From IMG/VR virus record IMGVR_UViG_3300046791_000339, positions 1 through 35,599 of that record: 35,599 nucleotides of DNA. The stretch is one strand, 5' to 3'. The notes under the pieces were generated by a model that saw only the letters and a list, made by a program, of their open reading frames with translations, was not told the DNA's origin and did no database searches. Source of the stretch: a virus. The first letter of the stretch is position 1. Every line of letters begins with the position of its first letter. The position numbers were made by a program, and so were the translations under genes. This document shows positions 1 to 35,599 of this stretch, in pieces.

Positions 1-6081: not shown

Positions 6082-6482
6082 ACAGCGTGTTCGGCAACTT
6101 CGGCACCGTCGGCCTGGCCGCGGTCCTGACCGTGCTCCTGCTCGTCGGTATCCCCGGCGGGGGGAAGCTGAAGCCGCTCGGCTGGTGGACGACGCTGTTG
6201 GTGTCGATGCTGGCGGGGTCGGCGTACAAGGCGGCCGGCGGACTCTTCAAGATCGTTCCGGATTTTGTGGGCAGCATCATCCACTGGATCAACGGCTTCC
6301 TCCCCGGAATGACCATGCCCGCCCTCGCCACCTGCACCCTGATCTTCGTCCTGTTCAAGAAGCTCACGACGAAACAGCTCGGCGTCCTCGGCATCTTCTT
6401 CTGGTACATCGCCGCAGGTGCGGGCGGCAACTGGTCCTACCTGTCCGACTCGATCACACACCTCGGAACGAGCCTCGCATGA
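6078..6482 (+). CDS. Integral membrane protein (134 aa)
   Basis: GTG start overlaps the previous stop (GTGA). There are about four hydrophobic segments: residues 10-27, 34-55, 72-94 and 104-125, with a short Lys-rich loop (FKKLTTKQL) between the last two. No enzymatic motif. It ends in an ATGA overlap with the next gene. Its place in the SpdB-like cluster suggests it is part of the same membrane complex; I know no specific function. Confidence 0.7.
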   Translation: MNSVFGNFGTVGLAAVLTVLLLVGIPGGGKLKPLGWWTTLLVSMLAGSAYKAAGGLFKIVPDFVGSIIHWINGFLPGMTMPALATCTLIFVLFKKLTTKQLGVLGIFFWYIAAGAGGNWSYLSDSITHLGTSLA

Positions 6483-7246
6483 CCTACTTCAACCTGCGCA
6501 AACGCGCCGCCGAACCCGAACCCGAGGCCGTCGACGAGGAGGAGTTCGACGAGGCCGACGACGAGCCCGACACAGTCGCTGCGCCGCCGGCCGGCTGGGC
6601 AGACGCCCTCCAGCTCGGCGTCACCGGGCCCGGCGCCTGGATCACAGCCCGGTTCGGCATCACCACCTCATGGACCGTGCACGTGGTCGCCGTGTGGGCG
6701 TTCTTCTACTACGGCGCCTGGGTCGCAGCCGGTATCGCCGCGGGGTGGACGCTGGCGGTGTTGGCGTTCGTCCCGCGCGAGCACCTCGACCGGGCCACGG
6801 CTGCTGTCGAGCGCCTCCACACGCGACGCCCAGGGACCGCTCCGAATGGCGGCGACGAACCTCTCGTGGACGCTGTTGTCACGCTCCTCTGGCACCTCAT
6901 CGGAGACGCCCCCGGCACCCACCTGAAAACCCTCACCGCCTACCTCCAGGGAGCAGCCCCCGAACAGCCCCTCAACAAGGCCGCGGTGAGGGCCCACTTG
7001 ATGGCCCTCCAGATCCCCGTCAAGCCCTCCGTCCGGGATGCTGCGGGGAGGGTGAATGAGGGGGTCCACCGGGATGACCTGAAGGCCTGGCAGCAGGCCC
7101 TCCCCTCGACCGTTTCCGGCACCCCTCCTGAGGCCCGTAGCGGCCCTGTAGCTACGGCCGTGACCTGCGATGTAGGAAAACGCAGGACGGCCGTAGCTAC
7201 ACCCCTCTCGGCCCTGCGCAGGCTCCTGCCGAGAGGGGTTCGCTGA
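6479..7246 (+). CDS. Membrane protein of the SpdB-like cluster (255 aa)
   Basis: ATG overlaps the previous stop. Residues 10-40 are very acidic (EPEAVDEEEFDEADDEPD). Residues about 65-100 give two membrane spans (VHVVAVWAFFYYGAWVAAGI). Residues about 120-210 are a soluble helical domain with a winged-helix feel (LLWHLIGDAPGTHLKTL, NKAAVRAHLMALQIPVKPSV). The last 45 residues are low-complexity and encoded by two large inverted repeats (7147-7239), so this tail may be incidental to a DNA site. The gene order resembles the segment just before the FtsK/TraB gene on Streptomyces integrative elements, but no such gene follows here. Confidence 0.7.
   Translation: MTYFNLRKRAAEPEPEAVDEEEFDEADDEPDTVAAPPAGWADALQLGVTGPGAWITARFGITTSWTVHVVAVWAFFYYGAWVAAGIAAGWTLAVLAFVPREHLDRATAAVERLHTRRPGTAPNGGDEPLVDAVVTLLWHLIGDAPGTHLKTLTAYLQGAAPEQPLNKAAVRAHLMALQIPVKPSVRDAAGRVNEGVHRDDLKAWQQALPSTVSGTPPEARSGPVATAVTCDVGKRRTAVATPLSALRRLLPRGVR
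7147..7201. repeat. 55-bp dyad inside the 3' end of a membrane-protein gene
   Basis: TGTAGCTACGGCCGT (7147-7161) pairs exactly with 7187-7201. Inside, CCTGCG (7164-7169) pairs with CGCAGG (7181-7186), leaving only GA unpaired and an A-rich 11-nt loop. That is 21 bp of pairing in 55 bases. It ends where the next hairpin begins. It could be a transfer or replication site, or one half of a tandem terminator. Confidence 0.7.
7201..7239 (+). terminator. Second hairpin at the end of the membrane-protein gene
   Basis: An 11-bp perfect stem (7201-7211 with 7229-7239) has a 17-nt loop that contains its own 10-bp palindrome, CCTGCGCAGG. It touches the 55-bp dyad and ends a few bases before the stop codon at 7244, so transcripts that stop here would lack the final codons. 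Confidence 0.5.
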
Positions 7247-7503
7247 TGCCGTACGAGTACTGGTGCGCGGCCTGCGACGCCGTCTCGCCCGAGCAGCGTG
7301 AGCGTGAGGTCGACGCCGAGCAGGAACTCGTCGAGCACCGCCGCGCCACCCACGGTGCGCTCCGGCCGGCGGCGGGGGACGGGGTCCGGCATGTCCACTC
7401 CGAGGCTCGCGGCGACGGTCTGCTGCCGGCGGGCTGGTTCTGGGCGCTGCTGTTTCTGCTCGGGCTGCTTTTGGCGAACTGCTCAGGGTTGCTCGCCCGT
7501 TAG
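7246..7503 (+). CDS. Small membrane protein with N-terminal Cys pair (85 aa)
   Basis: ATG overlaps the previous stop (TGATG). The protein starts MPYEYWCAACDAVSP, a CxxC knuckle as in small zinc ribbons; a second Cys pair is not evident and only HxxxH-like histidines (EHRRATH, RHVHSE) could complete a metal site. Residues 60-82 form a membrane span ending at the C-terminus. The last gene of the coupled cluster; a perfect terminator follows 3 bases after the stop. Confidence 0.65.
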   Translation: MPYEYWCAACDAVSPEQREREVDAEQELVEHRRATHGALRPAAGDGVRHVHSEARGDGLLPAGWFWALLFLLGLLLANCSGLLAR

Positions 7504-7506
7504 ACC

Positions 7507-7551
7507 CCGGCGCGGTCGCGCCTTCCGCCAAGTCGACTGCGACCGCGCCGG
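7507..7551 (+). terminator. Terminator of the SpdB-like cluster
   Basis: 13-bp perfect GC stem (7507-7519 with 7539-7551), 19-nt loop, directly after the stop at 7503. Confidence 0.8.
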
Positions 7552-7589
7552 TCCCGCCCATTCCGAACCTGCGAGACGGGAGCACCATC

Positions 7590-7682
7590 ATGCTGAGTCG
7601 TTTCCTTCGCGTCATCACCCGGAGCGCGCCGACGTATTGCGGTAAGTGCGGGTGGTGGATGGATGGCTGTCCACATCAGTGA
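7590..7682 (+). CDS. Cys/His microprotein (30 aa)
   Basis: ATG with GGGAG 7 bases upstream. The peptide begins with a basic, hydrophobic stretch (MLSRFLRVITRSAP) and then has YCGKCGWW and a further Cys and His (GCPHQ). C-x2-C-x6-C-x-H could bind zinc. It lies alone between two perfect terminators, which leaves it a private short transcript. The good ribosome site and the clean flanking hairpins support it; its small size keeps confidence low. Confidence 0.4.
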   Translation: MLSRFLRVITRSAPTYCGKCGWWMDGCPHQ

Positions 7683-7703
7683 TCCGCCTGCCACACTGAA
7701 CCT

Positions 7704-7737
7704 GGCCCCATCGCGCAACCCCCGTCGCGGTGGGGCC
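7704..7737. terminator. Bidirectional terminator
   Basis: 12-bp stem (7704-7715 with 7726-7737) with one G:T pair, between the + microprotein gene and the - gene ending at 7741. Confidence 0.75.
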
Positions 7738-7740
7738 GTC

Positions 7741-7920
7741 CTATGCCCCGTCCGGTTCCTCGGCGGCGACCACGGGTGCGGGTATGGCGCGGGCCATCCA
7801 TCGGTTGTCGGTGAGCAGCTTCGGCCGCATCCACTCGACGAGGCCCAGCGACAGCAACTGCTTCAGCCCGGCCGTGGTCTCTGCTTCGGTGTCGCCCTGC
7901 ACGGTGAACCTCAACGCCAT
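7741..7920 (-). CDS. Small hypothetical protein (59 aa)
   Basis: The protein opens MALRFTVQGDTEAETTAGL and continues as a short alpha/beta domain (LLSLGLVEWMRPKLLTDNRW). The ATG at 7920 is preferred to a start at 8013 because the extra 31 residues are Pro/Arg-rich and unlike the rest; the ribosome site is weak for both. It has its own terminator on each side. I do not recognise the family. Confidence 0.55.
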   Translation of the reverse strand: MALRFTVQGDTEAETTAGLKQLLSLGLVEWMRPKLLTDNRWMARAIPAPVVAAEEPDGA

Positions 7921-8025
7921 CCCAGCAGTGTGGCGGCAGGGTCTGACAACGCGCGGCGGAACCGGAGAAGCGGGCTCGTAGACTGCGGGTGCGCGCCCAA
8001 CGCACTGCCTCATACGGGCAGGCAG

Positions 8026-8057
8026 ATGGCCCCACCAGTTTCGTCCGGCGGGGCCAT
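8026..8057 (-). terminator. Terminator of the 9053-8060 operon
   Basis: 11-bp stem (8026-8036 with 8047-8057) with one mismatch, immediately past the stop at 8060 on the minus strand. Confidence 0.7.
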
Positions 8058-8059
8058 CG

Positions 8060-8389
8060 TCATGCGGTGGGCTGCGTGCGTGTCGCCGTGAAGGCCCGGT
8101 CGGTTTCGTCTGTCGGGATCACGCAGAAGCTGGGATCTCCGATGGCCCATCCCGTGCCCGGCATGTTGCATGCGGCAGCGGCGGGGTGGCGGTCGGCGTA
8201 CACGAAGTTCCGTTGAGTCTCGGTCATGTGCTGGTCGCAGACGAGGGAGAACGTTGCGGGCGTTGTGAGACTCCAAGCGATGTGCCATGTGGCGGGCGCC
8301 CCGCATGCCGGGCTGTCGGAGGTGTCGCGGGATCCGCAGCGAGGGTTGCCGATGCGGGCGGTCGGGGTCAACTCGGGGCTGCCGCTCAC
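8060..8389 (-). CDS. Hypothetical protein with Cys/His pairs (109 aa)
   Basis: GTG start with GAGGAG 6 bases upstream; it overlaps the stop of the preceding gene (GTGA). Cysteines recur in pairs around a histidine: RCGSRD, PACGAPATWHIA, VCDQHMTE, ACNMPG, FCVIP. The pattern RCG...ACG...H...C-x2-H suggests a small metal-binding fold. No membrane segment. Last gene of a three-gene minus operon led by an HTH protein. Function unknown. Confidence 0.7.
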   Translation of the reverse strand: MSGSPELTPTARIGNPRCGSRDTSDSPACGAPATWHIAWSLTTPATFSLVCDQHMTETQRNFVYADRHPAAAACNMPGTGWAIGDPSFCVIPTDETDRAFTATRTQPTA

Positions 8390-8781
8390 GTCGGCTCCTC
8401 GCCCGGACGCACCGGACCCGCGCTGAGGTCAGGGTGGGTCGTGAACATGTGGCGCGTCGCCTCGCGGGCTGCTTCCTCCGCAGCGCTCAGCCCGGCAACC
8501 ACCACGTTCGGAGCCGCCACACGCGCCAGCGTCAACGCCTCCTCCAGCTCGTAGTCCGGGGCGTTGAACCAGGAGGGATCGTCGGGAACGAACCATGCCC
8601 CGTCGGGGCCGAGGCAGTACAGCGTGGGCACTGGCTGGCCCACCTCGCAGTGCTCGCGGTAGACGATCCACTTCCCGCGACCGTGGCTCTTGACGTGGAC
8701 GGTGTACCAGCGGCCGTTGGCTAGTTCGCGAGGGACGAGGGTGACCTCGTAGTGGGTGGCACGGACTTGGGGTTCGCTCAT
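8386..8781 (-). CDS. Hypothetical protein (131 aa)
   Basis: The ATG at 8781 opens MSEPQVRATHYEVTLV and overlaps the stop of the HTH gene by 4 bases; a start at 8919 would run back across that gene. The N-terminal 90 residues look like a compact beta domain with many aromatics (GRWYTVHVKSHGRGKWIVYR). A helical tail follows (AEEAAREATRHMF). It is not a family I know. It is translationally coupled on both sides. Confidence 0.7.
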   Translation of the reverse strand: MSEPQVRATHYEVTLVPRELANGRWYTVHVKSHGRGKWIVYREHCEVGQPVPTLYCLGPDGAWFVPDDPSWFNAPDYELEEALTLARVAAPNVVVAGLSAAEEAAREATRHMFTTHPDLSAGPVRPGEEPT

Positions 8782-9053
8782 CGGTTGGTCTCCTCGCCGC
8801 CCACCGGGCGCTTGGCTGCACGTCGCGCTCGGAGCTGCGCGCGAATCTCGGGGTTGAGTGCCTGCCTGATGGCCTCGCGGCTGTAGCCAGTGATACGGAC
8901 GACGTCGGCTTGCTTCCACCCGGCGCTGATGGCGGCACGCAGCTTGGCGTCCCGTTCTTCGAGGAGGCGTTCGGCGGCTTCCTCATAGTCGGTGGCGATG
9001 GCTTTGATCTCGGCTTCCTTCACCTCCCCAGAATGCCAGACCAGATTGGCCAT
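8778..9053 (-). CDS. Small helix-turn-helix protein (up to 91 aa), likely regulator
   Basis: A helical N-terminus (YEEAAERLLEERDAKLRAA) is followed by an HTH (WKQADVVRITGYSREAIRQAL) and a basic C-terminus (RAQLRARRAAKRP). Many small Streptomyces regulators have this layout. The ATG at 9053 has no ribosome site and lies inside the TTGGC/GCCAA control region. An ATC at 9008 in the same frame has AAGGA 7 bases upstream and would give a 76-aa protein; the true start is open. It heads the operon and may bind the motifs between it and the divergent gene at 9142. Confidence 0.7.
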   Translation of the reverse strand: MANLVWHSGEVKEAEIKAIATDYEEAAERLLEERDAKLRAAISAGWKQADVVRITGYSREAIRQALNPEIRAQLRARRAAKRPVGGEETNR

Positions 9054-9103
9054 GCCAAGTAGGCCAATCGCGCTTGACATGCCAATCATGTTTGGCCTAA
9101 CGT
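9046..9103. promoter_or_regulatory. Divergent promoter region with TTGGC/GCCAA dyads
   Basis: On the plus strand TTGACA (9074-9079), 18 bp, TAACGT (9098-9103) is a strong housekeeping-type promoter for the gene at 9142. Its spacer is filled by GCCAA-6-TTGGC (9081-9096). A second dyad, ATTGGCC-10-GGCCAAT (9046-9068 region), encloses a third, TTGGC-3-GCCAA. The minus-strand promoter is less clear (TTGGCA at 9085-9080, TACTTG at 9061-9056). The HTH protein at 8778-9053 is the likely binder. Confidence 0.6.
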
Positions 9104-9141
9104 AGTGGTCACAAGGAAGTGCCGCACCAAGGGGGACCAAG

Positions 9142-9525
9142 ATGAACGCCGCCACCCGTACCCGCCGCAACGGCCTCCACGCCGCAGCCACCACCACGAA
9201 GGCTCTCGCCTACCGGACCCTCTCCGGCATCGTCGCCTCCTTCGTCGAGACCGGCCGCCTCATCCGCACCGGCGACTTCCTCAACCGCATCGGTGGCCAC
9301 GACCTCCCCGACGGACAGAAGTCCTGGTTCGGCCGCCACGTCGCCAAGGCCTACCGCGCAACCCACGGCAGCGACACCGTCAAGGTCTGGACGCAGCACC
9401 GCACCACCGGCAAGTGGATCCACGTCTACGCCTACGGCCCCATCGACGAGGCGCTGTACACCGCACTCCGCACCTACAAGGGCACCCGCCACCTCCTCGC
9501 CTCCACCTACACGGAGGCCGCCTAG
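9142..9525 (+). CDS. Hypothetical protein (127 aa)
   Basis: ATG with GGGGGA 6 bases upstream, behind the promoter at 9074-9103. The N-terminus is basic (RTRRNGLHAAATTTK). The rest is a soluble alpha/beta domain with many aromatics (SWFGRHVAKAYRATHG, VWTQHRTTGKWIHVYAYG). It is probably the first gene of a series of small genes 9142-10911. I do not recognise it. Its TAG stop is followed without a frame change by a further 105 codons of coding-like sequence; see the next entry. Confidence 0.65.
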   Translation: MNAATRTRRNGLHAAATTTKALAYRTLSGIVASFVETGRLIRTGDFLNRIGGHDLPDGQKSWFGRHVAKAYRATHGSDTVKVWTQHRTTGKWIHVYAYGPIDEALYTALRTYKGTRHLLASTYTEAA

Positions 9526-9843
9526 ACCAACTTCACGACGCAGCAGACGACACAGCACGACATCGCCGACCTGACCGCCCGCATCCTCACCCTCGCCGCC
9601 GACGAACTCGATCAGCGCGCCACCTTCACCCACCCCGTCGGCGGCTACGAGACGCCCCGCTGCGTGGCCATGGGCACCGTGCGGAACGCGATCGCCGCCG
9701 CCTCCGACGCCCTGCTCCGCCGCAACCGGATGGTCGGATGCAGTCGTATCGACGCGGCGCACATCAAGGCGTACCTGATGCTGCCGCCCGTCACTGGGAC
9801 CGTCGCCGACTACGCCAACGCCCTGCGCACCCTCGCCGCCTAG
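9526..9843 (+). pseudogene. Coding-like frame without a usable start codon
   Basis: Directly after the TAG at 9523-9525 the same frame stays open for 105 codons to a TAG at 9841. It has strong GC-ending codon bias and sensible protein sequence (DIADLTARILTLAADELDQR, RCVAMGTVRNAIAAASDALL). There is no ATG/GTG/TTG before 9664 (GTG), and that start would discard the best-looking half. ACG at 9535 or 9538 may be a mutated start codon; GGAGG at 9513 is rather far. Choices are a decayed start, an unusual start, or amber readthrough from the gene before. The next gene has its own ribosome site. Confidence 0.45.
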
Positions 9844-9855
9844 AAGGAGCCCACC

Positions 9856-10041
9856 ATGCAGGTCATCAAGGTTGCCGACGACGGCACCCTCCGTATCGAG
9901 TTCGCCGCCGACGAGGCCAAGCAGATCCGCGACGCCCTCGAACGCCAGTGGAACAGCATGTCCAGCCCGGCGAAGGAGTTCGTCCGCTACGTCGACACCC
10001 TGTATGGGGAGCAGGTACGCCCGACGTTCCCGAGCGCCTGA
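9856..10041 (+). CDS. Small hypothetical protein (61 aa)
   Basis: ATG with AAGGAG 6 bases upstream. It starts with a beta-hairpin-like segment (MQVIKVADDGTLRIEF), followed by a helix (ADEAKQIRDALERQW) and a second helix (SPAKEFVRYVDTLYG). Soluble; no motif. It belongs to the run of small same-strand genes from 9142 to 10911. Confidence 0.6.
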   Translation: MQVIKVADDGTLRIEFAADEAKQIRDALERQWNSMSSPAKEFVRYVDTLYGEQVRPTFPSA

Positions 10042-10083
10042 ACCGCCCGCCGTCTGACCGCCCGACACGACAGGATGAACCCC

Positions 10084-10446
10084 ATGACCGACACCGGACT
10101 CGCCGGCGCCAAGGTCGGCGACCCGCTGATCCTCGTCACCGGCAACCGCTACAAGGGCGACGAGAACGTCACCGTCGCCCGCATCGGACGCGTGTACCTG
10201 TACGTCGCCCGTCCGGACAGCCGCGAGCTGAACATGCGCTTCGACCGGAAGACCGGCGTCGAAGACGGGAACATCGGCGTTCGGGCTCGGCTGGTCACGC
10301 AGGAGCAGTACGACGAGTCGAAGCAGCGCGCCGCCCTGTACGAGCAGTTGAGGACGGCAGGGATCGAGGTGAAGCACGAGGTGCGGTCCGACATCACCAC
10401 CGACCAACTGCGCGCCCTGCTTGCCGTCGTCACGCCCACCGTCTGA
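10084..10446 (+). CDS. Hypothetical protein (120 aa)
   Basis: Start at the second of two in-frame ATGs (10075, 10084); AGGA lies 8 bases before 10084. The first half is beta-rich (VGDPLILVTGNRY, VYLYVARPDSREL) and ends in basic and aromatic residues. The second half is helical (TQEQYDESKQRAALYEQLRT) and the last part may be a small beta-alpha cap (SDITTDQLRALLAVV). I do not recognise it. The 19 bases around the start recur exactly before the gene at 10463. Confidence 0.65.
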   Translation: MTDTGLAGAKVGDPLILVTGNRYKGDENVTVARIGRVYLYVARPDSRELNMRFDRKTGVEDGNIGVRARLVTQEQYDESKQRAALYEQLRTAGIEVKHEVRSDITTDQLRALLAVVTPTV

Positions 10447-10462
10447 CCGGAGGATGAACCCC

Positions 10463-10678
10463 ATGACCGCCAGGAAGCCGTCCAAGCCGTGGCGCGTGAT
10501 CATCACCGGCCCCGACGTGAAGGCCACCTCATCGTTCACCAGCGAGGCGAAGACCTTCGAGTTCGTCCGCACCTGCCTCGGCGGCGACAGCCCCGCCGAC
10601 ACTGCGCGCGTAGAACAGTGGGAAGGCGGACGGTGGTGGCACTTCGAGACCATGCACGCCGAGGAGATCTCGCAATGA
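10463..10678 (+). CDS. Small hypothetical protein (71 aa)
   Basis: ATG at 10463 with GGAGGA upstream; a start at 10421 would lie inside the previous gene. Soluble, Trp-rich at both ends (KPWRVIITGPDVK, EQWEGGRWWHFETMH). It may be a single small beta domain. The stop overlaps the next start (ATGA), so it is coupled to the 78-aa gene. Confidence 0.6.
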   Translation: MTARKPSKPWRVIITGPDVKATSSFTSEAKTFEFVRTCLGGDSPADTARVEQWEGGRWWHFETMHAEEISQ

Positions 10679-10911
10679 CCGAACCCCTGAAGCCCGGCGA
10701 CCGCGTCTTCCACGGTGGCCAGATCTGGGCGCGCTCCCTGCCGGGCGGCACCGGCGAGGTGATCCGCGTCGAAGGGCCCGACCATCGCGGCGACTACGAG
10801 TACCTCGTCCGCTGCGGCCACCACTTCTCGCGGCGTACCGGAGCTGACAACCCGGAGACGTGCGAGAAGTGGTGGTCGTCCTGCCACACCAGCCCCGCGA
10901 AGGAGGGCTGA
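10675..10911 (+). CDS. Small hypothetical protein (78 aa)
   Basis: ATG overlaps the previous stop. The sequence suggests an SH3- or KOW-like small beta barrel (LKPGDRVFHGGQIWARSL, GTGEVIRVEGPDHRGDYEYLV) followed by Cys and His residues (RCGHHFSRRTG, TCEKWWSSCHTS). I infer a nucleic-acid or partner-binding protein only weakly. A perfect terminator follows at 10927, so this is the end of the 9142-10911 gene run. Confidence 0.6.
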   Translation: MTEPLKPGDRVFHGGQIWARSLPGGTGEVIRVEGPDHRGDYEYLVRCGHHFSRRTGADNPETCEKWWSSCHTSPAKEG

Positions 10912-10926
10912 CCCACCGCATGACCG

Positions 10927-10955
10927 AGGGCCCGCACCGAAAGGGAGCGGGCCCT
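10927..10955 (+). terminator. Hairpin terminator
   Basis: 9-bp perfect stem (10927-10935 with 10947-10955), 11-nt loop, 16 bases after the stop at 10911. The following 10956-11066 is a C/A-rich untranslated leader in which I see no clear promoter. Confidence 0.75.
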
Positions 10956-11066
10956 ACGCATGCCCGCACTCACCCGATCCGGTCACAGCACCGTCACACC
11001 CCCACCACAACCCCAAACCCAGCCCTACGCTCAGCCCCCAACAACCCGCACACCAGGGGGCAACCC

Positions 11067-11258
11067 ATGACCTACCACCCGCCACCACCACCCCAGCGCT
11101 ACACTGAGAAACGCGGCGCCAACCACGGCCTGCACCTGTTCCTCACCATCTGCACCTGCGGAATCTGGGCCATCACCGGCTGGCCCATCGCCGCCGCCAT
11201 GGGACGGAAGAAGACCATCACCGGACCACCACCCGGGCAGTGGCCACCACGGCCGTAG
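11067..11258 (+). CDS. Small membrane protein (63 aa)
   Basis: ATG with AGGGGG 6 bases upstream. The N-terminus is Pro-rich and polar (TYHPPPPPQRYTEKRG). Residues 21-46 form a hydrophobic segment with a Cys pair (HLFLTICTCGIWAITGWPIA), and a short basic, Pro-rich tail follows. The H-L-x-L-T-x-x-T-C-G-x-W pattern is common in small actinobacterial membrane proteins near phage and plasmid genes. A role in superinfection exclusion is possible but not shown. It stands alone between two terminators. Confidence 0.6.
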   Translation: MTYHPPPPPQRYTEKRGANHGLHLFLTICTCGIWAITGWPIAAAMGRKKTITGPPPGQWPPRP

Positions 11259-11265
11259 ACACACA

Positions 11266-11302
11266 GAAGCCCCGGAGCCGCCGCCAAGCACTCCGGGGCT
11301 TC
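11266..11302. terminator. Bidirectional terminator before the structural region
   Basis: 12-bp perfect stem (11266-11277 with 11291-11302), 13-nt loop, between the convergent genes ending at 11258 and 11318. Confidence 0.8.
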
Positions 11303-11317
11303 CGCCCGCCCGCCACC

Positions 11318-11572
11318 TCAGTGACGCTTACGCCCCCGCACCTGCCGAGTCCGAGCCGCCTTGCGGCTCATCACGCTCCGCTGGATATGCGTCCGGCCGG
11401 CGTTGGAGATCCTCGCGGCCTTCGACTTCGACGCACCCTTACGCCGCAAAGCGCGATACACGGACTGCCTTGACTTGTACACGAAGCCCGCGCGGCCGCC
11501 GCGATCCGAGACCAAGACCGTCACCGCCCCTTGCGCGCCGCCCGCCGACGGCCTGCCACCGCCACAGCCCAT
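11318..11572 (-). CDS. Small basic protein, DUF7218-like (84 aa)
   Basis: The second half, YRALRRKGASKSKAARIS followed by NAGR, matches the pattern Y-x2-L-R-x2-G-x-SK-x-KAARI-x-NA seen in small proteins of the DUF7218 type, carried by many actinobacteria and their phages next to terminase genes. The N-terminus is Gly-rich (MGCGGGRPSAGGAQG) and the C-terminus is very basic (RKAARTRQVRGRKRH). No ribosome site precedes the ATG at 11572, so the start is uncertain. It may bind nucleic acid. It is transcribed away from the terminase genes. Confidence 0.55.
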   Translation of the reverse strand: MGCGGGRPSAGGAQGAVTVLVSDRGGRAGFVYKSRQSVYRALRRKGASKSKAARISNAGRTHIQRSVMSRKAARTRQVRGRKRH

Positions 11573-11689
11573 GATGCGCGCGTGGCACCGGTTCCGGTAG
11601 AGGACCAAGGGGCCAAACCCGCACCGTGTCCTACGATTCAAAGGTGAACGGCATCCGCCCGAACAGAATCCTAGGCAAGGAGGCAGACG

Positions 11690-12313
11690 ATGCGTAAGGC
11701 CGGACCAGCCCTCCACCGCCGCCCCAACCACGCACGCCGCGCCGAACACGCGGCCATCGTCTTCGACCTCACCCTCCAAGGCCTCTCCACCTACAAAATC
11801 GACGCCCTCACCCAAGACCCCAACGGACCCACCGGCGGACACCGGCTCAGCGCCACCATCGTCAAAGAGATGATCAGCGAAGAAGTCCGGCGACGCGTCG
11901 ACCCCAAAGTCGAGGAATACCGGAAGGTCCAACTCGCCCGCCTCGAAGCCGCCTTGGAACGCCTCCACAACATGGAGGAATCCGTCCATACCGTGATGGC
12001 GCGCAAGCACATCACCATCAACAACGGGCAAGTCATCCGCGTCCTCAACGCGGAGACCGGCGAGAAGGAAACCATCGAGGACGACACCTTCATCCTCCAA
12101 GCCGTCGACCGCCTCGGCCGCATCGAAGAACAGCGGCGCAAGACCTTCGACTCCATCTCCCGACTCCTCGGACTCGACATGCCCGTCAAGGTCGACGCCA
12201 CCGTCCACGAGGTCAAGCCGGAAGACATCGAGCTTGCCGAAATCATCCGTGAAGCGAAGGCCAAGAACGCGGTAGAGGAGGCGCGGATCAAGGGCGGAAA
12301 CGCCAGTGAGTAA
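11690..12313 (+). CDS. Terminase small subunit-like protein (207 aa)
   Basis: ATG with AAGGAGG 7 bases upstream. The N-terminal 70 residues hold an HTH-like DNA-binding part (FDLTLQGLSTYKIDALTQ). A long helical middle follows (EEYRKVQLARLEAALERLHN, VDRLGRIEEQRRKTFDSISR) suited to oligomerisation. The C-terminus is charged. Position directly before the large subunit, with its stop overlapping the next start, is the main reason for the call. The protein would select phage DNA for packaging. The 117 bases upstream (11573-11689) must carry the promoter, though I cannot pick it out with confidence. Confidence 0.75.
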   Translation: MRKAGPALHRRPNHARRAEHAAIVFDLTLQGLSTYKIDALTQDPNGPTGGHRLSATIVKEMISEEVRRRVDPKVEEYRKVQLARLEAALERLHNMEESVHTVMARKHITINNGQVIRVLNAETGEKETIEDDTFILQAVDRLGRIEEQRRKTFDSISRLLGLDMPVKVDATVHEVKPEDIELAEIIREAKAKNAVEEARIKGGNASE

Positions 12314-13898
12314 CGTCCGCATGACCGAGTACCTGTGCGAGCCCGCAACGGGAGAGCCGTACAACGCCACCACCTTCGACCTCAGCCAGTACCTCGCCGC
12401 GATCGACACGCGCCTACTCGCAACCCCGGACGGACGCCGAGAACTCACCCGCCTAGACCCCCTGCTATTCGGCCTCCTCTACCTGTCCCACCACATGAAA
12501 GGCAAGCAGACCGGCGAGCAGATCACCTTCGCCGACTGCCACCTCGACTGGGCGCGGCGGGCCAGACAATGGGTTCGCCCAGTGGCGGAGCCGCGTAGCG
12601 CGCGGGACGTGTTCATCAGCCCGCGAGAGTCCGCAAAAAGCACGTGGTGGTTCCTCATCATCCCCATGTGGGCTGCCGCCCACGGCTTCGTCCACTTCGT
12701 GGCAGCGTTCTCCGATAGCGCCAGCCAGGCCGAACAGCATTTGGCCACGTTCAAGGCCGAGCTAGACGGCAACCGGATCCTTCGCGAAGACTTCCCCGAC
12801 CTCGTGCGGCCAGCGACCAGGAACCGGGGATCGGTCGTCGCCGACCGACAGTCTCAAATCCAGATGGCGAACGGCTTCACCTTCGCGGCACGCGGTATCG
12901 ACTCAGGCAACCTCGGCCTCAAGGTCGGCCGGCAGCGCCCCGACGTCTTGATCGCTGACGACATCGAGAGCGGCGAGGCGAACTACTCCGTACGGCAGGC
13001 AGCCAAACGCCTGTCGACCCTTCAGAACGTGATCCTGCCGCTCTCCGAGTTCGCCCGCTGCGTGGTCGTCGGAACCACCACCATGGCCGAAGGTCTCATC
13101 CACCAGTGCGTGAAGAGCGTCACCACGACGGAGAAGCCCGCCGAGTGGATCGAGGAAGAGAAGTTCGACGTCCACTACTACGAGCCGATCATCCAGACCG
13201 AGGAGGGCGAGCGGTCGATCTGGCCGGCCAAGTGGCCCATGTCGTACATGCGGACCGTGAGGGCGACGAGGTCGTTCAAGCTGAACTTCCTCAACCAGCC
13301 GTCGAGTGCGAACTCGGACTACTGGACTGAGGACGACTTCACGTATGGACGGTTCGCGGTAGCGCGTAAGTACCTGTCTGTCGATGGCGCGGTCACGACC
13401 AAGAGGAAGTCGGACTTCACGGGCCTGTCCGTGGTGGGCTACGCACCTGCGCGCCCGGCCTCGGAACGAAGCCACGCGCTTCCCGCGCGCTGCCTGGTGG
13501 AGCACTCGGAGGCGGTGAAGTTGAAGGGGGCAGCGCTGCGTGAGCGTGCGTTGCAGATCCTCGACGCCTTCCCGGAGGTCGGTGCCATCCTCGTGGAGAG
13601 CAATCAGGGCGGCGACTTGTGGCATGAGGTCTTCCATGACATGCCCGTCCGGGTGATCACCTTCTCGAACAGTGAGCCCAAGGAAGTACGGGCCGGGCGC
13701 CTGCTGAACCTGTACCAACTCCTGCCGCCTCGCGTCGTTCATGCGGAGCGGCTGCCTGCTCTGGAGGAGCAGATGTGCGAGTTCCCGAACGGGCTCAACG
13801 ACGACATGATCGACAGCGTTGGTAACCCCGTGCTTCGTTTCCTCCGGCCACCGAAACGGAAGGCGCCGCCGAGCGCGGCGACCGCCAGCTACGTCTAG
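12306..13898 (+). CDS. terL: Terminase large subunit (530 aa)
   Basis: ATP-driven DNA packaging motor and nuclease. The ATPase domain has a Walker A-type loop SPRESAKST (105-113), Walker B VLIADDIE (214-221) and the coupling motif GTTTM (256-260). The nuclease domain has acidic residues in the expected order: D360 near the strand before the G-rich turn, E431 (LVESNQGGD) and D499/D500 (NDDMIDS). Length is normal for an HK97/lambdoid-type TerL. GTG at 12306 overlaps the small-subunit stop; ATG at 12321 is an alternative. The product works with the portal at 13996. Confidence 0.92.
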   Translation: MSNVRMTEYLCEPATGEPYNATTFDLSQYLAAIDTRLLATPDGRRELTRLDPLLFGLLYLSHHMKGKQTGEQITFADCHLDWARRARQWVRPVAEPRSARDVFISPRESAKSTWWFLIIPMWAAAHGFVHFVAAFSDSASQAEQHLATFKAELDGNRILREDFPDLVRPATRNRGSVVADRQSQIQMANGFTFAARGIDSGNLGLKVGRQRPDVLIADDIESGEANYSVRQAAKRLSTLQNVILPLSEFARCVVVGTTTMAEGLIHQCVKSVTTTEKPAEWIEEEKFDVHYYEPIIQTEEGERSIWPAKWPMSYMRTVRATRSFKLNFLNQPSSANSDYWTEDDFTYGRFAVARKYLSVDGAVTTKRKSDFTGLSVVGYAPARPASERSHALPARCLVEHSEAVKLKGAALRERALQILDAFPEVGAILVESNQGGDLWHEVFHDMPVRVITFSNSEPKEVRAGRLLNLYQLLPPRVVHAERLPALEEQMCEFPNGLNDDMIDSVGNPVLRFLRPPKRKAPPSAATASYV

Positions 13899-13913
13899 CC
13901 TGCGATTCGCAGG
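13899..13913. repeat. Palindrome after the terminase gene
   Basis: CCTGCGA-T-TCGCAGG is a perfect 15-bp palindrome right after the terL stop, in the 97-bp gap before the portal gene. The loop of one base is too short for an RNA hairpin, so it may be a protein site, possibly for packaging, or it may be chance. Nothing else stands out in the gap. Confidence 0.35.
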
Positions 13914-13995
13914 AGATGCCGTGCAGTGAGGTGGATACCAGCCGATCGGATGACCGTCTATCCTTCGATTCATCGGTCACGGCTGGGAGGTCGCA

Positions 13996-15537
13996 TTGGA
14001 AGACGAGTCGAGCGTCGATCCACGCGGCGACCTCATGTACGGGATCGAGGAGCTGAAGGAAGCCCGGCCCGCCTACGACCAGGCGCAGGTGTACTACGAC
14101 GGCAAGGTCCCCGAGGTCTTCACGTCGGTCCGGCTGAGGCGCGCTCTCGCCGCACACAACATCGACTTCGACTTGAACTTCGCGAAGACCCCGGTCAACG
14201 CGGTCACGAACCGGCTGAAGATCGCCTCCGTCACCAGCCCCGACAAGGCCACCAACGACCTGATCTCCAAGATCTGGCAGGACAACCAGCTCAACCTGGA
14301 GATGAAGAACATCTTCCGGCGGGCAGGCGAGTACGGCGACGCCTACCTCATGGTCATCCCCGTCGAGGACGACCAAGGCAACGTGCTCCGTGTCGAGATG
14401 TACTACAACAGTCCGCAGACCGTCCGCGTCATCTACGCCGAGGACAACCCGCGCCGCAAGGCGTACACGATCAAGAGGTGGTGTGACGGCGCCTTCAACC
14501 GCGTCGAGTTGTACTACGACGACCGCGTCGAGCGCTGGACCACCGGCAAAAACTCGCAGGGCGACAAGCCGAACGACTGGCTGCACTGGCCGGCCGACGA
14601 GACCGATCCCGAGTCGTGGCTGATCGAGCACGAGTGGGGCGAGCAGCCTGTCTTCCACTTCCGTACTGACCGCCCGTACGGGGTGCCGGAGCATTACGGG
14701 GCGTACGGACCGCAGAACGCGATCACCAAGTTGCAGGCCACCCACATGGGGACGGTCGACTACCAGGGCGCCCCGCAGCGGTACGCGCTCACCGAGACCG
14801 CGAGCACCGACACCAGCGATCTGGAGCCTGGCGACTTCGATGACGGGGACTGGCCGCTCAATGAGCAGGGCGTTGGGCCCAGCGACTCCGGCGACGACAG
14901 TTCACTGAAAGCTGGCCCGGGTGAGATGTGGCTGCTGCGCGGCTACAAGAGCGTCGGCCAGTTTGACGCGGCGAACCCGGAGGTCTTCCTCAACCCGATC
15001 AACTTCAACGTGCGGGCCATGGCCCAGATCACGGACACGCCGCTCCGCATGTTCGACCCTCAGTCCTCCGCCCAGCGCTCCGGCGTCTCGTACCAGGAAG
15101 AGGACAGCCCGTTCGTCAGCAAGATCGAGGACCGGCAGACCGGCTACGGGTCGGAAGCCCATGCAGCGTTCGTGTTCGCACTGCGTCGCCTCGGTATCGA
15201 GGACCCGGTCGTGACCGTGGACTGGGTTCCCGCCCGGTCGGTGTCGACGGCTGAGGGCTGGCAGACCGTCAACGAGAAGATCCGTGCCGGTGTACCGCGC
15301 AGGCAGGCGTTGATGGAGGCCGGGTACCGGGCCGAGCAGGTCGACGAGTGGCTGACCGGCGTGGACGACTCCGAATTGCAGCGCCGCGTGGACATCCTCG
15401 CCTCCCTCGCCGACAGCGCTCAGAAGCTCGGCAGTGCGGCAGCGTTGGGCGCGGTCACGAGCGATCAGGTCACCGCGCTCATGGCAGGTGCGATCGACGA
15501 CCTCGAACTCCTTGCGACCGCGCAGGAGGAAGGCTGA
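13996..15537 (+). CDS. Portal protein, SPP1 gp6-like (513 aa)
   Basis: Forms the dodecameric ring through which DNA enters the head. The layout matches the SPP1 Gp6 family: an N-terminal helical region, FAKTPVNAVTNRLKI near 60-75, the clip and stem core with YGDAYLMVIP near 113-122, a central domain and a long C-terminal helical crown (EAGYRAEQVDEWLTG). TTG at 13996 is chosen because GGGAGG lies 6 bases upstream; the next ATG (14035) has no such site. Its stop overlaps the ATG of the MuF-like gene. Confidence 0.88.
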   Translation: MEDESSVDPRGDLMYGIEELKEARPAYDQAQVYYDGKVPEVFTSVRLRRALAAHNIDFDLNFAKTPVNAVTNRLKIASVTSPDKATNDLISKIWQDNQLNLEMKNIFRRAGEYGDAYLMVIPVEDDQGNVLRVEMYYNSPQTVRVIYAEDNPRRKAYTIKRWCDGAFNRVELYYDDRVERWTTGKNSQGDKPNDWLHWPADETDPESWLIEHEWGEQPVFHFRTDRPYGVPEHYGAYGPQNAITKLQATHMGTVDYQGAPQRYALTETASTDTSDLEPGDFDDGDWPLNEQGVGPSDSGDDSSLKAGPGEMWLLRGYKSVGQFDAANPEVFLNPINFNVRAMAQITDTPLRMFDPQSSAQRSGVSYQEEDSPFVSKIEDRQTGYGSEAHAAFVFALRRLGIEDPVVTVDWVPARSVSTAEGWQTVNEKIRAGVPRRQALMEAGYRAEQVDEWLTGVDDSELQRRVDILASLADSAQKLGSAAALGAVTSDQVTALMAGAIDDLELLATAQEEG

Positions 15538-16553
15538 TGTCGTACAGCAGCGACGACCTGTGCCGCCTCGTCCAGGACGACCACACCAGTGAAGTCGTCG
15601 ACCTGGAGAAGAAACTCGCCGCACAGGCCATCCGCGACGACGACCGCGCCTTCGAGGACCTCATCCGCCGCGTCCTCACCGCCTGGACGAAAGCCTTCGG
15701 CGGACCCAACCAGCCCGCCCTGCCCGGCGACGCGTTGCGCAGGATCATCGCCGCCGCCCGGGCCGGCGCGCGCCGTCTCCTCGACGGGCTCACCGACCGG
15801 GCGCCCTCCGCGCTCGCCGCCGGGCTCGGCCCCGCGCTGGCGATGGGTGTCCGTCAGGGTGCCGCGTTCGCCCATGCTGCGGCCGGCCACCGGCTTCGCA
15901 CCCCTGCGGTGCCGTCCGTGTCGCGTGTCCTGCGGGATGAGGCACACCGGATCCGTGGCCTCCTCACCGAGCGCCGTGACCGTGCTCTGTTCCTCCTGCA
16001 TCCGGATCGGGTGTCCCGTTGGTCGCACATGCTGGCCGGGCTGGGTGCCGCGCGTGCCGCGCTGCCTGCGATCCGTGCGCACATCGCCTGGGTCATCAAC
16101 ACCGCCGTGCACGAGGGCCTGGACGCGGTAGTGCGGGCGACGGCCCCGCTCCGGCTGTGGGTGTCCGAAGCTGATGCGTGCGTCAACTGCCTCGCCTACA
16201 CCGGACGCACCGCAGCACCGGGCGAGCCGTTCCCCGGCGGCCTGTCGTGGGATCCGCGCCAGCGCCGGGGCCGTGCGGAAGGTGTGGATGGGCCGCCTCT
16301 GCACAGCAACTGCCGCTGCCGGGCCGTCCCGTGGGACGACGCGTGGACCGCCAGCGGCACCCCGTTCCCGCTCGCCTTGCAGCGTGAAGCGCAGCGCTCG
16401 ATCGCCTACGGCACGGCCCGCGCCTCGGAGTCCCGGGCTGTCCGCCTGCGTGCCGCGCGCGAGTTGCTGCGCACCGTCGACGACCTACTGCCCGCAGTAG
16501 AGGCCCGCGCCCGCACCGCCGTACGAGCCGGAGCCTTCGCGCCGGCCGCCTGA
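15537..16553 (+). CDS. MuF-like minor head protein (338 aa)
   Basis: The ATG overlaps the portal stop (TGATG). The N-terminal two thirds are Ala/Arg-rich helices. The C-terminal third holds the MuF signature: C215-V-N-C218 (EADACVNCLAYTG) and H256-x2-C259-R-C261 (LHSNCRCRAVPWDD), a likely zinc-binding pair. MuF proteins sit next to the portal inside the capsid, and some deliver C-terminal toxin domains. Here nothing but about 75 helical residues follows the signature, so there is no toxin domain. Confidence 0.85.
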   Translation: MSYSSDDLCRLVQDDHTSEVVDLEKKLAAQAIRDDDRAFEDLIRRVLTAWTKAFGGPNQPALPGDALRRIIAAARAGARRLLDGLTDRAPSALAAGLGPALAMGVRQGAAFAHAAAGHRLRTPAVPSVSRVLRDEAHRIRGLLTERRDRALFLLHPDRVSRWSHMLAGLGAARAALPAIRAHIAWVINTAVHEGLDAVVRATAPLRLWVSEADACVNCLAYTGRTAAPGEPFPGGLSWDPRQRRGRAEGVDGPPLHSNCRCRAVPWDDAWTASGTPFPLALQREAQRSIAYGTARASESRAVRLRAARELLRTVDDLLPAVEARARTAVRAGAFAPAA

Positions 16554-16606
16554 ACCCGGCCCCCGCGATGGGCGACCGACTACCACCCCCGTGATGGAGG
16601 AACCAG

Positions 16607-17347
16607 ATGGGCATCCACCCCAACCCGACCGAGCAGCCCGTGGGCATCAGCCTGCCGCCCGGCATGATCCTCGGCTACCGCGACGACGGACGTCCGATCC
16701 ACGTCATCGCCGGAGGCGCCGAACCCGACGACGAGCCGGACATCGACGTCGAGGTCGACATCGACGAAACCCCGGACGACGAGAACACGGACGACGACAC
16801 CGACACGGAGCCGACGGAAGAGGCGCCGAAGCCGAAGGCGCCCGAGAAGAAGACGGCCCCGAAGCCGGGCGACCCGGACTATGTGCCGACGGCGGCGGAG
16901 TGGCGGCGCACGCAGGAGGCGCTGAAGAAGACCAACGCCGACTCGAAGCGGAACCGGGAGCGCGCCCGCGAGCTGGAGGAGCAGGCGCGTGCGAACGAGT
17001 CCGACCACGAGAAGGCGCTGCGCGAGGCAAAGGAAGAAGGCGAGAAGCGCTACCGCGAGCCCATGAAGCGGTCCGGGATGAAGGCGGCTCTCATCGAGGC
17101 CGGGTTCGCGAGCCCGGACCGGCTGATGAAGCTGGTCGACTGGGAGTCCCTGTCAGTCGACGACGAAGGCTCGCTGCTCGGTGCCGAGTCCGAGGTCGAC
17201 CGGATGAAGGGCGAGTACCCGGAGTTCCTTCAGCAGGAGAAGCCGAAGCCGAAGGTCAGGCCGACAGGTGCGCCGCGTCCGGCTGCGGCGGACAAGCCGA
17301 GGTCGACGGCTGAGATCCACGCGGCCCGGATCCGCGGACGGGCTTGA
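16607..17347 (+). CDS. Capsid scaffolding protein (246 aa)
   Basis: ATG with GGAGG 6 bases upstream. Residues about 38-75 are extremely acidic, mostly Asp/Glu. About 76-95 are Lys/Pro-rich. About 100-150 form a charged coiled coil (SKRNRERARELEEQARANE). A short folded segment follows (AALIEAGFASPDRLMKLVDW), then a basic C-terminus likely to touch the capsid. This is the usual make-up of a phage scaffold, and it lies just before the capsid gene. It has no protease domain. Confidence 0.88.
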   Translation: MGIHPNPTEQPVGISLPPGMILGYRDDGRPIHVIAGGAEPDDEPDIDVEVDIDETPDDENTDDDTDTEPTEEAPKPKAPEKKTAPKPGDPDYVPTAAEWRRTQEALKKTNADSKRNRERARELEEQARANESDHEKALREAKEEGEKRYREPMKRSGMKAALIEAGFASPDRLMKLVDWESLSVDDEGSLLGAESEVDRMKGEYPEFLQQEKPKPKVRPTGAPRPAAADKPRSTAEIHAARIRGRA

Positions 17348-17420
17348 CATCCGCAGGTATATTCATCACCAGGTGAATTGCTCCGCGATGGAGCTACCAC
17401 CGCCTTTTGCGAAGGTGACC

Positions 17421-17454
17421 GTGATGGGGCCGCGCTGACCAGCACCCCCATCAC
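17421..17454 (+). promoter_or_regulatory. Hairpin in the capsid leader
   Basis: The 130-bp gap between scaffold and capsid holds a 9-bp perfect stem, GTGATGGGG (17421-17429) with its complement at 17446-17454, and a 16-nt loop. It ends 9 bases before the capsid ribosome site. An 11-bp palindrome, TCACCAGGTGA, lies further upstream (17366-17376). The leader hairpin may stabilise the capsid mRNA or act as a partial terminator. Confidence 0.5.
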
Positions 17455-17477
17455 GCGCCCGCAGGAGGGCAGTAGCC

Positions 17478-18389
17478 ATCGCTCGCAACACAATGGAAGC
17501 CTGGATTCCCGAAGAGTGGGACACCTCCAGGGTCATCCAGTCCATCCTCCAGGTCTCCGCCGTAGAGGCCCACGCCGCCCGCATCCCCATGGGCTCCGAC
17601 ACCAAGAACGTCCCCCGCACCGCGGGTATGGACGTCGATGTCGTCGACAAGGGCGGAGCGTACGGCGAGGACACCAGCCTCAACGACGAGGTCACCCTCA
17701 ACGCGAAGAAGCTGGGCAAGGCCGTCCGCATCGCAGAGGAGGACATCGACGACTCGGTCGCCGACGTCATCGAAGCCAAGATGCTGGGCTGGGGCAAGTC
17801 CTACGCGAAGGCCCTCGACAACGCCTGCATCGCCGTCACCGGCGCACCCGGCACCGGCGTCCCGTTCACGTCGCTGTACAACCTGCTCCACACGACGGAC
17901 GCCACGATCGGCTACACCGCCGACTCGAACATCACCGTCGCCGCGACCGCCGGAAACGTGCAGTACGACGAGTACAACAACACCCTCGGCCTCGTCGAAG
18001 CGGGCGACTACTTCGACCCGTCCACGATGATCGCCATCGCTTCGCCCGCGTTCCGTAAGGCGCTGCGTGGCGTGAAGGACACCACCGGCGAGCCGATCTT
18101 CGTCAAGGGCGTCGGCGGTACCCCGGACACCATCTTCGACGTCCCCATCACGTGGGCGCAGGGCGCACGCACCTCGCCGACCATGGCGTCCCGCCCCGGC
18201 GGCCGCCCGGTCATGGCGTTCGTCAACCCCGAGCTCATGCTCCTCGGCGTCCGCTCCGGCCCCGAGTCCGTGTTCATCGACGGCCGCGACGGCCTGTCCG
18301 CGCTGACGGACGAGTCGATCCTCAAGATGCGCTCGCGCCGCGGCTGGGCCTACGGCCACCCGGCCGGTGCCGCGATCCTCGTCGGCTGA
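17478..18389 (+). CDS. Major capsid protein, HK97 fold (303 aa from ATC start)
   Basis: Main shell protein. The N-terminal arm (EAWIPEEWDTSRVIQSI) leads into a domain with SDTKNVPRT, an E-loop-like stretch (YGEDTSLNDEVTLNAKKLGK) and a P/A-domain pattern (LDNACIAVTGAPG, FVNPELMLLGVRSGPES). There is no delta domain, in line with the separate scaffold. GGAGGG at 17464-17469 stands 8 bases before ATC at 17478, which would give M-ARNTMEAWIPEEW. The first ATG (17493) is 23 bases from that site and has none of its own, so I place the start at ATC. Hairpins flank the gene on both sides. Confidence 0.9.
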   Translation: MARNTMEAWIPEEWDTSRVIQSILQVSAVEAHAARIPMGSDTKNVPRTAGMDVDVVDKGGAYGEDTSLNDEVTLNAKKLGKAVRIAEEDIDDSVADVIEAKMLGWGKSYAKALDNACIAVTGAPGTGVPFTSLYNLLHTTDATIGYTADSNITVAATAGNVQYDEYNNTLGLVEAGDYFDPSTMIAIASPAFRKALRGVKDTTGEPIFVKGVGGTPDTIFDVPITWAQGARTSPTMASRPGGRPVMAFVNPELMLLGVRSGPESVFIDGRDGLSALTDESILKMRSRRGWAYGHPAGAAILVG

Positions 18390-18402
18390 CCCCTTTCGAT
18401 CT

Positions 18403-18435
18403 GCCGTACCGCCCGACGGCTCTGGGCGGTACGGC
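18403..18435 (+). terminator. Perfect hairpin after the capsid gene
   Basis: 12-bp perfect stem (18403-18414 with 18424-18435), 9-nt loop, 13 bases past the capsid stop. As the tail genes continue downstream it is probably a partial terminator or an RNA 3'-end protector that gives extra capsid mRNA. Confidence 0.75.
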
Positions 18436-18452
18436 CGACAGGAAGGCGAGCC

Positions 18453-18839
18453 GTGGCAACCAGCAAGAGCACACGATCGAAGCAGTTCCCTGCGAAGGCG
18501 GGAGCGCCAGAGGCCGAGGTTGACCAGCGGTCCACGGACGGCTCCGACGGCATGAGCTTCGTGAAGGAGTTCGTCGTCGGCGGCACGTGGACCGGCGGGG
18601 ACGCCGCGCATGAGGCGAACAAGGCGGCTGTCGCGAACGAGGCGATCCAACGCGGTCTGCACCCGCGCGGCGACGTGTCCTTCGACGGGGCTGTTGACCA
18701 CGAGGACGGCGTGTCCACCGTCCTCACCTACTCGGTGAAGACCGTGCCCGCATCCGTCGACCACCAGCCCGAGGACACCACCACCCCGCGCGACATCATC
18801 GACGACGCGGGCGGCGACACCAGCAAGGCAGGCGACTAG
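18453..18839 (+). CDS. Small head protein, function unknown (128 aa)
   Basis: GTG with AAGGCGAG upstream. The protein is hydrophilic, with a flexible N-terminus (MATSKSTRSKQFPAKAG), a middle folded part (FVKEFVVGGTWTGGDAAH, LTYSVKTVPASVD) and an acidic disordered end. It lies between the capsid and the first connector, the usual spot for a capsid decoration or head-fibre protein. No family assigned. Confidence 0.65.
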   Translation: MATSKSTRSKQFPAKAGAPEAEVDQRSTDGSDGMSFVKEFVVGGTWTGGDAAHEANKAAVANEAIQRGLHPRGDVSFDGAVDHEDGVSTVLTYSVKTVPASVDHQPEDTTTPRDIIDDAGGDTSKAGD

Positions 18840-18841
18840 CC

Positions 18842-19288
18842 GTGGTCAACGCCTGGGCAACCGCGCAGCAGGTCACCGACACCACAGGTGTGTCCGTGAC
18901 CGATGCGCAGCTTGCCCAGGCGCAGGACGACATCGAGATCTTCACCAACCGGATCTACACAGATACGCCGCGGATCCGGACGCGGGATCTCTACTGGCTG
19001 GGCCGGGCCGTCGCCCGCCAGGCGGCGTGGTTGGCGGGTCAGTTCGGGCTGGAGACGCGGCTGGATGCCACGCAGATTCAGCAGGATCAGGTCTCTACCA
19101 CGTTGGCGGGCGACGGCCTGGTCCTTGCACCGATGGCCGCCCGGGCGTTGCGGAAAGTGTCGTGGATGCGGTCCCGGACCGTACACATCCGCTCCGCCAT
19201 CGAGGGCTCGGGCCCGATCGTCGGCGACGCCCTCTCGTACGGATCGGACGACCACATGGAGTGGGCGCCGTACACCGGGGGGCCCTGA
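18842..19288 (+). CDS. Head-tail connector / adaptor (148 aa)
   Basis: GTG start 2 bases after the previous stop. Helix-rich protein (SVTDAQLAQAQDDIEIFTNR, YWLGRAVARQAAWLAGQ) with the fold pattern of SPP1 gp15/HK97 gp6-type adaptors, which extend the portal ring. Position, length and helical content carry the call rather than a signature motif. The stop overlaps the next ATG. Confidence 0.75.
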   Translation: MVNAWATAQQVTDTTGVSVTDAQLAQAQDDIEIFTNRIYTDTPRIRTRDLYWLGRAVARQAAWLAGQFGLETRLDATQIQQDQVSTTLAGDGLVLAPMAARALRKVSWMRSRTVHIRSAIEGSGPIVGDALSYGSDDHMEWAPYTGGP

Positions 19289-19617
19289 TGCAGGCCATCG
19301 CAACGACCAAGGTCACCATCCTCCGCGGCACCGACACAGATGCCTTCGGTGACGAGCGGGACACCAGCACACCGATCGCCACAGACATTCCGGCCAGCGT
19401 GATCGAACAGACCCGCCGCGTGTCCGGCCGGGAGAACGCGACGCCGCGGATCGTCCGCTACGCGGTCGCCCGCGTGCCGGCCCGTACGGACATCACGGAA
19501 GACGACCGGGTGCTTGATCAGCGGACCGGTGCGAAGTACATCGTCGACGCCGTCTCCTCGATGGCGAATCCGGCGATGGAGGTGGACCGCAGGGTCGACC
19601 TGCGGCGCACGACCTAA
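19288..19617 (+). CDS. Head closure / head-tail joining protein (109 aa)
   Basis: ATG overlaps the adaptor stop (TGATG). A small beta-rich protein (TTKVTILRGTDTDAFGDERD, IPASVIEQTRRV, KYIVDAVSS) of the size and place of SPP1 gp16-like stoppers that seal the filled head. Ends with RRVDLRRTT. Confidence 0.75.
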   Translation: MQAIATTKVTILRGTDTDAFGDERDTSTPIATDIPASVIEQTRRVSGRENATPRIVRYAVARVPARTDITEDDRVLDQRTGAKYIVDAVSSMANPAMEVDRRVDLRRTT

Positions 19618-19688
19618 CAGCACAGGCCACACGTTCGGGGAGACCGAGCAGGCCACCGTACGAGACCGGCTTCGGAGAGGAGGCGGCC

Positions 19689-20060
19689 ATGGCGCACTCC
19701 GGTGTGCGGATCGACCCATCCGCGCGCACGCACGTTGATGCGGCGATCAACGACTGGATGCAGGACGTCATCGGCGACGCGATCCTCGGCGACGCCAAGA
19801 ACTTCGTCCACAAGCGCTCCGGCCGCCTCCACGACTCACTGCGTGCCGAGTGCCACGACAAGGTCCTCCGCGTCGGCTCCCTCGATTGCAACTACGCCAC
19901 CGACGTCGAGATGGGCACCGCCGCGCACGTGATCCTCCCCAAGAACAAGAAGGCCCTGCACTGGCCCGGCGCGGACCACCCGGTGGCGCGCGTCAACCAC
20001 CCCGGCACCGCGCCTTATCCGTACCTTCGGCCGGCACTTTTCCAGCGGAGGACGGCATGA
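19689..20060 (+). CDS. Tail completion / neck protein, HK97 gp10-like (123 aa)
   Basis: ATG with GGAGG 6 bases upstream. Contains VHKRSGRLHDSLRAE, the K-x-SG-x-L-x-x-S motif of the gp10/gp9-like minor tail family, followed by VEMGTAAHVILPKNKKAL, also typical, and ends with PYPYLRPAL. It should bind between the head closure ring and the tail. The 71-bp gap upstream holds no gene. Confidence 0.82.
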   Translation: MAHSGVRIDPSARTHVDAAINDWMQDVIGDAILGDAKNFVHKRSGRLHDSLRAECHDKVLRVGSLDCNYATDVEMGTAAHVILPKNKKALHWPGADHPVARVNHPGTAPYPYLRPALFQRRTA

Positions 20061-20524
20061 CGCCGCCCGCGCTGCGCGCCAATCCGGAACTCGTCGCCAC
20101 CGCATGGCTGAAGACGATCGTCGGCGACATCGTCGCAACCACACTTCCGAAGCCCGGCCCCGATGGGAAACCCACCTGGGCAGACACGGGGTTCATCACC
20201 CTCGTCACCCTCGGCGGCAGCCCCAACATGTACGTGCCGCTGCGGGACCCGGCTGTGGGCCTCAGCTTCTGGGCGGTCAATCCCGACTCGCAGAAGCCGC
20301 CGTGGGGGAAGGCCGCGAACCTGGCCGAGACGATCGTTACCGCCTGCCAGGACCACCCGAACATCCCGAAGCAGGCACTCGCCCTGCCCGGCGGCTACCC
20401 GGACGTGCAGGTGAAGTCGGCCTACGTGACGGGGGAACCGCGCCGGATCCCCGACGACCCATCGTCGTACGCCCGCTACGACATCCCCGGCCTGGTTATC
20501 GCGTGGACGGAGGTGGCGTCGTGA
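20057..20524 (+). CDS. Tail terminator-like protein (155 aa)
   Basis: ATG overlaps the previous stop (ATGA). Alpha/beta protein with a helical N-terminus (ELVATAWLKTIVGDIVATTL), strands (FITLVTLGGSPNMYVPL) and LAETIVTACQDHP. Place and length match the ring protein that stops tail-tube growth and joins the tail to the neck. Assigned by order, not motif. Confidence 0.72.
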   Translation: MTPPALRANPELVATAWLKTIVGDIVATTLPKPGPDGKPTWADTGFITLVTLGGSPNMYVPLRDPAVGLSFWAVNPDSQKPPWGKAANLAETIVTACQDHPNIPKQALALPGGYPDVQVKSAYVTGEPRRIPDDPSSYARYDIPGLVIAWTEVAS

Positions 20525-20754
20525 TGTGGGCGATTCAGGAGGCTCGGCTGCATGGGCAGTTGCTGTCGTACGGCGGCAAGACCCTCGTGCACGGCGACAA
20601 GGGCGAGCTGGAGTTCCTCCTCGTCGGCCTTACCGGAGACATTCGGTTCGTGCCGTGTCCGCCGAGCCTGCGCCCCGAGGACTGCCTCGAACTCCGCTTC
20701 CACCCGAACTACGCCCACCACCAGTTCCCGCTCCAGAGAGAGGCCTACCGCTGA
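20524..20754 (+). CDS. Small tail-region protein (76 aa)
   Basis: ATG at 20524 overlaps the previous stop; GTG at 20521 is also possible. A beta-rich soluble protein (HGQLLSYGGKTLVHGDKGEL, GLTGDIRFVPCPPSL). I do not know the family. Coupled to the next gene by TGATG. Confidence 0.6.
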   Translation: MWAIQEARLHGQLLSYGGKTLVHGDKGELEFLLVGLTGDIRFVPCPPSLRPEDCLELRFHPNYAHHQFPLQREAYR

Positions 20755-20921
20755 TGCCGACCATCCGCACCACCATGCGCCCCGACCAGCCCATCGAGGT
20801 CGACGACACCGAGTACGCCCAACTGAAGGCGGACGGACTCCTCGTCGACGAACCCGCACCCGAACTTCCGGCAGCCCCGGCGCCGGAGAAGAAGAACCTC
20901 TCGACGGCGAAGTCCAGCTAG
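20754..20921 (+). CDS. Small hypothetical protein (55 aa)
   Basis: ATG overlaps the previous stop. Short beta-strand N-terminus (MPTIRTTMRPDQPIEV), DTEYAQLKADGLLVDE, then a Pro/Ala-rich tail ending in KKNLSTAKSS. Proteins of this kind, which look like a truncated L-G-V-like strand-helix unit, are frequent before tail-tube genes in actinophages. Function unknown. Confidence 0.55.
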   Translation: MPTIRTTMRPDQPIEVDDTEYAQLKADGLLVDEPAPELPAAPAPEKKNLSTAKSS

Positions 20922-20975
20922 CCCGCCAACCAACCTGCGGCCTGAACTGGCCGCCGTCAGAAGGATGTGAGTCCC

Positions 20976-21542
20976 ATCGGGGTCAACACCGGAAATCTCA
21001 TTCAGGGCCCGGCAACGCTCTACACGGGCGCGTTCGGCGCGGCCGAGCCCGCCGACACCAACGTGGCCATCAACGCCACCCCAGCCGCCTCGGCGTGGAC
21101 CGACCTCGGCGGCACGCAGGACGGCGTCAAGTTCGGCGGAGACCAGACGTACGGCGAGCTGGAAGTCGACCAGATCACCATGCGCGTCGGGTCGCGTCTG
21201 ACGAAGCAGGACTTCACCGTGGAGACCAGCTTGGCCGAGGCAACGTTGGAGAACCTGTCGCTCACCCTCAACGGTGGTACGAGCGCTTCGGGGTCGGGCT
21301 ACAAGACGTTCGAGCCGAACGTGACCAGCTCGGCCACGCAGCCGAACTACTTCGCGATCATCCTCGACGGGTACGCGCCGCAGCAGTTCCGGCGTCGGAT
21401 CATCGGCCGGAAGATGCTCAACGTCGACTCGGTCGAGCTGGCGTACACGAAGGACAAGCAGACCCTCATCCCGGCCAAGTTCGCAGCCCACTACGTGAGC
21501 CAGTCAGTCGGCCCGATCCACATCGCCGACGCCACGAGCTGA
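20976..21542 (+). CDS. Major tail tube protein (188 aa from ATC start)
   Basis: Forms the tail tube. The sequence opens GVNTGNLIQGPATLYTGAFG, typical of actinophage tail-tube proteins, and continues with beta-rich segments (GVKFGGDQTYGELEVDQ, SLTLNGG) and VDSVELAYTKDKQTLIP. GTG at 20967 is only 1 base from AAGGA (20961-20965), too close to use it; ATC at 20976 is 10 bases away and gives M-GVNTGNL. I prefer ATC; the difference is three residues. It stands just before the chaperone genes, as expected. Confidence 0.87.
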   Translation: MGVNTGNLIQGPATLYTGAFGAAEPADTNVAINATPAASAWTDLGGTQDGVKFGGDQTYGELEVDQITMRVGSRLTKQDFTVETSLAEATLENLSLTLNGGTSASGSGYKTFEPNVTSSATQPNYFAIILDGYAPQQFRRRIIGRKMLNVDSVELAYTKDKQTLIPAKFAAHYVSQSVGPIHIADATS

Positions 21543-21580
21543 CCGACACCACTCCCTGCCCATTCCGAGGAGCACCACCG

Positions 21581-21982
21581 ATGGCATCCACCACCACCCG
21601 TCAGACGGCTGCGGCCCGCAGGAAGGCCGCAGCCAAGCCCCCCGTTGACGACGGCCTCGACTTCGAACCGATCCGGATCGCAGCCGACGACGAGGCCGAA
21701 GAGGAGCGCGTCACGCTCTTCTACATCGGCGACGAGCCCTACACGATCCCGAAGACCATCCCCAAGGGCGTCGCGCTTCAGTACCTGCGGCAGGCCAGCA
21801 CGATGGGCCACGAACTGGCCACCGCGCCCCTGCTGATCCGTGTCCTCGGCGAGGACGCGTACATGGCGCTGGAGGAGTCGAAGGCGCTGACCGGCCCGCA
21901 GCTCGAACAGATCGTCGACATCATCGTCAAGCAGGCCCTCGGCGAGCAGGAGAACGAGAAGGGAAAAGCCGGGCGTGGCTGA
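21581..21982 (+). CDS. Tail assembly chaperone, short form (133 aa)
   Basis: ATG with GAGGAG 7 bases upstream. Acidic N-terminal part (DDGLDFEPIRIAADDEAEEE) and a folded helical part (YTIPKTIPKGVALQYLRQAS, GPQLEQIVDIIVKQALGEQ). Homologue by position of lambda gpG: it binds the tape measure before tail-tube polymerisation. Near its 3' end the slippery heptamer G GGA AAA (21961-21967) allows a -1 shift into the next frame, giving the long form. Confidence 0.85.
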   Translation: MASTTTRQTAAARRKAAAKPPVDDGLDFEPIRIAADDEAEEERVTLFYIGDEPYTIPKTIPKGVALQYLRQASTMGHELATAPLLIRVLGEDAYMALEESKALTGPQLEQIVDIIVKQALGEQENEKGKAGRG

Positions 21983-22359
21983 CCCGGCTGCGTGACTGGA
22001 TCTACGAACAGGGCTGGCTGAACAGCATCGCTGACCGGCTCGCTCAGGTCATGTGGGTCCTTGACCACGAGAACGACATCGACGCCGACTTCCTCGCCAT
22101 CTACGGGCTTGATCTCTATGAGCAGGAGATCACCGGCCCCCGCTACTTCGCCCTCGCCCACCGGCTGACCGCCTACCAAGGCGTCATGGCCGCCCGTGTC
22201 GAGGAAGAGCGAGACGACCGCCCCACCAGCAGTACCCCAACCCGCACGCAGGACACCGCCCCGCCACAACGGCAGGGCAACGGCGAGGCCGTAGAGGTCT
22301 CACTGACGCAGTTCCGGGCCATGTACCCGGGCTGGGTCAGCGTGGCGCAGGGAGGGTAG
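21581..22359 (+). CDS. Tail assembly chaperone, -1 frameshift long form (259 aa)
   Basis: Read as 21581-21967 joined to 21967-22359. After slipping on GGGAAAA the ribosome reads SRAWLTRLRDWIYEQGWLNS and continues through DHENDIDADFLAIYG to the stop at 22357. The downstream frame has no good start of its own: the first ATG (22051) cuts into the conserved-looking DWIYEQGW region and lacks a ribosome site. This is the G/GT arrangement of most long-tailed phages; the GT tail recruits tail-tube subunits. Confidence 0.82.
21961..21988 (+). promoter_or_regulatory. Programmed -1 frameshift site
   Basis: The heptamer G GGA AAA (21961-21967) is in the correct phase for X XXY YYZ slippage. GCCGGG (21968-21973) and CCCGGC (21983-21988) can form a 6-bp hairpin starting right after it, with the zero-frame stop TGA (21980) in the loop. 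The zero-base spacer is shorter than typical, so part of the stem may be open in the paused ribosome. Confidence 0.8.
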
Positions 22360-22362
22360 GAC

Positions 22363-25300
22363 GTGGCCGGTTCGTTTCGCATCGCCGAGGGATACGTCGA
22401 GGTCACAGCCGACGAGTCCGGCTATGACGCCGCGATCGCCCGCCTGAAGGCGAAGAAGACCAACGTCAAGGTCGGCGTAGACCTCGACGACAAAGACGCC
22501 CTCGCCAAGCTCGACAATCTCGTCAAAAAGCGCACCGTCAAGATCACCGCCGACATGGACACGCGGACGGCCGCCGACGACCTGGCGGCACTCACCCGCC
22601 GCCGCACCGTCGCAGTCGGCGCCGACCTCGACGAAGCGTCCGCCCTCACCCAACTCGGCCAGCTCTCCGGCGACCGCACCGTCCGCCTCTTCGTCCACGT
22701 CGACGACGCCGAAGCCATCGCCCGCCTCGACGCACTGACCCGTGACCGCATGGTCACCGTCCTCGCCGACGCCGACACCCGCACCGCGGCAGACGACCTC
22801 GCCCTCCTCACGCGCCGCCGCACCGTACGCATCGATGCCGACGCGGACACGGCGGCCGCGGCCGCGCGTCTCGACATCCTCACCCGCGACCGCACCGTCA
22901 CCGTCCGGGCAAGCATGCTAGGTGGCCTCGGAGGTCTCGGCGGCGCCGGCAACTCCGCAAATGGTGTAGGTCTCCTGTCGTCGAAGCTGGTGATGCTCGC
23001 CTCCGCCGCGATCGGCGCGCTGCCCACGATCGCGTCCCTCGGCCAGTCCCTCATCAGCATGGGCCCGGCGGCCGCGCTCGCCGCGCCCGCGGTGTTGTCG
23101 CTGGCTTCGGCGTTCACCGCGGTCAAGCTCGGCACGAGCGGGATCGGGGACGCGTTCAAAGCGGCCTTCGCGCCGGCCACGAAGTCCGCCAGCGCCGCGG
23201 CGACCGCTACGCATCAGGTGGAGTCGGCGCAACGCTCGTTGGCGAAGGCCACGCAGGCGGTGAAGGACGCGGAGGTGAACGCGGCGGCCGCCCGCGTGAA
23301 GGCCGCCCGCGATATTCGGGACGCGCAGCAGAACCTGAAGAGCACCGTGTCCGACGTCGCCGACTCCAACCGGCGCGCCGCCGAGTCCGTCGCCAGTGCA
23401 GAGCGGGACCTCGCGAACGCACAGAAGGCCGCCCGCCAGGCCCAGCTCGATCTCACGCAGGCCCGCAAGGACGCGGCGCAGGAACTCCAGGACCTGAACA
23501 ACCGGCTCGAAGACGCCCAGCTCGACCAGCGGCAGAAGGTCCTCGACCTCCAGGACGCGGAGCAGGAGCTGGCGGCGGTCAAGGCGAAGGGTGGCGCGGC
23601 CAGCGCGGAGGACTTGGCCAAGGCCCAGCTCGCCTACGACAAGGCCGTGCAAGCGCTGGAGGAGCAGCAGACCGAGACGCAGCGGTTGCAGGACCAGACG
23701 GCCGACGCGAACAAGGCAGGCGTCGAAGGCAGTGCGACGGTCACGAAGGCCAAGCAAAACATCTCCGACGCCAACCAGGACGTCACCGACAAGACGCAGG
23801 CGTTGAAGGATGCGGAGATTGAGTCCGCGCGCACGCAGGTCGACGGCGCACAGAAGATCGCGAAGGCCGAACGGGACGTCGCCGACGCGCGCGCGGCAGC
23901 GGCGAAGGCTGCGGTCGATGGGGCGCGGCAGATTGCGGACGCGCAGGAGAATGCGCGCGAGGCTGCTGAGGCGCTCGCGGATGCGCAGACCAAGGGCGCC
24001 ACCGCGGTAAACGCGACGGCTGTCGCGATGGCGAAGCTTGCGCCGAACGCGCAGGCGTTCGTGAACGCGGTCCTCGCTCAGCGGGACGCCTGGCGCAGCC
24101 TCAAGTTGGATGTGCAGAACACGTTGTTCGCCGGGCTCGGGCAGAAGTTCACGCAGCTGTCGACTGCGGTCCTGCCGTCCCTCCACACCGGCCTGACGGG
24201 CACTGCCGGAGTCCTCAACTCGATGGCGAAGAACGCCGCCGACGCCGTCATCAACCTCGCCAAGACCGGCACGTTGAAAAAGATGTTCACCGGGTTGAAC
24301 GACGGGCTGAAGCCCCTGTCGAAGGTTCCGGGCCAGTTCGTCAAGGGCCTCGTGCAGATCTCCGTGGCCGCGTCCCCGGCGTTCAAGAGAGTCACCACCG
24401 CGGCCGGCGGGTTTTTCGACGGCATCTCGAAGAAGATCGATACGGCCGTGAAGAACGGGCACATGGAGAAGGCCATCGATCAGGCCCTCGACATCGCCAA
24501 GCAGTTCGGCCACCTGATCGGGGACATTTTCGGGACGCTCGGCAACGTCATGAAGGCCGCGTCGGCGGGCGGCGGGGATGCCCTCGGCGCGATCGGTGAA
24601 GCCTTCAAGGAGCTGCGCAGGATCACTGCGCTGCCGGAAGTCCAGAAGGCTTTGACGTCGATCTTCCAGGCCATCAACGCGATCGCCAAGCTCTTCGCCG
24701 GAACGCTCGGCGCGGTGATCGAGGCAATCCTGCCTTTGCTGGCCGCGCTCGCCCCTGTGGTTACGGAGCTGGCCACCAAGTTCGGGCCGATCCTCGCCGA
24801 CCTGTTCCAGACGCTGGGCAAGGCGCTGGGCCCCATCATCGACGCACTCCTGCCGATCATCTCGGACATCGGCACCATCATCATCGGCCTGGTCCAGGCT
24901 GTGCTGCCGCTGCTGAAGCCGCTCGGTGATTTCGTTGGTGCAATCGTGGCGGCGCTCGGCCCTGTGATCGGCGCCATCGGTTCGGCGTTGGTGCCGGTCA
25001 TCGCGGCACTGGCGCAGGGGCTGGCGCCAGTGGTTACCGCACTGGTCCCGGTCGTACAGATGTTCGGGCAGATGCTCGGCCAGCTGGCGCCCTTGTTCCC
25101 GGCGCTGTTCCAGGCGCTCCTGCCGCTGATCCCGCCCCTGACTCAGCTCGCGGTGGCCATCGTGGGCCTGGTGTTTCAGGCGTTGATGCCGTTGATGCCG
25201 GTGATCGTCAAGGTGGCGCAGATGCTGACTACGGTGTTGGCGGGCGCGATCACGACGCTGGTGCCGGGGATCACGATGGTGATCGACTGGCTGACAAAGT

Positions 25301-27015
25301 TCACGACGGCTGTGACGAACGTCGTGAAGTGGATTGTCGGCTCGTTCCAGGGCATGTACGACACGCTGGTCGGGCACAGCATCATCCCGGACCTGGTCAA
25401 TGCGATCATCTCGTGGTTCACGTCGTTGTGGACGAAGACGAAGGAAATTTTCGGCGCGCTGAAGAAATGGGTCATCGACACCTGGAACAGCCTGTGGAAT
25501 TCGGCACGCAGCAAGTGGGACAGTTTTTGGAGCGGTCTCTCCGGCGCGCTCGGTAACGCGAAAACGTCGGTCCTGAACTGGGTGTCTGGGCTGAAAACAT
25601 CGCTTACGAACACGTGGTCGTCGATGTGGACGAGCGTGCGGAACACGTTGACATCTACGTTCACGACGATCAATACGAAGATCTCCGGGTTCGCGTCCGG
25701 AATGAAGACCGCATTCACCAACCTGCGAAACAGCCTGGGCACAATCTGGGACGGCGTGAGAGCCAAGATCTCCGCACCAGTCAAGTTCGTGGTGGGAACG
25801 GTCTACAACAACGGCATCCGCAAAATGTGGAACTCCATCGCAGGCAAGGTCAACTCGAAAATCACCCTGCCCGCCATCGGCCTCGGCTTCAACCGAGGCG
25901 GCGTCGTCCCCGGCACCGGCAACAGCGACACCGTCCCCGCCATGCTCACGCCCGGCGAGCGCATCCTGTCCAAGCAGCAGGTCACCAAGCTCGGTGGGCA
26001 TCGCGGCGTCGACGCCATGCTCGGCCAGGACCGGCCCACCAAGACCGGCGGCAACCCCAGCAGGCAGCAAGAGCGCACCCGCTACCAGGGCGGCACCCAG
26101 CACTTCGCAGGCGGCGGCATCGTCGGCAACGTCACCTCCGCTATCGGAGGCGCCATCAGCGGCGCTGCCAGCTGGGCGAAGGACATCGTCATCGGCGGCC
26201 TGAAGAGCGCCGCACAGAAGGCCCTCAGCTCGCTGGTGCGGCCGCTCATCAACCGCATCCCGGGCGGCAACAACATCGGCGGCCTGATGAAAGACACGTC
26301 GAACAAGGCCGTCGACAGCATGCTCAGCTGGTTCACCAACGAGGACAAGAAAGCCGTCGGCGGCCCGGCCGTACAGAAAGCTTTGTCGTGGGTTAAAACG
26401 CAGAATGGATTGCCTTATCAATGGGCTGGAAATGGGAACCCTTCCTGGGACTGCTCGGGTCTGATGTCCGCAATTGAATCGGTAATTCGCGGAGAGAAGC
26501 CGCACCGCCGCTGGGCTACCGGTTCCTTTGTCGGAAATAACGGCCCGGCCGGATGGGTCCGGAATTTGAATTCCCCGTTCATGATCGGCATCACGAACGC
26601 CGGGGTTGGCCACACCGCGGGCACACTCGCCGGACTGAACGTTGAGTCGTCCGGCGGCGCTGGCGTCCACATGGGCAAGAGCGCCCGCGGCTACAACAAC
26701 TCGCTGTTCACCAGCCGCTGGGGATTCGCCCCGGCCGCGAAGTACGACAGCGGCGGCCTGCTCCAGCCCGGCGCGACCATGGCCGTCAACGCCACCCGCA
26801 AGCCGGAGCGGATCCTCGACCCGCAGCAGTCGGCCCTGTTCGAGCAGCTCGTCAACGGCGGCAGCCACGGCGGGGCGTCCAGCGTGACGATCGAGAACAT
26901 CACCATCTCCGGAACCTTCGACTTCGCCACCCCCGCCGCACGCCGTGAGGCGGCGAACGCCCTGGTGACCGAGATGAAGGAAGCCATCCGCAAGTCCGAC
27001 AGGAGCCGCATCTGA
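22363..27015 (+). CDS. Tape measure protein with NlpC/P60-like domain (1550 aa)
   Basis: GTG with GGAGGG upstream. It sets tail length and is ejected ahead of the DNA. Residues 32-175 are six tandem 24-residue units. A hydrophobic part follows (200-260), then a long coiled coil (about 275-560) and hydrophobic, Leu/Ile/Pro/Val-rich repeats (about 780-960). Residues 1180-1212 hold the frequent motif GGVVPGTGNSDTVPAMLTPG with ERILS. Residues about 1340-1455 look like an NlpC/P60 peptidase: DC1364SG and GH1417TAG, able to cut peptidoglycan. Residues 1462-1497 are SGGLLQPG...PERILDPQQ. At roughly 1.5 angstrom per residue the tail would be about 230 nm. The peptidase segment 26384-26580 is clearly richer in A/T. 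Confidence 0.92.
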   Translation: MAGSFRIAEGYVEVTADESGYDAAIARLKAKKTNVKVGVDLDDKDALAKLDNLVKKRTVKITADMDTRTAADDLAALTRRRTVAVGADLDEASALTQLGQLSGDRTVRLFVHVDDAEAIARLDALTRDRMVTVLADADTRTAADDLALLTRRRTVRIDADADTAAAAARLDILTRDRTVTVRASMLGGLGGLGGAGNSANGVGLLSSKLVMLASAAIGALPTIASLGQSLISMGPAAALAAPAVLSLASAFTAVKLGTSGIGDAFKAAFAPATKSASAAATATHQVESAQRSLAKATQAVKDAEVNAAAARVKAARDIRDAQQNLKSTVSDVADSNRRAAESVASAERDLANAQKAARQAQLDLTQARKDAAQELQDLNNRLEDAQLDQRQKVLDLQDAEQELAAVKAKGGAASAEDLAKAQLAYDKAVQALEEQQTETQRLQDQTADANKAGVEGSATVTKAKQNISDANQDVTDKTQALKDAEIESARTQVDGAQKIAKAERDVADARAAAAKAAVDGARQIADAQENAREAAEALADAQTKGATAVNATAVAMAKLAPNAQAFVNAVLAQRDAWRSLKLDVQNTLFAGLGQKFTQLSTAVLPSLHTGLTGTAGVLNSMAKNAADAVINLAKTGTLKKMFTGLNDGLKPLSKVPGQFVKGLVQISVAASPAFKRVTTAAGGFFDGISKKIDTAVKNGHMEKAIDQALDIAKQFGHLIGDIFGTLGNVMKAASAGGGDALGAIGEAFKELRRITALPEVQKALTSIFQAINAIAKLFAGTLGAVIEAILPLLAALAPVVTELATKFGPILADLFQTLGKALGPIIDALLPIISDIGTIIIGLVQAVLPLLKPLGDFVGAIVAALGPVIGAIGSALVPVIAALAQGLAPVVTALVPVVQMFGQMLGQLAPLFPALFQALLPLIPPLTQLAVAIVGLVFQALMPLMPVIVKVAQMLTTVLAGAITTLVPGITMVIDWLTKFTTAVTNVVKWIVGSFQGMYDTLVGHSIIPDLVNAIISWFTSLWTKTKEIFGALKKWVIDTWNSLWNSARSKWDSFWSGLSGALGNAKTSVLNWVSGLKTSLTNTWSSMWTSVRNTLTSTFTTINTKISGFASGMKTAFTNLRNSLGTIWDGVRAKISAPVKFVVGTVYNNGIRKMWNSIAGKVNSKITLPAIGLGFNRGGVVPGTGNSDTVPAMLTPGERILSKQQVTKLGGHRGVDAMLGQDRPTKTGGNPSRQQERTRYQGGTQHFAGGGIVGNVTSAIGGAISGAASWAKDIVIGGLKSAAQKALSSLVRPLINRIPGGNNIGGLMKDTSNKAVDSMLSWFTNEDKKAVGGPAVQKALSWVKTQNGLPYQWAGNGNPSWDCSGLMSAIESVIRGEKPHRRWATGSFVGNNGPAGWVRNLNSPFMIGITNAGVGHTAGTLAGLNVESSGGAGVHMGKSARGYNNSLFTSRWGFAPAAKYDSGGLLQPGATMAVNATRKPERILDPQQSALFEQLVNGGSHGGASSVTIENITISGTFDFATPAARREAANALVTEMKEAIRKSDRSRI
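22456..22887 (+). repeat. Six tandem 24-codon repeats in the tape measure gene
   Basis: Units of exactly 24 residues follow the pattern (D/R)-R-T-V-x-(V/I)-x-(A/V)-D-x-D-x3-A-x3-L-x2-L-(T/S)-R, from residue 32 to 175, with a seventh start (DRTVTV) at 176. Units 2 and 5 share TRTAADDLA, suggesting duplication of units. Confidence 0.75.
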
Positions 27016-28223
27016 TGGCCGCATACGGATGGGGCGACGTCCAGCTCGGCAGGATCCCGCTCCGGGAGACCTTCGATGTGGCGGAGGCGGGCGGAGACGC
27101 CCGGACGCTGGACCTGGACGGGCAGGAGTCGTATCCGCCGCTCACCCGCGCCCAGGTCATCGCCCGCCACGACGGCATCAACAGCCTGACCACAGGCCAG
27201 GTCATCCCGCTCACGTTCACAGACAAGCCCGAACGCAACGGCTATTACACGATCAAGAGTTCGTCGTCGACGTACACCGAGCACCCGAACGAGGTCGTCA
27301 CCGCCGACTGGAAGGTCAGCCTGGAACGCGTTGGCTCCGATACCGAGACCGACCTCCAGTCGCGGCTCACCGGTGCAGTCAGGCTCAACGACTTCTCCCT
27401 CACGGGTGAGCGCTGGCACGCCCCACCCATCGGCCACTACGGCTACTACACAGGCTCGACGAACGCGACGACGATGACGCGGACGGGCGCCGACGGTGCG
27501 ATCACCGTCTACCGCGGCGTGCCCTCAGGGGTGTCCCCACGGTGGGGGTGCGCGCCGACCGCCTATCTCGCCGGCCGTGTCCGGCTCACTGGTGCCGCGT
27601 CGCAGGAGGTGTACGGCGTCGATGTCCCCGTGGCTGCGTCGGGGTGGTCGTTGACGAATGGGCTGGTGAACGTCACCCAGTCCACATCCGGCAGCTTCGA
27701 CGTGCAGGCGTACACGGGTGGCGCCTACCACTCGAAGTTGTGGAACGTCAGCGTGGCCGGGTCCGGGTCGTCGATTGTCGGTTGGGATCAGGCGACCCTG
27801 CTCCGCAACGATCCCGAGATGGCGATCCTGCGCCTCACTGAGTCCCTCAACCCGGGCCGCGCGACCCTCGACCTCACACTCCGGCGTGGCTCGCGCCTCA
27901 TCGAGGGCTACCTCCAGGTCGGCACAGCGGCGACGCTCGCCGCCTATCGCTCCACCCTGGAGACCAACACGTCGGTGGCGGCCTCCGGGTATGTGACCGC
28001 GACCGGCAACGATGCGGACGGCAACAGGTTCGTCTGCGGGTCGGCACGCACGTTCACCGCGCACCCCAACGGTGGCGTCATCAAGGCCGCGGCGGTCGGC
28101 ATGGACTTCTGGATCGGCGTCGCAGCCGGAGGCGGATCAGCAGTGTCCGGGGACGCGGCCACGGATCTACGGGCGCAGTACATCGCGAGCATGCCCGAAG
28201 CGATCTACGGCGTGCGGAGGTAG
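27015..28223 (+). CDS. Distal tail protein, Dit-like (402 aa)
   Basis: ATG overlaps the tape measure stop (TGATG). The N-terminal 110 residues are beta-rich, with GYYTIKSSSSTYTEHPNE then VVTADWKVSLERVG, as in actinophage Dit-type proteins that cap the tail tube and form the hub. The remaining part is beta-sandwich-like (WHAPPIGHYGYYTGSTNA, GVDVPVAASGWSLTNGL) and may bind carbohydrate. Assigned from gene order and composition. Confidence 0.75.
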   Translation: MAAYGWGDVQLGRIPLRETFDVAEAGGDARTLDLDGQESYPPLTRAQVIARHDGINSLTTGQVIPLTFTDKPERNGYYTIKSSSSTYTEHPNEVVTADWKVSLERVGSDTETDLQSRLTGAVRLNDFSLTGERWHAPPIGHYGYYTGSTNATTMTRTGADGAITVYRGVPSGVSPRWGCAPTAYLAGRVRLTGAASQEVYGVDVPVAASGWSLTNGLVNVTQSTSGSFDVQAYTGGAYHSKLWNVSVAGSGSSIVGWDQATLLRNDPEMAILRLTESLNPGRATLDLTLRRGSRLIEGYLQVGTAATLAAYRSTLETNTSVAASGYVTATGNDADGNRFVCGSARTFTAHPNGGVIKAAAVGMDFWIGVAAGGGSAVSGDAATDLRAQYIASMPEAIYGVRR

Positions 28224-28228
28224 ATGCG

Positions 28229-31090
28229 ATGGGTGTTCAGCAAGTCCTCAAAGCGCTCGGCACGTGGGACATCAAGTTCCAGTCGTCCACGCCGCGCGAC
28301 GTCCTCGATGCCCTCGACTACTTTGGGCACGTCGCGATCGTGCCGGGCCGGGTCGACCCGAAGCAGTACGGCGACAACCTCCTCACCGTGGCCCGCTACG
28401 TCGGCGTCCTCCGCACGAGGACGATCGGTGACGACGGCCGCACCAACGCGCCCCAAGACGACCTCTCCGTCGGCGGCGTCGGCATGGCCATGTGGCTCGG
28501 CGACGAGGACGACAAGGGCAGTGTCTACGAGAACGCCGTCACCGCCGCATCCGCATCGTTCGCGGACACCATCCGCATGCTGCTCCCTGGTTCCGGCGCC
28601 ATCACCGAGGGCGCCCTCTACTCGGTGGCCGGCCTGTACTCGGGTACGCACCGGTATGAGTCGCCACGCAAAGCCATCCAATACGTGTGCGACACCATGT
28701 CCACGCCCTCGACGCCCGTCTCGTGGCGGGTGAACAACACCGGCACCATCGACGCCGGCCCGGACAGCAGCCTGTTCGTAACCACGCCGACATGCGTCAT
28801 CGTCACCGCGGGCGCCGGCGAGGACATGGCGTTGCGGGCGCTACCTGGTTCGATGGATGTCACCCGGGATGTGGAGGACTTCACCACTCGCGTCGTGCTC
28901 CTGGCGGAGGGTGACGGCGACAGCATCGCCACGGGGGCGGCGGACATCAGCCCGGCGCCCCCGTACAAGGACATTCACGGCAACACCATCCAGCTGACCC
29001 GCCTCGTGAGCGAGTCGGACACGGTGACGGGCAACGCCGAAACACGCGCACAGTTGGCGCTGTCCCAGTTCACCAGCACCCGCAACGCGCTCACACTGTC
29101 GACCACCGACTACGACGTGCACGGGAGCTTCCAGGTCGGGGACCGGGTGTGGGTGTACAACCCGGACGCGGGGCTGGTGGATACGAGCACGGAGATCGTG
29201 TTCCGCGGGCTGCGGATCAACCCGCTCAAGTTGCAGGTGACCGAGGTCAGTTGGGCTGTCACCGCCGGGTACACGGTCGCCTACCGGGCCGCGGACGGTA
29301 CGTGGACGGACCTCACCGACTATGTCGAGGCGGAGACCGACGACACCAACACGGTGACCGTCGGCGACTTCGCGCGGCAGTTGACGAGCGCGGGTACGGA
29401 GCCGGTCGGCAGCCGGCCCAACGCGGACACCTCGGTGCCGGGCCAGCCGACGTTCGTGGAGCCGTTCACCGGACTCGCGTATTTGGATGACAGGGGCTTC
29501 ACGAAGGCGCGGGTGATCCTCAACTGGAATGCCCCGCTGAACGTCGACGGGTCCACGATCGTCGACGGGGATCACTACGAGATCCGGTACGCGGTCGACA
29601 CGGACATGATTTATCCGGCGACGTGGGCGTCGGTGTCGGAGATCCGCTGGCAGGACATGCAGACGTGGGCGCAGCCGTTCGCCGCGCCGGATGGTCAGTG
29701 GCAGTTGATGGTTGTCAACTGGGACACGGTCACAGCCCAGTTGCAGGATCTGTCGCCGGGTATCGGCTATGACGTGCAGATCCGGGGGGTCGACAAGACC
29801 GGTAACACCGGGGCCTGGTCGAGCGTGACGACGTTCGTGACGTCCACGGACAACATTCCGCCGTCGACTCCGGCCGCACCGTCGGTGGCGGGTAGCCGGA
29901 TTGCTGTGCAGGTGACGCACCAGCTCGGCAAGTCGTCGGGCGGGACGTTCAACCTCGAAAGCGACCTGGATCATCTGGAGATCCACGTCTCCTATGAGCC
30001 CGGCTTCACCCCCGACTCGACCACGCTGCGGGGCAAGGCGCTCGCGAACGCGGGCATGATCCAGGCTGGCATCGCGGTCGTGTTCACCGTGCAGGTCGAG
30101 GAGACCAGCGCCCGCTACGTGCGCGTGGTGGCGGTCGACAAGACGGGCAACAAGAGCGGACCGTCCGACGCGGCCACCGCGACCGCGCTGTTGATCGACG
30201 ACGCTCACATCAGCGACCTCACCGTCTCCAAAGTCACCGCAGGATCGATCCTCGCCGACTGGGTCGTCGCCGCACGCCTGAAAACCGCCGATACCGGGTC
30301 CCGCGTCGAACTCAACTCGGCTGGCCTCCAGGCCTACAGTGCAGCCGGAACACAGACCGTGAACATCGCCGCAGCCGACGGCTCCGTCACCATCATCGGC
30401 CAGCTCAAATCAGGCACGTCCGGCCGCCGCCTGGAGATCAACCCCACCGCAACATTCCTCCCCGAGATCCGCTTCTACGCCAACAACGGAACCGATTTCG
30501 GCTACATCAACGGTGTCAGTTCCGGCTCGGACGTCCTGCTGGGCATGAACTCGTCGCAGTATGACGACGGCACCGGCACTCAGGTCATCTCCCGAGCCTT
30601 CCTCACCACCACCCGAGCGGAACTCGCCGTCATCCGAGCCGACGATCAAGGCCGCCGTGGCGGCTACGTCTGGGTGCAACCCGATTCGCTCTATGCCGGG
30701 TTCAACCGGGCTGGCACGGACGGCGGCTTCTACTACGCCGACGTCGACAAGGGCCGCTTCGGCTGGAACCCCAACGACAGCACCAACGGCCAATACTTCG
30801 ATCTCACCAGCGGCCGAACTCGCCATGTCGGCCGATGGGCCGACTACCTCGCGGCAGGCACTACGGACGGCCTGTTCACTGCCGACGAGCCGTTCGTGAC
30901 TGCTGGCGATACATCCTTGGGTCTCGGCTATGGGGCGACGATGGCATCAACGATGGTGCCCATAGTGACCCTGCGACACCCGACGCTGCGCACGTGGCAG
31001 ATCACCGCGGCATCCACGACCGGGTTCACCGTGACGGTCGGGACATCGTCCGGCACCCCGTCCCTGAGCGTCTGGAGCTACCGTGTCTGA
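28229..31090 (+). CDS. Tail tip / Tal-like protein with FnIII-like domains (953 aa)
   Basis: ATG with GGAGG 8 bases upstream. Residues 1-390 form the tail-hub part with FQVGDRVWVYNPDAGLVD near 305-320, usual in siphovirus Tal proteins. Two fibronectin-III-like domains are likely at about 404-540 and 544-657, each ending in VDKTGN-x-(G/S) (RGVDKTGNTGAWS, VAVDKTGNKSGPS). A linker LIDDAHISDLTVSKVTAGSI (about 653-672) opens a C-terminal beta region with GYINGVSSGSDVLLGM, probably receptor-facing. It would contact the host surface. GTGTCTGA overlap with the next gene. Confidence 0.82.
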   Translation: MGVQQVLKALGTWDIKFQSSTPRDVLDALDYFGHVAIVPGRVDPKQYGDNLLTVARYVGVLRTRTIGDDGRTNAPQDDLSVGGVGMAMWLGDEDDKGSVYENAVTAASASFADTIRMLLPGSGAITEGALYSVAGLYSGTHRYESPRKAIQYVCDTMSTPSTPVSWRVNNTGTIDAGPDSSLFVTTPTCVIVTAGAGEDMALRALPGSMDVTRDVEDFTTRVVLLAEGDGDSIATGAADISPAPPYKDIHGNTIQLTRLVSESDTVTGNAETRAQLALSQFTSTRNALTLSTTDYDVHGSFQVGDRVWVYNPDAGLVDTSTEIVFRGLRINPLKLQVTEVSWAVTAGYTVAYRAADGTWTDLTDYVEAETDDTNTVTVGDFARQLTSAGTEPVGSRPNADTSVPGQPTFVEPFTGLAYLDDRGFTKARVILNWNAPLNVDGSTIVDGDHYEIRYAVDTDMIYPATWASVSEIRWQDMQTWAQPFAAPDGQWQLMVVNWDTVTAQLQDLSPGIGYDVQIRGVDKTGNTGAWSSVTTFVTSTDNIPPSTPAAPSVAGSRIAVQVTHQLGKSSGGTFNLESDLDHLEIHVSYEPGFTPDSTTLRGKALANAGMIQAGIAVVFTVQVEETSARYVRVVAVDKTGNKSGPSDAATATALLIDDAHISDLTVSKVTAGSILADWVVAARLKTADTGSRVELNSAGLQAYSAAGTQTVNIAAADGSVTIIGQLKSGTSGRRLEINPTATFLPEIRFYANNGTDFGYINGVSSGSDVLLGMNSSQYDDGTGTQVISRAFLTTTRAELAVIRADDQGRRGGYVWVQPDSLYAGFNRAGTDGGFYYADVDKGRFGWNPNDSTNGQYFDLTSGRTRHVGRWADYLAAGTTDGLFTADEPFVTAGDTSLGLGYGATMASTMVPIVTLRHPTLRTWQITAASTTGFTVTVGTSSGTPSLSVWSYRV

Positions 31091-31628
31091 CCCGCTGATC
31101 CTTACCGTCGACGCGGTGGGCGAACGCCTCACGCGTGGCGCGCCCCGGTGGACGGTGCATCACGTCGACCAGTACGGCAACGGCGGCGGCAAGGTCTTCG
31201 CCAAGGAGACGCTGGAGTGGCGGGCCGCCGAGTACGGGCTGTCGGACGTCGACGAGATCCTCGACATGATCCTGCACGAGTGGCACCTGCCCGACTTCCC
31301 CGACCGTGACGATGCGGCGGCCCGAGCGGGCATGGTGACGTCGACCGGGCCGAACGCGGAGCCGATCATTCTGCGGAGCGCGCGGTCAACGCCCGACGCC
31401 CTGACCGCTCACCGCCTACGGATCGCCGAGGCGAAGCGCGTCACCGCGCATGTGCGACCACCCGCGAAGGGCAGGGACCCGCTGGACATCATCCGCGCCA
31501 ACCACGGCATCACCGCGGCCGGGCTGCGTGTGAAGCGGGAACTCGTCGACACCTACCGCTGGGGCCTCATCTACGGCGGACTGCCTGCTCAACCTCGTTC
31601 GATGGCCCTGGAGGTGCCTCGTGCCTGA
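31083..31628 (+). CDS. Tail-region hypothetical protein (181 aa)
   Basis: GTG start 8 bases before the end of the tail tip gene. Alpha/beta, soluble and charged: WRAAEYGLSDVDEILDMILH, EWHLPDFPDRDDAAARAG, ALTAHRLRIAEAKRVTAH. The gene ends with an 8-base overlap into the next start. Such proteins between Tal and the fibre may be assembly chaperones; this is inference. Confidence 0.65.
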   Translation: MSDPLILTVDAVGERLTRGAPRWTVHHVDQYGNGGGKVFAKETLEWRAAEYGLSDVDEILDMILHEWHLPDFPDRDDAAARAGMVTSTGPNAEPIILRSARSTPDALTAHRLRIAEAKRVTAHVRPPAKGRDPLDIIRANHGITAAGLRVKRELVDTYRWGLIYGGLPAQPRSMALEVPRA

Positions 31629-32634
31629 CCCGTCCACTACACGGTTGGCCCTCTACAAGTCCAAGTCGGACGGGTCCGAGTTCACCAACTACAGTCAAGA
31701 TATCGGTCAAAACCTCGACAAGCTGGACGCGGCTGCTGGCTTCCAGATCGTCACCTCGTCGACCCGCCCATCGTCCCCGTACTCGGGGAAGCCGATCGCG
31801 GAGTCGGACACGGGCCGCCTCTACTACTCCAACGCCTCAATCCCGGCGTCCGGGTCGTGGGTGGAGATCGCCTCCAACGGCGCCACCTTCACCATGACCG
31901 GCACCCGCGCGATCGTCCTTAACGGCACCGCGAACAGCACGGTCAAGCAAACCTGCCTCGTCGCCGGTGACACCTTCAACCGGTTCGAGCAGACCGCCGA
32001 CGGCACCATGAGCTGGGGCCCGGGCTCGGGTGCTGTCGACGCCGTGCTCGCCCGCACCGCCACCTCCACCATCGGCACCGCGAGCGGCGACCACTTCAAA
32101 GTCGGCGGCGACCTGAGGTTGGTGAACGGGGCCACGACCCTCCGCAACCAACTCGCCGCCACGGTGACCGTCGCGAACACCGTCACCGAAACCGTCATCG
32201 GCACCCTCACCATCCCCGCCAACGACACCGTCGTCGGAGCCGTCTACCGCGTCGTCGTCTACGGCACCGCCTCTGTGACGGGCACGCCTACGTTCACGAT
32301 TCGCGGCCGGCTGGGTGGTGTGGCCGGCACGCTCGCGGCGACGATCGGCGCGGTCACTGCCTCGTCGGGTGTCACGAATCAGACGTGGTCGGTGGAGTTC
32401 GACATTGTGTGTCTGACGACGGGTGGGTCGGGTACGTGGATGCCGCGGATGGTGGTGGTGCAGAACGTGACTGCGGCGGCTGCGCAGACGGGGACGGTGT
32501 TGTTGCCGGTGTCGGGTGCGTCGGTGACGCGGGATACGACGGCGTCGTCGGACATGGTGGTGACGTGGGCGTGGTCTGCGGCGTCTGCGTCGAATACGGC
32601 GACCGCGAGGGCGTTCGCCTACCGGATCGCTTAG
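31621..32634 (+). CDS. Tail fibre / receptor-binding-type protein (337 aa)
   Basis: GTG start overlaps the previous gene. The N-terminus (RLALYKSKSDGSEFTNYSQD, IGQNLDKLDAAAGF) is a common attachment segment of actinophage fibres. Residues about 40-165 are Ser/Thr/Gly-rich beta (GRLYYSNASIPASGSWVEIA). Residues about 180-337 look like one beta-sandwich (VYRVVVYGTASVTGTPTFTI, SVEFDIVCLTTGG). From about 32280 the codons switch from mostly C-ending to mostly G- and T-ending, a sign that the tip domain came from elsewhere. The stop overlaps the convergent minus gene. Confidence 0.75.
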   Translation: MPDPSTTRLALYKSKSDGSEFTNYSQDIGQNLDKLDAAAGFQIVTSSTRPSSPYSGKPIAESDTGRLYYSNASIPASGSWVEIASNGATFTMTGTRAIVLNGTANSTVKQTCLVAGDTFNRFEQTADGTMSWGPGSGAVDAVLARTATSTIGTASGDHFKVGGDLRLVNGATTLRNQLAATVTVANTVTETVIGTLTIPANDTVVGAVYRVVVYGTASVTGTPTFTIRGRLGGVAGTLAATIGAVTASSGVTNQTWSVEFDIVCLTTGGSGTWMPRMVVVQNVTAAAAQTGTVLLPVSGASVTRDTTASSDMVVTWAWSAASASNTATARAFAYRIA

Positions 32635-32882
32635 CCCTCGTTGTCGGGGTAGGGCGGCTGGGAGGCGAGGTCCGGGCCGCCGGACGGGGGGAACGGCGGG
32701 CCGCCAGCTCGGTTGGTGCGCTCGCTCGCTTCCTGCACGGCGGCGAGTTCCCGGTGGAGGCCTGCGACTTGGGAGCGGAGAAGCATGTTCTCGTCGAAGA
32801 GTTCGGTGCAGCGTTTCCGGTAGACGGGGAAGGCGTCCTCGATGAGGATCTTGCCGTCGTCCTGCTGCGGGGGCTGGGTCAT
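32631..32882 (-). CDS. Small coiled-coil protein (83 aa)
   Basis: ATG at 32882 overlaps the preceding stop (ATGA). Residues 10-52 are helical with heptad character (PVYRKRCTELFDENMLLRSQ, VAGLHRELAAVQEASER). The last 25 residues are Pro/Gly-rich. It is the last gene of the minus operon from the right edge. Its stop overlaps the stop of the fibre gene by 3 bases and no terminator separates them, so opposing transcripts must run into each other. Confidence 0.65.
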   Translation of the reverse strand: MTQPPQQDDGKILIEDAFPVYRKRCTELFDENMLLRSQVAGLHRELAAVQEASERTNRAGGPPFPPSGGPDLASQPPYPDNEG

Positions 32883-33397
32883 GAGGTTGCTCCTTGCTTG
32901 TTGACGGTCGCGTTGGGATGGATGCTGGCGGGTGCGAGCCCTTCGCGGCGGGCACGGTGCAGCCAGCCGCGCACGGTCGCTGCGGACGTGTCGTACCGTT
33001 CCGCCAGGGTCTCCGCCGGGTTCTGTGCCCCAGCTGCCGTGGCCTCGGCGTATTCCGCCGCCGCCTTGGCGAGCTTGAGCAGGCCCTTACGTCGGCGGAG
33101 CGCGTTGCCGTGGGTGGCGTCTTCGAGCTCGGGGTACCGCGCGGCGACGAGGCTCGCGGCCACCTCTTCCGCGTTTCCCGAGGGGTTCTGTTCAGTGGCC
33201 AAGAGCTGCTTTGCGGCTGCGCCACGGGCCCGCCGTTCCCAGCGGCTCAGCGGCAGGGTGGTGATAGAGAGCGGCGTGCCGTCCATGGCCGAGACGCGGA
33301 CTCCTACGAGGACGAGACCGTTTGACCCCTGTGGAGTGAAGGAGAAGGTGGCCTCAACGCCGGGCAGTTCGTCGTCGGTGATCGGTGCGTGGATCAC
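32879..33397 (-). CDS. Beta-domain / HTH protein A (172 aa)
   Basis: ATG overlaps the previous stop. Residues 1-55 are beta-rich (GVEATFSFTPQGSNGLVLVG). About 55-130 are helical and basic (SRWERRARGAAAKQLLA, RRRKGLLKLAKAAAEYAEA). About 128-158 form an HTH (NPAETLAERYDTSAATVRGW, then LHRARREGLAPA). The same order and a similar HTH occur in the protein at 33980-34534, so the two are probably paralogues. Likely a DNA-binding regulator; no family named. Confidence 0.7.
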   Translation of the reverse strand: MIHAPITDDELPGVEATFSFTPQGSNGLVLVGVRVSAMDGTPLSITTLPLSRWERRARGAAAKQLLATEQNPSGNAEEVAASLVAARYPELEDATHGNALRRRKGLLKLAKAAAEYAEATAAGAQNPAETLAERYDTSAATVRGWLHRARREGLAPASIHPNATVNKQGATS

Positions 33398-33654
33398 TGG
33401 CCCTCCTCGTCTCCGAGTAGGCGGCGCATGTCTTCCTGACTGAGGACGCGTTCGCCGGGTTCGAGGTAGATCGCTCGTATTCCCGGTTGGAGGAAGCCGC
33501 CTGCGTCGTACATCATCTCATCGGCGATCTTCTTGGCGAGCCTCTTGCGGTCCTCCTCGTTGTCGAGGTCGTAGGCGTCCGTACGGTGCAGGAGGCAATC
33601 CTTGTCGCGCGTGTGCTGCGCAAGTCCCTCGCAGCAGGGCAGCTCGGCGGTCAT
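33394..33654 (-). CDS. Small protein with tape-measure-like motifs (86 aa)
   Basis: ATG overlaps the XRE gene stop by 4 bases. N-terminal Cys/His stretch (PCCEGLAQHTRDKDCLLH), an acidic helix (DLDNEEDRKRLAKKIADEM), then DAGGFLQPG (50-58) and LEPGERVLSQEDMRRLLG (64-81). The first matches DSGGLLQPG (1462-1470) and the second matches LTPGERILSKQQVTKLGG (1195-1212) of this window's tape measure. It may engage the same partner as the tape measure does. Function unknown. Confidence 0.65.
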   Translation of the reverse strand: MTAELPCCEGLAQHTRDKDCLLHRTDAYDLDNEEDRKRLAKKIADEMMYDAGGFLQPGIRAIYLEPGERVLSQEDMRRLLGDEEGQ

Positions 33655-33983
33655 GATGTGGCCCCACATCCTCGGCAGACGAAGCCGATAGGTGGCGTTC
33701 CGGCGCAGGTGGTGCACGCGTCGGGCTGATTGAGGAGTTGTTGCGGAGTCACCTTCAGCGCCACCGCGAGGGCTGCGAGGTCGTCCACGGTCACATGTCG
33801 TTCCAGCCGCTCGATCTTCGCCACAGCTGATGGGGTGATGGGCCTCCCCGCTCCGTTCAGTGCGTCCGACAGCGAGTAGATCGACAGGCCGCGTACTTCG
33901 CGCAGGACTCGCACGTTTGCCGCGACACGCTCTGCCGTGGCTCCGAACTGTGTTGCTGGGCGGGGGCGCCGCTCCTCGCTCAC
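33651..33983 (-). CDS. XRE-family HTH regulator with C-terminal zinc ribbon (110 aa)
   Basis: Residues 17-85 are an XRE-type HTH: RVAANVRVLREVRGLSIYSL, TPSAVAKIERLERHVTVDDL and ALAVALKVTPQQLL. The C-terminus adds C90-x2-C93 and C103-x2-C106, a zinc ribbon. XRE proteins are frequent phage repressors or toxin-antitoxin regulators. The ATG overlaps the stop of the gene before (ATGA). Being buried in an operon it cannot be the classic repressor gene with its own switch promoter, unless a promoter lies inside the gene before. Confidence 0.8.
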   Translation of the reverse strand: MSEERRPRPATQFGATAERVAANVRVLREVRGLSIYSLSDALNGAGRPITPSAVAKIERLERHVTVDDLAALAVALKVTPQQLLNQPDACTTCAGTPPIGFVCRGCGATS

Positions 33984-34534
33984 GACTTCGCCTCCAACAG
34001 TCGGGGGCCAGGATCAGCCCCTGCCCGCCCTTGGGCGGCCGGACCGAGCCAGCCCTCATTCCGGGCGCGCGCAATCCAGTTGTTGATGGTCTTCACTGGT
34101 CGGTCGAAGCGAGCAGCCACGCGGGTTACGGCAGCCCGGTCTTTCCCTGGCGCGGTCTCTTCGAGGTAGGCCACGGCAACCCGCCGCAGTAGGTCATCGG
34201 TGAGGGGAGCCCGGCCCGGCATTCGGGCCTCGGCGGCGCACGTGCATCGGACCGCGCTTGGGTCGCTAGAACTGGGAGGCTGCCAACTCGGCGAAGACCG
34301 AAGCGCCGAGATGATCTCTCCAATGGGGACCCGCCTGTTGGTCCTGGAAGTCAGACCGTTTGGCCGTTGCGTGCTCCAACTCATCTCGGTTACGACTACG
34401 CCGCGTTCGGTCCGCCGGGCTGTGCCCGAAACTTGGATCTCGTCGTCAGGTGACTGGCAGCGGAATTGGGCCGCCTCCGGGTCGCCATCTGCCTGGGTGA
34501 CTTCCAACTGCCACGAGCCTGCGAAGTCGGTCAT
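33980..34534 (-). CDS. Beta-domain / HTH protein B (184 aa)
   Basis: ATG at 34534 overlaps the glycosyltransferase stop; a start at 34606 would lie in that gene. N-terminal beta domain (FAGSWQLEVTQADGDPEAAQ, GVVVTEMSWSTQRPNGL), a middle with one Cys pair (RCTCAAEARMPGRAPL) and a C-terminal HTH (VTRVAARFDRPVKTINNWIA, RARNEGWLGPA). The HTH aligns with that of the protein at 32879-33397. Probable DNA-binding protein. Confidence 0.7.
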   Translation of the reverse strand: MTDFAGSWQLEVTQADGDPEAAQFRCQSPDDEIQVSGTARRTERGVVVTEMSWSTQRPNGLTSRTNRRVPIGEIISALRSSPSWQPPSSSDPSAVRCTCAAEARMPGRAPLTDDLLRRVAVAYLEETAPGKDRAAVTRVAARFDRPVKTINNWIARARNEGWLGPAAQGRAGADPGPRLLEAKS

Positions 34535-35157
34535 GTCTGCCTCGGTGCTGCGTCGCCTTGGCCGGGGATGCCGGAGGAGTTTCCGCGATGATGCGTCCAT
34601 CCCCACGTTCTGCGGGCGGCATGGTAGAACTTCGCGCCCGCGTCCACGCAGCCGATTGTGAAGTGCCAGTCTTCGCCGCCCCGGTGGCCGCCGACGACGC
34701 TGTCCGGGGGCGGCTCGCGGAAGCCGACGGCCTTCGCGAGGTCGGTCCGCACGAGCGTGGTGATGGTCGTTTGGTGCGGGGCCGCCGGGTTGAACGGCTT
34801 CCCGAAATGACCGAGCGGATCATTCTGCGGCCACGGGCGGCCGTCGGGGAAGTGGACCATGTAATAACTGAATACGTAAGAGGCGTTGAAGATCTTCGCC
34901 CCGGCCGCCAGTACCCGCAGGTGCTCCGGGTAGAAGACGTCATCTGAATCCAGGAAGGCAGTCCACTCGGTCTTGACCGCGTCCAACGCCCGTTGCCGGG
35001 TGATGGCTGCGCCGTCGCCGTGTTCGTCGATGGCGATGCTGATGTCGGCGGCGGGGTGGAGTTGGTTGCGGACGGATTGGACGGCGCGGTCGAGCATGCC
35101 GTTGGCGACACGTGCCGGGTGAGCTGGAATCGCAACGGTGATCTCAAGCGGGTTCAC
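34531..35157 (-). CDS. Soluble family 2 glycosyltransferase (208 aa)
   Basis: GTG at 35157 is chosen for GGAGG 8 bases upstream; it overlaps the preceding stop (GTGA). GT-A fold: ITVAIPAHPARV at the start, ISIAIDEHGDGAAITRQRAL, the DXD motif in FLDSDDVFYPEHLRVL, and GGEDWHFTIGCVDAG near the end corresponding to the catalytic-base ED region. No membrane segment, in contrast to the enzyme at 2573. Phage enzymes of this kind modify phage DNA bases, virion proteins or host glycans; which one cannot be told here. Confidence 0.85.
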   Translation of the reverse strand: MNPLEITVAIPAHPARVANGMLDRAVQSVRNQLHPAADISIAIDEHGDGAAITRQRALDAVKTEWTAFLDSDDVFYPEHLRVLAAGAKIFNASYVFSYYMVHFPDGRPWPQNDPLGHFGKPFNPAAPHQTTITTLVRTDLAKAVGFREPPPDSVVGGHRGGEDWHFTIGCVDAGAKFYHAARRTWGWTHHRGNSSGIPGQGDAAPRQT

Positions 35158-35420
35158 GGCAGCCACCTCCGAGTGAGCCCGCCCTGTAGCCACTCGTTGA
35201 GCTGTGCGCCGAGGGCGCCTTCGTCGATCACGAGCAGTTTCCCTTCAGGGCATGCGGGGCTTGGGCGCACGGTGAGGATGTCGGCGGCGCCTGCTTGGTC
35301 AACGGCTGCACGTACCTCATGCTCGCGGTGGGGTTCGCACAGGACGGTGCGTTTCGACTCCTCGCGAGTGATGTGGACGAAGTTGATCGCGTCGAGCATC
35401 CGCTGTAGCTCGTCGCTCAT
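35154..35420 (-). CDS. Hypothetical protein (88 aa)
   Basis: ATG at 35420 overlaps the stop of the partial gene to the right (ATGA). Soluble alpha/beta: SDELQRMLDAINFVHITREE, TVLCEPHREHEVRAAVDQAG, KLLVIDEGALGAQLNEWLQG. An extended start at 35480 is less likely because it would run over the neighbour. Coupled to the glycosyltransferase. Function unknown. Confidence 0.65.
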   Translation of the reverse strand: MSDELQRMLDAINFVHITREESKRTVLCEPHREHEVRAAVDQAGAADILTVRPSPACPEGKLLVIDEGALGAQLNEWLQGGLTRRWLP

Positions 35421-35599
35421 GCTTCGGCTGCTTCCTTCCACGACGTACGCTCCTCCAACCGGTCCGCCACCACCGCGCACACCAACGCCGCCTGGAAATG
35501 CGCCTGAGACTGGGCGATCCGGGCCCGAGCCTGTTCACCCCAATTCGAGTTGAGGTCGACCCCGGCCAACAGCCGCTTCCCCTCCCGCAGATGCTCCGG
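35417..35599 (-). CDS. Partial hypothetical protein, start beyond the right edge
   Basis: An open frame enters from the edge and encodes 60 residues to a TGA at 35417, helical and Ala/Glu-rich (QARARIAQSQAHFQAALVCA, VVADRLEERTSWKEAAEA). The stop overlaps the next ATG by 4 bases, as everywhere in this operon, which supports it being real. The first gene and promoter of the operon lie outside the window. Confidence 0.65.
   Translation of the reverse strand, partial: PEHLREGKRLLAGVDLNSNWGEQARARIAQSQAHFQAALVCAVVADRLEERTSWKEAAEA

Follow-up and report, generated by a model that had tools for sequence, protein, structure and literature searches.

A box shared by an 86-residue protein and the tail tape measure of a probable Streptomyces phage: a candidate portable docking tag

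Why should a small phage protein, encoded outside the run of tail genes and on the other strand, resemble the tape measure protein of the same phage? The question is raised by IMG/VR virus record IMGVR_UViG_3300046791_000339, of which the whole stretch of 35,599 nucleotides (the window) was analysed, and it concerns the 86-residue protein P0001 (Table 1). A preliminary description had drawn attention to two motifs common to the two proteins, and the positions it gave are all exact: DAGGFLQPG occupies residues 50-58 and LEPGERVLSQEDMRRLLG residues 64-81 of P0001, while the tape measure carries DSGGLLQPG at 1462-1470 and LTPGERILSKQQVTKLGG at 1195-1212. The best local alignment score between the proteins (48) was equalled or exceeded in 26 of 2000 whole-protein shuffles and, when only the last 39 residues of P0001 were shuffled, in 2 of 2000; the two-motif match is thus by itself only suggestive.

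Table 1. Features of the window relevant to P0001 and to the boxes of the tape measure protein
Feature	Position	Strand	Basis or remark
Tail tape measure protein, 1550 aa	22363..27015	+	PHROG 4197 (3e-128), 6090 (3.8e-126)
Box A of tape measure, residues 1179-1212: GGVVPGTGNSDTVPAMLTPGERILSKQQVTKLGG	25897..25998	+	Alignment, profile, hhalign
Box B of tape measure, residues 1461-1497: YDSGGLLQPGATMAVNATRKPERILDPQQSALFEQLV	26743..26853	+	Alignment, hhalign
Last small gene of row, 83 aa	32631..32882	-	Most widely kept of the small genes
HTH_28-like protein, under Pfam cut-off	32879..33397	-	4-base overlap with end of P0001 gene
Gene of 86-aa P0001	33394..33654	-	ORF list; orthologues L045, L005
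C-terminal tag of P0001, residues 49-81: YDAGGFLQPGIRAIYLEPGERVLSQEDMRRLLG	33412..33510	-	Profile, hhalign and reverse searches
Cys/His cluster of P0001, residues 7-23 (C7, C8, H14, C20, H23)	33586..33636	-	Orthologue alignment
XRE/HTH_3 regulator with Cys-pair tail	33651..33983	-	4-base overlap with start of P0001 gene
HTH_23-like protein, under Pfam cut-off	33980..34606	-	Homologue precedes L045 orthologue
Family 2 glycosyltransferase, same row	34531..35193	-	Glycos_transf_2, E 1.1e-9; in many kin

Taken alone, P0001 matched no model in Pfam or NCBIfam, gave nothing significant against PHROG (best E 0.085) and hit none of the PADLOC families at E <= 0.01. As a single-sequence query its sole matches in the phage database were tape measures (E 2-5); only weak matches were returned among phages and plasmids, and none among viral contigs or GTDB genomes; its XRE neighbour used as query found no matches either. 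Two AlphaFold2 models were both too poor (mean pLDDT 50.8 and 45.7) to establish a common fold of the small protein's C-terminus and the tape measure segments. Simple hydropathy revealed neither a signal peptide nor a membrane segment (maximum mean Kyte-Doolittle value 0.47, 17-residue window), and action outside the cell is therefore not expected.

Relatives were sought with the product of 28229-31090, a large tail protein, as query, which led to 51 related viral loci and six loci in named genomes, five of Streptomyces and one of Amycolatopsis; since the named relatives are mostly Streptomyces, we infer that the window belongs to a phage or prophage of that genus. Within these loci tblastn located two full-length orthologues of P0001, at 18964-19218 of L045 and 16024-16272 of L005 (both on the minus strand), each 53% identical to it by tblastn and 54 and 52% identical when aligned, and an alignment search with all three found none beyond these two. 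Much of the C-terminal pattern GG..L.PG...I.LEPGE..LS.ED..RLL is unchanged among the three proteins, as are all five cysteines and histidines of the N-terminal cluster, which may constitute a putative metal site. Pairwise NG86 estimates (dN 0.17-0.35, dS 0.62-0.85, dN/dS about 0.28-0.45) indicate that the orthologues are under purifying selection.

The conserved C-terminal segment, here called the tag, spans about 33 residues with the consensus GG-x2/3-PG-x5-L-x-PGE-x-[VI]-[LV]-[ST], and it is carried by other proteins as well. The tag-bearing set comprises P0001 and its orthologues in L045 and L005, a 47-residue ORF in L032 and L035, and epimerase fusions in L046, L094, L017 and bacterial genome G192; in every one of these proteins the box sits at the C-terminal end. 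The C-terminal tails are 33-56% identical to that of P0001, yet GG, PG, L, PGE and R are conserved across them.

A profile (A1) was built from five of these tails, with tape measures excluded, and run against the 18,508 ORFs, none shorter than 30 residues, that the window and its 57 kin loci contain (58 sources). Below eight tag-bearing ORFs, tape measures made up 35 of the 36 best non-self matches (E 1e-6 to 0.3), the 35 being those that fit box-type regular expressions, in 35 of the 58 sources. The best score was 28.1 bits, against 20.5 for the best of 100 column-shuffled profiles; none of the shuffled profiles ranked a tape measure first or placed more than one in its top 36, and the reversed profile had no tape measure among its top matches. 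For the reciprocal test, each box was turned into an HMM based on 26 tape measures, and box-type tape measures were removed from the targets. With box A, P0001, L005 and L046 were among the top matches, after two other tape-measure-sized ORFs; with box B, the first three were L032, L035 and P0001 (E 0.008-0.1 for the tag matches). The tail profile against the ORFs, the column shuffles and the reciprocal searches together rule out chance. The similarity that was marginal in the raw comparison is thus borne out through relatives, and these comparisons are good support for descent of the tag and the tape measure segment from one source.

Common origin need not mean common function, and recombined pieces of tape measure genes might simply be tolerated at C-termini, or Gly/Pro turns might have converged. 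PGE turns are common, the weak profile matches include unrelated proteins (PheT-like and PP2C-like by inspection), and the tags are both rare and fast-varying. The residues kept in the diverged tails, the purifying selection on the orthologues and the failure of any of 100 shuffled profiles to give a comparable result nevertheless render this explanation quite improbable.

The same alignments bear on how P0001 relates to its two counterparts. According to the preliminary description the motifs lie on either side of a peptidase in the tape measure and are brought together in P0001; the flanking position of the two sites stands, but a fusion of two tape measure ends is ruled out, since the tag as a whole is collinear with either site. 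By hhalign the tag profile matched box A with a probability of 95.9 over 28 columns and box B with 93.1 over 27 columns, both collinear, as site A reads GGVVPG...LTPGERILS from residue 1179 and site B extends to KPERIL at residue 1485. Since either site aligns with the full segment, P0001 holds one whole copy of the box. Box A and box B were only weakly matched to each other (probability 41.8, 13 columns), and as the tag joins the boxes better than the boxes join each other, it is likely, rather than proven, that the tape measure has two copies of one box. The spacing from PG to PGE is seven residues in the tags vs 12 in box A. A closer match between a tag and the tape measure encoded by the same phage was also looked for and was not found: in similarity to the tag, the own-phage tape measure ranked from 5 to 23 of 27 for box A and from 7 to 19 for box B, and since the tag is no nearer its own tape measure than others, a self-directed or co-evolving pair is unsupported.

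Within the tape measures the boxes frame an exchangeable region. Box A is almost invariant and box B well conserved among the 26 aligned tape measures. In the window the peptidase between them is weakly supported (NlpC/P60, E 0.063; 13.7 bits, the cut-off being 23); residues 1165-1550 matched no Pfam family at E <= 0.001, and the region between the boxes matches PHROG endolysin families. The tape measure of L035 (region 7701-8783; that of L032 is near-identical) has an SLT transglycosylase at this place (E 5.5e-6) and retains both boxes, whereas the other 25 aligned tape measures (region 25855-27012 in the window) have a peptidase-like segment with DCSG, a comparison of sequences which indicates that the hydrolase region bounded by the boxes is exchangeable. 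At tblastn E <= 10 box A matched 940 phage records and box B 445, nearly all of them tape measures among the 60 matches listed for each. The virion lysozyme of cyanophage S-SCSM1, whose gene lies between the hub genes and the tape measure gene, has the box at about residue 617, ahead of a glucosaminidase domain (697-816), and box A was found too in proteins of P-TIM68 and of a Pelagibacter phage; from these matches, the box accompanies virion proteins and at times hydrolase domains. Among solved structures box A had no match, and the tag profile gave only four chance-level matches (E 0.48-0.99).

What, then, does the box do on proteins that are not structural? The genes of the tagged proteins in the kin lie on the strand opposite the tail genes and a few kilobases past them. 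In L032 and L035, which are near-identical here, the tag makes up most of the 47-residue ORF, and among PHROG families it is closest to 4197, a tape measure family (E 0.028). In L046 the tag closes a protein of 357 residues, of which the first 220 or so match Pfam Epimerase (E 1.3e-41) and which is assigned to a nucleotide-sugar epimerase PHROG (E 4.5e-59); L094, from Streptomyces sp. NRRL S-1022, carries the same tagged gene, and L017 and G192 have related epimerases ending in diverged versions of the tag. Most kin with sufficient flanking sequence have a minus-strand glycosyltransferase/nucleotide-sugar epimerase cassette directly past the tail genes (window 32631-35480; right flanks of L002-L052), and two main types of it occur, GT1/epimerase/GTx and the GT2 type of the window. 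Lysogenic conversion genes typically form cassettes of this kind beside regulators.

Tag proteins are rare, being absent from 20 of the 27 loci that have the epimerase of this cassette, and the tag is therefore dispensable; for the same reason the notion that each genome has one tag, either fused to the epimerase or free, was dropped. Tag proteins occurred in 7 of 27 records with a tape measure box match and in none of the 19 others (46 records; Fisher 0.031), or in 6 of 26 and none of 19 when the near-identical L032 and L035 are counted once (Fisher 0.032), in a test that treats related records as independent.

The epimerases suggest that the box might be an address label, taking its protein onto or into the tail or to the site of assembly; the epimerase and the small Cys/His protein would then work on the virion or travel with it, and competition with the tape measure would not be the point. 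A complete nucleotide-sugar epimerase ends in the box in three distinct records, the glycosyltransferase-rich cassette adjoins the tail genes and, in phages other than actinophages, virion proteins near hub genes have the box. Most epimerases of this cassette are nevertheless untagged, the cassette and the tail genes lie on different strands, and a folded enzyme of about 360 residues would exceed the tail lumen. We regard delivery as a general account of the tag as doubtful; for the tagged epimerase taken separately, placement on the tail is no less likely than competition, and the fusion suits a docking tag no worse than it suits a decoy.

The immediate neighbours of P0001 offer a different clue. 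Its row of minus-strand genes, preceded by the GT2 glycosyltransferase, runs with 4-base overlaps from the HTH_23-like protein through the XRE regulator, P0001 and the HTH_28-like protein to the 83-residue protein; L045 retains the order HTH_23, orthologue, HTH_28 (its HTH_28 homologue being 55% identical to that of the window), and two XRE genes precede the orthologue in L005. P0001 might accordingly be a partner or antagonist of the DNA-binding proteins of its operon, the box serving as a general protein-contact element for which the tail is irrelevant. The overlaps with HTH genes on either side in the window are consistent with this, as are the XRE (L005) or HTH_23 (L045) genes directly before the orthologues, the HTH_28 gene after that of L045, and the conserved Cys/His cluster. 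The set of HTH neighbours varies among the three orthologues, however, and why epimerases and the 47-residue protein should carry this tag is left unexplained, which makes this possibility an unlikely one. The XRE regulator of the window itself ends in CTTCAGTPPIGFVCRGCG, a possible zinc ribbon, and a regulator in L005 has a similar Cys-pair tail at its end.

The reading to which we lean, tentatively and at somewhat less than an even chance, is that the box is a portable docking tag with which P0001 competes against tape measures from the prophage state. The last 33 or so residues of P0001 are a single GG-PG-PGE box, of which the tape measure probably has two, and through this tag a non-structural protein of the phage would bind in trans to the receiver of the tape measure boxes, candidates being the tail-tip assembly complex or a membrane factor engaged during injection. 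The Cys/His N-terminus may fold or oligomerise P0001. With less assurance, the 86-residue and 47-residue proteins may act from a prophage by occupying that partner, which would impede other phages with box-bearing tape measures in assembling their tails or bringing in their genomes. A competitor role seems the most likely one for these two because they are free of enzyme domains and their genes lie in a cassette of the lysogenic conversion type, and competition of P0001 with the tape measure in a lysogen is plausible; our confidence is held back because the self-directed pair is unsupported, the structure models are poor and the tags are rare.

The preliminary description had gone from the motifs to a shared partner, perhaps the tail tip hub, a chaperone or a host factor, and to a decoy role for the small protein; of this interpretation the common origin of the segment is what the analysis upholds. 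A shared binding partner of the tag and the tape measure boxes is a natural inference from their resemblance. Nothing points specifically to the hub, because in mycobacteriophage Douge the hub and the distal tail protein are reported to be bound by the final 42 tape measure residues (PMC13033339); the tape measure of the window has 53 residues beyond site B, and these are absent from P0001.

In the literature searched, no paper contained any of five motif strings of the box and, among the matches listed for tape-measure decoys and shared small proteins, none described the tag. The nearest known systems each differ from P0001 in some respect. With the actinophage tape measures (PHROG 4197/6090) it has the GG-PG-PGE box in common, but it is 86 residues long rather than a very long protein in the tail gene run, shares the box only, lacks the final C-terminal segment and is encoded in a separate minus-strand row. 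Ltp of Streptococcus thermophilus phages, likewise a small prophage-encoded protein tied to the C-terminal part of the tape measure, is described as acting on the C-termini of tape measures (PMC3952083, PMC11480721). It is a lipoprotein of the cell surface and a binder of the tape measure, whereas P0001 is signal-free and resembles the tape measure itself; there is too little sequence ahead of C7 for a signal, and a lipobox or anchor of the Ltp type is absent. Tai proteins, which are encoded by prophages or satellites and act on tails inside the cell, are reported to block tail assembly, but their suggested targets are the central tail fibre or the tail needle (PMC11364771). Ltp and Tai would thus be precedents in kind for a decoy role of P0001, by analogy. 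The lambda tape measure has been found beside ManYZ at injection, and the DUF4041 nuclease SNIPE is a defence that exploits this tape measure contact during genome injection (PMC13190303); SNIPE is a membrane nuclease, while P0001 is without a nuclease or membrane part.

What appears to be new is the reuse of a tape measure box as a C-terminal tag on proteins of a conversion cassette, one of them an enzyme. Should the box prove to be a docking signal, it would provide a short, testable handle on the seating of the C-terminal part of the tape measure and on how cargo could be attached to siphophage tails, and a tape-measure mimic would be added to the known prophage weapons; otherwise its value is as a marker of where an exchangeable hydrolase region is bounded. 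A wider and somewhat unlikely generalisation is that phages at large use the box as a "join the tail" address tag, which would seat the hydrolase regions of tape measures and virion lysozymes and which temperate Streptomyces phages would have moved onto an epimerase and small adaptors, either for placement on the tail or for poisoning the assembly or entry of rivals.

Searches were extended to bacterial genomes in overlapping sets of 6, 392, 394 and 296, the large sets being judged on the best 18-24 candidates per genome. In the set of six whole genomes (7.6-11.1 Mb) a prophage tape measure was the best non-tag match in three, G046 (E 0.014), G047 (0.034) and G048 (0.052), and not in the other three. 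The large sets again returned tape measures, in G431 (E 2.4e-4), G510, G046 and G192 (E <= 0.01). At the cut-offs used, the real matches of the genome searches amounted to one new genome with a tagged epimerase (G192) and tape measures, the remaining matches being unrelated or ambiguous; of the loci extracted, L111 is a tape measure and L118 has a tape-measure-like box. Successive pattern scans of viral contigs yielded nothing, then seven stretches (four kin and three due to chance), and then four (three kin and L137). The last is a lone small protein (L137, 10482-10895, minus strand) with a similar box, GGIIEPGWHVERLEPGERYIRL, on an unrelated-looking contig, and having been found by pattern it may be due to chance; its tblastn match in phage OzzyJ is antisense to an annotated gene. 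A 60-residue ORF in a short frame of L113 (G560) contains the tag-like DAGGLLAPGCVAVYALASGDVVLSALD, with E 4e-4 within that genome.
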